Source: Victivallis lenta
GTDB lineage: Bacteria > Verrucomicrobiota > Lentisphaeria > Victivallales > Victivallaceae
Direction of reading: 5' to 3'
Length of the DNA: 63,708 bases
Assembly (NCBI RefSeq): GCF_009695545.1
Contig: NZ_VUNS01000028.1
Location: 1-63,708 of the forward strand
Shown one piece after another: positions 1 to 63,708 of the stretch. Each line of letters opens with the position of its first letter. Positions within the stretch are counted from its first letter, which is position 1. The translations under genes and the position numbers were made by a program. The notes beneath the pieces are model-generated. The model saw only the letters and a program-made list of their open reading frames with translations, was not told the origin of the DNA and did no database searches.

Positions 1-140
1 TTGACGAAACAGACTTATCGAGGTATTTTTCATTACGGAGCCCTCCTTTGGGGTTAGGCAACCGTAATATACTGTTACGGACAAAGTTTGGCTCCGCCTT
101 TTTGGCTAATTGTTAGGACACGTCTGATTTTTCTATAAAC

Positions 141-156
141 ATAAAATAATTACCAT
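141..156 (+). repeat. 16-bp direct repeat, copy 1
   Basis: The sequence ATAAAATAATTACCAT occurs here and again, identically, at 893-908. The second copy ends at the start codon of the membrane protein gene at 907. The first copy sits at the equivalent place before an AT-rich stretch with no clear gene, so this may be the leader of a decayed paralogue, or the edge of a duplicated segment. Confidence 0.5.
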
Positions 157-192
157 CAAAAAAAATATCAATATGCAATTACTCCATTGAAT

Positions 193-507
193 ATGAAAAA
201 AATTTATTTATCAATCTATCTTTTCTTTATTCTGGGGTCGCGCCAGCGCCGCATATATGACGTATTGGTGCATCCCCAGAACGGTTCGGAGAATCATTAT
301 AAAAAAATTGAAAAGTTATTCGAAATTGTCAGGGAATTCGATAGTGAGTTATTAAGGTTTATAGTGCATAACAGAAAACACAGCAGAGGAATTCTTTATA
401 AAGAATATAACCTGGTAACCACTCCGGTTCAAGAAAATATCACCCCCGTTGTTTCTCGCTTCGCAATTGGTTCGTTTTGCTTCATTCATGGCTCCAAATG
501 TAAATAA
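193..507 (+). CDS. Doubtful short ORF, unknown function
   Basis: An open frame of about 104 codons starting at ATG 193 (a TTG lies two codons earlier). The first residues are a short hydrophobic, aromatic-rich run (IYLSIYLFFIL) that could be a signal or anchor. The rest is mixed polar sequence with no motif I recognise. There is no convincing ribosome binding site, and overlapping frames on both strands are open as well, as is common in AT-rich DNA. It may be a remnant rather than a gene. Confidence 0.2.
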   Translation: MKKIYLSIYLFFILGSRQRRIYDVLVHPQNGSENHYKKIEKLFEIVREFDSELLRFIVHNRKHSRGILYKEYNLVTTPVQENITPVVSRFAIGSFCFIHGSKCK

Positions 508-906
508 TGATTTCTCCGGAGCAAAGAAAGCACAGTTGATTTTCCTGATCAGATATGGGACTCCTGAAGCAAATTCGCCGGCAGAATACCTGAACCATGC
601 ACCAAATCCCCGAAATCCAGTCAATGATCTCAGTTCTTTAAAAAATGCTCCTATCCTGAATTCTGATTGTAAATATTATGGATATGACAACACTTTTCGA
701 ACAATATGAATGTGGCAATTCACTCTTGACAACACAGATTTTCTGGTATAATTAACCATTGGTGGGGCAGTACAAAACTGCCCGAAGGTGTGGACAAGGC
801 AGTCAGGCAACAAACAGATCCCTCTAAAACGTCGCATCCTAGTGATTGGAAAAAGCAAAATTTTTATTGTGGTATATTTATAATTATATGATATAAAATA
901 ATTACC
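508..906. other. AT-rich intergenic stretch without a supported gene
   Basis: This stretch holds short open frames on both strands (plus-strand 449-709, minus-strand 352-624), neither with a ribosome binding site or a recognised motif. The only signal is a promoter-like pair at 726-752 ahead of the gene at 907. Base composition is clearly more AT-rich than the housekeeping genes after 2218. Confidence 0.4.
726..752 (+). promoter_or_regulatory. Promoter-like sequence upstream of the 907 gene
   Basis: A consensus -35 TTGACA at 726-731 and a consensus -10 TATAAT at 747-752 are 15 nt apart, shorter than the preferred 17. The -10 is preceded by GG, as at 6807 and 21492. It lies about 150 nt upstream of the ATG at 907. 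Confidence 0.4.
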
Positions 907-908
907 AT
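893..908 (+). repeat. 16-bp direct repeat, copy 2
   Basis: Second identical copy of ATAAAATAATTACCAT (first copy at 141-156). Its last two bases are the AT of the start codon at 907, so the repeat is effectively the translation-initiation region of this gene. Confidence 0.5.
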
Positions 909-1491
909 GGATGCAAAAATGAAAATATTGAAACCTGAAAGGCCTGGAGGCTCTCTAATCGTTCAAATTATAGCAGTTTTTTTACTATTACTATTTATCG
1001 GTTGTATCTATATCCCATTGTATTACTGGAATATTCCCTTCCTGAATCATTTATTCAACACTTGGTGGCTATGGGTACTTCCCAGCCTTCCCGCAATATG
1101 GTTTTTATGGCTCATCGTAGACTCTGTTATTGCTTTTCATACAAAGCATTGTTTGTTGCATTTGATTGATTTTCAAGTTGATGAAATAAAGGGAAACATC
1201 CAGATTACGTTCAAACTTAATGGTTTTCCTGAACCACAGATAACAGAAGAAATGTTACAAGCAAAATATCAGCCTATTTACGGAAGAGGCGGCCCTCCGA
1301 TCCGTTTTAAAAAACAGCAAGCGGTTTACAATATTACCGAGGATTCGTATAAAATCACAATCAATGCCTCTGAATTACTCATTAAAATCAAAGATATATT
1401 TATTTATGTGGAACAAAAAAGGCTAATACCATATCACTGTATTTACAGGGTTCACAGATTTTCATATGATTGGCGCAACCCTCGCTTTTAA
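907..1491 (+). CDS. Small membrane protein of unknown function
   Basis: A 194-residue protein starting at ATG 907. Residues about 18-43 form one strong membrane segment (a Leu/Ile/Val run ending near GCIYIPLYY) and residues about 53-75 a second (LWVLPSLPAIWFLWLIV). The remaining 120 residues are soluble, with several aromatic and charged positions and no family signature I know. Codon use is AT-rich like the surrounding island and unlike argH or rpsB downstream, which suggests acquisition by transfer. It is the only convincing gene before 2218. The in-frame sequence after its stop (TAA TGA) stays open for a further 112 codons. Confidence 0.5.
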   Translation: MDAKMKILKPERPGGSLIVQIIAVFLLLLFIGCIYIPLYYWNIPFLNHLFNTWWLWVLPSLPAIWFLWLIVDSVIAFHTKHCLLHLIDFQVDEIKGNIQITFKLNGFPEPQITEEMLQAKYQPIYGRGGPPIRFKKQQAVYNITEDSYKITINASELLIKIKDIFIYVEQKRLIPYHCIYRVHRFSYDWRNPRF

Positions 1492-1494
1492 TGA

Positions 1495-1833
1495 TGTACA
1501 TGTATTGATATCACATCGTATATCTGCGAATATCGTGGTACTATTATACCGCTCCGGCAAAGTCCTGCGCCTTATAAAGCATGGAAATATGACTGGGATT
1601 TATGTGATGGCTTCGCAGATATCTGTGAACGCCTTTTCCTTCTGATTGTTTTACATCCAAATGGAATATTCGGTATAACAAAATCAAAACAATACGATAA
1701 AATGCCGGCAGGGATTCCCTCGCTGATTGCAGTTCCGGTTCCAGATGCAAGTGAGATTCTCGTAGCAGAAAATTATGTAAGAGCTGGAATTGCTGAGAGT
1801 TTCACGAATAAACATCACTATTATAACAAATGA
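1495..1833 (+). pseudogene. Start-less open frame, possible decayed gene
   Basis: In the same frame as the gene at 907, directly after its double stop, 112 sense codons run to a TGA at 1831. The translation looks protein-like (it contains YKAWKYDWDLCDGFADI and YDKMPAGIPSLIAVPVPD) but has no ATG, GTG or TTG near its beginning. An overlapping shifted frame stays protein-like until about 1930. I read this as the remains of one gene broken by a frameshift and loss of its start. The function is not recognised. Confidence 0.3.
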
Positions 1834-1979
1834 TATTAAAAAAATTCAATCCGGTCTTATGATTTCTGATAAGGTTATACCTGTTACATGGGATATTGGC
1901 GCAGAGATTGTTCCGAAAGTGTCATCGTCTTGACTTTCCTTGCACGAACCTGCCAGGTGGACTTACCTGCGCCAGATGA

Positions 1980-2210
1980 ACTCGATACCAGAATGTTCAG
2001 GGGATTGCCCATCATGCGGAAGGCGGCCGCCAGGCAGCACATGAGTTTGTTGTGTTCTTCACCGGCGGCGCCGGCACAATCCGGGCGGGCGGCATGGAGC
2101 TTGACCTGAAATACGCCGACCGGATTCTGATTCCGTCTGGAACCCGCCGGGCCGAGCTGAGCGGGAACGGACTCGACGCAGTCCTGGTCCGGCCGCCCGC
2201 CGCCCGGTAA
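1980..2210 (+). pseudogene. C-terminal fragment of a mannose-6-phosphate-isomerase-like cupin
   Basis: Seventy-six codons follow an in-frame TGA (1977-1979) and end at TAA 2208. The translation has the closing cupin strands seen at the end of class I phosphomannose isomerases: HEFVVFFTGGAGTIRAGG, then DRILIPSGTRRAEL and a final VLVRPP. There is no start codon and nothing of the metal-binding N-terminal half. The codon use is GC-rich like the host genes, whereas the DNA immediately upstream is AT-rich. This suggests the 5' part was replaced or deleted when the AT-rich segment arrived. Another PMI-like cupin is intact at 8887. Confidence 0.5.
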
Positions 2211-2217
2211 AATCCGG

Positions 2218-2442
2218 TCAGTCGCGCGGGAACTGGCTGTGGACCCGCGCCATCCACCGGTTCACGATCGGGCTGATGACGAAATCCTCGAGACACGCGT
2301 CGCGCTGGAAGCTCCAGTCGCAGAACGGGCATTTCGCAAATACTTCCAGATCGGCGGGCGTCAGACGCTCGCCGCAGTTCGGGCAGCTCAGAATGCCGTA
2401 CGAGGGACGGCCGTTTTTCGAATTGTTGCAGATGTCATTCAT
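2218..2442 (-). CDS. Small zinc ribbon protein
   Basis: A 74-residue protein. Two CxxC knuckles (CPNCGERL and CPFCDWSF), about 18 residues apart, form a predicted zinc ribbon in residues 20-43. The C-terminal part is short and helical. Such proteins often bind nucleic acid or regulate, but nothing here fixes a role. It is transcribed away from argH, with which it shares the intergenic region 2443-2551. It starts at ATG 2442. Confidence 0.65.
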   Translation of the reverse strand: MNDICNNSKNGRPSYGILSCPNCGERLTPADLEVFAKCPFCDWSFQRDACLEDFVISPIVNRWMARVHSQFPRD

Positions 2443-2469
2443 AATTACTGATAATATAGTGCGGAATGA

Positions 2470-2498
2470 TTGAAAATCCAGCCCGGGACGGTTATTTT
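2470..2498 (+). promoter_or_regulatory. Probable argH promoter
   Basis: TTGAAA at 2470-2475 and TATTTT at 2493-2498 are separated by 17 nt, about 50 nt before the argH start. The hexamers are close to the sigma-70 consensus. Confidence 0.4.
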
Positions 2499-2551
2499 AT
2501 ACGGATAATATCATTTCACTCACGCAACATCAGACAGGAGAGGCGCGGATT

Positions 2552-3925
2552 ATGGCACTTTGGGGCGGCAGGTTCAGTTCGGAAACCAGAAACGAGGTAA
2601 CGCAGTATTCCGAATCGATCTCTTTCGATCAGCGGCTTTACCACTTCGATATCGCCGGCAGCAAGGCCCACGTAACCATGCTGGCCGAACAGGGAATCAT
2701 TCCGGCGGAAACCGCGAAGGCGATCCGGGAAGAACTCGACCGGATCGAGCGCCGCATCGACGCCGGGGAGTTCCGCTACGACATCGCGATGGAAGACATC
2801 CACATGCACATCGAAAGCGCGCTCATCGAAGCGCTCGGGGCAGAGGGCGCGCGCGTTCACTCCGCCCGCAGCCGCAACGACCAGGTCGCGCTCGACATCC
2901 GGCTCTACCTGCGCAGCGAAGTCGACTCCCTGATCGCGGAACTCCGCCATTTTCAGCGGGCGCTGGTCGCGCAGGCCGACGCCCATCCGCGCACGGTCAT
3001 GCCCGGCTTCACGCACCTGCAGCACGCGCAGCCGGTGCTTTTCGCGCACCATCTGCTCGCCTACGTCGAGATGCTCGACCGCGACGCGGAACGGCTCGCC
3101 GGCTGCCGCGAACGGATCAACGTCATGCCGCTCGGCTCCGGCGCGATCGCCGGCAGCACACTGCCGATCAACCGCGAGCGGGTCTGCGAGGAACTCGGCT
3201 TCAGCCGGGTCACCCGCAACAGCATGGACGCCGTCGCCGACCGCGACTTCGCAATCGAGCTCGTTTCGGACCTCGCGATCTTCGCCATGCACACGAGCCG
3301 CCTGTCGGAGGACCTGATCCTCTGGTGCAGCCAGGAGTTCGACTTCATCGAACTCGACGACGCGTTCTGCACCGGCTCGTCACTGATGCCGCAGAAGAAG
3401 AATCCGGATGTCTGCGAGCTGACCCGCGGCAAGACCGCCCGCGTCTACGGGGCGCTCACCGCGCTCCTCACCATGTGCAAGGGGCTGCCGCTGACCTACA
3501 ACCGCGACCTGCAGGAAGACAAGGTTGCGATCTTCGACGCGCTCGATACGGTCAAGATGATCCTGAAGGTCTACCCGCCGATGATCGAAACCATGAAACT
3601 CAAAGAGGAGAAGATGCTTGCGGCAGCGAGCGACCCGGCGCTCATGGCGACCGACATCGCCGAAAAACTCGTCGAGCTCGGCGTGCCGTTCCGCACCGCG
3701 CACCACCGCGTCGGCGCCTTCGTCAAATACTGCCGCGAGCACGGCAAGGCGCTCGACGAAGTCACCCTCGGCGAGATGAAGGAGACGATCCCCGAAGCGA
3801 CGCCGGAATTCCTGACCCTCTTCGACCCGGTCGCCAGCGTCGCCAAGCGGAACATCACCGGCGGAACCGGCTTCGAGCAGGTCGCAAAACAGCTTGATTT
3901 CTGGAAAAAATCGCTTGAATTCTGA
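2552..3925 (+). CDS. argH: Argininosuccinate lyase
   Basis: A 457-residue cytoplasmic enzyme of arginine synthesis that splits argininosuccinate into arginine and fumarate. It shows the full family pattern: start MALWGGRF, SARSRNDQVALD near residue 105 and the fumarase/aspartase-superfamily signature GSSLMPQKKNPD near residue 275, whose serine loop carries the catalytic base. Length matches the family. GGAGAGG sits before the ATG. No other arg gene is adjacent; the next gene, rpsB, has its own promoter overlapping the end of argH. Large open frames in other phases here are shadows caused by high GC. Confidence 0.97.
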   Translation: MALWGGRFSSETRNEVTQYSESISFDQRLYHFDIAGSKAHVTMLAEQGIIPAETAKAIREELDRIERRIDAGEFRYDIAMEDIHMHIESALIEALGAEGARVHSARSRNDQVALDIRLYLRSEVDSLIAELRHFQRALVAQADAHPRTVMPGFTHLQHAQPVLFAHHLLAYVEMLDRDAERLAGCRERINVMPLGSGAIAGSTLPINRERVCEELGFSRVTRNSMDAVADRDFAIELVSDLAIFAMHTSRLSEDLILWCSQEFDFIELDDAFCTGSSLMPQKKNPDVCELTRGKTARVYGALTALLTMCKGLPLTYNRDLQEDKVAIFDALDTVKMILKVYPPMIETMKLKEEKMLAAASDPALMATDIAEKLVELGVPFRTAHHRVGAFVKYCREHGKALDEVTLGEMKETIPEATPEFLTLFDPVASVAKRNITGGTGFEQVAKQLDFWKKSLEF

Positions 3926-3942
3926 CGAATCCGTGATATTTT
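3915..3942 (+). promoter_or_regulatory. Probable rpsB-tsf promoter
   Basis: TTGAAT at 3915-3920 and TATTTT at 3937-3942 with a 16-nt spacer. The -35 lies inside the last codons of argH. This leaves an rpsB leader of about 95 nt, long enough for translational control, although I could not define a specific structure. Confidence 0.4.
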
Positions 3943-4043
3943 ATCAAAATCGCTGCATTCGCATGTGCAGGGAACAACAATCAAACCTATGGCGTCTTGC
4001 CTGAGACATAAGGATAAGCGCCGCAGAAAAAAGGAGCCGCAAA

Positions 4044-4916
4044 ATGGCGAAGATTTCGATCAACGACCTGTTGGAAGCCGGATGTCACTTCGGTCACCAG
4101 ACCCGTCGCTGGAACCCGAAAATGAAAGAGTATGTCTACGGGGCGAAGAACGGCATTTCGATCATCGACCTGACCAAGACCATGTACCAGATCGCGGCAG
4201 CCTGCAACTTTCTGCAGCGCGTGGTGGCGAACGGCGGAGACATCCTCTTCGTCGGCACGAAGCGCCAGATCCGCGAACTCGTGAAGAACCTCGCCGAGGA
4301 GACCGGCATGTTCCACGTCTCCGAGCGCTGGCTCGGCGGCACGCTGACCAACAACGTCACGATCCGCAAGAGCATCACGAAGATGGCCGACATCGACAAG
4401 ATGCTGGAGTCCGACAGCGCGAAGGGCATGAAGAAGAAAGAGATCGCGGGGCTCGCCCGCCGAGCTGAAAAGCTCCATCGCGACCTCGACGGCATCGCCG
4501 CGATGAAGCGCCTGCCGGCCGCTCTCGTCGTCATCGACGTCTGCAATGAGCTCAACGCGGTCCGTGAAGCGAACAAGCTCAATATTCCGATCGTCGCGAT
4601 CGTCGATACAAACGGCGACCCGTCGCTGGTCGACTACCCCGTCGCTGCGAATGACGACGCGGTGAAGTCGGTTCAGGTCATCACCGGGCTCTTCTCCGAA
4701 GCGGTCAAGATCGCGAAGGAGATCCACCAGAAGAAGGTCGCCGAGGAGCGCGACGCCGCCGAAGCCGCGAAGAAGCTGGCTCAGGAGAAGGCCGACGACG
4801 ACGAAAAGGCCGACAAGGAGAGCAAGCCCCGCCGCCGCGCCCCGCGCAAGGACGAGGCCAAAGAAGTGAAGGCGGAAGCGAAGCCGGCCGAAAAGAGCGA
4901 AGCGAAGGCCGAGTAA
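4044..4916 (+). CDS. rpsB: 30S ribosomal protein S2
   Basis: A 290-residue small-subunit protein. The N-terminus (ISINDLLEAGCHFGHQTRRWNPKM) and the signature WLGGTLTNN near residue 95 identify it. Residues from about 230 onwards form an added tail rich in Lys, Glu and Ala, longer than in Escherichia coli S2. A good ribosome binding site (AAGGAG) precedes the ATG. It is followed 31 nt later by tsf, the usual bacterial pairing. Confidence 0.97.
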   Translation: MAKISINDLLEAGCHFGHQTRRWNPKMKEYVYGAKNGISIIDLTKTMYQIAAACNFLQRVVANGGDILFVGTKRQIRELVKNLAEETGMFHVSERWLGGTLTNNVTIRKSITKMADIDKMLESDSAKGMKKKEIAGLARRAEKLHRDLDGIAAMKRLPAALVVIDVCNELNAVREANKLNIPIVAIVDTNGDPSLVDYPVAANDDAVKSVQVITGLFSEAVKIAKEIHQKKVAEERDAAEAAKKLAQEKADDDEKADKESKPRRRAPRKDEAKEVKAEAKPAEKSEAKAE

Positions 4917-4947
4917 CCCAAACCGAATCCGAGAGGAGGATCACATA

Positions 4948-5754
4948 ATGCAAATCACCGCGAAAATGGTTCAGGACCTCCGGGAGAAGACCGGAGCCGG
5001 CATGATGGACTGCAAGAAGGCGCTCACCGCCGCCGACGGCGACATGGAGCTGGCGATTGAAAACCTGCGCAAATCCGGCGCCGCGAAGGCGGAGAAGAAG
5101 TCGGGCCGCAGCACGAATCAGGGCAAAGTCCTGACCGCCATCGACGGAAACAAGGCTTCGATCGTCGAAGTTCTCTGTGAGACCGACTTTGCGGCCAAGA
5201 CCGATAAATTCATCGACATGGTCAACAAGTTCGCCGCCGACATGCTGAATATGCCGGGCAACGGCGACATCAGCGCCGCGGTTCAGGAAGCCGAAAAGAG
5301 CGCGCTGACCGACCAGATCGGGGTCATCGGCGAAAACATGCAGATCCGCCGTGCCGTGAAGTGGGAAGGCGGCGAACGTTATGTGAGCTACCACCATGAC
5401 GGCGGCCGCGTCTCGGTTCTGGTCGAAGTCGAAGGCGAGAGCGATCCGGCGATTCTGAACGACATCTGCCTGCATATCGCGGCTTTCCGCCCGAGCTACA
5501 TCACCGAAAACGATGTCCCGGCGGAAGTCATCGAGAAGGAAAAAGAGATCGCGGCGGCGGCTGATCCGAAGCTGAAGGACAAGCCGGCGGCGATGCTGGA
5601 CAAGATCCTGTCCGGCAAGATCCGCAAGTTCTTCAGCGAGGTCTGCCTCGTCGATCAGCCGTGGGTCCGCGACGACAAGACCACGCTGGCGAAGCTCCGG
5701 CCGAACTGCAAGGTCACGCGCTTCGTCCGCTGGGAAGTCGGCGAAGAGCTGTAA
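4948..5754 (+). CDS. tsf: Translation elongation factor Ts
   Basis: A 268-residue guanine-nucleotide exchange factor for EF-Tu. The N-terminal UBA-like domain carries LREKTGAGMMDCKKAL, and TDFAAK near residue 80 is the conserved core motif that contacts EF-Tu. Length fits the family. It has a strong site GAGGAGG before the ATG. It is the last gene of the rpsB-tsf operon and is followed by a strong terminator at 5793. Confidence 0.97.
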   Translation: MQITAKMVQDLREKTGAGMMDCKKALTAADGDMELAIENLRKSGAAKAEKKSGRSTNQGKVLTAIDGNKASIVEVLCETDFAAKTDKFIDMVNKFAADMLNMPGNGDISAAVQEAEKSALTDQIGVIGENMQIRRAVKWEGGERYVSYHHDGGRVSVLVEVEGESDPAILNDICLHIAAFRPSYITENDVPAEVIEKEKEIAAAADPKLKDKPAAMLDKILSGKIRKFFSEVCLVDQPWVRDDKTTLAKLRPNCKVTRFVRWEVGEEL

Positions 5755-5792
5755 CGACGCTCACCGGGAAAAAAACGCTTCCCCGGCCTTTG

Positions 5793-5834
5793 AAAAAGCG
5801 GGTTTCTTTCGTTATGAGAGAGACTCGCTTTTTT
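5793..5834 (+). terminator. Rho-independent terminator of rpsB-tsf
   Basis: A 17-bp stem (5793-5809 with 5817-5833, two G-U pairs) around a 7-nt loop. The distal arm ends in a run of T. It lies 38 nt after tsf. The AAAAAGCG start of the stem gives an A-tract on the opposite side, so it may also stop transcription of the convergent AraC gene. Confidence 0.75.
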
Positions 5835-5863
5835 ATGCTTCCCCTCCTCCTGCAATACGGCAG

Positions 5864-6838
5864 TCAGTCGCGGAACGGCGGCGAACCGCTGCGGAACTCA
5901 CGCGGAGCGCAACCGTGCCGGCGCCGGAAGAGCCGGGCAAAATAATTTGCGTCGAGGAAGCCGGACTGCTCCGCGATTTCCCCGATCGAAAGCCGAGTCG
6001 AGAGCAGGAGATTCTCCGCATGCCGCAGTCGACGCAAAATCAGGTAATCCTGGGTTGGCATGCCGGTTTCGCGCCGGAAGAGTTTCAGCAGATGGTTCGG
6101 CGTAATGCGGAGAGAACGTGCGATTTCGCCCACTTCCAGGGCCGGATCGCGGAACTCCCGGTCCAGCCTGCATTTGGCCTGAAAAAAGAGGGTATTGATA
6201 TTGTGCGGCAGAGCTCCGGCAGCGGGCTGTTCGAGCGTATGTGCGAGAATTTCCCAGAGCAGTCCCCGGCGACGCACGGCAGCGGCGGGACAGTCCGGCA
6301 CCTCCGTAAAGAACGCACGCAGCAGTTCCAGGAACGGTTCGCGCTTTTCCACTCCGAGCCGGATGTGGCACGGCAGAACAAGGCCGAGTTCCGGCGGCGG
6401 CGGCGCGGCCGCCAGCTCCTCCCGATACGCCGCTTCATCATCGAGAAAGAGGTAGGGGTGTTCCAGCTCCCTCTGCGCCAGACACTCCCCGTACCAGTCG
6501 AAATGGATGCACCAGCGCCGGATCCTCGTCTCGGCCCGGGAGAAATGAACCACACCGGGCGGAATGACCAGAAGTGATCCCGCTTCGCAGTAATGGCTCT
6601 CTTCGCCAGTTGCGACATACCCCTTCCCGCCCGCGACATAGACCAGCTCATAATCGTAGAGCCGCCGATTCGGTTCAATTCGTCCGGCAGGCCACTCCCC
6701 GCACCAGACGAGGCAGCTCTCCGGATGCAGCCGATTCAGCAGGTCAGAGTATCGATTTATCCTATCAATAATAGATTTCTCCTCTTTTTTTTGGCAGAGA
6801 TTCCGGTATAATATATAATAAATGCTGAAAGATAGCAA
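5864..6838 (-). CDS. AraC-family transcriptional regulator
   Basis: An N-terminal cupin-like sensing domain (YELVYVAGGKGYVATG, then LLVIPPGVVHFSRAE) is followed by a C-terminal AraC double helix-turn-helix (LEVGEIARSLRITPNHLLKLFRRETG and IGEIAEQSGFLDANYFARLFRRRHG). It is divergent from the five-gene sugar operon at 6849, which it most likely controls in response to a sugar. The start is uncertain: the frame opens at TTG 6838, but a clear GAGGAG lies at 6779-6784, six nt before an ATT codon at 6772. The true protein may therefore be about 302 residues with a rare ATT start. Confidence 0.85.
   Translation of the reverse strand: MLSFSIYYILYRNLCQKKEEKSIIDRINRYSDLLNRLHPESCLVWCGEWPAGRIEPNRRLYDYELVYVAGGKGYVATGEESHYCEAGSLLVIPPGVVHFSRAETRIRRWCIHFDWYGECLAQRELEHPYLFLDDEAAYREELAAAPPPPELGLVLPCHIRLGVEKREPFLELLRAFFTEVPDCPAAAVRRRGLLWEILAHTLEQPAAGALPHNINTLFFQAKCRLDREFRDPALEVGEIARSLRITPNHLLKLFRRETGMPTQDYLILRRLRHAENLLLSTRLSIGEIAEQSGFLDANYFARLFRRRHGCAPREFRSGSPPFRD
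6791..6819 (+). promoter_or_regulatory. Promoter of the 6849-15787 sugar operon
   Basis: TTGGCA at 6791-6796 and TATAAT at 6814-6819 with a 17-nt spacer, followed by a purine about 7 nt later. The transcription start would fall after the ATG at 6822, which supports the ATG at 6849 as the real start of the first gene. Confidence 0.6.
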
Positions 6839-6848
6839 GAGGAATCCG

Positions 6849-8894
6849 ATGAAAACATTGTTCGACTGTTATTCGCGCATCCTGATCGACAACCACATCA
6901 CCGACCTCAGGCCGGAATATATGGCAAAGTTCGATCCGGAACATTACGCAGCAATGATCCGCCTCGCCGGAATCGAATCCGCCATGGTCTACGCAAGTGA
7001 CCACAACGGCAACTGTTACTACCCGTCGAAGGTCGGCCATGTGCATGCCAGCTGCCGTGGACGCGACCTCTTCGGAGAAACGGTAAAACGGCTCGCCGGA
7101 GCCGGAATCGTGCCGGTGGCCTATCATACGCTCGTTTATCAGAACGAACCCGCGGCACGGCATCCGGAATGGCGAATCCGCTCCATCACCGGCGAAGAGC
7201 CCTCCGGACGCTACCGGTTCTGCTGCCCGAACCATCCGGAGTACCGGGAGTTCTGCCGACAGCAGATCGCCGAGATCCTCGCTTACGACGTGGCCGGAAT
7301 CTTCCTCGACATGACGTTTTGGCCGCAGATCTGCGCCTGCAGTTCGTGCCGGGCAAAATACGGAGCCCCCCTGCCGGAGACGCTCGACTGGCGCAATCCG
7401 GCCTGGGTGAAATTCCAGCGCTTCCGGGAGGACTCCCTCGCGGAATTCGCTCATGAGATGACGACCCACGCCCGGAACTGCCGTCCCGGCATCGCGGTAA
7501 CCCATCAGTTTTCGCCGGTGCTGCACGGCTGGTTCCTGGGACAGAGTTCCGGAATCGCGAGCGCCAGCGATTACGCGTCGGGCGACTTCTACGGCGGCGT
7601 ACTCCAGCAGCGGTTCGGCTGCAAACTCTTCCAGGCATACAGCCGCCGAATCCCGTATGAATTCATGACCTCACGCTGCGTGAACCTGCACGACCACACC
7701 TCGACCAAGTCGGATGAGGAGCTGTTTCTCCACGCCGCGACCACGCTGGCCAACGGCGGCGCCTATTTCTTCATCGACGCGATCAACCCGGACGGTACCC
7801 TGTCGCGGCCCTTCTACGAGCGGCTGGGCCGGATCGTCGCCCGGCTTGAACCCTTCCGCAAACGCGTGGCGGAGCTGCGGCCGTCGCTGCGGGCGGAGGT
7901 CGGGCTCTACTTCTCGATGGCCAGCTGCGTCAGCGAAGAGAAGAACGGCACTCCGCTTGCCCGGCTCCACGAGAGCAATGCGAACAATATGGGTATCCGC
8001 CAGAACGCGACGCTCGACGAGGTGCTCGGAACGGCCGAGATACTGAATCGGCTGCATATACCGTACCGGGTCGTCACCGATGAGACAAAGGAGCTCGCCG
8101 GTTTTCGGGCGATCATCGTAAACCGGGCGGTCTTCATGACGCCGGAGGAGACCGGACGCCTGCGCGAATTCGTCAGGAACGGCGGAACGCTGATCGCGAC
8201 CGGCAAAACCTCGCTCTGCCGCCGCAACGGGGAAAGCAGCGGGAATTTCGCGCTGGCCGATCTCTTCAATGTCGACTATACCGGAGAGGATGCCGGGGTC
8301 GTCAGCTATCTCGCCGCAGGGGAAGAACAGCTCTTCACCCGCGGGCTCCCGGCGCCGCTTGCAAAAGCGAGAGAGCGGGCGGAAGTCAAGGGGGTTGTTT
8401 CGCTCCCCGATTTTCCGCCCGGCGACCCGGAACAGTACGCATCGATTCACTCCGACCCGCCCGGGCGGACAACGGAATTCGCCGGCTGGGTTGAACACAC
8501 GTACGGCAGCGGGAAAGCGGTCTGGCTCTACTCCGGACTGCTGGCGCTCCGTCAGTACTCCCAGCAGTCGTTCGGAGAACAGCTGTTCACACAACTGCTG
8601 CCGCCCTTCCTGATCCGTTCGGAGAATTTCCCGCCCGGCGCGGAACTGACCCTGCTCGAAAGCGAAAAGAAGGAACAGTTCCTGCTCGGAGTGGTCAACC
8701 ATCAGCCCGTGTTGCCGGTGATTCCGCTGCGCGACGTGAAACTGACGATAAAATTCCCGGCCGTTCCGGTCCGGGTCCGCCGCGTCTCGGACGGAGGGGA
8801 GCATCCGTTCGAATTCCGAGACGGAGAGCTTACCATCGCGCTGAAACGGCTCGAACACATTGAATTATTTGAAATCGAGGTGAAACATGTCTGA
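6849..8894 (+). CDS. GHL6/GH42M-type glycoside hydrolase (alpha-fucosidase-like)
   Basis: A 681-residue protein with no signal peptide, so predicted cytoplasmic. Residues about 1-350 form a TIM barrel like hypothetical glycosyl hydrolase family 6 (GHL6), with PVAYHTLVYQNE and a likely nucleophile region GIFLDMTFWPQICACSSC. Residues about 380-590 resemble the trimerisation domain of GH42 beta-galactosidases, and a small beta domain closes the protein. GH151-type alpha-L-fucosidases share this build; the substrate here is not certain. ATG 6849 was chosen over 6822 because AAGAGGA precedes it and the promoter -10 ends at 6819. It overlaps the next gene by 8 nt. Confidence 0.7.
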   Translation: MKTLFDCYSRILIDNHITDLRPEYMAKFDPEHYAAMIRLAGIESAMVYASDHNGNCYYPSKVGHVHASCRGRDLFGETVKRLAGAGIVPVAYHTLVYQNEPAARHPEWRIRSITGEEPSGRYRFCCPNHPEYREFCRQQIAEILAYDVAGIFLDMTFWPQICACSSCRAKYGAPLPETLDWRNPAWVKFQRFREDSLAEFAHEMTTHARNCRPGIAVTHQFSPVLHGWFLGQSSGIASASDYASGDFYGGVLQQRFGCKLFQAYSRRIPYEFMTSRCVNLHDHTSTKSDEELFLHAATTLANGGAYFFIDAINPDGTLSRPFYERLGRIVARLEPFRKRVAELRPSLRAEVGLYFSMASCVSEEKNGTPLARLHESNANNMGIRQNATLDEVLGTAEILNRLHIPYRVVTDETKELAGFRAIIVNRAVFMTPEETGRLREFVRNGGTLIATGKTSLCRRNGESSGNFALADLFNVDYTGEDAGVVSYLAAGEEQLFTRGLPAPLAKARERAEVKGVVSLPDFPPGDPEQYASIHSDPPGRTTEFAGWVEHTYGSGKAVWLYSGLLALRQYSQQSFGEQLFTQLLPPFLIRSENFPPGAELTLLESEKKEQFLLGVVNHQPVLPVIPLRDVKLTIKFPAVPVRVRRVSDGGEHPFEFRDGELTIALKRLEHIELFEIEVKHV

Positions 8895-10089
8895 ACTCAG
8901 AGAGACCTTCGAGGCGAACGGCGGAATCTTCCGGCTGACACCGGCCTGGGTGCCGCGCTCCTTCTGCATTCCCGGGAGGCGAATCAAGCTGCATCCCGAT
9001 GACTATTACGCGCTCGGAAGTGAACGCGGCGGAATCGACGAACGCTGGCTCGGCAGCACGACTCCCGCCGACAACGGCCCGCAGACCGCCCCGAACGAGG
9101 GCGTCAGCCACATCGCCGGCTGCGGCGGATCGCTCATTCCTCTGACTGAAGCGGTCGCGGAACTCGGCGCGGAACTGATCGGCGAACGGCTCTGGAACGA
9201 ATACCATGCCTGGCCGGTCTACTCCAAGTTCTTCGACAACCTCGGCCCTCTGCCACACCACATCCACCATCGGGAGGAACACGCGAAACGGGTCGGCCGG
9301 CGGGGCAAGCCGGAATGCTACTACTTTCCGCCCCAGCTCAACAATCACGGCGGCCGTTTCCCGTACACCTTCTTCGGTTTCGAGCCGGGAACGACGAAAG
9401 AGCAGGTGCGTGAATGCCTTGCAAACTTCTCCCGGGGCGACAACAAAATCACGAACCTCTCCAAAGCCTACCGGCTCGAGCCGGGGACCGGCTGGGACGT
9501 GCCGCCGGGTGTGCTGCACGCGCCGGGCAGCCTCTGCACTTACGAACCCCAGTTCGCCAGCGACGTCTATGCGATGTATCAGTCGCTGACGGACGACCGT
9601 CCTGTCCCGGAAGAACTGCTCTGGAAAGACTGTCCGCCGGAGAAGCGGGGCGACGTCGATTACCTGATCGAAGTGATCGACTGGGAGCTGAATGTGGATC
9701 CCGATTTCGCAGCGCACCGCTTTATGCGTCCGGTTCCTGTGAAGAACCCGGTACCGGGCAGCTCGGAGAAATGGATCTGCTACCGTTCCGACGCAGTTTC
9801 CGCCAAAGAGCTGACCGTGCTTCCCGGCGCGGAGGCCGTCATCCGGGACGAAGCCGCCTACGGGCTGATCATGATGCAAGGCTACGGGACGCTGAACGGC
9901 ATGCCGCTCGAAACACCGGCGATGATCCGCTTCGGCGAACAGACCTGCGACGAATATTTCGTTTCGGAAGCAGCCGCCCGGTGCGGAGTCCGGATCAGGA
10001 ACCGTTCCCATGCCGAACCGCTCGTCATGCTCAAACATTTCGGCCCGGAAAACCCGGAGTGGCGGACCGCCTTTCCGCCGGGCCGGTGA
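8887..10089 (+). CDS. Mannose-6-phosphate-isomerase-like cupin enzyme
   Basis: A 400-residue protein resembling the double-cupin phosphomannose isomerase group. YFPPQLNNHGGRFPYTFFGFEPGTT and LEPGTGWDVPPGVLHAPGSLCTYEPQ carry the His and Glu residues expected to bind a metal. It probably isomerises or epimerises a sugar released by the operon's hydrolases, but the exact substrate cannot be read from the sequence. Its start lies inside the end of the preceding gene, which suggests translational coupling. A broken relative of this broad family lies at 1980. Confidence 0.65.
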   Translation: MSELRETFEANGGIFRLTPAWVPRSFCIPGRRIKLHPDDYYALGSERGGIDERWLGSTTPADNGPQTAPNEGVSHIAGCGGSLIPLTEAVAELGAELIGERLWNEYHAWPVYSKFFDNLGPLPHHIHHREEHAKRVGRRGKPECYYFPPQLNNHGGRFPYTFFGFEPGTTKEQVRECLANFSRGDNKITNLSKAYRLEPGTGWDVPPGVLHAPGSLCTYEPQFASDVYAMYQSLTDDRPVPEELLWKDCPPEKRGDVDYLIEVIDWELNVDPDFAAHRFMRPVPVKNPVPGSSEKWICYRSDAVSAKELTVLPGAEAVIRDEAAYGLIMMQGYGTLNGMPLETPAMIRFGEQTCDEYFVSEAAARCGVRIRNRSHAEPLVMLKHFGPENPEWRTAFPPGR

Positions 10090-10164
10090 CCAGCCGGACG
10101 CCGGAAACCGTATGTTCAACGTTTAAAAGCAGCGCTGTCCTTTTCATCCAACCAGGAGAATATC

Positions 10165-10866
10165 ATGCAGAACCCGAAAAACAAGTTTACCCTGATCGAA
10201 CTCCTCGTCGTCATCGCCATCATCGCAATCCTGGCCTCCATGCTGCTCCCCGCCCTCAATAAGGCACGCGGCAGTTCTTACCGCGCTTCCTGTCTGTCCA
10301 AGCTCAGCAATCTGGGCAAACAGGTCATGTTCTACTGCGGGGACAACAACGACATCATGCCTCTGACCAAGACAAACTACGACGGCGGCTGGTTCTTCGG
10401 CGGCAATCCCGGAGCAGGAACCGCTCCGGGTACGCTGGCACCCTATTTCGGTACGCCGCTCTATTATTACATCGGCAAAAGCGGCGAAATGCACTGCCCG
10501 GCCGACAACCGACAGAATTCCAATCAGTATTTTTATTACAAATCCTTTTCCTACGGCCTGAATATTTCGGTCTGCGGCAGCCTGAACGACCCGACGGAAA
10601 GCCAGCGCGGCCCTTTCAAACTCCAGCGTTACCGGGAGCGGAAAGTGGTCGCCTTCGATTGCGCCGGAGACACGCCGAGCGAAACGACAGTCTCCAATAA
10701 CCAGCATCAGTTTTACGGTTACTGGCAGCAGAAGAGCAAGCAGGAAATCTACCATGACGGCGGAGCCAACAAGCTCTTCACCGACGGCAGCGCAGGCTGG
10801 TGGAGAGCAGCCGAAGATGTAGCCTACACACCGGCCCACAAGCGGTATGTCGTGGAATTTGAGTGA
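10165..10866 (+). CDS. Type II pseudopilin-like protein with prepilin signal
   Basis: A 233-residue protein. MQNPKNK is followed by the prepilin cleavage/methylation motif [17 protein letters not shown] and an anchor helix ending [10 protein letters not shown]. The rest is a beta-rich head that ends with [13 protein letters not shown], the H-x-DG-type motif of the planctomycete/Lentisphaera pseudopilin group (DUF1559-like). It should be processed by a prepilin peptidase and sit at the inner membrane or in a pseudopilus. CAGGAGAA precedes the ATG. Its stop is only 7 nt before the start of the GH2 gene. Confidence 0.9.
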
Positions 10867-10873
10867 GAAGGGA

Positions 10874-13800
10874 ATGAACACGGTGAAATACCTTTTGCTG
10901 CTGCTGTTGCTGGCGGGAACGATACTGCCGGCGGAGGGAACCGTTGCGACTCCCGTGCCGCGCCTGATGGTCGAATCTCCCGGCCGCTCAGAATATCTGT
11001 TAAATGGACTCTGGCATTTCAAGCCCTTCGACCGAATGCCGGGTCAGCGGGAAAGCGCCCGTGATTCCGGCTATTACATGCGCGTTCCGGGCGAATGGTT
11101 CAATTTTCTCGGCAAAACCGACCAGCTCACCGATTCAGGCGGAAAAATCCTTCCGGCATTCCCCTTCCCCGCCGGGAAACGCTGGCCGGATGCCGAAATT
11201 TACGGTTTGTACGAACTGCATTTCAGCACTCCGCTTGAATTTCAGGGAAAACGCGTGATTCTGAACCTTGCCGGAATCCAGTTTCAAGGCGATATCTTTT
11301 TCAACGATCATCGGCTCGGAACACAGCACGTTTACGAAAATAACTTTTACGATGTGACGGAGCTGCTGACGGAACAGAAAACCAATGTCGTAAAAATCGC
11401 CCTCCGTCCGTTTCTGGAAGTGCCGAATGCGTTCGGAAATCCCGGCGTAACCCGCCGGCTTACGCACGGCGGAATCATGCACGATGTACGTCTCTTTGTA
11501 CTGGAACACAGCGTTATGGCACGATACGCGCTGATCGACACCACCCGGGAACCGCGCCGCGCCAAAGTAAAAGTCCGGCTGGAAAACTACGGCGGACCGC
11601 GTTGCGCCGAGGCACAGTTGACGCTCCACAGCGACGGCCTCCCCCGGAAAACAGTGACAAGGAAAATCGAATTGCCTACCGGACGCTCTTACGCGGAGCT
11701 GGAACTTCCGCTCGACGGCATCGAATTCTGGGAACCGGAGGCCCCGAAACTTCACCGGCTCGATTTTCGCCTGAATGAGAGTGGAAAAATCATCGCATCG
11801 ATCCCTGAAACCATCACAGGTTTCAGGGAAGTCAGGCTGGAAGGGACACGTCTTCTGGTCAACGGAGTAGCCCGTACCCTGTTCGGCGAGAGCGGCTCGC
11901 GTCTCGATCTCCTGATGAACCAGTGTACCGGAGTATATCCGGCACAGCAGCTCTCCAGCATGCGGGCCATGGGTTTCAACTATGTCAACATGCTCGATTT
12001 TCCGACGCAGGAACCGATTCTGGCAGCTGCCGATCGGATCGGCATTTTCCTCGGTCCCGTAATCAAGCAGGATGCCGACTTGATCTTCAAGAAGCATGCG
12101 GCGTTTCCCGGCCTGACCCGACTGGATGGGAAAACGATTCCGGAAGACGAATTCGCCCGTTTCCGCAAACAGTTCACCGACCTCTCCGAATATTACGCAA
12201 CTCATCCCTCCGTGCTGGCGTATGTGCGGATGTTCAACTGGCTCTGCGACTGTGAGCTTGCCTACAATCCCCATCTCGCCGGGCGGCGCGAGCATTCCTC
12301 CGATGAACGGGCCGCTTTCGCCGACCGGATTCTGGCGGAGACCGGCGCAATCGATCCGACCCGGCTCAACTATCTTCACCATGCGGGCGGGCGCGGACCG
12401 ATTTACACCCATAACCGTTACTGGAATTGCGCGGTTCCATTGCAGGAGAAAGCCGATTTTCCCAAGCTGTGGGCGGCTGACCGCTCTCCGGACAAGATGC
12501 CCTTTTTCGTGACCGAGGGAAACCTTTTTCCGGGCTGGCCGAGTCTCTATCCGAAATGGGGAAATTCACCGCGCAATCCCGCCTGGCGCGGATTATATGG
12601 ACCGTATGCAGTACGGGAGATTTCCGCTCTGGACCTCGGCGCCGCGGCCTATTACCTGCCGGCAGACGAACGCGCGATACGCCCTGCCCATATCCGTTCT
12701 CTCATCACTCAGGCGGGCGCGATGCGTCATTACGGAACGCTCGGTCACATGATGCACACTGATTCCTATTGCGGTTATGAGCCCGGAAAAATGATCGATA
12801 CGGCCGATGAACTCTCCGACAACGTTCCGGGATTCGTCAGCATCAACCACCTCTGGCGTCATCAGCATCCTTCGACCAGACTGACCTCGCTCGGAGAAGC
12901 GATGCTGCATGCTTTCAGCAGCAACACATTCTACCTGATGGGACCGCCGGATGCTCCGACCACGGCGCCGCATAATGAATACGGCGGCCGAACCATCGAG
13001 CGGACAATGTTCGTCATAAACGAATCGGGAATCCGGCGCGAACTCGATTTCGACATCACGCTGACCGGTGACGACGGCACCGTATGGTGGAGAAATCCGC
13101 TTACGGTCGACGCGGTTCCCGGTTTCCGCAAGCAGTTCGTCCTCCGGCTGCCGCTGCCGGAAGTGAAAAAGCGTACCGGGTGCACTCTCCGGGTCAGAAT
13201 GGCTTCCGTGCCGGGACGCACGGCCGAACAACAAACCCGTCTTGCGGTTTTTCCGGAAAGGAAACCGGAGCCGCTGAAAGGCACCGTTGCCGTTTTCGAT
13301 CCGGAGCATTCTCTGGACATGCTTCTGAAACGTTGTGACTCCGATACCGCAACCCTGCTCGAGCAACTCGAATCGCTTGATGCGGTCGATGCAATTCTGG
13401 TCGGACGTTCCGGATTGAACCTCCGTTTCGGGGAACTGGCAAAAAAACTCGACATCGGCAGTTTCCTGAACCGGGGCGGCCGGATTGTCGTCTTCGAGCA
13501 AGCCGGAGAAAAGCTGCTGAACCTCACTCTGGACGCGCGTCGCGCCCGAAATGTCTTTCCGGCACTTCCCGCACATCCGCTTCTGACCGGACTGGAAGCG
13601 GAGGATCTCTCCAACTGGCAAGGCGGCAGTTCGCTTCTGAAGGCGTTTCCGCCTGCTCCGGCCGGATTCCACTGGAGTGAACCGATCGTGACCAGCGTGG
13701 ATGGAATTGTGGCGAGTTATCCCGTCGAAAAGCCGCATGTTGGAAATTTTATCCCGATTCTGGAATCTGGATTCGACCTGCAATTCACGCCGCTGCTGGA

Positions 13801-15064
13801 ACTCCATCACGGTTCAGGCCGGGTCTGGTTCTGCCAGCTCGATCTTACAAACCGGATCGGTCTCGATCCGGCCGCAACACTACTGGCGGAGAATTTGCTG
13901 AAACTCGCCCTCGAACCGTCCGAACGGAAGCCGGTCCGGGCCGGATACGCCGGCAATGAGACGGGACGTGCCTTCCTGTCCGGACTCGGCCGCAGTACGA
14001 AAGCGTTCCGGCCGGGCGATACGCTTCTGATCCTCGGACCGGAAGCGGATCGGCAGCTCACCGCCGGGGCTGTCGAATCACACCTCCGTTCCGGAGGAAC
14101 GGTTCTCACGCTGCCCGGCGCTCCGGCCGCACTGCTGCCGATTCGGCCCGAACCGGCGGTTTTCGAAGGCGTCAACGGATTCTCCTCGTGGGAAGAAGCC
14201 CGGCAGAACAGATTGCCGGCAAGCCTCTCCGATCTCTTCTTCCGCACTCCGGTTCAGCTGCCGGGCTGGCGGTTTGCCGGAGGGACCGGTTCCCCGCTGC
14301 TCGGCGAAGTACCGTTCGGTTCCGGCAGAATCATCTGCTGCAATCTGCCGACAGAACTGCCGGCGGAAAATATTTACCGCATGAAACCCGTACGGCTCTG
14401 GTCGGTGCTGCTCACATCGCTCGGCCTTCAGGATGAGAGTTTCGATGCCGGTGAAATGCTCGCGTCGGCGGGAGCCTCCATGTTCGTTCCGCTCGGAGGA
14501 AGCGCCGATTTTCGTCTTGATCCGGACGATATCGGCCTGAAGGACAACTGGTATCTGCCGAACTCCGCGGTCAACCGGAACGAATGGCGGAAAATCACAG
14601 TACCCGGCGCCTGGGAAAAAACGCCCTTTCTGGAAAATTTCGGTCCGCCGAATCCGCCTCCCGCCGCGCCGGAGTACGACGGCATCGCCTTCTACCGGTT
14701 TGAAGTCATGATTCCGGAATATCTCCGCGGGCGGAAATGCATCCTGAATCTCGGAGTTGTGGACGATTTCGATACAACCTTCTTCAACGGCCGGAAAATC
14801 GGCGGAATGAACGCAGCGTTCGGCCCGCAAACCTACACGACCAATCGCGTCTACCGGGTGCCGGAACAACTGATCCGGTATGGACAAACAAATACGATCA
14901 CAGTCCGGGTCGAGGACAACGCCGGCGCCGGAGGTATTGTCCACGGCAAGCTGCGGCTGGAATTCACCTCCGGACAAAACAAAACGGCGAAGTCCGCCTA
15001 CCTGCCGGGACAAAGCATATTCGAGATATTCGGTACAACACCGTATTACAATGAACAATGGTAA
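10874..15064 (+). CDS. Very large secreted GH2-family glycosidase
   Basis: A 1396-residue protein with signal peptide MNTVKYLLLLLLLAGTILPAEG. Residues about 20-330 are the GH2 sugar-binding jelly roll and immunoglobulin-like domain (LNGLWHFKPFD, FFNDHRLG). Residues about 330-700 are the TIM barrel, with Glu461 (CDCELAYN) as a possible acid/base and Glu548 (FFVTEGNLF) as the likely nucleophile. A long middle part resembles glutamine-amidotransferase-like and beta domains (SFLNRGGRIVVFEQAG). Residues about 1230-1380 are a second jelly roll. It may act as a beta-galactosidase, glucuronidase or mannosidase. ATG 10874 was chosen for the signal peptide and GAGAAGGGA; the frame is open upstream into the pseudopilin gene. 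Confidence 0.85.
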   Translation: MNTVKYLLLLLLLAGTILPAEGTVATPVPRLMVESPGRSEYLLNGLWHFKPFDRMPGQRESARDSGYYMRVPGEWFNFLGKTDQLTDSGGKILPAFPFPAGKRWPDAEIYGLYELHFSTPLEFQGKRVILNLAGIQFQGDIFFNDHRLGTQHVYENNFYDVTELLTEQKTNVVKIALRPFLEVPNAFGNPGVTRRLTHGGIMHDVRLFVLEHSVMARYALIDTTREPRRAKVKVRLENYGGPRCAEAQLTLHSDGLPRKTVTRKIELPTGRSYAELELPLDGIEFWEPEAPKLHRLDFRLNESGKIIASIPETITGFREVRLEGTRLLVNGVARTLFGESGSRLDLLMNQCTGVYPAQQLSSMRAMGFNYVNMLDFPTQEPILAAADRIGIFLGPVIKQDADLIFKKHAAFPGLTRLDGKTIPEDEFARFRKQFTDLSEYYATHPSVLAYVRMFNWLCDCELAYNPHLAGRREHSSDERAAFADRILAETGAIDPTRLNYLHHAGGRGPIYTHNRYWNCAVPLQEKADFPKLWAADRSPDKMPFFVTEGNLFPGWPSLYPKWGNSPRNPAWRGLYGPYAVREISALDLGAAAYYLPADERAIRPAHIRSLITQAGAMRHYGTLGHMMHTDSYCGYEPGKMIDTADELSDNVPGFVSINHLWRHQHPSTRLTSLGEAMLHAFSSNTFYLMGPPDAPTTAPHNEYGGRTIERTMFVINESGIRRELDFDITLTGDDGTVWWRNPLTVDAVPGFRKQFVLRLPLPEVKKRTGCTLRVRMASVPGRTAEQQTRLAVFPERKPEPLKGTVAVFDPEHSLDMLLKRCDSDTATLLEQLESLDAVDAILVGRSGLNLRFGELAKKLDIGSFLNRGGRIVVFEQAGEKLLNLTLDARRARNVFPALPAHPLLTGLEAEDLSNWQGGSSLLKAFPPAPAGFHWSEPIVTSVDGIVASYPVEKPHVGNFIPILESGFDLQFTPLLELHHGSGRVWFCQLDLTNRIGLDPAATLLAENLLKLALEPSERKPVRAGYAGNETGRAFLSGLGRSTKAFRPGDTLLILGPEADRQLTAGAVESHLRSGGTVLTLPGAPAALLPIRPEPAVFEGVNGFSSWEEARQNRLPASLSDLFFRTPVQLPGWRFAGGTGSPLLGEVPFGSGRIICCNLPTELPAENIYRMKPVRLWSVLLTSLGLQDESFDAGEMLASAGASMFVPLGGSADFRLDPDDIGLKDNWYLPNSAVNRNEWRKITVPGAWEKTPFLENFGPPNPPPAAPEYDGIAFYRFEVMIPEYLRGRKCILNLGVVDDFDTTFFNGRKIGGMNAAFGPQTYTTNRVYRVPEQLIRYGQTNTITVRVEDNAGAGGIVHGKLRLEFTSGQNKTAKSAYLPGQSIFEIFGTTPYYNEQW

Positions 15065-15076
15065 AGAGAGAGAAAC

Positions 15077-15787
15077 ATGAAGCTCTTCCACATCATGCTG
15101 CTTTCGGCACTGGCCGGTCTTCTTCCGCTCGGAGCGGGGAAAATTCCAGGAGAAAACGAACTCGTCTTTCGCTACGTTCCGTCCGATGAGCCCGCTCTGG
15201 CGGAAATGGGCGGCTCGGTCCTTGGAACGTACCTGCCGGGCAATATGGAACTTGCCGAAGAAAACGGCCGGAAAGTGCTCCGGTTTCGGAATCCCGGTTC
15301 CGGCGCGCTGACTTTTCCCCTGACCGGCAATCTGACGCACGCAGAGGGAACGCTCCTGATGGATATCGCTTATGACTTCGATCCGGCGGAGGTTCACGCC
15401 GCCGTGCAGAAAGCCGGAAAGTGGAGCCGGCAGTTCTTCCTGTTCCGGGCCGACAAGGACGGAAAAGGCGTCGCACTGTACCTGGATATCATCAGTAAAA
15501 GCAAGCCCGGCAACATCACGGTCGGCGTGATGGCAGCCGGGGAACAGCATCAATGGAACTATGTCTCCGCACTCCGTAACGAAACCGCATTGCCCCGCGG
15601 CCAGAGATGTACGATCGGTTTCACCTGGAAACGGAATCGGTTCGCAATCATCGTAAACGACACGGTTTTCCCGGAGGCCGACGTGGGCAGACCACCCGCC
15701 TGGGGACCGACTTTCCACTTCGGAGGGGCCGGAACCTTTCCCGGCCGGCTTTACGAAGTCCGCGCCTATTGCAAATCCGCGCTCTGA
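15077..15787 (+). CDS. Secreted LamG/concanavalin-like protein
   Basis: A 236-residue protein with signal peptide MKLFHIMLLSALAGLLPLGAG. The mature part reads as a single jelly-roll beta sandwich: GTLLMDIAYDFDP, QRCTIGFTWKRNRFAIIVND and TFHFGGAGTFPGRLYEVRAY follow the strand pattern of LamG or laminin-type carbohydrate-binding modules. No catalytic residues are evident, so it probably binds the substrate attacked by the GH2 enzyme whose gene ends 12 nt upstream. It is the last gene of the operon and converges with the GH10 gene 28 nt away. Confidence 0.6.
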   Translation: MKLFHIMLLSALAGLLPLGAGKIPGENELVFRYVPSDEPALAEMGGSVLGTYLPGNMELAEENGRKVLRFRNPGSGALTFPLTGNLTHAEGTLLMDIAYDFDPAEVHAAVQKAGKWSRQFFLFRADKDGKGVALYLDIISKSKPGNITVGVMAAGEQHQWNYVSALRNETALPRGQRCTIGFTWKRNRFAIIVNDTVFPEADVGRPPAWGPTFHFGGAGTFPGRLYEVRAYCKSAL

Positions 15788-15815
15788 GGGCTCCGGCCTT
15801 CCGGTCGTTTTTCCG

Positions 15816-17141
15816 TCAGTCGGGGGAGAGCGTGAATTCGCGGACGCCGTCCTTCGAAAGCGTGATCCGGCGCGTGAAACTGCCGCCGTCGTACCGGACT
15901 TCAACCTCGTAGTCGCCGTAGAAGCCGTGGAAACGGTTGTCGCCGCCGTCGGCGTAATCGAAACCGGTTTCGGTACGCCACTCCGTCCGGATCAGCCGTT
16001 CCAGCGTCCGGAAGGCCGGTTTCGGCGCGAAGTCGTAGCCGACCAGCCCGGCGCGCAGACGGTTTTCGCCCTCCTCGCTGCCGAGCGGCGCATAAGCGGC
16101 GGTTCCATCCACCAGATTCCACCAGACGATCGCCTCGGTCGCCGGATGGCTGAACCAGAGCCGGTAGAGCCGCTCGACCGCCAGCTCCTGGAAACGGTCG
16201 CCGTCGCCGAGATCGCGGCGGCTAAGGATGCTGACCTCCGAAAAGTTGATCGGCAGATTCAGCTTCGCGTACTGGTCGAGACAGCCGAAGATGATCCGCG
16301 CATTCAAAGCGCGCTCGCTGTCGCGGAGCATCGGTTCGAACATGTGGAACTGAAGCCCGAGACCGCCGACCGGCAGATTCCGGTCCAGCAGCCGCCGCAC
16401 CAGCAGATAGACCGGAGAATAGTCTCCCTGGCAATCCCACCAGCGGCAGTCGTCGTTGTAGATCAATTGCGCGGACGGCGAAAAACAGCGGTCGGCAAGA
16501 CGGAACGCGAACTCGACATGATCGTCGCCGAGCGGAAAGTCACGGCTGTATTCGAGCGGGTAACGGGTCTGCGCCTCGTTGACCGCGTCCCAGATGCCGA
16601 TCCGGTCCCCGTAGCGATCGGAAATTTCGCGGAACCGCTTTTCGAGCAGCCGCCGCACCGGCTTCCGATCCCCCGGCAGCCAGGAAGGCCTGAACTGGTG
16701 CCAGCAGAGCGGATGCCCCTTCGGCGTGATGCCGTAACGGTCGCAGAATTCAAGGACGCGGTCCGGCGGCGGACGGCGGTAAACCGGCTCGCTGCCGCAG
16801 CCGAACCGCGGCCTGCCGGCCTCCGGCTCAAGATCGGACCAGTAAAACGGCACGACAGCCAGGTTGAAAATCGAGGCGAACACCTCTTCGTACCGCCTGT
16901 TCTGCTCTTCCGACGGAAACTGATCCACCATGAACGCATTGCAGCCGAATTTGTACTCCGACGCCAGCTGGCGGAGCCGAACCGTCGCGCCGGAGAGCGG
17001 CCGGCCGTCGGCCCCCTTCAGGAAAATACGCCCGAACCCCTTCCGGTACAGCTCGGTGCCGACCCGGATCCTGAAATCGATTTCAGAGTCTTCGACCAGA
17101 AGATTCTTCAGCAGCCGTTCGGCTTCTTCACTCATCGCCAT
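15816..17141 (-). CDS. GH10 xylanase-like enzyme without signal peptide
   Basis: A 441-residue glycoside hydrolase of family 10. It has WSDLEPEAGRP near residue 101, KGHPLCWHQ near 141, acid/base Glu189 in WDAVNEAQ, GLGLQFHMFEP near 261 and nucleophile Glu302 in LPINFSEVSI. A short N-terminal beta region (about 20-60) precedes the barrel, and residues about 385-440 form a small beta tail. There is no signal peptide, so it would act in the cytoplasm on imported xylo-oligosaccharides unless exported another way. ATG 17141 is preceded by AGGAGG at a spacing of 9; a TTG three codons upstream is less likely. Confidence 0.9.
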   Translation of the reverse strand: MAMSEEAERLLKNLLVEDSEIDFRIRVGTELYRKGFGRIFLKGADGRPLSGATVRLRQLASEYKFGCNAFMVDQFPSEEQNRRYEEVFASIFNLAVVPFYWSDLEPEAGRPRFGCGSEPVYRRPPPDRVLEFCDRYGITPKGHPLCWHQFRPSWLPGDRKPVRRLLEKRFREISDRYGDRIGIWDAVNEAQTRYPLEYSRDFPLGDDHVEFAFRLADRCFSPSAQLIYNDDCRWWDCQGDYSPVYLLVRRLLDRNLPVGGLGLQFHMFEPMLRDSERALNARIIFGCLDQYAKLNLPINFSEVSILSRRDLGDGDRFQELAVERLYRLWFSHPATEAIVWWNLVDGTAAYAPLGSEEGENRLRAGLVGYDFAPKPAFRTLERLIRTEWRTETGFDYADGGDNRFHGFYGDYEVEVRYDGGSFTRRITLSKDGVREFTLSPD

Positions 17142-17323
17142 ATTCGCCAACCTCCTGCAATCCCCGAAAAGTTGCCTGGTCTTCGGACCCGGGCTCCGAT
17201 CCCCGCCTCCGGCGGACTTCGGCCGCTTCCCGGGGCCCCGCGCTCTCTACAGGGAAAGGCATTGTTCATGTTTCGATGGAATCGACACACCGTCTCCCGC
17301 TTGAACTTTCACTCCTAAAATAA

Positions 17324-17337
17324 CCGCCGTTCGGCGG
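17324..17337. repeat. Small perfect inverted repeat between GH10 and recQ
   Basis: CCGCCG, TT, CGGCGG forms a 6-bp hairpin with a two-base loop in the divergent region 17142-17405. No T-run follows, so it is not a classical terminator. I see no clear promoter hexamers in this region. Confidence 0.3.
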
Positions 17338-17405
17338 AATACAACCCGCAGTTTTTCATTTTTTCATTGAAAATGGAGCAATCCCGGTGTACGTTATCCA
17401 ATATC

Positions 17406-19745
17406 ATGGAAACGAACAGCGATACACTCGAAGCACTCAAATATTATTACGGATTCGACGGCTTTCTCGACAATCAGGAGGAGGTGGTCGAAGAGATCCT
17501 CTCCGGGCGCGACCTCTGCGTCATCATGCCGACCGGCGCCGGAAAATCGCTCTGCTACCAGCTGCCGATCCTCATGCGTCCGGGTTACGGCATCGTGGTT
17601 TCGCCGCTCATCTCGCTGATGAAGGACCAGGTCGATTCGCTGCTGGAAAAAAACATCCCGGCCGCCTTCATCAACAGCACGATCCCATTCTCCGAACAGG
17701 CGCGGGCGGCCGATGCGGCGGCACGCGGAGAGATCAAGCTTCTCTATGTCGCGCCGGAGCGGTTCCACACGGATTTCTTCCGCAGCTTCCTCTCCGCCAC
17801 GCCTCCCTCGGTCATGATCGTCGACGAGGCGCACTGCATCAGCCAGTGGGGGCACGATTTCCGTCCCTCCTACTGGCGGCTCGGCGAAGTGCTTGATTCG
17901 TACCGGATTCCGCAAGTCTGCGCCTTCACCGCGACTGCCACGCCGAAGGTCCGCGACGACATCCGCACTCAGCTGCACCGGCCGGAGATGGACCTCCACG
18001 TCGCCGGATTCAAACGGCCGAACCTCGCGTTTTCGGTCGTCGACTGCCCGTCCGACGCCAGCAAGATCGCCGAGATCCGGCGGCGGCTGAAACAGAAAAA
18101 ACCGACCATCCTCTACACATCGACCCGCAAGGCCGTCGAACAGCTCGTCGCCGAATTCGGCTGCATCGGCTATCACGCCGGCATGTCCGACGACGCGCGC
18201 AGGGAGGCGCAGGAGCGGTTCATGAACGACCCCTGCCCCGTGCTGGCCGCGACCAACGCATTCGGCATGGGCATCGACCGGCCCGACGTCCGGCAGGTCA
18301 TCCACTTCAATCTGCCCGGTTCGCTGGAGGCCTACTATCAGGAGGCCGGGCGCGCCGGGCGCGACGGCGAAGCGGCCGACTGCGTGCTGCTCTACGCCTA
18401 CCGCGACCGTTATGTGCAGGAGTTCCTGATCGACCTGTCGAATCCGCCGCCCGAAGTCGTGCAGGAGCTTTACACGCGGCTGCGCGAGCTCGCGGCCGAA
18501 CGCGGAACGACGATGCTCGAGGTGACGCTGTCGGAGCTGGTCCCGGAAGTACCGGGCGCGAAGTCGGACAGCCAGCTCTCGGCCGCGATGAGCATTCTCG
18601 AAAAGGCGAACCTGGTCGACCGCGGCTTCCGGCGCAACAACCGCGGGTTCCTGCGTTTCACCGGCGACCTTGAATTTCTCGCCTCCGAACATATGGCGCA
18701 GGCGACGCAGCGGTCGCGGTTCATCGCACGCTGCATCGAACGCTTCGGATTCGAACTGCTCGAAAAAAAGCCGTTCACCTTCGACGAGCTCGCCTCCGTC
18801 GCCGGACTCTCCGTCGAGCAGGTCAGGCGCGTACTGAGGGCGCTCGACGGCGACTGCCTCGAATGGAGCGTCCCGTTCGCGGGGCGCGGCACCGAGCTCC
18901 TGAATCCGGACAAGGTACAGGTCGACATGGATTTCAAGGCGATGAACGACAAGCGCGAATTCGAACTGGCCCGCCTCGACGAGGTCTGCACCTATGCGCG
19001 GGCGCACCGCTGCCGCCAGGCCGTGCTGGTCAGCTATTTCGGCGAGGATTTGCGGGAGTGGCGCTGCGGGAGCTGCGACAACTGCACCGGCAGCTCTTCC
19101 GGCAGCGGCGGCGCCCTGCGCGAAGTCACGGACGCGGCTGAAGAGGGGGTTGTCCGCCGCATTCTCGAAGCGGTCGAAGATTTCGACGGCCGCATCGGCG
19201 CCGGCAAACTCAGCCAGATTCTCTCCGGCAGCAAGAGCGCGGAGCTGACCGGGCGCGGATTCCACCGCAACCGCCATTTCGGCCGCCTGGCGCCGCTCAA
19301 GCAGACCAAAATCATGGCCTATTTGAAATCGCTCGAGCTCGGCGGCTATCTCGGCCGGATCGAACGGGGCGACTTCCCCTGTCTCGAACTGACCGCGCGC
19401 GGGCTCGAAGTGCTGAACGGCCACACCCGCGCCCGGATCGACATGCCGGAGCTGAAGCGGGAGAAACGCGAACGCCGTTCCGGTTCGAAGCCGTCCGCGG
19501 CAGTTCCGCCCCCGGAAGGCGGGGAGACCCTCTTCGAAGCGCTGCGGCAACTCCGCAAAGAGATTGCCGCCAAGCGCGGCGTGCCGGCCTACGTGGTGCT
19601 CTCGAACACCGCCCTGATCGGGCTGGCCGAACAGAGGCCGCAGACGCTCGCGGAGGCGCAGGAGGTCCCCGGCATCGGTCCGGTCAAGGCCCAGACGGTG
19701 ATTCCGCCCTTCCTCGACGTCATCCGCGAGTGGGAGGACGAGTGA
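17406..19745 (+). CDS. recQ: RecQ-family ATP-dependent DNA helicase
   Basis: A 779-residue 3'-5' helicase for recombination and repair. Numbering from ATG 17406, Walker A is MPTGAGKS (41-48), the DEAH box is at 140-143 ([14 protein letters not shown]) and [12 protein letters not shown] is motif VI. The RecQ zinc-binding region shows four Cys ending in CGSCDNC, then the winged helix, and a C-terminal HRDC-like domain ([31 protein letters not shown]). Neither ATG 17373 nor ATG 17406 has a good ribosome binding site; 17406 is chosen because RecQ proteins begin close to the helicase domain. It ends 15 nt from the convergent next gene. Confidence 0.93.
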
Positions 19746-19760
19746 TTTCGCCCGGCGGCG

Positions 19761-20954
19761 TCACCTTGCGTCTTTCTTCAGCGCGTCGAGCTTGTCCGGA
19801 ATCGACAGGATCCCCTTCAGGAGCTCCAGCACCAGGAAGTTGAGCAGGATGTTGATCACCAGCAGCGGCGGCAGGAAGAGCAGAAAATACGGCTGCACAC
19901 CATGATGCGAAAAGGAGCACAAAGAGGCGAAGCTCGCCCCGATCCATATCAGCGGCAGGAACTTGAGCACCGACCGCAGCCAGAACGCGACGGCGTCAAC
20001 GAGGACCTCTCCGATTTTCCGCTCCGCGACCTCGACGTTGACGACTTCCGGAACCGGAGCGACGAAGAGAACCGGCAGCAAAACGAGCAGGGGCGTCAGC
20101 GCATACAGAAACAACGGCGAATGCGCAAACCAAAGCAGCGTCAGAACGACCGCCAGCAGACAGAATACGAAAAAGACCGGAACCAGCCGCAGAATGCCGG
20201 GCGCGATCTTCCCCCGGGTACTCAGCAGAAGCAGGTCCGACAACCGGATCAGCTTTACATTCACATAGATCGAACCGAGGCAGAAAACCAGGTAGAGAAG
20301 AATAGAAAACAGCTTGTCGAACCACTTTGCCAATTGATAGCCGTAATCACTCAGCAGAAACAGATTGTAATTTCCGGTCAGCGCATAATCATAGTTGCAG
20401 AGGATGAGAATCACGCCGATGAGACAAAATGCGAAGCCGCAGATAATTCCGGCGGTGATGAGTCCCCGGTGTGCCGCCGGAAACAAACGCCCGTACCAGC
20501 CGGAAGCGAACTTGTCATAGAGGATTCCCTCGAGAAAATGGCAGCCGCCCAGCAAACGGGCGCTCCAGGACGGGGCGGACGCCTCTTCCGGCATCTCCTC
20601 CCCTGCCTCCGCTTCGGCCTCCTGCCGGGCAGCCGCAGGCGGCGGAACATTCCGCACCAGCGGCGCCGGAGGCGGAACCGATTTCGGTTTCGGCTTGAGT
20701 TCAATGAGGATCATATCCTCGCTGAGCATAATATCTTTCCCGCATTTCGGGCAGGTGATCTCCGTACCCATCCAGTCGTTCTGGATTTCGAGCTTGGCGG
20801 AACAGCCCGGACAATGGATTTTGCTGGTAGGCGGTCCGGACGGAGCCGGAACGGACTTGCCGCAGTACGGACACTCCATGCTCCCCGCACCGTTTTCGTC
20901 ATTCGTCTCGATCCCCTTCCCGCACTGCGGACAATGAAAACTCGTGCTTGCCAT
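19761..20954 (-). CDS. Double zinc-ribbon multi-pass membrane protein
   Basis: A 397-residue protein. The first 85 residues hold four CxxC pairs (CPQCGKGI, CPYCGKSV, CPGCSAKL, CPKCGKDI), which make two zinc ribbons. A Pro/Ala/Glu-rich linker (about 90-125) leads to about six hydrophobic segments, such as AGIICGFAFCLIGVILIL and LLYLVFCLGSIYVNV. Such MJ0042-type ribbon plus membrane proteins are common in this phylum and have no known function. ATG 20954 is preceded by AAGGAG; a TTG one codon upstream also opens the frame. Confidence 0.75.
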   Translation of the reverse strand: MASTSFHCPQCGKGIETNDENGAGSMECPYCGKSVPAPSGPPTSKIHCPGCSAKLEIQNDWMGTEITCPKCGKDIMLSEDMILIELKPKPKSVPPPAPLVRNVPPPAAARQEAEAEAGEEMPEEASAPSWSARLLGGCHFLEGILYDKFASGWYGRLFPAAHRGLITAGIICGFAFCLIGVILILCNYDYALTGNYNLFLLSDYGYQLAKWFDKLFSILLYLVFCLGSIYVNVKLIRLSDLLLLSTRGKIAPGILRLVPVFFVFCLLAVVLTLLWFAHSPLFLYALTPLLVLLPVLFVAPVPEVVNVEVAERKIGEVLVDAVAFWLRSVLKFLPLIWIGASFASLCSFSHHGVQPYFLLFLPPLLVINILLNFLVLELLKGILSIPDKLDALKKDAR

Positions 20955-21180
20955 CAACCGGACTCCTTATGTAAAAATGATGAATAACTCCCGGCGGCAT
21001 CAAAGCGGATAGAAGAATGACGGCTCCATTTCTTCACGCTCTGTTCGAAGATACCATAATCCGCAGCTTCCGTCAACCGGAAAATACGGAATTTCTCGTT
21101 TTTTTAATATTTTAATGAATTTTCTCCGCAAAGGAGTCCCCCCCCCAATGCCGCCCATCCGGCGCTGCGCGGCTCCCGGT
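20955..21180. other. Intergenic region with a C9 tract
   Basis: There is no gene here. The region holds the leader of the 20954 minus-strand gene and a run of nine C at about 21138-21146, which follows AAGGAG. The open frame that continues across it on the plus strand is a shadow of the minus-strand fragment at 21181. Confidence 0.35.
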
Positions 21181-21441
21181 TCAGAGCCGGCGGAAAAAGG
21201 CGAACGACGCCCGGGGCAGCCCGCTGACGACGCCCTCCGGCGAAATGCGGCACGCCTCCGCGCCCCACAACCGCTCCCATTCCCCGCGCGGCAGTCCGTC
21301 CGACGCGCAGGTCTCCTCATCCGCTTCCGCCTCGCGGAAGAGCGTGAGATAGGCTCCGCCATCCGGGCAGCGGCAGAGAAAACCAGTGCAGCTTTTTCCG
21401 TATACCGGCGCATATGGTATTCCCTCTCCGATATTTCTTAA
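21181..21441 (-). pseudogene. Possible C-terminal protein fragment, unknown
   Basis: Reading the minus strand from about 21441 to TGA at 21183-21181 gives a protein-like frame without a start codon: YAPVYGKSCTGFLCRC, then GGAYLTLFREAEADEET, and it ends SFAFFRRL. The upstream stop is a TAA about 20 nt earlier. An ATG with GGAGAGGG before it (21414) exists, but in another frame, so a single-base frameshift could have disabled a small gene. The composition is GC-rich like the host. It may be the tail of a lost carbohydrate-active protein. Confidence 0.3.
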
Positions 21442-21468
21442 AAAAATGAAAAAAAATTAACTGAGCTA

Positions 21469-21497
21469 TTGCATTATACTGTATCATACGGTATAAT
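21469..21497 (+). promoter_or_regulatory. Promoter of the GntR regulator and sugar locus 2
   Basis: TTGCAT at 21469-21474 and a consensus TATAAT at 21492-21497, spacer 17 nt. The ATG of the regulator is 36 nt downstream of the -10. Confidence 0.6.
21475..21495. promoter_or_regulatory. Near-perfect 21-bp palindrome, candidate GntR operator
   Basis: TATACTGTAT, a central C, then ATACGGTATA: the two arms are inverted copies with a single mismatch. The palindrome fills the spacer and overlaps the -10 of the promoter for the GntR-type regulator at 21533. Binding here would block RNA polymerase, so this is a likely self-regulation operator. Confidence 0.6.
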
Positions 21498-21532
21498 ATA
21501 ACCAAATAAAACCAATCATCAAGGATATCGGT

Positions 21533-22600
21533 ATGATTCAGTCCCGTTTAAAATCCGACGAACTGTACCCGCGTCTCTGGAATGAATTACAGCACTACTC
21601 CCCCGGCGAGCAATTCATGTCGATCCGGCAGATCATGAGAAAATTCGAAGTCAGTCAACTGGTCGTGGACCGTACGCTGTCGCGTCTGCGCGAAGAAGAG
21701 TTCCTGACTGCGGAAGGCGGACGCGGTCTGTTCGTTTCGGAGAAGATCATCCGCTTCACCGTCGGGAAGCCCGAGACCGTACTCTGTGTCGTGCCGCGCT
21801 GGTACTCCCACGATATCACGGAAATGCTGAATGCGTTTCGGGAGCTTCAGCCGAAATTTCCCCAGCGGAGACTGCTCGGATATGAGTTCGACTTCGCCCG
21901 TCCACTACCCGGCGAACTTCCCCTACTCGAAGAGAACGTCAAGGGAATTCTGTTGCATCCGGCGGGAGATGAACTTAACGCCGCCGAAGTCGAGGGATTC
22001 AACCGACTCCGCGACGGCATCCCGGCAGTACTCTTCGGCCGCAATGCCCTAAGCAGCCGCCTTCCCTCGGCCAGCCTAGACGATGCGTTCGCCGGAAGCC
22101 TGGCGGCACGTCACCTGCACCGGAACGGTCACCGCAAACTGGCCGTATTGCTCTCCGAGCCTCACAACCGCGCTACGCTCGATCGGGTCAAGGGAGTCGA
22201 AGACTACGCAGAACTGAACGAACTGGAACTGGAGGTGATCGACTGCGGCATCCGGAACGGCGAATTTGCTCCCGGCAAAACCTACGACCATATGTTCAAC
22301 TATCTGCAAAGAAAGTTCGACTTCACCGGCATCGTCGGAGTGGCCAGTAATTCGCTCTCAGGCTTGCTGAATGCCTGTCACAACCGCAATATTGCAATTC
22401 CCGGTGAATTGAGCGTGGTCACCATCGGCAGCACTGGCCTGACCCGAACTTATGCGCCGCCGATCGATACAGTGGAAACCAACCTGCCGGGGCAGATCAA
22501 GACGGCACTCGAATTGCTCATCTCCGGCAATCACGGGAATATCTCCCTGAAAACCGATCTGATTGAACAAGGTTCCGTGCGCAAACTCGCCACCAAATAA
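21533..22600 (+). CDS. GntR-LacI type transcriptional regulator
   Basis: A 355-residue repressor. Residues about 5-72 form a GntR winged helix ([34 protein letters not shown]), and residues about 80-350 form a LacI-type periplasmic-binding fold ([42 protein letters not shown]). AraR of Bacillus has this build. It probably senses a sugar and controls the pseudopilin and glycosidase genes that follow after only a few bases. A palindrome in its own promoter (21475-21495) fits autoregulation. Confidence 0.88.
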
Positions 22601-22614
22601 CAATGGAGGAAATG

Positions 22615-23460
22615 ATGCGGAAACACCAAACAGCGATTGAATCTTTCCCTGCCTTTTCCAGTCCCCGCCCATGTCAAACAGCGAAAGCCGGAAGGAAGAA
22701 AGCGACGAAAACCATGTCTGGCTTCGCCTCAAGCAATCCAGACCGTTCACCCGCTTCCGGCAAACAGGAAATCCGTTTCACATTGATTGAATTACTGATC
22801 GTAATTGCAATCATCGCGATATTGGCGAGTATGCTGCTGCCGGCGCTGAACAAGGCCCGCAGCAAAGCGCAGACCACCACCTGTTCCAACAACCTGAAAC
22901 AGTTCGGAATCGCGCACAACCTGTACGCCGATACCTACGCCGGTGTGCTTTGTCCGGAAATCCTGCAGCCGGGGGACATCATCTGGGTCACGCAGTTCAC
23001 CAACCTGATCGGCCGTGAAAAAAGCGCCCGGCTTTTCCACTGCCCGGCCTCCGATGAAACCAATGCGACGCTGCTGAGCACTTATTATTCAAAATCGCCG
23101 TTCAACCCGGACGCTCGTCTCAGCTATGCCCAGAACTACCGATTATCAACTTGGCGCACCTATTCCCCGACACGCAAAATCAACCAGTACAAATATCCGT
23201 CGAAAACCGCCGCCAATTTTGACGCCCCCATGCCCAAATGCAAGGAAAAACTCGTGGCGCTGCATTACGGTATTCTCTGGACTCCCAGCGAAATTCCGAA
23301 TGAAGGTTATTACGGCACAATACAATACGGTCACGACGGCGGCATAAACATGCTGCTGCTCGATGGCCACGTCAACTTCTATCCCTACAGCACCATGCTT
23401 CGCGCCCGCGCCGAACGTTCCCAAAAACTATGGTTGTGCTGGACAATCAACGACAAATAA
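22615..23460 (+). CDS. Type II pseudopilin-like protein with long N-terminal extension
   Basis: A 281-residue protein. The prepilin motif [17 protein letters not shown] lies unusually far in, after about 55 polar residues ending SGKQEIR. Residues after the anchor follow the DUF1559-like pattern ([21 protein letters not shown]) and end with [19 protein letters not shown]. The start is uncertain: GGAGG at 22606-22610 fits ATG 22615, while ATG 22603 and an internal ATG nearer the motif are alternatives. It lies only a few bases after the regulator and 33 nt before the glycosidase gene, clearly one operon. Confidence 0.85.
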
Positions 23461-23493
23461 TCAACGTTTCCGAATAATATAAGGATATTGAAT

Positions 23494-25548
23494 ATGAAGA
23501 AACTATGTACAGCTCTCCTGTCCATTCTGCTGGCCGGAGCCGCGACAGCAGCCGAAGTCTGGCAGGAGGCGGAGGATTTCACCTCCTCCAACTGGCCGCA
23601 CCGGGCCATCTACCTGCAGAAAGACGGCAGCGGAGCCTCCGGCGGGCTGATACTCGAACTATTCACGGCGAAAAAACCGGCCGGAGCCGATCATTATTAC
23701 ACTTCATATGAAGTCGCAATCCCCACCGACGGCCAATACGCCCTCTGGGCGGCGGTCTCCAATCCCGCTTCCGGCTGGGCTTCGCCGATCGCGATTGCGG
23801 TGGACGGCAAAGTGGTCTGGGACGATCCGGAAGAAATGAAGTGGAAAAGCGGCGCATTCGGAGCACCCGCCCCGCGCGCGGTGCTCGGCTGGATCAATCC
23901 CGGTTCGGTCGAACTGAAAGCCGGCAAGCACCGGATCGACTTCCGGGTCACGCGGCCCCGCCGCGATTCCAACGCCTATAGTTGTTTCTTCGACGGCTTC
24001 CTGCTGACTACCAATCCGGCAATCAGGCCCCGGGCGAACTATCGCATTTCCAAGCTGCAGCCGGAGTGGAAAAAGCAGTTGGCGCAATTCAAAGACTTCC
24101 GTGCTTTGCAGTTCGCCACGGAACAGAAGCTGGTACGTGCCTTGATGAAGGAGAAAGCACCGGTTGAGGGCATCTCCGATGAAAATGCAGCGATGGCCCT
24201 GAAAAAACTGCTGGCCCGTCCCCTGCCCGCACCGATGCCGAAAGGAAGCATCCACCGAATCGGGGTTCACGGCATGGAAATCCCACTGGTTCGGAAGGGT
24301 TTTCAGGATGACAAAACCAGCCGGGCCTTCGAGTTGCTCGCCCGTGCCGGAGTCGACACGCTGCGTACCGCCGAGCTCTGCTGGCACCGCCTCGGCAAAG
24401 ATGCTCCGGCGAACTTTGACTTCGAGAATATCGACTATCAGGTGGAACAAGCGGACAAGTACGGGATGAATTTCATGTTCACCATCGGTTACCCTGCCGC
24501 CAAATTCAACAAGCATCCGTTCCACCTCTCCACCTTCAGACCGGAACATGAAGCGCTGTTCCGCGAATATCTGCACCTCATTCTGCCCCGTTACGACCGT
24601 TATGCTCAATACTGGGAGTACGCCAACGAGGTCGACGCTCCAAAGGTCTGGTGGCGCGGCGCCACGCCGCAGGACTACGTCCGCGACTGCCGCATCCTGC
24701 GCGAGGAGATGGATAGACTCGGCATCAAAACTCCCGTGCTTGGCATCTCCGCGACCTATTCGCGCAGCGCCGCACGCGACAAAAACGGCGAGGGACAGGA
24801 ATTCACCCGCCGCTGTCTGTCCGCCGGGCTGGAGCGGTATATCGACGGCTATTCGCTGCACTACACCTGGCAGATGAAAGAACAGGATTTCGTGAAATTC
24901 TTCCGCGAGCTCTCCCCCGGCACGGTCAGCGACAAGCTCGTGAATAGCGAGGAAAGCGCTTTCAGCCATCCGTCGGACATCATCAAGCTGATGGCACGCA
25001 ATCTCTATCTGCACAGGTTCGAAAGCGTCTACTGTTACCTTGCCCGCGATCGGATGGAGGGAGCCAGTCTGAACCGTTCCGGTTTCTTCGACATCGACTG
25101 GCGTCCGAAGCTGCGCCTGCTGAGCCTCGCGGCGGCGGCAGACGCAATGAAAACCCGCAACCTCGTCCGCATGGCTGAACCCGCCGAAGATGTGGAAGCC
25201 TATCTGCTGCAAAACAACCCGGCCGCTCCCGCCGGCTCTCCGAAGTACGCCGTTGTCCTCTGGAAAAATGGCGCGGTCGAAGCAATGAATCCCAACTTCA
25301 CCCCCAGCCCGACCCTCAAACCCGCCACGGTACGCTTCCGCGACGGCAAGGTAGTCAAAGCAGTGGACTGGCTGCTCGATGAAGTTCCCTTCACCGCAGC
25401 TTCACCGCAATTCGAAATCACCGAACGCCCCCTCGTCGTCTATTGCGACGAGCTGCCCTCATGGCCTGAAGTCACGCGCAGCGAATGGCTCAAAAAACAC
25501 CGCGCCTGCACCGTAGCCACTTCCGAAGCCGTTGTTCCCGCCAACTAA
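23494..25548 (+). CDS. Secreted clan-A glycosidase with N-terminal carbohydrate-binding region
   Basis: A 684-residue protein. The signal peptide is MKKLCTALLSILLAGAATAA. Residues about 22-175 look like a carbohydrate-binding jelly roll (VWQEAEDF, HYYTSYEVAIPTDGQYALW). A TIM barrel follows from about 250. Glu379 in QYWEYANEVDAP is the probable acid/base, and Glu486/487 in LVNSEESAF the probable nucleophile. The layout is similar to GH39- or GH5-like enzymes, but I could not assign a family. ATG 23494 follows AAGGA; a TTG two codons upstream also opens the frame. It is the last gene of the regulator-pseudopilin-enzyme operon. Confidence 0.75.
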   Translation: MKKLCTALLSILLAGAATAAEVWQEAEDFTSSNWPHRAIYLQKDGSGASGGLILELFTAKKPAGADHYYTSYEVAIPTDGQYALWAAVSNPASGWASPIAIAVDGKVVWDDPEEMKWKSGAFGAPAPRAVLGWINPGSVELKAGKHRIDFRVTRPRRDSNAYSCFFDGFLLTTNPAIRPRANYRISKLQPEWKKQLAQFKDFRALQFATEQKLVRALMKEKAPVEGISDENAAMALKKLLARPLPAPMPKGSIHRIGVHGMEIPLVRKGFQDDKTSRAFELLARAGVDTLRTAELCWHRLGKDAPANFDFENIDYQVEQADKYGMNFMFTIGYPAAKFNKHPFHLSTFRPEHEALFREYLHLILPRYDRYAQYWEYANEVDAPKVWWRGATPQDYVRDCRILREEMDRLGIKTPVLGISATYSRSAARDKNGEGQEFTRRCLSAGLERYIDGYSLHYTWQMKEQDFVKFFRELSPGTVSDKLVNSEESAFSHPSDIIKLMARNLYLHRFESVYCYLARDRMEGASLNRSGFFDIDWRPKLRLLSLAAAADAMKTRNLVRMAEPAEDVEAYLLQNNPAAPAGSPKYAVVLWKNGAVEAMNPNFTPSPTLKPATVRFRDGKVVKAVDWLLDEVPFTAASPQFEITERPLVVYCDELPSWPEVTRSEWLKKHRACTVATSEAVVPAN

Positions 25549-25636
25549 TCCGGATATCGCAGACGCAAAAAGCAGAAAGAAAACCTCAGGACTGATCCGG
25601 ATTTCATTCATTCACCACGATAACGACAACAGGAAC

Positions 25637-26623
25637 ATGCAGCTGGAAACCGAACGCCTCAGAATCCTGTCGCTGCCGCAGTTGAAACTCCGGCTCGAAG
25701 GGATGCCCCGCTTCGAGCACGAAGCGATGGCCTCCCCGGCGGAGCTCGCGGAGAAAATTCCGTCCTCCTGCCCGTGGGCCGCCAATTGGCAGATCATCTG
25801 GAAGGAGCGGAACTGCTCCGTCGGCAGCGCCGGTTTCATGAACGTGCCGGACGAAACCGGAGAAGTTGAAATCCGCTGCGGCATCACCCCGGCATTCCAG
25901 CGGCGGGGATTCATGACCGAAGCCCTGCGCGCGATTGCGGCGTGGGCATTGGAACAGCCCGGCGTCACCGGCGTCATCGCGGAAACCGAACCGGAAAACA
26001 CGGCCTCGCGCCGTGTGCTCGCCCGGTGCGGCTTCAAGCCGGTTTCCGCGACGCGCTGGCGCCGGCTCGGACCGGCGGAGATTACGTACCGGGAACTCCC
26101 GGCCGGAGAGATCGAAACAGGGCTTTTCGCCTCCTTCAACCGCTATCAGGAGGTGAAACGGTGCCGGCGGAGGGAAAACGGCCGCAACGTCCTGAAGGAG
26201 ATCGCTTTTACAGAGCAATGGAGCGCGGAGGATTACCGGCTTCTCGCGGAAGCTCTGCGCGGCGCCGTCGCCGCCGGCGGCGCGGTTTTCGGCGCGTTCG
26301 ACGGAAAAAACCTGATCGGTTTCGCCTCGCTGGAGAACCGGCCCCGCGGCTCCCGAAATCAATATCTGCAGCTCTCGAACCTTCACGTATCGGCCGAATA
26401 TCGCGGGCGCGGCATCGGCAGGCTCCTGTTCCGGGCGGCCTGCCGGCGGGCGGCGGAACTGCGGGCCGAACGGCTCTACATCTCCGCCCATTCCGCCGAA
26501 GAGACGCAGGCCTTCTACCGCGCGCTGAACTGCACGGAGGCGGAAGAGCTCATGCCGGATCTGTTCGAACTTGAACCGTGCGACTGCCATCTCGAATTCC
26601 GGCTCTCCCCCGGCCGCGCATAA
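25637..26623 (+). CDS. Tandem GNAT N-acetyltransferase
   Basis: A 328-residue protein with two acetyltransferase folds. Residues about 1-165 are a RimJ-type domain (METERLRIL-like start, CGITPAFQRRGFMTEALRAIAAWAL, ENTASRRVLARCGF). Residues about 185-315 are a second GNAT domain (QLSNLHVSAEYRGRGIGRLLFRAACRRA, then SAEETQAFYRALNC). The acyl-CoA binding (Q/R)xxGxG/A loops are visible in both. Substrates are unknown. ATG 25637 was chosen because homology-like sequence begins there; the frame is open back into the preceding gene. It converges with the minus-strand gene, 14 nt away. Confidence 0.75.
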   Translation: MQLETERLRILSLPQLKLRLEGMPRFEHEAMASPAELAEKIPSSCPWAANWQIIWKERNCSVGSAGFMNVPDETGEVEIRCGITPAFQRRGFMTEALRAIAAWALEQPGVTGVIAETEPENTASRRVLARCGFKPVSATRWRRLGPAEITYRELPAGEIETGLFASFNRYQEVKRCRRRENGRNVLKEIAFTEQWSAEDYRLLAEALRGAVAAGGAVFGAFDGKNLIGFASLENRPRGSRNQYLQLSNLHVSAEYRGRGIGRLLFRAACRRAAELRAERLYISAHSAEETQAFYRALNCTEAEELMPDLFELEPCDCHLEFRLSPGRA

Positions 26624-26637
26624 CCATAACCGGTTGA

Positions 26638-28056
26638 TCAGCCGCAGAATGCGTCAGGAATCCACTGCGAAGAAGCGGCGTCCCCCACGCCGAGCACCCA
26701 GTCCGGAGCAACATTGCCGGGCATCCGCTGCAGGACGGCTTTCAGTTCATGCGCACCGGCCTTCAGCTCCAGCCGAACGCTCTGGTTCCACGGGGCGCGA
26801 TGAAAGGAGGGAGCCATGCTGCCGCCCGCTTCGCGCCGGAAGGCGGGAGCGTCGTCGACCTCGACCTCGACCTGCGCCCGGGTATTGAACATCACGATGT
26901 ACTCTCCGTCGGCAGGGACCCGGAATTCAAACTTCAGCACCAGTTGTTCATGCTCGTTTTCCAGCGGAGCCGGCCACCGGCAGAGCTGGCCGCCGAAAAC
27001 GACCGGCGCCGATGCTTCCCCCGGCTTCCCGGAGCGGCGCAGGGTGTAAAGCGCCCGGACCGGGCGCGGCTCGAAACTCCGCGCCGGATTCCGTTCCAGC
27101 CCGACCCGTCCCTGCAGGGAGCAGATCAGCTCCGAAAACGCGTCCAGCGTCCGCGGCGCGTCGATTCCGGTGATCTCCCGGCTCAGCACAAGACTGCGCC
27201 CGATCGGGGCCAGCCACTTTTCCCCGATCCCGGCGGGATTGAGAATGCCGAGAATCGCCCCGACGCTCGCCCCGGTGCAGTCGCAGTCCTCGCCGAAATT
27301 CACGGCGTGGCAGATCGAAGCGCCGAACTCCCCCCGCCCCAGCAGCAGCCCGGCCGTGATGATCGGGAGATTCACCTTTACATCGGTGAAGTTGTCGCTC
27401 CGGTACTTCTCCATGATCCGGCCGAACAGAAAATCGAACTCCGGTTTTTCATCGAACCAGTGAATCACATCCCCGATCCCCTCCCGCAGCGGGCTGTCGG
27501 CCGGAATCGCCGCGAGACCGGTTTCGACAACCCTGCGGATATCCGGCTCCGTGAACGCGGCCGACTCGGCGGCAGCCAGAAACACCTCGCTCCAGAGGCC
27601 GCTCCCCGCATGGTCCACGCAGGCGTCCTCGTAAGCGAAGGCCGCGGCAAGTTCCGGGTCGCCGGGGGCCAGGCATGCCCAGAGCTCCGAGCGGATCGCC
27701 GCTCCCATTCCGTCGGTGAACCAGTTGTCATAGCTTCCTGAAAACGGCGGCTCGATCCGGTTGCGCAGATTGCGGATGCCGACGCCGTACTCATCCATGG
27801 CGAACCCGACGTGGTCCAGCCACGCCTTCGCCAGCCGGCGGCAGCTCACCGCCGGCTCCGGCATCGCCGCGAGCGAACAGGCCCAGACCACCTGAAGATC
27901 CAGATCGTCGTTCGGAAGCATCCGTTCCGGAACGGGGTCGTAAAACTCGAGCCGGTGCGGCCCGCGCCACCCTTCCACCGGGGCACCGAGCGTTCCTCCG
28001 GCCGCTTTCCCGAGCCAGCAGCCCAGCACCTTGTCACGATACCGTTCCCGGTCCAT
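26638..28056 (-). CDS. ADP-ribosylglycohydrolase-family protein with extra C-terminal domain
   Basis: A 472-residue protein. Residues about 1-320 match the DraG/ADP-ribosylglycohydrolase fold: YRDKVLGCWLGKAAGGTLGAP, NDDLDLQVVW and EDCDCTGASVGAILG carry the acidic metal ligands. Residues about 335-470 form an additional beta-rich domain (EFRVPADGEYIVMFNTRAQVEVEVDD) that resembles a carbohydrate-binding jelly roll. In glycan loci such proteins probably act on sugars or glycosides rather than on ADP-ribosyl proteins. ATG 28056 is preceded by AAGGAGA; the frame is open to 28086, overlapping the end of the glycosidase gene. Confidence 0.8.
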   Translation of the reverse strand: MDRERYRDKVLGCWLGKAAGGTLGAPVEGWRGPHRLEFYDPVPERMLPNDDLDLQVVWACSLAAMPEPAVSCRRLAKAWLDHVGFAMDEYGVGIRNLRNRIEPPFSGSYDNWFTDGMGAAIRSELWACLAPGDPELAAAFAYEDACVDHAGSGLWSEVFLAAAESAAFTEPDIRRVVETGLAAIPADSPLREGIGDVIHWFDEKPEFDFLFGRIMEKYRSDNFTDVKVNLPIITAGLLLGRGEFGASICHAVNFGEDCDCTGASVGAILGILNPAGIGEKWLAPIGRSLVLSREITGIDAPRTLDAFSELICSLQGRVGLERNPARSFEPRPVRALYTLRRSGKPGEASAPVVFGGQLCRWPAPLENEHEQLVLKFEFRVPADGEYIVMFNTRAQVEVEVDDAPAFRREAGGSMAPSFHRAPWNQSVRLELKAGAHELKAVLQRMPGNVAPDWVLGVGDAASSQWIPDAFCG

Positions 28057-28082
28057 ATCCGCGATTCTCCTTCCGGCAGTTC

Positions 28083-29816
28083 TCATTTCGGCCTCACCTC
28101 GACTTTCAGCAGCGCCCGCGCTCCCTGCGGCCAGTCGATATCCACGGAGAGGACGCCGCCGGCCATGCTCCGGGAGAACACGACCGGAATGACGGAGTCT
28201 CCGTAAAAACCATTCACGGCAACCCGGTCCGCTTCGGAACAGCCTTCAAAACCGATCCGCAGCTTCGCCTCCCGGCGCGCCGGAACATACGCGATGCGCG
28301 CGCCCTCGTCTGTCCGGCAGGCGACGACCGGCAGTTCCGCCTCCTCCGGATTCGTCACGGCGAGGCGGGTTCCCGCGAAATCCTTCCAGAATGCATAGGC
28401 GTGAAAGACCGGGCGCGGCGCGCCGGTCTTCCCGTCCCACGGCGAAAAATCCGACTCCCACCAGCCGACGCAGAAATACTGCGAGCTTTCGATCTCCTTC
28501 TGCGCGAACAGCGCCAGATACTCGGCGATCATGACCGCCTGCAGCGGAAACGAGTAACCGCGGTGCGTAAAATCCTCCAGCGGATGTACATTGAACTCCG
28601 TGACCCAGAGCGGGACCTCCCGCCCGAGGCACTCGCGCATCCGGGCGCGCATGTGATCGATGCCGCGGGCGAAAATCTGGTTGGCCGGGTCACCGTAGTA
28701 GCCGTGGATTGCCACGAAATCGATCAGCTCCGCAACGCCCGGATGTTTCGCCACCGGAACCCACCAGTTATCGATGCTGCCGCGGAACGGGTCGGCGATG
28801 CCGCCGGTGCCGACCTGCAGCTCCGGATTCAACGCCTTGAGTTTCCGGGCGGTTTCGAGGTAGAGCGGCGCATACTCCTTCGCTCCGGCATGCCAGGGTC
28901 TGCCGAACCAGTGGCCGCCGTCCGGCTCGTTCCAGAGCTCCCAGTGCCGGACCGTGCCGGCGTGCCGGGCGACCTCAACGGCGAAATCGCTCCAGCGTTC
29001 GTAAAACACCTTCCAGCCCGCCGGGGATTCGAGGCCGTCCGGCATCATCCACGGCACGGCGCCGCCGATCAGGCCGAGCACTTCAACCCGGTTCTCCCGG
29101 CTCCAGCCGAGAAAGCGGTCCAGATCCTCCCAGCGCCAGGCGTTCCCGTCCGGGTTCAGCCGGCCCGGGGAAAAGAAGCCGGGGCCGCCTTCGCGGCAGA
29201 CGCTCATGCCCATGTCGGCATAAGCGGTTTTCCGGTCGCGGATATCGAAGTAGTGGCCGCCGAACAGTCTGCGGTTGACCGGACCGGTCTCCTTCTCCGT
29301 AACGCGGAGCGACAGGGTTCCGCCGCTCCGCACGGCGTCCGGCAGCAGGGGATTGCCGCCCGCCTTCTCCAGCGCGACTTTGCGGAATTCAGCCTTGCCG
29401 GGACCGCGCAGCAGTAGAACCGCTTTCAAACTCTCAACCTCGCCTGATATTTCGATCCGCGCCTGAACCGGCACAAACGCCCCGCTTCCCTTGGCGGGGG
29501 GCGAAAACACGGCCTTTTTCCAGACGCCGCCGCCCCACGCTTCAAGGCCGATCACGGCCTGATTTTCCACATCGGTGCATCTGAGCTCCGCCGACAGGAG
29601 GTATTCCCCCGGCTCCGCCGGAATCGAGCAGTGCCGGCTGATCTCCTGCGCCGGACCGGCCTGAAGCAGAAAAACCCCGTTCTCCTGCCGGAACTGCTCC
29701 GGGCGGACCGCCTCCGGGCTCCAGACCTGCCACGCCTGCTCCGGCAGCGCGACGGCTCCCGACCGCAGGGCGGATGCAAGAAGCAGCACGGCAAAAACAA
29801 TTTTTCTCATTCCCAT
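28083..29816 (-). CDS. Secreted clan-A (GH39-like) glycosidase
   Basis: A 577-residue protein with signal peptide MRKIVFAVLLLASALRSGAVA at the third codon. Residues about 25-165 form a beta domain, possibly carbohydrate-binding. A TIM barrel follows: Glu297 in HWELWNEPDGG is the acid/base and Glu407 in VPLWVTEFNV the nucleophile, as in GH39 and GH5-like enzymes. A beta domain closes the protein. The start may be ATG 29816 or 29810; upstream sequence in frame (to 29960) overlaps the pseudopilin gene and is not likely coding. It lies between the pseudopilin (19 nt upstream) and the ADP-ribosylglycohydrolase gene. Confidence 0.8.
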   Translation of the reverse strand: MGMRKIVFAVLLLASALRSGAVALPEQAWQVWSPEAVRPEQFRQENGVFLLQAGPAQEISRHCSIPAEPGEYLLSAELRCTDVENQAVIGLEAWGGGVWKKAVFSPPAKGSGAFVPVQARIEISGEVESLKAVLLLRGPGKAEFRKVALEKAGGNPLLPDAVRSGGTLSLRVTEKETGPVNRRLFGGHYFDIRDRKTAYADMGMSVCREGGPGFFSPGRLNPDGNAWRWEDLDRFLGWSRENRVEVLGLIGGAVPWMMPDGLESPAGWKVFYERWSDFAVEVARHAGTVRHWELWNEPDGGHWFGRPWHAGAKEYAPLYLETARKLKALNPELQVGTGGIADPFRGSIDNWWVPVAKHPGVAELIDFVAIHGYYGDPANQIFARGIDHMRARMRECLGREVPLWVTEFNVHPLEDFTHRGYSFPLQAVMIAEYLALFAQKEIESSQYFCVGWWESDFSPWDGKTGAPRPVFHAYAFWKDFAGTRLAVTNPEEAELPVVACRTDEGARIAYVPARREAKLRIGFEGCSEADRVAVNGFYGDSVIPVVFSRSMAGGVLSVDIDWPQGARALLKVEVRPK

Positions 29817-29835
29817 GATTCCATACTCCATTGCA

Positions 29836-30501
29836 TTACGGGCGGAAATCGGTTTCGCCGGTGGAGCTCCAGACCGATCCCCACCCGAGCTTGAAAATAT
29901 CGCCGTGACTGTGCGAGGCGGCATGGCCGTCGGCAAATGCGAGATTGGCGCGTTCGCCATGACGGATGTGGATTTTATACCAGCCGGTCGAAGTCAGGCT
30001 GAACGACTGATTTCCGTAAAGCGCATCACCCGGATTCATGCAGAGGCTGTCGGCCAGGACGGTAAACCGGCTCGGCTGCTTCAGCGCCTTGAAATTCAGA
30101 AAGGCGAGGAAATTGTTTTCGAGAAAGAAAATGCCGTCCGCTTCCCCGACCCCTTCGGAGTTGGAACCGTAAGTCGCCATCGGGTAAACCGTGTATTTGA
30201 ACGGACTCCAGGAAGGACAGACCGCGCTTTTGCGCGCCGGGTCTCCCGGCGGCATGACATAGTCGATCCAGACCTTCCTCCCGGAGCCGCCCCCGGCCCA
30301 GTCGTGCGTCTGAACCACGCCCCGGTAATCATCCGCGTACAGCAGAAATCCCGTAACGCACTGCTTCAGGCTGTTGAGGCAGGCGGAGGATTTCGCCCGG
30401 TCGCGCGCCTGATTCAGCGCGGGCAGCAGCATCGAGGCGAGGATCGCGATAATAGCGATCACAACCAGAAGTTCGATCAGCGTAAACGATGTTTTTTTCA
30501 C
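29836..30501 (-). CDS. Type II pseudopilin-like protein
   Basis: A 221-residue protein beginning KKTS before [20 protein letters not shown], then [23 protein letters not shown], the usual anchor and first head strand of this family. The end carries [21 protein letters not shown], the H-x-DG motif. The start is probably GTG 30501, six nt after AGAGG; a TTG two codons upstream is the alternative. It is divergent from the AraC gene at 30686 and directly followed by the glycosidase gene. Confidence 0.88.
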
Positions 30502-30548
30502 TTTCAACCTCTTTGTGAATCATACGGATTTCCGTTTCAGCTGCCTAT

Positions 30549-30554
30549 ATTATA
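30549..30554 (-). promoter_or_regulatory. Candidate -10 of the pseudopilin-glycosidase operon
   Basis: A consensus TATAAT on the minus strand, preceded by CCCGG and followed by ATAGG, the same context as at 6807 and 21492. No good -35 stands 17 nt upstream, which fits activation by the divergent AraC protein. Confidence 0.35.
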
Positions 30555-30685
30555 CCGGGAAACGCATCCGATATCTAGAAGGATATTAAGATATTTCAGG
30601 ACAATCGTCCCGAACCGGCATTTCTTTTCTTTTAATATCGTCCTTGTACGTATATAGTAACGAAGATCAACCGAAAGAGGAAGAA

Positions 30686-31558
30686 ATGGAATATTTCAGG
30701 AAAGAGTGGCTGTTCACCGTCCGGGATTTCCCGATTTTCATCAACAGCGACATTCCGCTGAAGAACACGCTCTGGCATACGCACGATTTTTTCGAGCTCG
30801 TGCTTGTCGCGCGCGGCCACGGCGAACACCGCCTGAGCGAAACCGTCTCCTACGGCATCATGCAGGGCGATGTCTTCGCAATCTCCGCCGGGAAGGTGCA
30901 CTGTTACACGAACACCCACGACATGCTGCTTTACAACATCCTGTTCGAACCGGAGTTTCTCGGTTCGGAGTGGAAGGAGCTGCTGGAAATGCCGATCATC
31001 CGCTCGCTGGAGAACTCCCCGCTGCACAAATTCCACCTCCCGATGTTCACCCGCTCCGCTGCGGAAGTGCTGCTGCGCCGGATCATCGGCGAACTCTCCA
31101 TGCAGCCCCCGTCGTTCAGAATCAGCGTCAAGGCGCTGTTCCTGGAGTTCCTGGTCCTGCTCGGGCGGGCGCAGGTGAAGGAGCTGCACAGCTCCGACTA
31201 CCGGCAGGAAGCGATCCACCGCGCCATCATCCACATGGAACGGAACCTGGCCAGGAAACTGACGCTGGCGGATATCTCGAAACACGCCAATCTCAACAAA
31301 AACTACTTCTGCGAATGCTTCCGCAATGAAACCGGCACTTCCCCCTGGGATTACCTGATCCAGCTGCGGGTCGAAAAGGTCAAGAAGCTGTTGAGCGAAA
31401 CGGACCTGCCGATCAGCGAAATCGCCCAGATGTCCGGTTTCTGCGACCAGAGCTACATGTCCCGCGCATTCCGGAAAACCGAGTGCATGACGCCTCGCAG
31501 CTTCCGGGCGGCTTTCCGCCGGATTTCGACCGGTCCGGCCGCAATCCCGCCGGAATGA
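30686..31558 (+). CDS. AraC-family transcriptional regulator
   Basis: A 290-residue protein. The N-terminal cupin-like domain (HTHDFFELVLVARGHGEHRLSE, GDVFAISAGKVHCY) senses the ligand. The C-terminal 100 residues hold two helix-turn-helix motifs (LTLADISKHANLNKNYFCECFRNETG, ISEIAQMSGFCDQSYMSRAFRKTEC). The ATG at 30686 is preceded by AAGAGGAAG. It is divergent from the pseudopilin-glycosidase-ADP-ribosylglycohydrolase operon, which it most likely activates. Confidence 0.92.
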   Translation: MEYFRKEWLFTVRDFPIFINSDIPLKNTLWHTHDFFELVLVARGHGEHRLSETVSYGIMQGDVFAISAGKVHCYTNTHDMLLYNILFEPEFLGSEWKELLEMPIIRSLENSPLHKFHLPMFTRSAAEVLLRRIIGELSMQPPSFRISVKALFLEFLVLLGRAQVKELHSSDYRQEAIHRAIIHMERNLARKLTLADISKHANLNKNYFCECFRNETGTSPWDYLIQLRVEKVKKLLSETDLPISEIAQMSGFCDQSYMSRAFRKTECMTPRSFRAAFRRISTGPAAIPPE

Positions 31559-31649
31559 GCGCTCCGGCACTTGAACTTGCGCGAATCATCCTCTGTCTTA
31601 TCCGGCGAACCGCATGAAATGCCAGAAACCACGGAAAGGAGACCTGCCG

Positions 31650-32252
31650 ATGGATATCCGCGAACGGATGAAAAACGGAAAGCTTTATTTCTGCACCGAC
31701 GAAAGCGTCGCGCGCGAACAGCTGCAGTGCCTGGACAAGCTGTATGACTTCAACCAGACCCGCCCCTCCGAAATGGAGAAACGCCAAAAGCTGCTGAAAG
31801 AGCTGCTGGCCGAGGTCGGCGAAAACTGCTACGTCGAGCCGCCGCTCCACGCCAACTGGGCGAAGAACACCCATTTCGGCAGCAACGTCTACGCGAACTT
31901 CAACCTGACGCTGGTGGACGACACGGACATCTACGTCGGCGACAGCGTGATGTTCGGTCCGAACGTGACGCTGGCCACGGCCGGACACCCGATCGACCCC
32001 GGCCTGCGCCGGAAGGTCGCGCAGTTCAACCTGCCGGTCCGCATCGGCAACAACGTCTGGATCGGCGCGGGGGCGGTCGTCCTGCCCGGAGTGACCATCG
32101 GCGACGACAGCGTGATCGGCGCGGGCAGCATCGTGACGAAAGACATCCCGGCCGGGGTCGTCGCGGTCGGCAACCCGTGCCGGGTCCTGCGGCCGATCAA
32201 CGACCGTGACCGGGAATACTACTTCCGGGAGCTGAAAATCGACCTGCGGTAA
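31650..32252 (+). CDS. Sugar O-acetyltransferase (maltose/galactoside type)
   Basis: A 200-residue left-handed beta-helix acetyltransferase of the LacA/Maa group. Residues about 5-55 form the helical maltose-acetyltransferase cap (RMKNGKLYFCTDESVA). Hexapeptide repeats run from about 60 to 185, with the catalytic His in ATAGHPIDPGLR and IGNNVWIGAGAVVLPGVTIGDDSVIGAG. It transfers acetyl from acetyl-CoA to a free sugar. GAAAGGAG before ATG 31650 decides the start. It may share a transcript with the AraC gene 91 nt upstream. Confidence 0.92.
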   Translation: MDIRERMKNGKLYFCTDESVAREQLQCLDKLYDFNQTRPSEMEKRQKLLKELLAEVGENCYVEPPLHANWAKNTHFGSNVYANFNLTLVDDTDIYVGDSVMFGPNVTLATAGHPIDPGLRRKVAQFNLPVRIGNNVWIGAGAVVLPGVTIGDDSVIGAGSIVTKDIPAGVVAVGNPCRVLRPINDRDREYYFRELKIDLR

Positions 32253-32357
32253 CCGCCGGATGCAATGATTTCCGCCTCCGGCGCTTGCCGCCGGGGCGAT
32301 CCGGCTGTATATTTCATAAAATCATGTGCGATTGAAAACATTCCGGTCCGAACAACA

Positions 32358-33932
32358 ATGAAGCTTCATGTGGATTCCGGCGGCAGGCGCCTCGACATCG
32401 ATGCGCCGCCGGGGCGGCATCTGAGCGAATCGCTCGCGGAAGCCGGCATCCGGCTCGACCTCCGCTGCGGCGGCAACAACCGCTGCGGACGCTGCCGGGT
32501 GCGGCTGCTCTCCGGGCGGTTCGCCATTGCCGGGAAGGCGTATGACGCGGACCGCGAAGGCCCGCGCGAGGCGAACGCCTGCCGGCTCATCCCGGCAGGA
32601 GTCGAGGGACGGATCGAAATTCCGGATTCCTCGCTGTTCCGGGACGGCCTGCTGATCGAAACCGGCTTCCGCTGCGCTCCTTCCGGCGCCGCCTCCGGTC
32701 CGGGAGAGAGCGCCCTCGCCTTCGACATCGGCACAACCACGGTGGCGGCCGCCCTCGTCAAGGACGGCGCAGTGCTCCGCACCGCCGGAGCGCCGAACGC
32801 CCAGAGCCGGTTCGGCGACAACGTCATCGACCGGATTGTCGCCGCCGGCAGATCGCCGGAAACGGCAGCCGAGCTTCGCCGTGTTCTCGTCGAAGAGACC
32901 CTGAATCCGCTGATCGCCGAACTCGCCCCCGCTTCCGGCAGCGTGCGCCGCATCGCCGTCGCCGCCAACACGGTCATGAGCCACATCTTCTGCGGACTTT
33001 CGCCGGAGTCGATCGGCGTTTCGCCGTTCCGGCCGCTCCGGCTGCGTTTCCCGGCGGAACCGGCCGCAAACTTCGGCCTCGCGGTCGATGCGGAAACTCC
33101 GGTCCATGTCTGGCCGGCCATTTCAGGGAGCGTCGGCGGCGACATCACCGGCGGCATCGCCGTCACCGGCTTCGGGCGCGTCCCGGACAGGCTCGAACTC
33201 CTGCTCGACATCGGGACGAACTGCGAAATGATCCTCAGCGACCGCGGCCGCAAGCTGGCGGCGGCCGCCGCGGCCGGACCGGCTTTCGAGGGGGGCAGCT
33301 CCGCCGTCGGCTGCCGGGCCCGGCCCGGCGCCGTCGATCACCTGGCCGTCAGCGAAGCCGGGTACTTCCGTTTCCACGTCATCGGCGGAGACCTGCGCCG
33401 GATCGACGGAATCTGCGGCTCCGGACTCGTCGATTTTCTCGCCGGCATGCGCGGCGCGGGGCTGATCGACGAATTCGGCCGCTACAACCGCGCGCGCCTC
33501 GGTTCCCTCGGCCGTCTCGAAGCCGGCACGCCCGAAACCGGCCTGCTCTGCCGCCTCTCTTCACAGCTTGCCGTCAGTGAAGCCGACATCGAAGCGCTCC
33601 TGAAAGCCAAGGCCGCCATCGAAGCGGGCGTTCTCGCACTGCTCGGCAGCGTCGGCCGGAGTCCGTCGGAGCTCGATGCGCTCTATCTCTGCGGCGGCTT
33701 CGCCTCCGCGCTCGACCTCGCGTCGGCCCGTTCAACGGGGCTTCTACCCGCCGTCGCGGCCGATCGAATCCGCATTTGCGGCAATACCTCCCTCGCGGCG
33801 GCGATACAGGCGGCGGCCGATCCGGAGATATTGGACCAGTTTGAATCGGAGCGTCCCGGCTTCCGCGACATTCCACTCAACAATCTGCCGGAATTCGAAG
33901 AATTATACACCAGAAGTCTGGCTCTCAATTAA
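32358..33932 (+). CDS. 2Fe-2S ferredoxin plus ASKHA ATPase, corrinoid activator type
   Basis: A 524-residue protein of the RamA/RACo-like group (DUF4445). Residues 1-80 are a plant-type ferredoxin with Cys37, Cys43, Cys46 and Cys75 spaced to hold a 2Fe-2S cluster. From about 118 an actin/hexokinase-like ATPase fold begins (AFDIGTTTVAAALV), followed by LLDIGTNCEMIL and ALYLCGGFASALD. Relatives reactivate corrinoid methyltransferases by ATP-driven reduction of Co(II). No corrinoid protein or methyltransferase is adjacent, so its partner must be elsewhere. The ATG at 32358 is chosen because the ferredoxin starts there. Confidence 0.85.
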   Translation: MKLHVDSGGRRLDIDAPPGRHLSESLAEAGIRLDLRCGGNNRCGRCRVRLLSGRFAIAGKAYDADREGPREANACRLIPAGVEGRIEIPDSSLFRDGLLIETGFRCAPSGAASGPGESALAFDIGTTTVAAALVKDGAVLRTAGAPNAQSRFGDNVIDRIVAAGRSPETAAELRRVLVEETLNPLIAELAPASGSVRRIAVAANTVMSHIFCGLSPESIGVSPFRPLRLRFPAEPAANFGLAVDAETPVHVWPAISGSVGGDITGGIAVTGFGRVPDRLELLLDIGTNCEMILSDRGRKLAAAAAAGPAFEGGSSAVGCRARPGAVDHLAVSEAGYFRFHVIGGDLRRIDGICGSGLVDFLAGMRGAGLIDEFGRYNRARLGSLGRLEAGTPETGLLCRLSSQLAVSEADIEALLKAKAAIEAGVLALLGSVGRSPSELDALYLCGGFASALDLASARSTGLLPAVAADRIRICGNTSLAAAIQAAADPEILDQFESERPGFRDIPLNNLPEFEELYTRSLALN

Positions 33933-33958
33933 GTTTTCATAAGAAAACGCATTTTTTT
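33931..33958 (+). terminator. Rho-independent terminator after the 32358 gene
   Basis: GTTTTC, ATAA, GAAAAC forms a 6-bp stem with a 4-nt loop, followed by GCA and seven T. It begins right at the stop codon. Confidence 0.55.
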
Positions 33959-34061
33959 CGCAAAAATTATTTATTGTGAATTTGATTTTCCGAAAAGCAT
34001 ATTATATTACAACCTATCAGTACCGCAATCAACTTGTAATAAAGGGATTCATATTTATATT

Positions 34062-34886
34062 ATGCCGGAATTGCCGGAAGCCGAAAATATCTGCCGGGCC
34101 CTGAAGCGGGTCATGGCGGGACGCACGATCACCAGAGTCGAAGTATTCACCCCCGCGATGCGCGAACCGCTGACGCCGCTCCTCTCCGCCGGACTCGAAG
34201 GGCTGAAAGTCGTCGACGTGCGGCGACGCGCCCGTTACGTCGTGGAGGAGCTGTCGGACGGCCGCGCGCTTCTGATGCATTTCGGCATGACCGGCGTCGT
34301 GCGCGTCGAATCAACCGATATTCCGAGGCGGAAGCATGAACATGTGTTTCTGCATCTCGACGACGGGCGTGCGTTCCGTTTCGAATGCACGCGCCGCTTC
34401 AGCGTGCTGAAGGTCTGCACGCTGCCGGAGCCGGGCGGTTTCCCGGCGGAACTCGACGCATTCGGCGTCGAACCGCTGACCCCGGCTTTCGATGGAACAC
34501 ATCTTTTTAAGCGTTCGCGCGGGAAAACCGTCAATGTGAAGTGTTTCCTGATGGATAACGCGGTGGTTGCCGGAATCGGCAATATCTACGCGACGGAGAC
34601 GCTGTTCGCCGCGAATATTTCGCCGCTGCGTCCGGCCGGGAAGCTGACCCGCCGCGAATGCGGCACACTGGCCGCGGAGGCCAAACGGATTCTGGCCCGG
34701 GCGATCGAACTCGGCGGCAGCTCGATCTCGGACTTCCTGAATGTGGACGGCACGGAAGGAAAATTCGCGCAGGAAATCGCCGTCTACGGCCGGGCCGGGC
34801 AATCGTGTCCGCGCTGCGGCGGAATGATTGAAACGGTCCGGCTCGGCGGCAGGAGCTCCGCCTGGTGCCCGAATTGTCAGAAGTGA
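34062..34886 (+). CDS. mutM: Formamidopyrimidine-DNA glycosylase
   Basis: A 274-residue base-excision repair enzyme for 8-oxoguanine and ring-opened purines. The mature N-terminus PELPEAE supplies the catalytic Pro and Glu. HFGMTG near residue 72, the H2TH region (VAGIGNIYATETLF) and the C-terminal zinc finger (CPRCGG, then CPNCQK at the end) are complete. Length is normal for Fpg. The upstream region is AT-rich, with a plausible TTGATT-TATTAC promoter pair. Confidence 0.95.
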   Translation: MPELPEAENICRALKRVMAGRTITRVEVFTPAMREPLTPLLSAGLEGLKVVDVRRRARYVVEELSDGRALLMHFGMTGVVRVESTDIPRRKHEHVFLHLDDGRAFRFECTRRFSVLKVCTLPEPGGFPAELDAFGVEPLTPAFDGTHLFKRSRGKTVNVKCFLMDNAVVAGIGNIYATETLFAANISPLRPAGKLTRRECGTLAAEAKRILARAIELGGSSISDFLNVDGTEGKFAQEIAVYGRAGQSCPRCGGMIETVRLGGRSSAWCPNCQK

Positions 34887-34917
34887 TTGAAAAGCAGAGA
34901 AAATAATCCGGTTTATA

Positions 34918-34946
34918 TTGAATTGAAGGCGGGGCTGTGCTATATT
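34918..34946 (+). promoter_or_regulatory. Promoter of the aminotransferase-lipoprotein-lexA group
   Basis: TTGAAT at 34918-34923 and TATATT at 34941-34946, spacer exactly 17 nt, 73 nt before the aminotransferase start. Confidence 0.5.
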
Positions 34947-35018
34947 AGGTGTTAACCCGAATATTTATTCACACCGAACCGTAATTTTGGAGTATCCAAC
35001 AGGGAGTTGTTCCTCATC

Positions 35019-36206
35019 ATGAACGATCTTAAGAATGCATCCGGTTTCATGTGCCACCTTCATCCGTCGGCCACGCTTGCCATCACGGCAATGGCCAAGG
35101 AGATGAAAGAGCAGGGCCACGATGTCTGCAGCATGTGCGCCGGAGAACCGGATTTCGACACGCCGCAGCCGATCAAGGACGCCTGCATCGCTGCGCTTGA
35201 GGCCGGCAAGGTAACCTACACGCCCGCCAGCGGAGCCCCGGAACTGCGCAAGCTTCTCGCCGCGAAGTTCCAGAAGGAGAACGGCATCCGCTGCGCGTGG
35301 GACGAGATCGTCGTCGCGCCCGGAGCGAAATACTCCTGCTTCACGGCCATCGCGGCGCTCTGCGGCCCCGGCGACGAGGTCATCATTCCGGCGCCGTACT
35401 GGCTGAGCTACCCTGAAATGGTCACCGCCGTCGGCGCGAAGGTCGTCGAAATTCCGACCCGCATGGAGAACAACTACGAACTCGACCCGGCCGATCTCGA
35501 AGCCGCGATCACCGAAAACACCAGGCTGCTGATCCTGAATACGCCGTCGAATCCGACCGGGGCGGTCTACCGCCGCGAGACGCTCGAGAAGATCGCCGAA
35601 ATCGCGGTCCGGCGCAACATCATGATCCTCGCCGACGAAATTTACGAGAAGCTGACCTATGACGCCGACAAGCCGCACGTCAGCATCGCGTCGCTTTCCG
35701 ATGAAGTCAACGAGCATGTCGTCACGGTGAACGGCTTCTCCAAGACCTACGCCATGACCGGCTGGCGGCTCGGCTACCTGCGCGCCCCGCGCTGGCTGGC
35801 GCGGCGGATCATCGCATTCCAGAGCCATACGACCAGCAATCCGACCACCTTTGCCCAGTACGGCGCCATCGCCGCCCTCGAAGGCAAGGCGGACAAAGAG
35901 GTCCGGCACATGTGCGAAGAATTCGCCAAGCGGCGCGACCTCGTATATGAACTGATTTCGGCCATTCCGGGCGTCAAGTGCATCCGTCCGCAGGGAGCGT
36001 TCTATCTCCTCTGCGACGTCAGTTCGTTCGGCATGACTTCGGAAGAGTTCTGCAACCGGCTTCTGGCCGAAGAAAAACTTGCCGCCATTCCGTGCTGCTC
36101 GTTCGGAGCGGAGGGCCAGATCCGGCTCTCCTACGCCTGCTCCGAGGAGAACATCCGCGACGCGGCCGGGCGGCTCGACGCATTCTGCCGGGAGCACGGC
36201 AACTGA
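35019..36206 (+). CDS. PLP-dependent class I aminotransferase (aspartate type)
   Basis: A 395-residue fold-type I transaminase. The N-terminal GEPDFDTPQPI, the ring-stacking region APYWLSYPEM, NTPSNPTG, DEIYEKL and the PLP-lysine motif NGFSKTYAMTGWRLGY identify it as the aspartate/prephenate aminotransferase subgroup Ib. It probably makes aspartate or an aromatic amino acid. ATG 35019 is taken as the start; a TTG at 35007 right beside AGGGAG is an alternative. A lipoprotein and lexA follow on the same strand. Confidence 0.93.
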   Translation: MNDLKNASGFMCHLHPSATLAITAMAKEMKEQGHDVCSMCAGEPDFDTPQPIKDACIAALEAGKVTYTPASGAPELRKLLAAKFQKENGIRCAWDEIVVAPGAKYSCFTAIAALCGPGDEVIIPAPYWLSYPEMVTAVGAKVVEIPTRMENNYELDPADLEAAITENTRLLILNTPSNPTGAVYRRETLEKIAEIAVRRNIMILADEIYEKLTYDADKPHVSIASLSDEVNEHVVTVNGFSKTYAMTGWRLGYLRAPRWLARRIIAFQSHTTSNPTTFAQYGAIAALEGKADKEVRHMCEEFAKRRDLVYELISAIPGVKCIRPQGAFYLLCDVSSFGMTSEEFCNRLLAEEKLAAIPCCSFGAEGQIRLSYACSEENIRDAAGRLDAFCREHGN

Positions 36207-36228
36207 CCGCAACGTTAGGAGGAAGAAA

Positions 36229-36711
36229 ATGAGGAGCAACAGATGGACGCTGCCGGTCGCGGCGCTCGTTCTCGGAGCCATGCTCCCGGGCTGCGCGACC
36301 ACGGAGGAGAAACCGGCCCCGGCGCCGCTGGCCCGGATGTCGGCAGGCGAACGCGACGAAGGCGCCCGCAAGGTCGCCGAGGACTATATGGCGAACTTTG
36401 CAGCCGCTTTCCGCGACAGGGACATCGAAAAATTCAAGCGGGTCATCTCCCGGGAGCGGCAGAAACAGCTGACTCCCGAGAAATTCCAGGAGATTCTCAA
36501 CGCTTCACAGCGTGAGCAGGGAGAGCTCATCGACATGGAGCTGATCGGTGTTCTCGATCAGATCATCTATCAGTCGTATCTCTGGAAACTGACTTATGAG
36601 AAGAAGGATTCCGAAGGCAAACCGATCCGGCGCGACTTTCTCTATTTCGTCAGCATCGGCAAGGTCGGCGACAACGAGTACGCCATCGGCGGCTCGGGAT
36701 TCCGTCTCTAA
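36229..36711 (+). CDS. Small lipoprotein of unknown function
   Basis: A 160-residue protein with signal peptide and lipobox (LPVAALVLGAMLPGC), so predicted to be lipid-anchored in the outer or inner membrane. The mature part has one helical region (EDYMANFAAAFRDRDIEKFKRVISRE) and a beta half (KLTYEKKDSEGKPIRRDFLYFVSIGK), much like the small alpha-plus-beta NTF2/DUF-type lipoproteins. GGAGGAAG precedes the ATG. It stands between the aminotransferase and lexA, 50 nt before the latter. Confidence 0.8.
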   Translation: MRSNRWTLPVAALVLGAMLPGCATTEEKPAPAPLARMSAGERDEGARKVAEDYMANFAAAFRDRDIEKFKRVISRERQKQLTPEKFQEILNASQREQGELIDMELIGVLDQIIYQSYLWKLTYEKKDSEGKPIRRDFLYFVSIGKVGDNEYAIGGSGFRL

Positions 36712-36761
36712 AAGAGATTTCTCACAGACGTGACCAATTCCATAAAAAAGGGGAGAAAATC

Positions 36762-37394
36762 ATGAAGACTCTGACGGAGAAACAAAAGAACATCCTTGAA
36801 TTCATCGAGGAGTTTCTCGACCGGGAGGGAATGGCGCCGACCGTTTACGAGATCGCCGCCCATTTCGACATCAAAACCTCGACGGTCTTCGCGCATCTGC
36901 GCGCGCTGCAGCGCAAGAAGCAGCTTTCGCGCAGTTCGAAGGCGCGCAGCATCAGCCTCATCAACCGTCCCAACAGCCGCAACAAGGTGCCGCAGGGAGC
37001 GCTCCTGATCCCGCTGCTCGGCCGGGTCAATGCCGGCGCCCCGGCGGAGAGCCTCGAATATAAGGAGGGTGAAGTCTGCATCAGCTCCACGCTTGCGCCG
37101 GACTGCCCGCCGGAAAATCTGTTCGCGCTGCGCGTCCAGGGAGAAAGCATGCGCGACCTCGGCATCTACGAAGGCGATATCGTCATCGTCGCCCAGACCG
37201 CCGTAAAGCCCCGCAGCGGCGACATCGTCGTCGCGCTGCTGCAGGGCGGTGAAGTCACGGTCAAAAGCTTTTTCCCGAAGACCCAGGGCCGCATCGAACT
37301 TCGTCCGGCCAATCCGGAATACAACGTTCAAATCTATCCTGCCTCCGAAGTCAGCATTCAGGGCCGGGTGATCGAGCTCCGCCGCAAATACTGA
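36762..37394 (+). CDS. lexA: LexA repressor
   Basis: A 210-residue SOS repressor and self-cleaving protease. The N-terminal winged helix (LTEKQKNILEFIEEFL, APTVYEIAAHFDIKTSTVFAHL) is followed by the cleavage site Ala-Gly in GRVNAGAP. The catalytic Ser is in GESM and the Lys in EVTVKSF. The recognition helix differs from that of E. coli LexA, so its SOS box will differ. I see no E. coli- or Bacillus-type SOS box upstream. A GGGGAG site precedes ATG 36762. Confidence 0.95.
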   Translation: MKTLTEKQKNILEFIEEFLDREGMAPTVYEIAAHFDIKTSTVFAHLRALQRKKQLSRSSKARSISLINRPNSRNKVPQGALLIPLLGRVNAGAPAESLEYKEGEVCISSTLAPDCPPENLFALRVQGESMRDLGIYEGDIVIVAQTAVKPRSGDIVVALLQGGEVTVKSFFPKTQGRIELRPANPEYNVQIYPASEVSIQGRVIELRRKY

Positions 37395-37408
37395 ACCGTC
37401 ATCCGACT

Positions 37409-37455
37409 CCTCCGGGCCTGCCTGCTGTACTGCAGGACTCGGAGGGGGCATTTTC
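37409..37455 (+). terminator. Probable terminator after lexA
   Basis: CCTCCG (37409-37414) pairs with CGGAGG (37440-37445), and inside it CCTGC pairs with GCAGG. A GGGGGCATTTTC stretch follows. The rest of the gap up to 37678 holds no gene that I can support. Confidence 0.5.
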
Positions 37456-37678
37456 ATTCTTCCCCCGGCCGCGATGTCCGGCGGGGAAGCATGGATGGGG
37501 ATATGCAAGGCGGCGGGAGCGCCGGATACCGTCGTTTTTCAGTGCTCCGCACAAGTAAAAACAAGCGCGTTTCCGGCCGCACGCCGGGGAATATCCCGCG
37601 AAAACGGCTTCCCTGCAGCGGCGGAAAGCCGCAAAACGATTCCGCGGACCGCCCGCTTTAGTGACGCCAGGCCGGGTT

Positions 37679-38179
37679 TCAATCGAGCGAGGCGGCCATT
37701 GAGCGGAAGGTTTCGGCGGCGCGTGCCAGATCATCCACGTCGGGATGCAGCGCCGCCCGGTCCCAATGAGCCGGATGTTCCGTCGAAAGCATTTCCGACG
37801 GCGGCATCTGCCTGACCCATTTGACCCGGGCCGGATCGATCTTTCCCTGACACATGAAATATCCGAGCACTTCGTTCTCCTCGAAAAACGGCTTTACATT
37901 CTCAAGACAGATTTGCGCATGGTCTGAAGCCGGATCGGCGCCGAGGGTGAAGAATACTCCGACCTTTTTCCCCTTCAGCCGGCGCAGGTATTTCTGCACC
38001 TCGAAATTCGGCCGTTCCTTCTCGATCCAGAACCCGACCGCGACGAAATCGAAATCACGGTAATCCGGCGCGTCGGCCGGAGTGGCCAGCACCGTGTCTT
38101 CCCCGAGCCCCCGGGCGACCGCTTCGGCAACCCGCTTCGTATTTCCGCTCTTCGACGAATAAACCACCAGACTTTTCAT
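37679..38179 (-). CDS. Flavodoxin-like protein
   Basis: A 166-residue FMN-binding flavodoxin fold. The phosphate loop YSSKSGNTKRVAEAV lies at residues 7-21, and YRDFDFVAVGFWIEKERPN holds the second FMN contact. FMCQGKIDPARVKW follows. It may carry electrons to an oxidoreductase elsewhere. The ATG at 38179 is chosen because the fold starts there; an upstream in-frame extension to 38260 would lie across the promoter. AGGAGGAAAGG stands 11-13 nt before the ATG. It is transcribed towards lexA, convergently. Confidence 0.85.
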   Translation of the reverse strand: MKSLVVYSSKSGNTKRVAEAVARGLGEDTVLATPADAPDYRDFDFVAVGFWIEKERPNFEVQKYLRRLKGKKVGVFFTLGADPASDHAQICLENVKPFFEENEVLGYFMCQGKIDPARVKWVRQMPPSEMLSTEHPAHWDRAALHPDVDDLARAAETFRSMAASLD

Positions 38180-38258
38180 GACACTCGAACCTTTCCTCCT
38201 CTGAAATTGTTCCTCTCCTCCGGAGCCGCCCATAAACCGCGACAGGCCGCTTACCCTC

Positions 38259-38286
38259 AATATAATTCAGAAATCCTAATTGTCAA
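38259..38286 (-). promoter_or_regulatory. Promoter of the flavodoxin gene
   Basis: On the minus strand a consensus TTGACA (38286-38281) and TATATT (38264-38259) are 16 nt apart. This implies a leader of about 70 nt. Confidence 0.6.
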
Positions 38287-38396
38287 GCCATTCGTCCGCG
38301 AACCGGAAAATTTGCACGGAAAATGCTCGCATTTCGCAATCCGGGGAGTATTTTAATAAAAACCCAAGCTTCACCATCGAACACGGAGAGCAAGCC

Positions 38397-40709
38397 ATGA
38401 CCAGACAGATCGTCACCGCCCTGATCGCCGGTTCCGCGCTGTTCGCAGCCGCCGGCGAACCGGTCGTCCTGAAGAATTTCACCGACTCCGCGCGCTGCAC
38501 GCTGAAGAAGCCGTTCGCCTCCCTGTCGGCGGACGGCGCGACGCTGCGGATCGACACGACGGCAAGCGAAAACGAGTGGAATCCGGTTTTCCTGACCAAT
38601 CCCGGCGTGCTGAAACCGTCCACCGCCTACGTCGCGACCTTCCGCTGCCGGGTGGAAGAGCCCGATATGGATGCGAAGTTCCTGCACTTCCTCAGCCGGC
38701 CCGTCTCCGCCGGAAACGCCGCACTCGACACGATGCGGCAGAACGAGGGAGACAGCGCCACCTTCCGGCCGGTCAGAATCAAATTCCGCACCGGGAACGC
38801 CGCGGACTATGCGTTCCAGATCCATACCCACCGGAAGCTGAAGGGGGAAATCACCGATTTCCGGCTGGTCGAAGGGCTCGGCGAAGATTACTACCCCGCG
38901 ACGCCGGACGCCGCCCCCTGCACGGATTCGCCGGGACCGCTGCCGACCGGGGCGAAGGAGTTTTCGGTCCATCCGCCGTCGAATCCGGGCGGCGCCGTCG
39001 TCGAGGCGGCCGCCTTCGGCCTCTCCGCCGACGCGGCCGACAACGTCGATGCGCTGAACCGCGCTCTCGAACACTGCCGGGAAACCGGGGCGGCGAAACT
39101 GGCCGTCGCTCCCGGAACCTACCGGATGACCGCCGATCGGCCGGTCAGGCTCGAACGGATGCGGGATTTCATCTTCGACGGCGGCGGCGCGACATTCGTC
39201 TGGCACAAGAAACGCGAAGCGAATTTCCGGCTCGACGGCTGCGAGCGGGTCGTCATGCGCAATTTCAAAATGGACTGGGAGTGGGAGAAGGACCCGCTGG
39301 CCAGCCTGGTCGAAGTCGTCGACGCCTCCGACAGTCACGTCGACTTCCGCTTCTGCGAATATGAGACGTTTCCGCGCCGCGACCTTCGCATCGCCATCGT
39401 CAGCAGTTACGATCCGGCCACAAAGTCGGTCGGAATCGAAGGCGGGTTCGACCGCGGGTTCGAATTCTTCGCCGGGCGGAACCGCCCCGAAACCGAATGG
39501 CTTTCAGGCAATGTGCTCCGGGTCCGCGGCCGGAACCTGTCGCCCTTCCGCCGGGGACAGCTCTTCCGCATGCAGCACTACTACTACGACATGAACGGCT
39601 TCGTCATGAGCGACAACCGCCACCTGACGCTTGAGGACATCGATATTTACTCCTGCGCCGGACACGCCTTTGTGGTCAGCGGCCTCCAGCAGTACTGGGA
39701 GTTCCGGAGAGTCAACATCGCCGCGCCGGCCGGAGTGCCGCGCCGGCTCATCACCTGCACGGCCGACCACTGCCATATCGCGCGTTCGCGCGGATTCTTC
39801 AAGATGGAGGATTGCGAATTCAGCCTCGGCGCGGACGACTGTCTGAACGCGCACGACTGCTCCGGCTACGCCGAAAAATCCGGCACGCACTCGGTTACGA
39901 CGCGGAACGTCAAATTCATCGACACCTTCCGCCCCGGCGCGCCGGTCGAGCTCCGCCACGGCGACTACTCCCCGACCGGCTTCCGCTCCGCGGTCAAATC
40001 GGTCCGCCCCGTCGATGCGGAAAAGGGGATGCACGAGATCACCTTTGAAGACCCGGTTCCGGAGCCGGTCGACCGCGGCTTCATCCTGTTCAACTGGACC
40101 TACGACACACGGAACATCATCGTGCGGAACTGCTTCTTCCACGACAACCGCGCGCGCGGCATCCTGCTGCTCGGGCGCGACATCACGCTCGAAAACAACC
40201 ATTTCCGGCACAATGAGATGGGGGCGATCAAGATCGAAACCGGCTACACCTTCAACGCCTGGAGCGAAGGGTACGGCGCGGACAACATCGTCGTGCGGAA
40301 CAACCGCTTCGACAGCGTGAATCCGCGCGGCGCCGGCAGCGGCGGCAAGGCGCGCGACATCTACATGGGCGTCTACATGGAAACCGATCCGTCGATGCGG
40401 CGGACCGACTACCCGATCCTGTCGAACATCCTGTTCGAAAATAACACGTTCAAGGACAGCTACGGGCTCGTCGCCTTCATCAGTTCGGCCGGGAACGTGA
40501 CCTTCCGGAACAACACCTTCACGAATCCGACCCCGCGTCGGGACCCGCTGCCCTACCGCGCCGCGTTTTACGTGACCAACGCAACCGGAGTCAGGATCGT
40601 GAACAACCGCTATATCGCTTCGCCGAACGTGCCGAATCCCGGCGTCTACGCCGACCCCGATTCCGTAAAGGGGCTCGTCGCCGCCGGAAACACGGTCGTC
40701 AGCGAATAG
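38397..40709 (+). CDS. Secreted right-handed beta-helix glycosidase-like protein
   Basis: A 770-residue protein with signal peptide MTRQIVTALIAGSALFAAAG. Residues about 20-165 look like a beta domain. From about 200 the rungs of a right-handed parallel beta helix are clear (FIFDGGGATFVWHKK, MRNFKMDWEW, FFKMEDCEFSLGADDCLNAHD, IIVRNCFFHDNRARGILLL, NILFENNTFKDSYG). The fold and the double Asp recall GH28/GH110-like enzymes. The substrate is unknown, with alpha-galactosides a guess. It ends overlapping the convergent next gene by 11 nt. Confidence 0.75.
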   Translation: MTRQIVTALIAGSALFAAAGEPVVLKNFTDSARCTLKKPFASLSADGATLRIDTTASENEWNPVFLTNPGVLKPSTAYVATFRCRVEEPDMDAKFLHFLSRPVSAGNAALDTMRQNEGDSATFRPVRIKFRTGNAADYAFQIHTHRKLKGEITDFRLVEGLGEDYYPATPDAAPCTDSPGPLPTGAKEFSVHPPSNPGGAVVEAAAFGLSADAADNVDALNRALEHCRETGAAKLAVAPGTYRMTADRPVRLERMRDFIFDGGGATFVWHKKREANFRLDGCERVVMRNFKMDWEWEKDPLASLVEVVDASDSHVDFRFCEYETFPRRDLRIAIVSSYDPATKSVGIEGGFDRGFEFFAGRNRPETEWLSGNVLRVRGRNLSPFRRGQLFRMQHYYYDMNGFVMSDNRHLTLEDIDIYSCAGHAFVVSGLQQYWEFRRVNIAAPAGVPRRLITCTADHCHIARSRGFFKMEDCEFSLGADDCLNAHDCSGYAEKSGTHSVTTRNVKFIDTFRPGAPVELRHGDYSPTGFRSAVKSVRPVDAEKGMHEITFEDPVPEPVDRGFILFNWTYDTRNIIVRNCFFHDNRARGILLLGRDITLENNHFRHNEMGAIKIETGYTFNAWSEGYGADNIVVRNNRFDSVNPRGAGSGGKARDIYMGVYMETDPSMRRTDYPILSNILFENNTFKDSYGLVAFISSAGNVTFRNNTFTNPTPRRDPLPYRAAFYVTNATGVRIVNNRYIASPNVPNPGVYADPDSVKGLVAAGNTVVSE

Positions 40710-42342
40710 TCCGGGCATTGTCCGCCGCCGGGACCTCCGGCCGCAGCAGCGGCCGGAACGTCCCGAGGCCGCTTTGCACGAGAAGCGCGATCACGGCGTC
40801 GACATTGCCGGAGTCGACCGGCAGCAGCGGTGCGATCTCCTCTCCCCGGCGGTTCTCCCCGTCGTCACCCACCCTTTTCAGCTCTTCCGGCAGCAGGGAG
40901 GCGAGATCGAGGTGCGGCAGCTTCAGCGCCTCGATTCCGGCGCCGGCGAGGCGGCCGTCGCGGATCGCGGCGAAAACCTCCTTGAACTCCATCGCCCCGG
41001 CTTCGCAGACAAAGACCGCCGGACGGCTCCCCGGCGGACGTTTCCAGAGCTCCGTCCCGGTCCACGCCCTCCAGCCGGCGCCGAACGAAAAAAAACACGC
41101 AGCATCGTCGTGCCCGGCAAACGACGCATCGAGTTTTGCGGCGGTCAGCCCGTCCGGCACGAATTCGACGGTCACGCCCGCCTCCTCTGCCAGCTCCGCG
41201 AGCGGGGCGGTCACGACCTCGGCCGCTTCGTCGTATTCCCGTTCGCCGCCGAACCTTTCCGATACGCCGATCACGACCTTTTTTCCGGCAAAATGCCGCC
41301 GTAAAACCGAGGCGAAAAACGGGACCTTCGGCAGATGGCTGCGCGTCAGTTTCTCCCGCACCTCCCACTGATACGGCGTCGTGCGCGCAAGTTTCTCAAG
41401 CTTCCGCATGCCCGGCGTCAGGATGCCGAGCGCCGCCAGCATCATCGGCGCAAACGGAGCGTAATGGATCGCCACCATGACCGCCCACGGGATCCAGCCC
41501 GGCACGAAATCGCAGAGTCCGAACACGGCAAGCAGGATATAAACCAGACAGCGCGTCACCGTACGGTTGCGGTATTTCAGCTGCTCTTCGCCTTCCGGCG
41601 GCCGGAACTCCGGATCGACCCGCTCCGCCAGCAGCCGGTACGGGTTGGCGAAGCATTGCAGAATCCGATTCGCGCAACGCAGCGCGATCCAGCCGAACAA
41701 CGCCTGCTCGAAGCGGAGATAGCGCGCCCCGGCGAGTCCGGCCGCCAGCCAGAAGGTGACCAGTCCGAAATAGAGCGATCCCGTACAATACAGCCGCATC
41801 GCCGGCGGGAGCTTCGGGACCGGACGCCAGAACGGCTTGCCGGGCAGGGCCTCCGGCACCCGGTCGAACGCCTCGAGCAGCGACTCGTCCCAGCCGTGCC
41901 CCTGCTTCGACCAGAGGGCGTGAAACGCCCTGCCGCCGTCCCCGCCGCGGACCGACAGCCGTTTCGCCGCCAGCTCGGCGACCGCCTCCACCCTGCCGTC
42001 GATTTCGAAGCGGACGCGCCGGCCGTCCGCGGCCCAGACGAAACGAAACGAATGAAAACGGCGGCCGCCGTCCCCGGAGGAAAAGAGCCGGACCCGGTCC
42101 AGCGGCCGCCGATCGAGTTCGAAGTCACATGCCTCGAGCCAGCCCCCCTCACCGTCCACCCGGAACCGCACCAGCGGCGGAGCCTCAAGCCCGTAACGCG
42201 GATCGGCCGGGTAGCCGTAACAGGTGACCGGCTTCAGCGCAGTCCAGTAAAACGGCTCCTCGCCTTCGACGACGAGGGTCATCTCCCGCTCCGGCCCCCT
42301 CCCCGCCGCGAGATACAGCAGAATACAGCGAAAACGGTCCAT
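40699..42342 (-). CDS. Membrane protein of unknown function
   Basis: A 547-residue protein. The first 180 residues are predicted soluble, with beta strands and many Trp, Phe and Arg (FYWTALKPVTCYGYPADP, RRFHSFRFVWAADGRRVRFEIDG). Four hydrophobic segments follow at about 195-330 (LYFGLVTFWLAAGLAG, CLVYILLAVFGLCDFVPGWIPWAVMVAIHY). The C-terminal 190 residues form a soluble alpha/beta region (KKVVIGVSERFGGEREYDEAAEV, ACFFSFGAGWRAWTG). The first half recalls glycosyltransferase-adjacent proteins, but no family is recognised. It lies downstream of the GT9 gene on the same strand, 61 nt away, so an envelope role is possible. Confidence 0.6.
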   Translation of the reverse strand: MDRFRCILLYLAAGRGPEREMTLVVEGEEPFYWTALKPVTCYGYPADPRYGLEAPPLVRFRVDGEGGWLEACDFELDRRPLDRVRLFSSGDGGRRFHSFRFVWAADGRRVRFEIDGRVEAVAELAAKRLSVRGGDGGRAFHALWSKQGHGWDESLLEAFDRVPEALPGKPFWRPVPKLPPAMRLYCTGSLYFGLVTFWLAAGLAGARYLRFEQALFGWIALRCANRILQCFANPYRLLAERVDPEFRPPEGEEQLKYRNRTVTRCLVYILLAVFGLCDFVPGWIPWAVMVAIHYAPFAPMMLAALGILTPGMRKLEKLARTTPYQWEVREKLTRSHLPKVPFFASVLRRHFAGKKVVIGVSERFGGEREYDEAAEVVTAPLAELAEEAGVTVEFVPDGLTAAKLDASFAGHDDAACFFSFGAGWRAWTGTELWKRPPGSRPAVFVCEAGAMEFKEVFAAIRDGRLAGAGIEALKLPHLDLASLLPEELKRVGDDGENRRGEEIAPLLPVDSGNVDAVIALLVQSGLGTFRPLLRPEVPAADNARTIR

Positions 42343-42403
42343 CCGTCACCACTCCTTTTTAATATGGGACGCCCGGGGGGATGCATTCTTAGCGGGAGAA
42401 CGA

Positions 42404-43537
42404 TTATTTCCGCGCGCCGGCCGCCCGTTCGGTCCGCAGCAGGTCGTCGATTTCGGCAATGACCATCCCGGGAGTGATCGCCCGGATGCAGCGCCGGTGC
42501 CCCTCCCGGCATTCGCGCCGGAAGCACGGGGAACACTCGATCTTCTCGTACAGGAGCCGCCAGTTCGGGCTGATCGGTCCCGTCGCCGTGAAATCGGTCG
42601 GCCCGAAAACCGCCACGCCGGGGCGCCCGAGCGCGGCCGCCAGATGCATGATCCCGGAATCGTTCGCGACCGTCATCGCGGAACTCCTCAGAAGATGCAT
42701 GAGTTCGATCAGCGATGTGCCGCCGGATAAATTGTACGCCTTGCGCGGATCGAGCCCTTCGACCACTTCATCCCCGATCTTCCGCTCGGCTCCGCTGCCG
42801 AGCACGGCGACGATGCCGCCCGCTTCGACCCAGTGCCGGGCCACCGCCGCGAAGTTCTCCGACGGCCACCGCTTCGCGGCCCCGTACGCGGCGCCCGAGG
42901 CGACGGTCAGCAGCTTCGGGTGCTCGCAGAGCGCGGTGATCGCCGGCGGCAGTTCGTCGACTCCGGGCGAAAGCCGGAACTCCGGCAGGACGCCGTCCCA
43001 GTCCGGAGCGCCGAGCGCCGACGCGATGGCCAGATAACGGTTTGCATGGTGAATGTTTGCCGGCTCCCGCTCCGGCCGCGGCGGAAACGCGAATGCGCGC
43101 CGCAGCAGAAATGAACGGCAGCGCGCTTTCGCCCCGTACAGATTCGGAACTCCGGCCAGGCGCATCGAGAACGCATCGCGGAACGAATTGTTGAAAAGCA
43201 CGCCGACTCCGAGCCGGAGCCGCCGCAGCAGCATCAGCTCCTCGCGGCTCCAGCTGCTGTGAATGCGCTCGAGCGGCACAATCCCGTCGACGACCGGCAG
43301 CGAGTGGTAAAGCGCCCGCTGCCCGGCCGGCGCGATGCAGTAGAGCGCACAACGCGGAGGAATGATTTTGCGGAGCTGGCCGAGCGCGGGCAGCGCCATC
43401 ACGGCGTCGCCCAGATGGTTCGGCATGCGGACCGCCATTCCGTTGCGCCACATGCCGGGATCCGGCACGATCTTTTCGAACTGCGGCGACGGGAAATCCC
43501 GCCGGATGTCAAGCATATGCACGGGGCGCTCGCTCAT
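42404..43537 (-). CDS. GT9 heptosyltransferase-like glycosyltransferase
   Basis: A 377-residue cytoplasmic glycosyltransferase of family 9. NHLGDAVMALPAL is the N-terminal acceptor-binding loop, RWPSENFAAVARHW and NDSGIMHLAAALGRPGVAVFGPTD form the ADP-heptose site, and CSPCFRRECREGHRRCI is the cysteine cluster typical of this family. It should add a heptose (or a related sugar) to lipid A-core. The start at 43537 follows GGAGGAG; a longer frame to 43618 lacks a site. Supports an LPS-bearing outer membrane. Confidence 0.9.
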   Translation of the reverse strand: MSERPVHMLDIRRDFPSPQFEKIVPDPGMWRNGMAVRMPNHLGDAVMALPALGQLRKIIPPRCALYCIAPAGQRALYHSLPVVDGIVPLERIHSSWSREELMLLRRLRLGVGVLFNNSFRDAFSMRLAGVPNLYGAKARCRSFLLRRAFAFPPRPEREPANIHHANRYLAIASALGAPDWDGVLPEFRLSPGVDELPPAITALCEHPKLLTVASGAAYGAAKRWPSENFAAVARHWVEAGGIVAVLGSGAERKIGDEVVEGLDPRKAYNLSGGTSLIELMHLLRSSAMTVANDSGIMHLAAALGRPGVAVFGPTDFTATGPISPNWRLLYEKIECSPCFRRECREGHRRCIRAITPGMVIAEIDDLLRTERAAGARK

Positions 43538-43676
43538 TGCGCCATACTCCTCCGGAATTGAATCAGTGAAAAAGTCATCTTCGGCCTCAATGCCCGTAAG
43601 ATACCATAATGCGGACATTTTTTCAATCGTGAAGCCGGGAAAGTACGCACTTTTGCAAGAAAAAATGAGTTTCTGC

Positions 43677-43705
43677 TTGCAATTTCCGGCAAAACAAGGT
43701 TTATT
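43677..43705 (+). promoter_or_regulatory. Possible mreB promoter
   Basis: TTGCAA at 43677-43682 and, 17 nt on, TTTATT at 43700-43705, about 57 nt before mreB. The -10 is poor. Confidence 0.3.
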
Positions 43706-43761
43706 ATATCATGAGGATAATTTTGTGTGTTAAATTCCATACAATTCAGGATTAAGGTTCG

Positions 43762-44787
43762 ATGAGTACTCAATGCGTGGCAAAACTTTTTTCGACCCAT
43801 ATCGGAATTGACCTCGGAACCGCCAATTGTCTGGTTTACGTGCGGGATCTCGGGATCGTTCTGAACGAACCGTCGGTCGTGGCGATCAAAGAGAGCACCC
43901 ATGAAGTGCTCAATGTCGGCAGCGAGGCGAAAAGCATGCTCGGCAAATGTCCGGGCAACATCCGGGCCATCCGTCCGATGAAGGACGGCGTCATCGCCGA
44001 CTTCGAAATCACCGAAGAGATGCTGCGCTACTTCATCCAGAAAGCGATCCGCTACGTTCCGTGGCGCAAGCGGCTGCTGAGCCCGCGCGTGCTCGTGGCC
44101 GTCCCGTCCGGCATCACCGAGGTCGAAAAGCGGGCGGTGAAGGATTCGGCCAAGCGCGCCGGCGCCGGGGAAGTCGTGCTCATCGAGGAGCCGATGGCGG
44201 CGGCGGTCGGCGTCGGGCTCCCGGTCGCGGAGCCGGCCGGCAGCATGATCGTCGATATCGGCGGCGGCACGACCGAGGTTGCGGTCATTTCGCTCTCCGG
44301 CATCGTCGGGGCGAAAAGCGTCCGCGTCGGCGGCGACGAGCTCGACACCGCGATCACGCAGCACCTCCGGAAAGTTTACAATCTCATGATCGGCGAACTG
44401 ACCGCCGAGCAGATCAAGATCCGCATCGGCAGCGCCTACCCGGTCAAGGACGACGAAAGTCTGGAGGTCAAGGGCCTCGACCTCGTGTCGCGTGTGCCGA
44501 AGACCGTCCGGATCACGGCGGCCGAGATCCGCATGGCGCTCCAGGAGCCGGTCACGACCATTATCGAAGCCGTCCGCGCGACGCTCGAACGCTGCCCCCC
44601 CGATCTTGCGGCCGATCTGATCGACCGCGGCATCATGCTGGCCGGCGGCGGCGCCATGCTGAGCGGCCTCGACAAACTTTTAACCGAAGAAACCGGGCTG
44701 CCCGTGTTCATCTCCGAGGAGCCGCTCAACGCGGTCGCGAAGGGAACCGGCGTCATGCTCCAGGAAGACAGCATCTGGTCATCGTAG
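43762..44787 (+). CDS. mreB: Rod-shape actin homologue MreB
   Basis: A 341-residue actin-like ATPase that directs lateral wall growth. IGIDLGTANCLVYV is the phosphate-1 motif, SMIVDIGGGTTEVAVISLSG phosphate-2, and IMLAGGGAMLSGLDKLL the adenosine loop. Membrane-binding features at the extreme N-terminus are short. No mreC or mreD follows; instead a DUF2156 gene starts 1 nt later. Confidence 0.95.
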   Translation: MSTQCVAKLFSTHIGIDLGTANCLVYVRDLGIVLNEPSVVAIKESTHEVLNVGSEAKSMLGKCPGNIRAIRPMKDGVIADFEITEEMLRYFIQKAIRYVPWRKRLLSPRVLVAVPSGITEVEKRAVKDSAKRAGAGEVVLIEEPMAAAVGVGLPVAEPAGSMIVDIGGGTTEVAVISLSGIVGAKSVRVGGDELDTAITQHLRKVYNLMIGELTAEQIKIRIGSAYPVKDDESLEVKGLDLVSRVPKTVRITAAEIRMALQEPVTTIIEAVRATLERCPPDLAADLIDRGIMLAGGGAMLSGLDKLLTEETGLPVFISEEPLNAVAKGTGVMLQEDSIWSS

Positions 44788-44788
44788 A

Positions 44789-45685
44789 ATGAAAATCGAT
44801 CTGAAATCTCTCCGTCCCGTCGCCCTGGCGGACCGCACGTTGTTTGAGTCCAAACTCGCCGAACAGCCGTCGCAGAGCTGCGAGTGCAGCTTTGCGAACC
44901 TGTTCATGTACCAGCAGCCGTATGGAATCGACTTTGTCGAGGCCGACGGGCGGCTCATCGTGTACGAGCACGCCAGCCGGACCATCCACTACCCGATCGG
45001 CCGCTGGACACCGCCGGAAGAACTCCGGGCCGTTTCGGACGCCTTCGTCGCGGCAGGTCTCACCGACGGCGGAATCTACGACGTCCCCGAGGAGTTTCTC
45101 GACCGCCATCCCGACTGCGACCGCTTTTTCGAGCTCGAGTACGACGAGGGCGCGATCGATTACCTCTACTCGATCGAGAAGATCGCGACCTTTTCCGGCC
45201 CGAAGCTCCGCAAGAAGCACAATCTGGTCAAGCAGTTCCAGACCAACTGGCCGTACGCCGAAGTGCGCAAAATCACGCGTGACGAAATTCCGGCCGTCGC
45301 CCGGCTCGCCAAAGAGCTGAATTCGCGGCTGCCTCCGTGCGAATTCCTCGAAGAGGAGGAGCTCGCCATGAACCGCGCGTGGGAGAACTTCGAAGCGCTC
45401 GGACTCGGCGGCATCGTGTTGTACGCCGAGCCGGATTATCCGGCAGGCTTTTCGATTTACAGCATGCTTTCGCCGGATACGGTCGACATCCACTTCGAGA
45501 AGGCGGACCACACCGCGAAGGGCGCGCCGCAGACGCTGACCTGGCAGCTGGCCATCGCACTCCGGAACAAGGCGAAATTCATGAACCGCGAACAGGATAT
45601 GAATGAGGAATCGCTCCGTCACGCCAAGCGGTCGCTCGACCCGGAACGCTTCTTCAAACGCTATTTCCTGCGCGGAATCAACTGA
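44789..45685 (+). CDS. DUF2156 (LPG-synthase C-terminal-like) protein
   Basis: A 298-residue protein of the DUF2156 family, a double GNAT fold like the catalytic part of lysyl-phosphatidylglycerol synthase. YDEGAIDYLYSIEKIATFSG and KLRKKHNLVKQFQ at residues about 110-150, MNREQDMNEESLRHAKRSLDP near the end are family hallmarks. It has no membrane segments, so it may not be a lipid aminoacyl transferase. It begins one base after the mreB stop, so the two are co-translated. Confidence 0.82.
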   Translation: MKIDLKSLRPVALADRTLFESKLAEQPSQSCECSFANLFMYQQPYGIDFVEADGRLIVYEHASRTIHYPIGRWTPPEELRAVSDAFVAAGLTDGGIYDVPEEFLDRHPDCDRFFELEYDEGAIDYLYSIEKIATFSGPKLRKKHNLVKQFQTNWPYAEVRKITRDEIPAVARLAKELNSRLPPCEFLEEEELAMNRAWENFEALGLGGIVLYAEPDYPAGFSIYSMLSPDTVDIHFEKADHTAKGAPQTLTWQLAIALRNKAKFMNREQDMNEESLRHAKRSLDPERFFKRYFLRGIN

Positions 45686-45729
45686 CGGGCCGCTCCGGTC
45701 TTCCGGAAGCAACGCGAAAGGGCCGTTTT

Positions 45730-47874
45730 TTGCCGCAGAAGCTGAAAATCATCGCTGCCGCCGCTCTGGAAAGCGCCGGAGCCGCGGTCGTATGTCACTA
45801 TTTCTTCCGGCGGCTGCGGGCTTTCGACCCGGTTTACGAGGTTCTGTATCTTCAGCCGGCTCCATACTGGTCCGCGGTGCTCCTTTTCCTGCTTTTTCTG
45901 GCGCTCTTTCTGTTCCTTCCGGCCGGACGGCAAGGCCGGGCGGAGCGGGTCCGGGACTGGATGCCGCTGCCGTTCGCCGGAGCGCTTCTCCTGCCTCAGT
46001 TCGATTCGGTGCTGCCCCTGCTCGGCGCATTCCTGCTGACCGGGTGGGGAGCCTGCCGGTATGCCTCGAACCTCGCCGGCGGGGAGACGGCCTTGTCCGG
46101 CAAAGCACCCCTGCTTTCGCCGCGGACCGGCGCGGCGCTGGCGGTCCTGTTCGGCATGCTCGGCGTGTTCTGGGGGTTTCACCTGCAGAGGACGGCCGGC
46201 AATACCCTTTTCCTCTTTTATCACGACTGGGGGGAATATGCGGAGCATTACCGGCGGCTCGCGTTCTCCGCCGATATCCGCCCGATCGACTGGCTGGTCG
46301 GCGGCGGCCACTGGAACGGGGCGGTCAATCTGCTGATGAGCGCGGCAATCCGGCTGGTTCCGGCGCCGGAGACGATTTTTCTGCTGAACAGCGTCATGAT
46401 CTTCTCCGCGGTCCCGCTGGTCTATCTGCTCGGCCGCCGGCTGAAACTGCCGGTTGCGACCGCGCTTGTCTTCGCGCTGTTTTTCCTGTTTTCGCCGGTG
46501 GTCAGCAACCAGCCGCTGTCGCTGTTCTACGGCTTCCACCCGGTCAATCTCCTGCCGGCGCTGTTCCTTCTCTTCTTCCTCTTCCGTGAACGCCGGCAGT
46601 ACGCGGCGGCGGGCGCCGTGATGCTCCTGACTTTATTCGTGCAGGAGACCGCCGCCATCTTCTGGTTCGGCTGCGCACTCTATCTCGCCGCTGGAAAGCA
46701 GTACCGCAAAGCGGCCCTGCTCGCGGGCGGAATGCTCCTGTTCTTCTTTCTCACGATCAAATTCGCCATCCCGGCAGCGGTAAAAACGCCGGGCGGCACA
46801 TATACGCAGATGTTCCATTTCTCCCAGCTGGGGAGCACGCCGGGCGAGGTGCTGCTTTCCCCGCTGCTGCGCCCCGCCGCGTTCTGGGGGACGCTCGCTT
46901 CTCCGAACAACCTCTCTTTCCTCCTGATGCTGGTCCTGCCGCTCTTCTTTTTCCTGATCCGCCGCCCGCTGCCGCTCCTGGCCGGAGTTCCTCTTCTGGC
47001 GGGGGTATGCCTCCAGTCGAGCCGCGACCTGCAGAATGTGGTGCTCCAATACGGCGTGGAACTCAACTGCCTCGTCTTCATCACCGCGCTCTATGCGGCG
47101 GAACAGCTGTTCCGGCAGGGAAACCGCAAAGCGCTTTTCGGAGCGCTCGCAGCTTCGCTGCTCCTGGTCCCGGCACTCTATCTGCTGGCCGGGAAAAGCA
47201 TTCTGTTCGGGAAATATCCGGCGGCGCCGATCCTCTCCCGGCCGGACGCCTCCGAACTGGTCCTGTTCCTGAAATCCGCGCTGCCGCGCGGGGTTACGGT
47301 TCACGCCTCGCCCCGCATCCGCGCTCAGCTTGTATTCGATTTTCCGACCAGGGCGCTGACGGACCCGGCCGAACCGGGGGAATTCTACCTGTTCAGCCTC
47401 CGCCCGGAAACCATGACGCAAGCGGAGCTGAACGCATTTCGCTCAGCTCTGGCCGCCGACCCGACGATCGCCCCGATCACGAGCGCCAACTGGAACGATC
47501 TTGAATATGTGATTTTTGCGAAACTGCCGTCTCCGCGCCCCCCGGCGCCGCTCCCGTTCCTGCGCCTGACCACGCCGGAGGAGTTTGCCGCGCTGGGTCC
47601 GGTCGTCGCGGACGGGCCGGATGTGGAAATCCGCTGCCGGCCGCGACAGGACGGAACCCTGATCGGCGCCCGGCTGAAAAGAAGGGCGGAATCCGATCTG
47701 AAGTTCCGGTTCATACTCGGGCGCGGCAATGAACGCCTGACCAAAGAGGTGACGTTCGCCAACGGCCTGCGCCCGGCCGACAGCGTCGAAACGGGAACCG
47801 CCTTCTTCGTCCTGCTGCCGCCGCTCGAGGGCGGGTTTCCGGAACAGGTTCAAGCGGAAGTCCTTCCGCTATGA
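45730..47874 (+). CDS. DUF2079-like polytopic membrane protein
   Basis: A 714-residue protein with about twelve hydrophobic segments in the first 500 residues and a soluble tail from about 500. FYHDWGEYAEHYRRLAFS and HWNGAVNLLMSAAIRLVPAP match the DUF2079 group, related to membrane glycosyltransferases. HPVNLLPALFLLFFLFRERRQY and PLSLFYGFHPVN follow. It could transfer a sugar from a lipid carrier. The only start with a nearby purine-rich site is TTG 45730. Its stop overlaps the next gene by 4 nt (ATGA). Confidence 0.7.
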   Translation: MPQKLKIIAAAALESAGAAVVCHYFFRRLRAFDPVYEVLYLQPAPYWSAVLLFLLFLALFLFLPAGRQGRAERVRDWMPLPFAGALLLPQFDSVLPLLGAFLLTGWGACRYASNLAGGETALSGKAPLLSPRTGAALAVLFGMLGVFWGFHLQRTAGNTLFLFYHDWGEYAEHYRRLAFSADIRPIDWLVGGGHWNGAVNLLMSAAIRLVPAPETIFLLNSVMIFSAVPLVYLLGRRLKLPVATALVFALFFLFSPVVSNQPLSLFYGFHPVNLLPALFLLFFLFRERRQYAAAGAVMLLTLFVQETAAIFWFGCALYLAAGKQYRKAALLAGGMLLFFFLTIKFAIPAAVKTPGGTYTQMFHFSQLGSTPGEVLLSPLLRPAAFWGTLASPNNLSFLLMLVLPLFFFLIRRPLPLLAGVPLLAGVCLQSSRDLQNVVLQYGVELNCLVFITALYAAEQLFRQGNRKALFGALAASLLLVPALYLLAGKSILFGKYPAAPILSRPDASELVLFLKSALPRGVTVHASPRIRAQLVFDFPTRALTDPAEPGEFYLFSLRPETMTQAELNAFRSALAADPTIAPITSANWNDLEYVIFAKLPSPRPPAPLPFLRLTTPEEFAALGPVVADGPDVEIRCRPRQDGTLIGARLKRRAESDLKFRFILGRGNERLTKEVTFANGLRPADSVETGTAFFVLLPPLEGGFPEQVQAEVLPL

Positions 47875-48857
47875 GAGCCGCATCCGTCCTGCGCAGGTTG
47901 CGGCGGGCCGTGCTTGCAGCGGCCACCCTCGCCGCCTTTGCCTGCGTGATCTGCTGGCTCCGGCAGCCGGACGCCGAAACTGCCGGCGGCCGGTTCGACC
48001 GGGAGGAAAACGCCATCCGGTTCGACGGCAGCGGCGGGTCGACACACCCGGACGGCGACATCGCGCTCCGGCAACGGTTCGACACGCTGAAACGGAACCG
48101 GGTCCGCCTTCTCTACGTGCCTTTCGATCCGGAACCGCCGCCCGGCGGTGCGGAACAGGCCGGGCGGCTCCTCAAGCTCGCCGGCGAATATGGCTTCGAA
48201 GTGATTCCGCAGGTCGGCGGCATCTATGAAGATTCCGCCCGTCCCGCCGAGCCGGAGTGGAGAACCAGATTCGTCCGTTCGGTCGCCCGGCTGCTCGACG
48301 ACCATCCGGAATTTGCCGGAATCCAGCTCAGGATCGAGTCGCTGCCCGGCGGCAATGCGGATTATCTGAAGCTGCTCGACAAACTGCGGCCGCTCGTCGG
48401 GCCGCGCCGTCTCGAAGCGGCGGCTTACCCGCCGCCATCCTGGTTCCGGGCGCAGCCGGAAGTTTGCTGGAGCAGGGAGTTTCTGACCGAAGTCGCCGAA
48501 CGCTGCGACCGCATGACGGTCAGGATGCACCATACGGGACTCTCCGACCGGAAACATTATATCCGGCTTATGCGGATATGGACACGCGAACTGCTCGACG
48601 CCGCCAAAGGAACCGACTGCCGGCTTCTGTTCGAGCTGCCGGCCGGCGGCACCGCCGACAACCGGCACGATCCCGCCGCGGAAAACCTGGCGGCGGCGCT
48701 CCGCGGCGTTCAGGCCGGTCTGAACGGACACGATCTTGCGAACTATCTCGGCTGTGCCGTTGACAGTGAACGGGAAATGACCTCCGGCAGCTGGTCCGCC
48801 TGGCAGGCCGTTTTTTGCGGCGCGCGTCCGGAAACGGTCAGAGACGGATCTCCATGA
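47871..48857 (+). CDS. Membrane-anchored TIM-barrel-like protein, unknown
   Basis: A 328-residue protein with one N-terminal membrane segment (AVLAAATLAAFACVICWL), the rest presumably periplasmic. RVRLLYVPFDP, FEVIPQVGGIYED, FAGIQLRIESLPGG and DRMTVRMHHTGLSD look like successive barrel strands, so it may be a distant glycosidase-like fold. I cannot assign a family. It is coupled to the DUF2079 gene by a 4-nt overlap and is probably its functional partner. It overlaps the convergent GNAT gene by 20 nt. Confidence 0.6.
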   Translation: MRAASVLRRLRRAVLAAATLAAFACVICWLRQPDAETAGGRFDREENAIRFDGSGGSTHPDGDIALRQRFDTLKRNRVRLLYVPFDPEPPPGGAEQAGRLLKLAGEYGFEVIPQVGGIYEDSARPAEPEWRTRFVRSVARLLDDHPEFAGIQLRIESLPGGNADYLKLLDKLRPLVGPRRLEAAAYPPPSWFRAQPEVCWSREFLTEVAERCDRMTVRMHHTGLSDRKHYIRLMRIWTRELLDAAKGTDCRLLFELPAGGTADNRHDPAAENLAAALRGVQAGLNGHDLANYLGCAVDSEREMTSGSWSAWQAVFCGARPETVRDGSP

Positions 48858-49356
48858 TGTAATCGTCCATGACGAAGCCGCCGCCGATATCGGTGACCAT
48901 CTCGTTCGCCTTGTGAAAACCGTTCCGTTCATAGGCGCGGATCGCCGCGGTGTTGTGCCGGTTCACATTCAGATGCAGCACCTTGTACCCCTTCTTCCGC
49001 GCCTCGGCGATGACGTGCTTCAGCGCCAGCGTGCCGATGCCGCGGTTATGATAGGCGGCGTCGAGGTAGAGCTTGTGCAGCTTCGCACACTCGCGGCTGT
49101 GCTCGGAACAGGGGCCGTAACTCGTAAAGCCGACCGGCGTACCGCCGTCGAAAATCAGATCGAAACGGGTCCCCTCCCCGTACTCCTTCTCGAGCACGGG
49201 CAGGTCGTACATCATCTTGAGCATATAGCGGATCTGTCCTTCGTCCAGAATCGTCCGGTAAGCCTCCGGCCAGATCCTTTCGGCCAATCGGGCCACAATC
49301 GGAAGCTCTTCCCGCGAAGCGGATGCAATCGTAATATTTTCCACGGCATACGGCAT
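48838..49356 (-). CDS. GNAT-family N-acetyltransferase
   Basis: A 172-residue acetyltransferase. LHKLYLDAAYHNRGIGTLALKHVIAEARKKGY carries the acetyl-CoA loop (residues about 98-125) and NVNRHNTAAIRAYERNGFHK the closing helix. The N-terminus WPEAYRTILDEGQIRYML is typical of the group that acetylates small molecules or protein N-termini. The start at 49356 follows GGAGGAG. Confidence 0.88.
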   Translation of the reverse strand: MPYAVENITIASASREELPIVARLAERIWPEAYRTILDEGQIRYMLKMMYDLPVLEKEYGEGTRFDLIFDGGTPVGFTSYGPCSEHSRECAKLHKLYLDAAYHNRGIGTLALKHVIAEARKKGYKVLHLNVNRHNTAAIRAYERNGFHKANEMVTDIGGGFVMDDYIMEIRL

Positions 49357-49452
49357 TTTGAAACACTCCTCCTGTTGGTTGCACCGGGAATATAGCATAG
49401 CCGGAAGAAAATTGCAACCCGCCGCTCCCCGGCAATCCCGTCGCGGACAAAA

Positions 49453-49485
49453 AAACACCCGGCGGAGCCGAAACTCCCCGGGCGT
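49453..49485 (-). terminator. Rho-independent terminator of the Cys-rich lipoprotein gene
   Basis: On the minus strand a stem of 12 pairs (one bulge, one G-U) with a six-base loop is followed by seven T. It begins about 20 nt after the stop of the 49506-49682 gene. Confidence 0.65.
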
Positions 49486-49505
49486 CTTTACCGGTGACTG
49501 CCGAA

Positions 49506-49682
49506 TTACTTCGCGGCCGGAGCCGGACAGGCCGTCTTGCCCGGGCATGCCGTGGTCGGGCACGCCTTGCCGGACGGACAGTCGGATTTCCCGCAGCTGC
49601 CGCTGCCGCAGCATCCCGCGGCAACGAACATGACGGCACCCGCGAACGCGGCGATCATCAGAGCTTTCCTGAACATTTTCAT
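49506..49682 (-). CDS. Very small Cys-rich lipoprotein
   Basis: A 58-residue protein. MKMFRKALMIAAFAGAVMF is a signal peptide, with lipobox VAAGC. The mature peptide of about 35 residues has eight Cys in a Gly/Pro/Lys/Ala-rich background (CGSGSCGKSDCPSGKACP), much like short metal-binding or structural lipoproteins. AGGAAAGGGG precedes the ATG. It has its own strong promoter (49730-49757) and terminator, so it is a highly expressed single-gene unit. No family is known to me. Confidence 0.75.
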   Translation of the reverse strand: MKMFRKALMIAAFAGAVMFVAAGCCGSGSCGKSDCPSGKACPTTACPGKTACPAPAAK

Positions 49683-49729
49683 TTCCCCTTTCCTGTTGGT
49701 GACCGGAACTCCGGATCCGGATTACAGTT

Positions 49730-49757
49730 ACTATACACGATTCCGTGAAAATGTCAA
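49730..49757 (-). promoter_or_regulatory. Strong promoter of the Cys-rich lipoprotein gene
   Basis: On the minus strand a consensus TTGACA (49757-49752) and TATAGT (49735-49730) are 16 nt apart, with a leader of about 40 nt to the ATG. Best-matching promoter in the window. Confidence 0.65.
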
Positions 49758-49846
49758 ACCCGCACTTGAAAAAGCTGCTCGCGCCGTTACATTAATAAAT
49801 CAGTGACATTCAAAAAACGATTCAATACAGTTCAGGACAAACAGGA

Positions 49847-51625
49847 ATGAAAGCATCTGAAATCCGCCGCCGATATATCGAATTTTTCAAGAACAGAAAC
49901 CACGCGGAGATCAAAAGCGCTCCGCTGATTCCCGAGAATGACCCGACCTGCCTGTTCACCACGGCCGGAATGCACCCGCTGGTGCCGTATCTGCTCGGGG
50001 CGAAGCATCCGTCCGGCACGCGGCTGACCGATTACCAGAAATGCATCCGCACCGGCGACATCGACGAGGTCGGCGACCCGGTGCACCTGACCTTCTTCGA
50101 GATGCTCGGCAACTGGTCGCTCGGCGACTATTTCAAGAAAGAGATGATCGGCTTCAGCTTTGAATTTCTGACCGGGAAAGAGAACCTGAACATTCCGGCC
50201 GACATGCTCGCCGTGACCGTGTTCGCCGGTGACGAAGACTGTCCGTTCGACGAAGAGGCCTACAACGAATGGCGCTCGCACGGCATCCCGGCGGCCCGCA
50301 TCGCGAAACTCGGCAAGAAGGACAACTGGTGGGGCCCGGCCGGCACCACCGGTCCCTGCGGCCCGGATACCGAGATGTTTTACTGGACCGGGCCGCTGCC
50401 CGCCCCCGAAACGTTCGATCCGGGCGACAAGCGCTGGGTCGAAATCTGGAACGACGTCTTCATGCAGTATAACAAGACGGCCGACGGCAAATTCGAGCCG
50501 CTGGCGCAGAAGAACGTCGATACCGGCATGGGCCTCGAACGCGTGACCGCGATCCTGCAGGGCAAGGCGAGCTGCTACGAAACCGAAATTTTCGCGCCGA
50601 TCTTCGCAAAGCTCGACGAAATCCGCGGCATCGACGCGCCGGCCGCCGTCCGCACGAGCTCGGAACGCATCATCGCCGACCATCTGCGCGCCGCGACTTT
50701 CATTCTCGGCGACGGAATCACGCCGGGCAAGGTCGATCAGCCGTATGTGCTGCGCCGCCTGATCCGCCGGGCGATCCGCGAAGGGCGCAAGCTCGGCATC
50801 AACGACGCCTTCACCTCGAAAATCGCGGATGCGGTCATCGAAGAGTTCGGCGATGTCTACCCCGAACTCCGGGACCGGGCCGCCGTCATCCGCGAAGAGC
50901 TCGACCGCGAGGAAAAGCAATTCGCGGTCACGCTCGAAAAGGGGACCCATGAGTTCCAGAAGCTGATCGACCGCGTTCCCGCCCATATCGAGAAGAAAAT
51001 CATCTCCGGCAAAAACGCTTTCAATCTGTATGAGACCTACGGGTTCCCGATCGAACTGACCATTGAAATGGCGCAGGAAAAAGGATTCCAGGTCGACCGG
51101 GCCGGTTATGACGCCGCCTTCGCCAAACATCAGGAGATGAGCCGCGCCGGCGCCGAACAGAAATTCAAGGGCGGCCTCGCCGACAGCTCCGAGGCGACCG
51201 CCGCGCTGCACAGCGCGACCCACCTGCTGCAGGCGGCGCTCCGCAAGGTGCTCGGCACGCATGTCGAACAGCGCGGCTCGAACATCACGGCCGAGCGGCT
51301 CCGCTTCGACTTCTCGCACGAGGACAAGATGACGCCGGAGCAGCTCAAGCAGGTCGAAGACCTGGTCAACGACGCGATCAGCCGCGACCTGCCGATCGTC
51401 TGCGAGGAGATGGATGTCGAAACCGCCAAAAATTCCGGCGCGATGGGACTCTTCGAGAACAAGTACGACGCCAAAGTCAAGGTCTATACGATGGGCGACG
51501 TCAGCAAGGAGATCTGCGGCGGTCCGCATGCGAGCCGCACCGGGGAACTCGGCCGGTTCAAAATCAAGAAGGAAGAGAGTTCGAGCCGCGGCGTCCGCCG
51601 GATCAAGGCCGTTCTGGAACGATAA
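49847..51625 (+). CDS. alaS: Alanyl-tRNA synthetase, short form without C-Ala domain
   Basis: A 592-residue class IIc synthetase that charges tRNA-Ala. Motifs AGMHPLVPYLLG, FFEMLGNWSLGDYF, GPAGTTGPCGPDTEMFY and DTGMGLERVTAILQG give the catalytic core. VLRRLIRRAIR belongs to the tRNA-recognition part. The editing domain keeps HSATHLL and CGGPHASRTGELGRF. The protein then stops, whereas E. coli AlaRS has 875 residues with a C-Ala domain. The reading frame ends naturally, with no sign of an adjoining C-Ala fragment. Confidence 0.93.
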   Translation: MKASEIRRRYIEFFKNRNHAEIKSAPLIPENDPTCLFTTAGMHPLVPYLLGAKHPSGTRLTDYQKCIRTGDIDEVGDPVHLTFFEMLGNWSLGDYFKKEMIGFSFEFLTGKENLNIPADMLAVTVFAGDEDCPFDEEAYNEWRSHGIPAARIAKLGKKDNWWGPAGTTGPCGPDTEMFYWTGPLPAPETFDPGDKRWVEIWNDVFMQYNKTADGKFEPLAQKNVDTGMGLERVTAILQGKASCYETEIFAPIFAKLDEIRGIDAPAAVRTSSERIIADHLRAATFILGDGITPGKVDQPYVLRRLIRRAIREGRKLGINDAFTSKIADAVIEEFGDVYPELRDRAAVIREELDREEKQFAVTLEKGTHEFQKLIDRVPAHIEKKIISGKNAFNLYETYGFPIELTIEMAQEKGFQVDRAGYDAAFAKHQEMSRAGAEQKFKGGLADSSEATAALHSATHLLQAALRKVLGTHVEQRGSNITAERLRFDFSHEDKMTPEQLKQVEDLVNDAISRDLPIVCEEMDVETAKNSGAMGLFENKYDAKVKVYTMGDVSKEICGGPHASRTGELGRFKIKKEESSSRGVRRIKAVLER

Positions 51626-51646
51626 CCCCCGGGGAGGAGTGAGACA

Positions 51647-52147
51647 ATGAAAGAGTCCGATCTGCTGATTTCGCACCGTGACGGCGTTTATTTCGTCAAG
51701 GTTTCGGGCCGCGCGAATTTCGAATACGCGGTGCCGCTGCGCGAACTGGCCAAGACGCTCGACAATTTCAGATGCGTGCGGATGGATATGACCGAATGCC
51801 TGGCCATGGACAGCACCTTCATGGGCGTGCTTTCGATGATCGGGCTCAAAGCCAAACGCTGCGACGCGAAAGTCGAACTCGTGAACGCTTCGGAGTTCCT
51901 GACCAAACTGCTGCGCGATCTCGGCGTGGTCAAGCTTTTCGACTTCGTCGCCGGCGGCGGCGACTCCGATGCGGATTACGACAGCGCGGCCCGGAAAGCC
52001 GACCTGCTGACCACCGCCGAAACCGTCGCCGAAGCACATGAAACCCTCGTCGAAGCCGACCGGTCCAACGCTGAAAAATTCGATCAGGTCATCGCTTTCT
52101 CCAAGCAGGACGTCGAACGTCTGAAAAAGGAAAAAGAGGGGAAATAA
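51647..52147 (+). CDS. STAS-domain protein
   Basis: A 166-residue cytoplasmic protein. Residues about 5-105 are a STAS (anti-sigma-factor antagonist-like) fold: VRMDMTECLAMDSTFMGVLSMI places a Ser/Thr at the phosphorylation loop. The last 60 residues form a charged helix (AEAHETLVEADRSNAEKFDQV). It may bind a serine kinase in a partner-switching pathway, none of which is in the window. It is 21 nt after alaS and co-oriented. Confidence 0.82.
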   Translation: MKESDLLISHRDGVYFVKVSGRANFEYAVPLRELAKTLDNFRCVRMDMTECLAMDSTFMGVLSMIGLKAKRCDAKVELVNASEFLTKLLRDLGVVKLFDFVAGGGDSDADYDSAARKADLLTTAETVAEAHETLVEADRSNAEKFDQVIAFSKQDVERLKKEKEGK

Positions 52148-52172
52148 TCCTCCTCTTTTCAGGCTGCAATGC

Positions 52173-52213
52173 CGCGGGGCCCGGAGGCAGATGTACCACC
52201 TCCGGGCCCCGCG
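52173..52213. other. Perfect 15-bp hairpin between convergent operons
   Basis: CGCGGGGCCCGGAGG (52173-52187) and its exact inverse (52199-52213) enclose an 11-nt loop. There is no T-run on either side. It lies between the ends of the alaS-STAS operon and of the TerB-type operon and may act as a bidirectional terminator or transcript-stabilising structure. Confidence 0.5.
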
Positions 52214-52241
52214 ATGCATTAGTCAGCGGACTGTATCGGGG

Positions 52242-54467
52242 CTAATGCCAGCTGCGGATGCGCGCCCTCATTTCGTCTATGCCGAGAATGCCGTAAGCGA
52301 ATCCTTTTCTGACCAATTGCTGCGGCAGGAATTCATCGTATTTTTCGAACAGCGGAACTTCGCCCTTGTAAATCAGCTCCATCGGGTCGAGCGGCTGTTT
52401 TTCCATCTCGCCGAGGAGGCGGAAGAACTCCTCTTTCGACGCCTTCATCCGGAAAATCAGGAAGTACGGCCGCGACGAATCCAGCGCGGAGAGGCCGAGC
52501 GCGGGGCCGCACTTGATTTTGATAAAGCGCTCCAGGGCAAGAAACGCATAGGTTCCGAGCCACGGAAACAGGCACCACATGTCGCCGCCCAGACAGATCA
52601 GCGGCTCTTCGGTCATGCCGGAGTGACGGGCAGTGCGGCGCGCCTCGTCGAGCCGCGCCACGGCATTTTTCATGAGATACGGATAAGAGCAGTTCTCCCG
52701 CAGCACCTCGCGCATCCGTTCCAGAATCCGGGTATGGATGTCGCCGGGACACTGGCCGAAATAGGCGGGCACTTTCCCCCGGACCTGCGAGCAGTAGACC
52801 AGATGGCGATTGTGATCGACCTCTTCAACGATCCACACATGCCCGGCCAGCGCGATTTTTTCGCCGACCGGCGGCGGCATGACGATCGTGCCGAGCTCCT
52901 GCGACTCGTTGCGCACGGTGTACTCCTCGTTCTCCTTGAACACGGCGTAGAACTTGAAGGAGCTGGTCTGCCGCTCCCCGGCCAGGCCGATGATCAGCCC
53001 GCCCTCCTCGGTTTTCTGGATCTGCTCCGTGGAGACGAGGTGCCGCAGCAGAAGCCTGTAGTCCTCCTGTGTGATCCGGTGGAAATAACTCAGCGAAAGC
53101 ACGCGCGAAGCGAGCGCCGCCGCCGACATCTCGCCGCAGGAGGCCAGCGTGCACATGGTCTGGTGGTAAAGCAGGCTGAACGGCAGCCGGTCCAGCTTCG
53201 GCGGCTCGACCCAGCGCTCCTCGCGGTAGAGCTGAATCAGAGCGATGCCCTGGATGAGCGTCCAGGGGACCGTGACCGGCAGCATCGCCCGCGCCTCGGG
53301 CTGCTCCTCCTGCATGACGAACCACATCTCCGGCGGCAGGTCCCGCCGCCCGGTCCGCCCCATGCGCTGCAGGAAGGAGGAAACCGTGAAAGGGGCGTCG
53401 ACCTGAAACGCACGTTCGAGCCGGCCGATGTCGATGCCGAGCTCGAGGGTCGCGGTGGTGACGGTGGTCAGGAACTGTTCCTCATCTTTCATGATCGCTT
53501 CAGCGGTCTCCCGGTAGGAGGTGGACAGATTGCCGTGGTGAATCAGGAACCGGTCCGGCTCATGCCTGATTTCACAATATTGCCGCAGCGTGGTGGTGGC
53601 GGCCTCGCACTCTTCGCGGGAGTTCAGGAAGACAAGGCACTTTTTTCCGCGGGTATGCTCGAAAATATAACCCATGGCGGGATCGGCGTTGACGGGAGCG
53701 GTATCGGTCTTTCCGTCCAGCTCCGGCTGCGCGTCCTGGATCTCCCGCTCCTCCGCCGCCTGCGCGCCGAGAACGTAGAAGTGCTCCATGGAGAGCCGCC
53801 AGCGGGCGCCTCCGGCCTCGATTTTCGGGATGGCGGTCTTTCGCCCGGTTCCGGCGGAGAGAAATTTCCCGGTGCTTTCGAGGTCGCCGATGGTGGCGGA
53901 GAGCCCGATCCGGCGCGGATTCACCCCGGCGAGCTTCGAAAGCCGTTCAATGAGGCAGAGGGTCTGGCCGCCGCGGTCGCCGCGCATCAGGGAGTGAACC
54001 TCGTCGATGACGATGAACCGCAGGTCGCCGAACAGCCGGGCGATATAGGCGTGTTTGTGAAGCAGCAGCGCCTCGAGCGATTCAGGCGTGATCTGAAGAA
54101 TGCCGGAGGGGTTCTCCAGAAGCCGCTTTTTGCGGGATTGCGCGACGTCGCCATGCCAGTGCCACACCGGGATATCCGCCTCCCTGCAGAGGTCGTTGAG
54201 CCGCTGGAACTGATCGTTGATCAGCGCCTTCAGGGGGCCGATATAAACCGCGCCGACGGATTTCGGCATATCTTCGGTGAACAGCGTCAGGATGGGAAAG
54301 AAGGCGGCCTCGGTCTTCCCCGACGCGGTGGAAGCGGAGAGCAGCAGGTTGTCGTCGGTGTTGAACACGGCGTCACCCGCGGCAACCTGAATGGCCCGCA
54401 GCGACTCCCAGTTGTTCTGGTAGATGAAATCCCGGATGAACGGCGCATAGCGGTTGAAGATATTCAT
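52242..54467 (-). CDS. Lhr-like DEAD/DEAH-box helicase of the TerB operon
   Basis: A 741-residue superfamily 2 helicase. Walker A is STASGKT (46-52), ITPESLEALLL motif Ic, DEVH at 155-158, SAT at 190-192, and QRMGRTGRRD the motif VI near residue 370. The C-terminal half is a long winged-helix and beta region like Lhr. It resembles BREX-associated BrxHI/BrxHII helicases. It is the last gene of a three-gene operon, 8 nt after the ATPase stop. It probably moves along or unwinds DNA or RNA for the system. Confidence 0.85.
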   Translation of the reverse strand: MNIFNRYAPFIRDFIYQNNWESLRAIQVAAGDAVFNTDDNLLLSASTASGKTEAAFFPILTLFTEDMPKSVGAVYIGPLKALINDQFQRLNDLCREADIPVWHWHGDVAQSRKKRLLENPSGILQITPESLEALLLHKHAYIARLFGDLRFIVIDEVHSLMRGDRGGQTLCLIERLSKLAGVNPRRIGLSATIGDLESTGKFLSAGTGRKTAIPKIEAGGARWRLSMEHFYVLGAQAAEEREIQDAQPELDGKTDTAPVNADPAMGYIFEHTRGKKCLVFLNSREECEAATTTLRQYCEIRHEPDRFLIHHGNLSTSYRETAEAIMKDEEQFLTTVTTATLELGIDIGRLERAFQVDAPFTVSSFLQRMGRTGRRDLPPEMWFVMQEEQPEARAMLPVTVPWTLIQGIALIQLYREERWVEPPKLDRLPFSLLYHQTMCTLASCGEMSAAALASRVLSLSYFHRITQEDYRLLLRHLVSTEQIQKTEEGGLIIGLAGERQTSSFKFYAVFKENEEYTVRNESQELGTIVMPPPVGEKIALAGHVWIVEEVDHNRHLVYCSQVRGKVPAYFGQCPGDIHTRILERMREVLRENCSYPYLMKNAVARLDEARRTARHSGMTEEPLICLGGDMWCLFPWLGTYAFLALERFIKIKCGPALGLSALDSSRPYFLIFRMKASKEEFFRLLGEMEKQPLDPMELIYKGEVPLFEKYDEFLPQQLVRKGFAYGILGIDEMRARIRSWH

Positions 54468-54475
54468 CGGCGTCC

Positions 54476-55792
54476 TCAGATCTCGAACTCTTCGAACTCT
54501 TTATCCGGCGCTTCCCCGTCGATCTCCGTCCGGGCGAACTCGAATTGTTCCGAACCGAGAAGCCCGGCGACATCGATTCCGGGATTCTGGTACACGATAT
54601 TCAGCAGCTCGATGAAATCGCGGATCACTTCGCGCGGCGTGATGTTCGTATCCGCCCCGATCCGGCTGAATTCGATTTTGATGAAGTCGACTAGGTCCTG
54701 CTGGCTCAGGGCCGGTTCATATTCGAAAAGCCCGGCGTGGATGGCGGCGAGCTTCTCGATCAGCACAAGCATCTCCTCGTTGGTGAGCGGCGAAAGCCTG
54801 ATGACCGGCGAAAGCACATCCCGGACGCCGTCGCACCCGAAGCGGCCCGCCTCCAGCCGGGATTTCAGCGCCTCGTAGCTGAACACCCCGCGCCGCGTAT
54901 CTTCGATGCACGGGAGCGTGCCGCCCATGATGATGCCGAGATGGCGCGCCTTCCCCTGCAGCGTGTCGTTGTACATGGTCAGGATTTTTTCGTAATTGTA
55001 CTGCCGCGTAATGCTGTTCGGGATCTTGTAGATGTTGACGAGCTCATCGATCAGGATCAGAAGACCACTGTAACCGGCCTTCTTGAGGAACATGGCGAAA
55101 AGCTTGATGTACTCGTACCAGTCGTCGTCCGTGATGACGATGTTGACGCCGAGCTCGGCCCTGGCCTCGGTTTTATTCGCATACTCGCCGCGGAACCACT
55201 TGACGACCTTCGCCTTTTCCCCGTCGTCTCCGTCGAGGGCGGCGCGGTAGTAGATGGTCAGCAGCCGGGCGAAATCGAAGCCGTGAACCATCTCGTTCAG
55301 GGAGTGGATCACCGCGTATATCTTCTTCTCCACCAGCCGGCCGAAGCCGTCGTCGCCGGGCGCGAGCCCGCTCTCGAGCGCCGTTTCGCTCTGAACGCTG
55401 CTGATCCACCGGTCGAGGATGAGCGTGAGCGCGCCGCCCTCCGGACGGGTCCGGGTGGACATATTCTGAATCAGTTCCTTGTAGGTGGCGAGCCCCTGCC
55501 CCCGGGTGCCCTGCAGCCGCCGCTCCGGGGAGAGGTCCGCGTCCGCCACGACGAAGTTCCTGTCCATGGCATAATTGCGAATGGTCTGCAGGAGAAAGCT
55601 TTTGCCGCTGCCGTACCTGCCTGCGATAAAGCGGAAGGAGGCGCCGCCCTCCGCGATCAGGTCGACGTCGTGCAGCAGGGCGTCGATCTCCGTCTCCCGG
55701 CCGACCGTGATGTACGGCAGCCCGATCCGCGGCACCACGCCGCCTTTCAGGGAGTTGATGATGACGGTCGATATGCGTCTGGGTATTTTCAT
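54476..55792 (-). CDS. BrxD-like P-loop ATPase (DUF2791)
   Basis: A 438-residue AAA-like ATPase of the BREX ATP-binding family. Walker A is GRYGSGKS (58-65), Walker B LLILIDE (244-250). INSLKGGVVPRIGLPYITVGRETEIDALL at the start and the LVNIYKI, IIMGGTLPCIEDTRRGVFSYEALKSRL blocks are typical of DUF2791. It presumably powers or gates the helicase that follows. It overlaps the TerB-type gene by 4 nt (ATGA), so the two are translationally coupled. Confidence 0.85.
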   Translation of the reverse strand: MKIPRRISTVIINSLKGGVVPRIGLPYITVGRETEIDALLHDVDLIAEGGASFRFIAGRYGSGKSFLLQTIRNYAMDRNFVVADADLSPERRLQGTRGQGLATYKELIQNMSTRTRPEGGALTLILDRWISSVQSETALESGLAPGDDGFGRLVEKKIYAVIHSLNEMVHGFDFARLLTIYYRAALDGDDGEKAKVVKWFRGEYANKTEARAELGVNIVITDDDWYEYIKLFAMFLKKAGYSGLLILIDELVNIYKIPNSITRQYNYEKILTMYNDTLQGKARHLGIIMGGTLPCIEDTRRGVFSYEALKSRLEAGRFGCDGVRDVLSPVIRLSPLTNEEMLVLIEKLAAIHAGLFEYEPALSQQDLVDFIKIEFSRIGADTNITPREVIRDFIELLNIVYQNPGIDVAGLLGSEQFEFARTEIDGEAPDKEFEEFEI

Positions 55793-57261
55793 TTCCGGAT
55801 CATTCCTCTCAATTCCTCTCTATAATCCTCGATCACTTCCGGCTTTTCCGCATCATAGCCGATCACTGTGTCTCCGAAGCGGTCGAACAGCTTTTCGTTG
55901 ATGGAGTCGACCAGTACCGACGGCAGGAGACTCCTCTCCCGGGCGAAAGTCCCCCAGTCCCCGCCGTCCAGCAGACAGCCGAGAAAGCCGTATTCGGCGT
56001 CGGGAAGAAGCGCGGCCTCTTCAGCAGCCGCCGGACCCGTTTCCGGCGGCGGAGCGGAGGGCGGCGCAACTGCCGGACCGGCGGCCTCTTCCGGTTCTTC
56101 CACAATCAGCCGGTTCTGCGTCGCGAGCGCCGCCTCGCGGATGCGGGAAAGCCGGGAGAGGTCCAGCGTGATTTCGGACCGGGCGCTTTTCCGCTTCGCC
56201 TCAAGAAGCTTCCCGATTTCGGCATTGATGATGCTTTGGAACAGCCGGGTGGTCTTTTCCTCCTTCAATGCGGATTTGAAACCGTACTGAAGGCGCATGA
56301 GGGCGTCGATGCTCTTCAGCAGCGCCCCGATCTGCCGGAGTTTGTCCTTGTAGCGCAGAAACCGGTCGCAACTCCAGCCGCCGCCGCTGCAGCGGTATCG
56401 GTAAATATCGTTGATCTCGTAGACATACTCCCGCCGCCGGATGCGGTCGAAAAAGACGGCGGAACGGAACATATTGTAGCTCGTGCCGGTCTGAAGTTTG
56501 CCGAAAAATTTTTCGCAGAGGCTGTTCCGCCGGTTTTTGCCGTAATACTCCGACAGGGATGCGAACACGCCGGCGACCACGGTTTTCACATCGTCCGGAT
56601 ACTGCTTGAAAAATCCGGAGTTTTCAAGGCGGTAAGGCGAGAGGGAGACCAGGGCCGCAAACACCTCGTCCGTACTGTGCGAGCCGTAATTCATCAGCGT
56701 CAGGATCGCCCGGTCGGCCTCCGCATCCGGGCAGCCGTCCAGCAGGGATCTGTCGAGGTTGTAGTAAACGACGTAATCCCGGAGCCACAGCCTGGCGTAG
56801 CGGTTGATGGCCGAATCGATCTGCCCGTAAGCTTCGTGAAAACTTTTCAGCCTGCGGAAGCCCTCCTCGGGAGTGCCGGTTCCGATCTGGTTCAGCAGCT
56901 CATAGAGGTAGACGAAAGCGAACGAGAGCGAAGTTTTTTCGACGATGCCGCGCCGGACCCGGGTTCGCCAGGAGAAATAGCCGCGGAGCTGCCGGTCGTT
57001 CATGGCCTGATAGGTCGGGAAATAGCGGACGAACTCCCCGCCGAAGTCGAAGTCGTCCTCGAACTCCTCCATGAACTTGCCCTGCTTATAGAAGATGATC
57101 GCCTCGGAATTTTCGTAAATGCTGTAGCTCCGGGCGAGCTTCCGCATCTCCCGGTATTCCGGCGGGGTGGCGCCGGCGAGCAGGGCCGCCGTTCTCGGAA
57201 TCGGCTCGTCCCGATAGATTCTGGATGTGACCGCGTCGCCGGACGCGCCTTCTTCGTACAT
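55789..57261 (-). CDS. TerB-N/TerB-C domain protein
   Basis: A 490-residue protein. Residues about 40-300 show the TerB-N pattern (KLARSYSIYENSEAIIFYKQG, YFSWRTRVRRG at 95-105, FVYLYELLNQIG, YVYEINDIYRYRC). No clear central TerB domain is seen. A Pro/Ala/Glu-rich linker spans 389-416. Residues about 420-488 match TerB-C (VDSINEKLFDRFGDTVIGYD, EVIEDYREEL). TerB-type proteins are linked to tellurite- and phage-stress systems. It is the first gene of the operon and probably the sensor or scaffold. Confidence 0.82.
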   Translation of the reverse strand: MYEEGASGDAVTSRIYRDEPIPRTAALLAGATPPEYREMRKLARSYSIYENSEAIIFYKQGKFMEEFEDDFDFGGEFVRYFPTYQAMNDRQLRGYFSWRTRVRRGIVEKTSLSFAFVYLYELLNQIGTGTPEEGFRRLKSFHEAYGQIDSAINRYARLWLRDYVVYYNLDRSLLDGCPDAEADRAILTLMNYGSHSTDEVFAALVSLSPYRLENSGFFKQYPDDVKTVVAGVFASLSEYYGKNRRNSLCEKFFGKLQTGTSYNMFRSAVFFDRIRRREYVYEINDIYRYRCSGGGWSCDRFLRYKDKLRQIGALLKSIDALMRLQYGFKSALKEEKTTRLFQSIINAEIGKLLEAKRKSARSEITLDLSRLSRIREAALATQNRLIVEEPEEAAGPAVAPPSAPPPETGPAAAEEAALLPDAEYGFLGCLLDGGDWGTFARERSLLPSVLVDSINEKLFDRFGDTVIGYDAEKPEVIEDYREELRGMIRK

Positions 57262-57339
57262 ACTTCCGCCCTCTTCCGGCCCCGAGGGAACTTCCCTGGA
57301 TTCATTCGCCGGACCATGCTTCTAAAAGTAACCCGGGAC

Positions 57340-57359
57340 CCGCACTCTTTCAAGTGCGG
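57340..57359. other. Hairpin upstream of the TerB-type operon
   Basis: CCGCACT and AGTGCGG pair as a 7-bp stem with a six-base loop, between the cupin gene (ends 57473) and the TerB-type gene (starts 57261). On the minus strand a short ACTTTTAG follows after 15 nt, so terminator function is uncertain; an attenuator or operator is possible. Confidence 0.35.
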
Positions 57360-57472
57360 ATCAGAGGTATTTTTGAAACTGCGGCAAAGTTCTCCGGTGT
57401 CCGGGCGCAGGGATTGCGGCGGGGTCGGACGCTCCGCCGCAATCCGTTAAGTTCATTCAGAACTCGACGGCG

Positions 57473-57820
57473 TTACGCCTTGATCATGACCAGCATCATT
57501 TTGAAGGCGGTAACGGCCGAGAGCGCGTGCGGAATGTTCGCGGGCATGATGATGCTCTCCCCGCTCTTCAGCAGATGCGGCTTCCCGGCAATGGCGATCT
57601 TCACCTCGCCGTCGAGCACGTTCACCAGCGCGTCAAAGGGAGCGGTGTGCTCACTGAGCCCCTGCCCTTCGGCAAACGCGAACAAAGTCACCGTGCCGCC
57701 GCCGCTCTCGACGATGGTGCGGCTGACGACCGCGCCTTCCGCATACGCAACCAGCCCGGCCGGAGAAAAAACCTCCGCCTTTCCGAACTTCGAACCATTG
57801 GCATTTGAACAACTCTCCAT
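57473..57820 (-). CDS. Small cupin protein
   Basis: A 115-residue single-domain cupin (GLSEHTAPFDALVNVLDGEVKIAIAG and LKSGESIIMPANIPHAL are the two motifs), with His and Glu able to bind one metal. Function is not known; such proteins often detoxify or sense. ATG 57820 follows AGAGGAGGAG. It is co-directional with the TerB-type operon 210 nt downstream, but a hairpin lies between them. Confidence 0.8.
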   Translation of the reverse strand: MESCSNANGSKFGKAEVFSPAGLVAYAEGAVVSRTIVESGGGTVTLFAFAEGQGLSEHTAPFDALVNVLDGEVKIAIAGKPHLLKSGESIIMPANIPHALSAVTAFKMMLVMIKA

Positions 57821-58013
57821 CTTCTCTCCTCCTCTGTTGCAAGCCGCCGGACCGGTGTTTCCGGCGGCGGCCGGTATCCATACCATACACCGCCGCGCGG
57901 AAAATGCAAACGGACCCGTTCCGCAGATACGCCTCCCCCGCCGGAAATCTCGCCCCCGCTCCGGCATGCACGCCGCCGCCGGAGAAATAAACCGCCGTTC
58001 CCGCCGGGCCGTC

Positions 58014-61000
58014 TCAGCGGGTCAGGTGGTATGCCATCACGCCGCCGGGAAAGCCGGCGGTATCCGCTCGAAACGCAAAACTGCCGTTCTGAAACGTTCC
58101 TTTGATTTCACCGAGTTCGGAACCGTCGGTTTTGAGTGCCGTTACCCGAAAGGGAACATTCGACTTGATTGCAACGGTCGCGGCGCCGCGGCGAAGCAGC
58201 ATGGGCAAGTGTCCGTGGGCGCGATGCAGAGTGAACTCGGTATTGCCGAAATGAGCGGCGGTATTATCGAGGTTGGTCAGCTGCAGCAGCAGGATGCTTC
58301 TGCTTTCAGCCAGCGGCAAGTCGTCGAGCGATAAAGCGGCAACCGTCTGGAAAGTCGAAGCGTCGTAAACCCGCATTCGGTTCCCGGCAAGTTCGCCGCC
58401 GGGTAACGTCAGAGATTCGGAACGCGGAGTTGTCACTGCAAATGTTTTCGCCCCGGAATCCAGAGTGATCTGACCGGTTGAGCTGCGGGCAATGCCGTTT
58501 TTCACCGTCTTTTCCCAAAGTCCGCGGATGCGTCCGTTATGGGTCGAGCGGGGATTGAACGTTGCGGAAAAAGGCAGCCGGAACACTCCGCCGGGAAGCG
58601 GGGCATCACCGGCAGACGAACCGATTCGGGCGATCAGCCCGAGTTGAAGAAGAGCCGGAGTTTCCGAAAAACTGAGCATCCTGCCGGCATCGAAAAGATC
58701 GTCGGGAACAGCGATGGCGTATTTCTCCCTTGCCGCTTCGACGTCGCCGCGGCGGAACATCAGGACTGCGATACGGTCGGAAAGTTGTACCAATGGATCG
58801 TTCGCGGCGTCGAACATCGTCGGCGGATTGATTCCGACAACCGAATTCCGGCTGTGGCTCCACGCGAATCGGTAGAGCCCATCCCAATCCTGCAGCGCAG
58901 AATAAGCACCGATCAGCGGTCCGCCTTCCGCACGGTAGAGATTCGGCTTCACAAAATTGAACTCAGTTATAACAAAGGGCTTGCCGAAAATGCGGGCTGC
59001 CATCATTTCACGCGGCACCTGCGCTTTTCTGGCGATGGCGGACGTCTGCGAATAAGCATTCGGCAGCCGCCACGCCGCTTCGGGGAAGGTCGGATGGTCA
59101 TGGTAACCGTGGGAATCCACCACGTCGAATTGATGCCGAAGCCGCACCAGATCAGCCTGCTCCGCTCCGTTGTTGAGGCTGGTCAGGAGTATTTTCGTTT
59201 TGATCTCATCGCGCAGGAAACGCAATTGTTCTTCCAGCGCCTTATTCTGAAGCTCATTCAGGAACTGCCGGAAGCGGCGGTCGTCTTTCCGGGCGGGAAA
59301 CCCATTGTTCTTTGCCCATTGAGCATACTTTTCCCGGTAGAGCGGGGCGGCCGCCGACCAATTGAGGCTCAGCGGCTCTTCATTGACCAGGTTCAACATC
59401 CAGATCGCCGGATCCTCTTTCCAGCGGAAACCGGTATAGGGATTGCGGTGTTCCAGGAGATTGCGGCTGAATGCCTTCCAGTTATTCATAGCAGCCCGGC
59501 TGATCGGCAGCAACGCTTTCAGGCCGGCTCTTTCACAGAGCCGGAGTTCCGGAATATCGTCACCGGGTTTGAACGCGCGAGCGGAGTAGAGGTCAATGGT
59601 AGTATAGATTCCCTGTTTCGCCATCGCGAAAATGAGATAATCGAGCTTGTCGAGCCGGGCAGCGTCGAAGGTCACACTGTCCGGGGCTTCCGGATCAACG
59701 AGGAGGCCGTCGTAATGGTGAATGCGCAGACTGTTATAACCGAGTTTGCGGAAATCCGCGGCAAGCTTGTCCGCTTCCGCCTTTTCCAGATAACAGGCGG
59801 AAAAACAAATGTTGGCCCCGTAAAGGCGAATCCGTTTTCCCGGAGCCTTTTCAAAACCGAGCGTTCCGTCGGGACGGGCGATGATCGAGCCGTATCTGCC
59901 GGCGGGAGCCTCCGTATAGCGCGAGAAGTCGAGCGGGCTGCCCGCCACGATTTCCTTGGTGAATTCAAGCGGCAGCCACTCCTTTCCGGAGGCAAGCAGG
60001 ACGTCGTTGTCCGCGCGGGAAAACCGGAACGGCCGGTCGGCAAGCGTGATGCCGGCAATCATCCACATGGCGTTAACGTGTTCCGGATTGAGCTGAAATT
60101 CAAGCCGGCGCGGATCGCTGCGCTTCAATGCAAAAGGAGCGGCGTAAAGTCCGACGGGCGCCGCCGGATTCTCGTGCTTCCAGGCAACTGCGGCGTTTTT
60201 GCGGGGAAACGGATTCCACCAGTTGCCGCTGTCGTCCGCAAGGGAAACCGGAATCTTCTGGAGTGAACCATCCGCGAAAGTCACATTCAAATATCCGAGC
60301 GGCTTACCGCCGGAAGGCGTCCAGGCGGAAGCATGCAGCAGGGTGACGGCACGGGCCTCGGTGTCTGACGGGAGTTCGACGGCAGCCCGGCGCTTCGCAA
60401 CGGTGCGTCCCATCACAATGGCGGCCTTTCCTCCGTTTCGAGCGGGATCAATGATATTGAATGTGATGTTTTCAAGATGCACTTTGCGCTGCGTGAAGGA
60501 ACGCAGGTCGTTGTTCGCCCCCTGATCACTCCAGCCGCCCCGGCCGTCGTCGGCAACGTCATCGGCAAAACCGAAATTCACAGCCTGCGAAATATCGACC
60601 GGCATGGACCGGATGGTTTCAACCGTGACGGCAAGGTCGATCCGGCTTTCGGAGAGTTTGCCGGAACCGGGGGTGCCGCAGAGCCGCAATGACAGCCGGT
60701 CGCCGCCGAATTTGCGGTTGTCCTGCACTTCGAGGGTGAAATTTCCCTTGAAACGCAGTGTAGTTCCTCCGGTGAGTACAACGGTCAGTTCTTTCGCCTC
60801 TTTGGCTCCGGCGATATACCGGTCGGTGAATTTTTCCGGCAAATCAAGCTTCCGGCCATCAACCGTCACGTCGAAAGGACCGTTGCCGGTCGGGAGGTCG
60901 AGCGAAGCGCAGAAAACGTTGATTGCCATCGGATGCGGGAATACGGCATTCACGGTAAACAGGAAACCGGACGGCTCCAGCGGAGTGATCGTTTCCGTAA

Positions 61001-61244
61001 TCCGAATCGAATCTCCCCCGAACCACATCGTGCCGGACGCGCTTCCGCCCTGCCGTCCGATACGGGCGGCGTCCATCTCCCATTTTGCAGTCGCCCACTT
61101 GTCATTGAAACATCGGACACTCAACTCGGCGGGACCGAGTTTGAGAAAACCGTTGCTCTTCACCTGAACAACGGAAGGCAGTTCCGCCGCCGTCGCGGCG
61201 GCAGCCGCCGTGATTGCCAGAAGCAGTATCCAGAATTTTTTCAT
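58014..61244 (-). CDS. Large secreted GH5-like (clan A) glycosidase
   Basis: A 1076-residue protein with signal peptide MKKFWILLLAITAAAAATAA. Residues about 20-430 are beta-rich domains of unknown type. The catalytic TIM barrel runs from about 470 to 800: RIRLYGANICF, GYNSLRIHHYDGLL, acid/base Glu622 in LNLVNEEPLS, and nucleophile Glu761 in PFVITEFNF. A further beta region of 270 residues closes the protein. The substrate is unknown. ATG 61244 follows AAGGA at a long spacing; TTG 61256 is an alternative. The pseudopilin gene ends 40 nt upstream. A truncated paralogue lies at 62251. Confidence 0.8.
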   Translation of the reverse strand: MKKFWILLLAITAAAAATAAELPSVVQVKSNGFLKLGPAELSVRCFNDKWATAKWEMDAARIGRQGGSASGTMWFGGDSIRITETITPLEPSGFLFTVNAVFPHPMAINVFCASLDLPTGNGPFDVTVDGRKLDLPEKFTDRYIAGAKEAKELTVVLTGGTTLRFKGNFTLEVQDNRKFGGDRLSLRLCGTPGSGKLSESRIDLAVTVETIRSMPVDISQAVNFGFADDVADDGRGGWSDQGANNDLRSFTQRKVHLENITFNIIDPARNGGKAAIVMGRTVAKRRAAVELPSDTEARAVTLLHASAWTPSGGKPLGYLNVTFADGSLQKIPVSLADDSGNWWNPFPRKNAAVAWKHENPAAPVGLYAAPFALKRSDPRRLEFQLNPEHVNAMWMIAGITLADRPFRFSRADNDVLLASGKEWLPLEFTKEIVAGSPLDFSRYTEAPAGRYGSIIARPDGTLGFEKAPGKRIRLYGANICFSACYLEKAEADKLAADFRKLGYNSLRIHHYDGLLVDPEAPDSVTFDAARLDKLDYLIFAMAKQGIYTTIDLYSARAFKPGDDIPELRLCERAGLKALLPISRAAMNNWKAFSRNLLEHRNPYTGFRWKEDPAIWMLNLVNEEPLSLNWSAAAPLYREKYAQWAKNNGFPARKDDRRFRQFLNELQNKALEEQLRFLRDEIKTKILLTSLNNGAEQADLVRLRHQFDVVDSHGYHDHPTFPEAAWRLPNAYSQTSAIARKAQVPREMMAARIFGKPFVITEFNFVKPNLYRAEGGPLIGAYSALQDWDGLYRFAWSHSRNSVVGINPPTMFDAANDPLVQLSDRIAVLMFRRGDVEAAREKYAIAVPDDLFDAGRMLSFSETPALLQLGLIARIGSSAGDAPLPGGVFRLPFSATFNPRSTHNGRIRGLWEKTVKNGIARSSTGQITLDSGAKTFAVTTPRSESLTLPGGELAGNRMRVYDASTFQTVAALSLDDLPLAESRSILLLQLTNLDNTAAHFGNTEFTLHRAHGHLPMLLRRGAATVAIKSNVPFRVTALKTDGSELGEIKGTFQNGSFAFRADTAGFPGGVMAYHLTR

Positions 61245-61284
61245 CCTGCTGATCAATCCTTAATTTCAGTTGATTATGAAATCT

Positions 61285-62040
61285 TTACCGTTTATATACT
61301 TCCCACACTTCTTCCCGGAAAAGCTCCGTGCTGTTTACCAGGGAAACATGGCAGTCAAAGAACAGTGCATTCGCTCTTTTGGAGTGAATGAAATGCACTC
61401 CCTCTCCAGTGAAATAGGAAGTTTCCGTTTTCCTTTTCCAGCTCCACCAAGCCAGATTCCACGGCGCTCCGGGCGGATTGGTCGACAGGTTCAGTGTTTC
61501 CGTGTGATGCAATTTTTGCGAAGGATTCACCACTTTGGGATAAAAGTGGACAAGCCAGTCCCTGGTACTCTCGCCCGGCAATCCCGTCCCGTTTTTGGCG
61601 TAAGTGTTCATATTGTAAAGGCCGTCGCCGCCTGCCGCAATCCCGATCTTCTCCGGACAGAGGCGGTTGAACGGTACTATTTCACGCTTCCCCCAGGCCA
61701 GCTTCCAGGGAGTTCCGCTTTCACGGACCGGGGAAATTCCGAAATACGGATAAAACCCGGCACATACGGAATACGAACTCCAAGACGGCATGTTAAACGG
61801 TACATCAAAGCCCCTGTTGTCGTCACTGTAAGCCATGTTCGCCATCCCGACCGACTTGAGGTTATTGGTACATTTGGTCGTCCGGGCCCTGCCGCGCGCC
61901 TGATTCAAGGCGGGAAGCAGCATGGCCGCCAGGATCGCAATAATACTTATCACAACCAGCAATTCGATAAGTGTGAAATTATTTGATAATGTCCCGAATT
62001 TTGTGAAGACAAAGATTGTTTCAAGCCATGAACTTTCTAT
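61285..62040 (-). CDS. Pseudopilin-like protein lacking a standard start codon
   Basis: The frame carries [46 protein letters not shown] and ends [19 protein letters not shown], so it is a fourth pseudopilin of the same group. Between the in-frame TGA (62043-62041) and the FTLIE motif there is no ATG, GTG or TTG. The first TTG lies inside the motif, which cannot be the true start. Either a rare start (for example ATA 62040) is used or the start has been lost. The H-x-DG motif reads D-C-H here. Confidence 0.6.
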
Positions 62041-62250
62041 TCATTTAAAATTGACCTCTGGATTTCCGGCAATAGTCAGCAGAAGATTCCCCAGGATTCT
62101 TTGAGGAAGAAGCGAGGGGAAATCCTTGTGAACTTGAAAAATAGAATTCCGTGTACTATTATGAGTCAGGGCAAATCAATGCTCATTGGCATACTATCCA
62201 TTCTTTCACAAAATTTAGGACAAACACCCCATCATATACCAAACGGAACG

Positions 62251-63564
62251 TTATTCACAAAGCAGTTCATACGCGAAAACCAGATGTCCCGGATAACGCG
62301 TGGTATCGGCAATGAAGCTGCGGGAATCCCCCTGTTCGATCAGCGGAATTTCCGCAATACGGGTTCCGTCCAGATCAATCGCGTAGAGTTTTTTCGCCCG
62401 TTCCGGAAGGAGGAACGTTGACTGGGCGTGGCGCCCCAGTGGTTTACCCCCCACATAATTGGTAACCTGCGTCCGATCTGCGCTATCAAACGTCATGCCG
62501 CGCGCCAGAACATCGGAGATATGCATCAGCAGAACCTTCTGAGAATCCGCCAGCGGCTTTCCATCCATGGCGGCGGCTCCGGCCGTCACGAAAACATTCC
62601 CGTTGCGGACGGTCAGGAACGAGCCTTTCTCCTCCTCTCCGGCCGGCAGGACAAACGCCTCGTGGCGCGGCGTAACGACCCGAGCGGAGTTTGTCTTGAA
62701 ATCAGTGGTAATTTCTCCATTCAGCGTCGTCAGGGTATCGCCGTCGGCAAATTGGATGCCGAGCAGCTTCTGCAATTTTTCGACTGCGCTTTCCGAATGA
62801 TCACCGTTGATGATCGGTACGGACGTATGTCGCTGCTGAAGTTTTTCATCGAGGGAATAAATCGCGACCGTATCCGGGTTGAGTTCCGGCGAAAACCGAC
62901 CGTTCCCTTCATGAATCACCAGTTCGGCACGCGCTACCAGAGCCAGTTCGCGCACGTCAGAGGGCACGTTGTTGTAGAGCGTCCCTGGCTTCACGGCAAC
63001 GGCAATGCGCTTGAAACCGGGGGTGGCGTCCTGACGGCGGAACAGCAACACCAGCATACGCTCGGACAGCCATTTGACCGGATCATTGACCGAATCAAAA
63101 CAATCGATTTCCGTATTATTGAACATCCGCTCCCGACTGTGCGAATAATCAAAATGCCAGATGCCATTCAGCCCTTTGTAGGAGGCATAAGCGCCATAGA
63201 TCATCCCCTCCTCTGAACGAAAGGAATTAGGGTAAACAAAGTTCGATTCCGTCCAGAAAAGCGGCACGTTCAAATAAGATGCCAATACGCGTAAGTTCGG
63301 GTATCCACAGGCAATCATGCTCTTGTTTTTGATGACCCATTGCGGGAACTGAGGGTGATCCCAATACGGGTGATTGTCGAAAAAGCCATATTGGAATACC
63401 TGTTCCGGGAATATATTTGACGGGCCACCATTGTTCTGATCGCCAATCGGCACGCGGATGCCAAGTTCCCCACGCATAAAATTCTCCATATCGGCGAAAA
63501 ATTCCCGATACACTATGCCGAGATACTTGTAATACTCCGCAAGCCGGTTTTTCGGCGTAACCAT
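62251..63564 (-). CDS. N-terminally truncated paralogue of the 58014 glycosidase
   Basis: A 437-residue frame from ATG 63564. It aligns by eye with residues from about 650 to the end of the 58014 protein: DNHPYWDHPQFPQ against SHGYHDHPTFPE, then VPLFWTESNFVYPN against PFVITEFNFVKPN, and HFDYSHSRERM against RFAWSHSRNSV. The nucleophile Glu is kept, but the domain with the acid/base Glu is missing. There is no signal peptide or good ribosome binding site, and an in-frame stop lies 14 codons upstream. It is probably a 5'-deleted copy. Confidence 0.55.
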   Translation of the reverse strand: MVTPKNRLAEYYKYLGIVYREFFADMENFMRGELGIRVPIGDQNNGGPSNIFPEQVFQYGFFDNHPYWDHPQFPQWVIKNKSMIACGYPNLRVLASYLNVPLFWTESNFVYPNSFRSEEGMIYGAYASYKGLNGIWHFDYSHSRERMFNNTEIDCFDSVNDPVKWLSERMLVLLFRRQDATPGFKRIAVAVKPGTLYNNVPSDVRELALVARAELVIHEGNGRFSPELNPDTVAIYSLDEKLQQRHTSVPIINGDHSESAVEKLQKLLGIQFADGDTLTTLNGEITTDFKTNSARVVTPRHEAFVLPAGEEEKGSFLTVRNGNVFVTAGAAAMDGKPLADSQKVLLMHISDVLARGMTFDSADRTQVTNYVGGKPLGRHAQSTFLLPERAKKLYAIDLDGTRIAEIPLIEQGDSRSFIADTTRYPGHLVFAYELLCE

Positions 63565-63700
63565 GATTTTTTTCTCATTACACCTAAATCCGTGAAATAA
63601 CAGGTAAAATTAAAGTTAAAACAGAGGCAAACCTCTTGGGTTGCAGTATATTACATGAGAATACAACATAACGAATGGACTCAACCCGATAGGAGAAACG

Positions 63701-63708
63701 ATGGCAAC
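63701..63708 (+). CDS. Start of a gene cut by the window end
   Basis: AGGAGA at 63691 stands 5 nt before ATG 63701 (codons Met-Ala-). Only three codons are visible, so no function can be given. By position it is divergent from the truncated glycosidase paralogue, as regulators are in the other sugar loci. Confidence 0.45.

Follow-up and report, generated by a model that had tools for sequence, protein, structure and literature searches.

In the LacI and GntR families, local autoregulators bind their own promoters and control adjacent carbohydrate genes. Members of the AraR subfamily, as outlined in the available portion of PMC4494728, join a GntR-type helix-turn-helix to a LacI domain, and the same portion describes dimers of the GntR family as binding palindromes of the form GT-Nx-AC. 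AraR of Bacillus subtilis recognizes eight boxes with the consensus At(T/A)tGTaCGTAcaa(A/T)T, has a 13-gene regulon, and binds when arabinose is not present (excerpts of PMC4218819). We analyzed a locus of Victivallis lenta that lies in a 63,708-nucleotide stretch of DNA (contig NZ_VUNS01000028.1; hereafter the window) and in which an initial annotation, made from the letters of the sequence, had described a near-perfect palindrome in the promoter of a GntR-LacI regulator. Our reading of the sequence is that this palindrome is most likely the autoregulatory operator of the downstream AraR-type regulator, acting by promoter occlusion over a three-gene operon.

The regulator gene (21533-22600, plus strand) encodes 355 amino acids. 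Profile matches identified both of the domains on which its description as a GntR-LacI hybrid depends: an N-terminal GntR winged helix-turn-helix (PF00392, residues 20-68, 28.1 bits against a cut-off of 27) and a C-terminal LacI/GalR-type ligand domain (Peripla_BP_3, residues 192-333; PF13377, 58.9 bits), and the best PDB sequence match to a LacI-type domain had an E value of 3.1e-10. Two AlphaFold models (mean pLDDT 40.4 and 33.0) were too poor for use. The base-reading Arg of the AraR and FadR recognition helix is absent from the protein, and in an alignment made by motif rather than by structure its position is taken by Gln42 (codon 21656-21658, plus strand). Because Gln stands where AraR and FadR have this Arg, the self-operator reading is weakened to some extent.

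The 21-bp palindrome TATACTGTATCATACGGTATA is found exactly at 21475-21495, with the single mismatched arm position that had been reported for it, and the symmetry extends two bases further on each side. The resulting 25-bp inverted repeat (21473-21497), ATTATACTGTAT-C-ATACGGTATAAT, pairs at 11 of 12 arm positions, the exception being T21480/G21490. Its core, TGTATCATACG, occupies 21480-21490 and encloses an inner core, GTATCATAC (21481-21489), that would fit the GT-Nx-AC consensus of the GntR family. The predicted promoter consists of a -35 element, TTGCAT (21469-21474), that has three of the six consensus positions and is the same in all three orthologues, a 17-nt spacer (21475-21491) that lies entirely within the palindrome, and a -10 element, TATAAT (21492-21497), that forms its right end; a ribosome-binding site, AAGGA (21521-21525), stands 7 nt before the ATG at 21533, and all of these elements are on the plus strand. 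The weakness of the -35 element explains why the promoter is absent from a mechanical promoter scan. The palindrome thus fills the spacer and the -10 element, as had been proposed, and the 25-bp dyad also covers the last two bases of the -35 element.

Each half of the dyad, ATAC-N-GTAT, is a small dyad in itself, which allows the site to be seen alternatively as a pair of direct repeats spaced by 10 bp. A second dyad overlaps the main one; its axis is at 21480 (ATAC-T-GTAT, 21476-21484), 5 bp upstream of the main axis. The right half of the dyad is also part of two overlapping promoter-like matches on the minus strand (9/12; 21493-21522; TTGATG to TATATT or TATTAT). The closest gene on that strand begins about 500 bp away, the TTGATG of the two matches is not retained in one of the orthologous loci (genome G005, below), and no conserved divergent gene was seen; a divergent transcript over the dyad is unlikely. 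An RNA hairpin can be set aside, as the dyad ends at the -10 element, upstream of any transcript from that promoter. We also dropped a candidate second operator at 21401-21420, a degenerate complement of the site that is without conservation in V. vadensis.

A dimer bound at the core would cover the spacer and the -10 element, and for this reason repression by occlusion, rather than activation, is the natural reading. In the proposed mechanism, a dimer of the encoded regulator would occupy the spacer and -10 element by binding the 25-bp dyad, whose core is TGTAT-C-ATACG, and would keep RNA polymerase off the promoter. Once the LacI-type domain took up its ligand, which is probably a sugar set free from the target glycan, the dimer would leave the DNA and the operon of regulator, pseudopilin, and enzyme genes would be transcribed. 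Release by a sugar ligand is suggested by analogy with AraR. The proposal in the initial annotation that the palindrome is placed for self-repression holds for the position, which is conserved and at which a bound protein would obstruct RNA polymerase; the repression itself we infer.

We examined whether the dyad accompanies the regulator in related genomes. Orthologues were sought in 78 genomes of the family at E <= 1e-60; many of these genomes are incomplete, and in several of them 26 candidates were scored. Among the candidates scored, a regulator copy of at least 78% identity was present in 3 of the 78 genomes (the source genome; G008, which we take for V. vadensis; and a third Victivallis, G005), and the next-best matches in the family reached at most 44%. 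The dyad was present in all three genomes that carry such a copy, contrary to the possibility raised beforehand that the palindrome might be absent upstream of orthologous genes. Its 25 bp are unchanged in V. vadensis and carry one change in G005, and the arm mismatch 21480/21490 is retained in all three species. Identity is concentrated at the site: the block 21465-21499 matches V. vadensis at 35/35 positions and G005 at 34/35, as against 22/32 and 21/32 in the flank (21433-21464) and 44/103 and 40/103 farther upstream (21330-21432); in the leader 3' of the block, the values are 29/33 and 16/33. In the source genome, the gene upstream of the site is on the minus strand, and its product has weak matches to zinc ribbons; V. 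vadensis instead has a plus-strand gene that reads as a putative LacI-type regulator. Because the upstream gene differs between these two genomes, the site goes with the regulator.

At up to three mismatches, the 21-mer occurs once in the 5.5-Mb genome, so the further copies upstream of carbohydrate genes for which a genome scan had been suggested are missing at that threshold. A degenerate pattern of the core matched 12 places in the genome, as against 25 for a reversed control, and thus showed no excess. On these two results we rejected a regulon, and the dyad is most likely, as judged from sequence, a private operator with one site for one operon. Across six Victivallis genomes without the orthologue, the sole match with at most one mismatch (G007) falls inside an open reading frame. 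Of the better places outside the orthologous loci, six were inspected: three are in mechanically called open reading frames (G007, one mismatch; G006, two; G008, three), and two others carry two mismatches each (G000:C29:50740 and G005:C36:18382). The sixth, a palindrome with two mismatches, CCGTATAATACGG, lies at G000:C7:40621-40639 (L116 4622-4640), within the promoter region that precedes a different gene of the GntR type.

The regulator has many relatives. In its own genome, 43 stretches match it at E <= 0.001, some of them being two pieces of one gene. From the genus we assembled 82 nonredundant regulators, of which 75 had a promoter call and 55 were left after removal of near-copies and of four with a LacI-type helix-turn-helix. 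At the window's dyad centre, 12 bp before the end of the -10 element, the eight nearest paralogues average 6.6 of 12 pairs and the other 46 average 3.3 (Mann-Whitney p 3e-5). The sequences of these dyads differ at the same promoter position: CTGTATCATACAG in L003 and CTGTATGATACA in L038, the two nearest paralogues, which share the inner core TGTAT-N-ATACA but lack the outer ATTATA arm, and ATTAnnGTG...CAC...TAAT in L004 and L039. Two sister promoters from more distant clades have compensated arms (GCGCAG/CTGCGC and GCACAG/CTGTGC), and a degenerate pattern that we made from them matched only those two within three mismatches, with one match for the reversed control. For the sites of two further regulators, one place was found for one and one place plus a three-mismatch place for the other, with no other match below three mismatches; these sites, too, appear to be private. 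By eye, more distant sister regulators (L092/L097, L084, L012, L013, L037, L052, L056, L077, L079, and L100), which mostly have a recognition helix of the CHR/SRR type, show pairs of direct or inverted boxes, of the GTGCACA type or variants of it, around the -35 element in place of the spacer dyad.

We also compared the pairing of each promoter's own arms with that of swapped arms. Over the 55 promoters, with arm positions 4-10, own arms gave 2.56 pairs and swapped arms 2.16 (z 3.7, p 5e-5; p 4e-4 without the window's representative), and other arm lengths gave p values of 0.003-0.005 with that representative and 0.007-0.012 without it. A blind scan of 360 centre and arm settings placed the window's centre second (z 3.7), behind a centre at +1.5 (z 3.9), with none above 4. 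The window's clade (nine rows) had an SH-aLRT support of 100 in a quick tree, and within the clade (10 promoters) own arms again outperformed swapped arms (p 0.002). A centre 5 bp upstream, which corresponds to the axis at 21480 in the window, did as well there (z 3.3), as a result of the repeating ATAC/GTAT make-up of the clade sites, and the paralogues therefore leave the exact symmetry axis undecided; two clade members, L035 and L045, have just 5 of 12 pairs at the window's centre. The swap test across paralogues is supportive of self-operators but not decisive. Overall, a self-operator is an ordinary and well-supported design, and several sister regulators repeat it with sequences of their own.

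These observations bear on the possibility that the dyad is a real operator but that of another transcription factor, either another paralogue or a global regulator, and not of the encoded GntR-LacI protein. Cross-talk is conceivable in a genome with 90 hybrid-size GntR-domain open reading frames. A global regulator is disfavoured by the uniqueness of the site, and any other factor is disfavoured by the persistence of the site beside the orthologue in 3/3 genomes, despite the different upstream gene in V. vadensis, and by the different dyads that the nearest paralogues hold at the same place. We therefore consider binding by another factor improbable, and we favour the encoded protein as the one that would bind.

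If the encoded regulator binds the dyad, the layout of the genes suggests what it would control. The second gene (22603-23460, plus strand) starts 2 nt after the regulator stop and encodes a pseudopilin-like protein with a prepilin N-terminus, a DUF1559/SBP_bac_10 match, and an H-X9-DG C-terminal motif. The third (23494-25548, plus strand) starts about 30 nt after the second and encodes a secreted-looking protein of about 684 amino acids with, as read by eye, a signal peptide and a Tyr-Ala-Asn-Glu motif, possibly a glycosidase. No plus-strand terminator-like site was found in 22500-26000, and the order regulator, pseudopilin, third gene is kept in all three species. In G005, a 220-aa stretch that is 55% identical to the start of the third protein directly precedes the full-length copy (L114, G005:C61, 4862-4203), which suggests a partial duplication. 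Because the gaps are short and there is no plus-strand terminator-like site, all three genes should respond to the operator, with transcription presumably reading through into the third. The proposed control of the pseudopilin and glycosidase genes is supported by the operon layout, and the label "glycosidase" is unproven: the third protein had no Pfam or NCBIfam match, and its PDB sequence matches were weak (a glucosidase at E 0.017 and a beta-galactosidase at E 0.022).

The regulator might instead bind the dyad yet tune its own level only, with the pseudopilin and enzyme genes mainly under other promoters or another regulator. A weak promoter-like match, ACGACA-17-AATAAT (23450-23478), before the third gene is in keeping with this idea; chance alone would give about 1.5 such matches over the scanned stretch. 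The 2-nt gap between the first two genes, the lack of a plus-strand terminator-like site in 22500-26000, and the retention of the three-gene order in three species all speak against it, and we regard it as unlikely. Repression of the entire operon from the one dyad remains the reading that we prefer.

How far the symmetry itself carries this reading depends on the background chosen. No equally good palindrome arose when the local 93 bp were dinucleotide-shuffled 3000 times, and 17 of 1000 shuffles of the complete 575-bp intergenic region reached the score of the dyad. Three palindromes of equal score occur in the window, the operator dyad included; one of the others is CTTGAAAAATCCGGAGTTTTCAAG (56605-56628). 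The dyad symmetry by itself is borderline, only moderately unusual, and the case for an operator consequently rests on position and conservation. The least probable alternative, that there is no operator and that an A+T-rich promoter, with TATAAT mirrored by a chance ATTATA, has been conserved for promoter function alone, draws on this moderate rarity and on the inclusion of the -10 hexamer in the ATTATA/TATAAT symmetry, but we think it very unlikely, given that the spacer of a promoter can usually drift freely and that this one is identical at 17/17 positions in V. vadensis and 16/17 in G005, and given that L003 and L038 hold the inner core with no ATTATA arm.

Whether the recognition helix dictates the operator across the genus was a separate matter. 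Among the 55 nonredundant regulators, 30 have Gln at the recognition-helix position, the window's regulator included, and GTAT-type boxes were found in 28/30 promoters of the Gln42 type as against 4/15 of the Arg type (p 8e-6), with motif sets that had been chosen after inspection of the promoters. On a tree, only three changes explain the Gln/Arg distribution, and an independent-pairs test was uninformative. In a held-out set of 65 regulators from the own genome (nine without a promoter call, 56 counted), GTAT-type boxes accompanied 1/6 Gln and 5/20 Arg regulators. We rejected the Gln/Arg code as a general rule, because it failed on the held-out regulators and rests on few evolutionary changes; outside the genus, matches were too few for replication (three at E <= 1e-12 in seven genomes).

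The linkage between regulators and pseudopilins extends well beyond this locus. Over its 5.5 Mb, the genome (G000, of which the window is contig C28) has 100 GntR-domain matches, 99 of them over the cut-off, and no fewer than 150 prepilin N-termini. We defined 90 hybrid-size regulators as a GntR match in an open reading frame of 320-500 amino acids, a definition by size and not by a match to a LacI domain. For at least 38 of the 90, a prepilin-type gene on the same strand begins 0.9-1.8 kb downstream, a lower bound, since 150 of 274 prepilin candidates were scored; random placement, with contig sizes partly estimated, gave 1.3 pairs on average and a maximum of six in 2000 draws. In the genus set, 67 of the 82 regulators have enough downstream DNA, and in 48 of these 67 a prepilin-type gene of the same strand follows within 400 nt; in 62 of them, one lies within 2.5 kb on either side. 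The window contains a second pseudopilin gene (30507-29836, minus strand), divergent to a gene for an AraC-type regulator (30644-31558, plus strand).

A tentative extension, to which we give slightly less than an even chance, is that Victivallis uses glycans through many parallel, mutually insulated cassettes. Dozens of AraR-like GntR-LacI regulators in one genome would each head an operon with a dedicated pseudopilin and enzyme genes, under a private operator of distinct sequence in the regulator's own promoter. If so, regulators and sites would form orthogonal repressor-operator pairs of natural origin, diverged within a single genome. The analysis provides a precise predicted operator for one regulator in a poorly studied gut genus, and it indicates where other operators should be sought, namely, for each GntR-LacI gene, within the spacer of its promoter or near the -35 element. 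The linkage is also a handle on the many DUF1559 pseudopilins of the superphylum, pointing to a role in inducible, substrate-specific cassettes. The literature matches listed, as far as their excerpts extend, gave no account of the operator or of regulator-pseudopilin cassettes. In our view, the pattern of many private operator-regulator pairs tied to pseudopilins merits more attention than the single palindrome.

The circuit predicted here is of the same type as that of LacI and GntR local autoregulators; it differs in the genes beside the regulator, of which the next is for a DUF1559 pseudopilin and the final one for a secreted-looking protein that has no Pfam or NCBIfam family. Like AraR of B. 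subtilis, as presented in the available parts of PMC4218819 and PMC4494728, the regulator fuses a GntR-type winged helix-turn-helix to a LacI/GalR-type ligand domain. We do not propose it as an AraR orthologue in the sense of an L-arabinose regulator; its two operon partners are a pseudopilin and a protein of no assigned family. AraR has palindromic boxes in the promoters of its sugar genes (same excerpts); here the palindrome is in the predicted promoter of the regulator itself. At the level of protein-DNA contacts, the AraR recognition-helix Arg contacts a G, whereas its counterpart here is Gln42, and by our own count the gap from GT to AC is 5 nt here as against 4 in the AraR consensus as excerpted. 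Unlike AraR, with eight boxes and 13 genes in the portion of the source at hand, the Victivallis regulator would have one 25-bp site and one operon.
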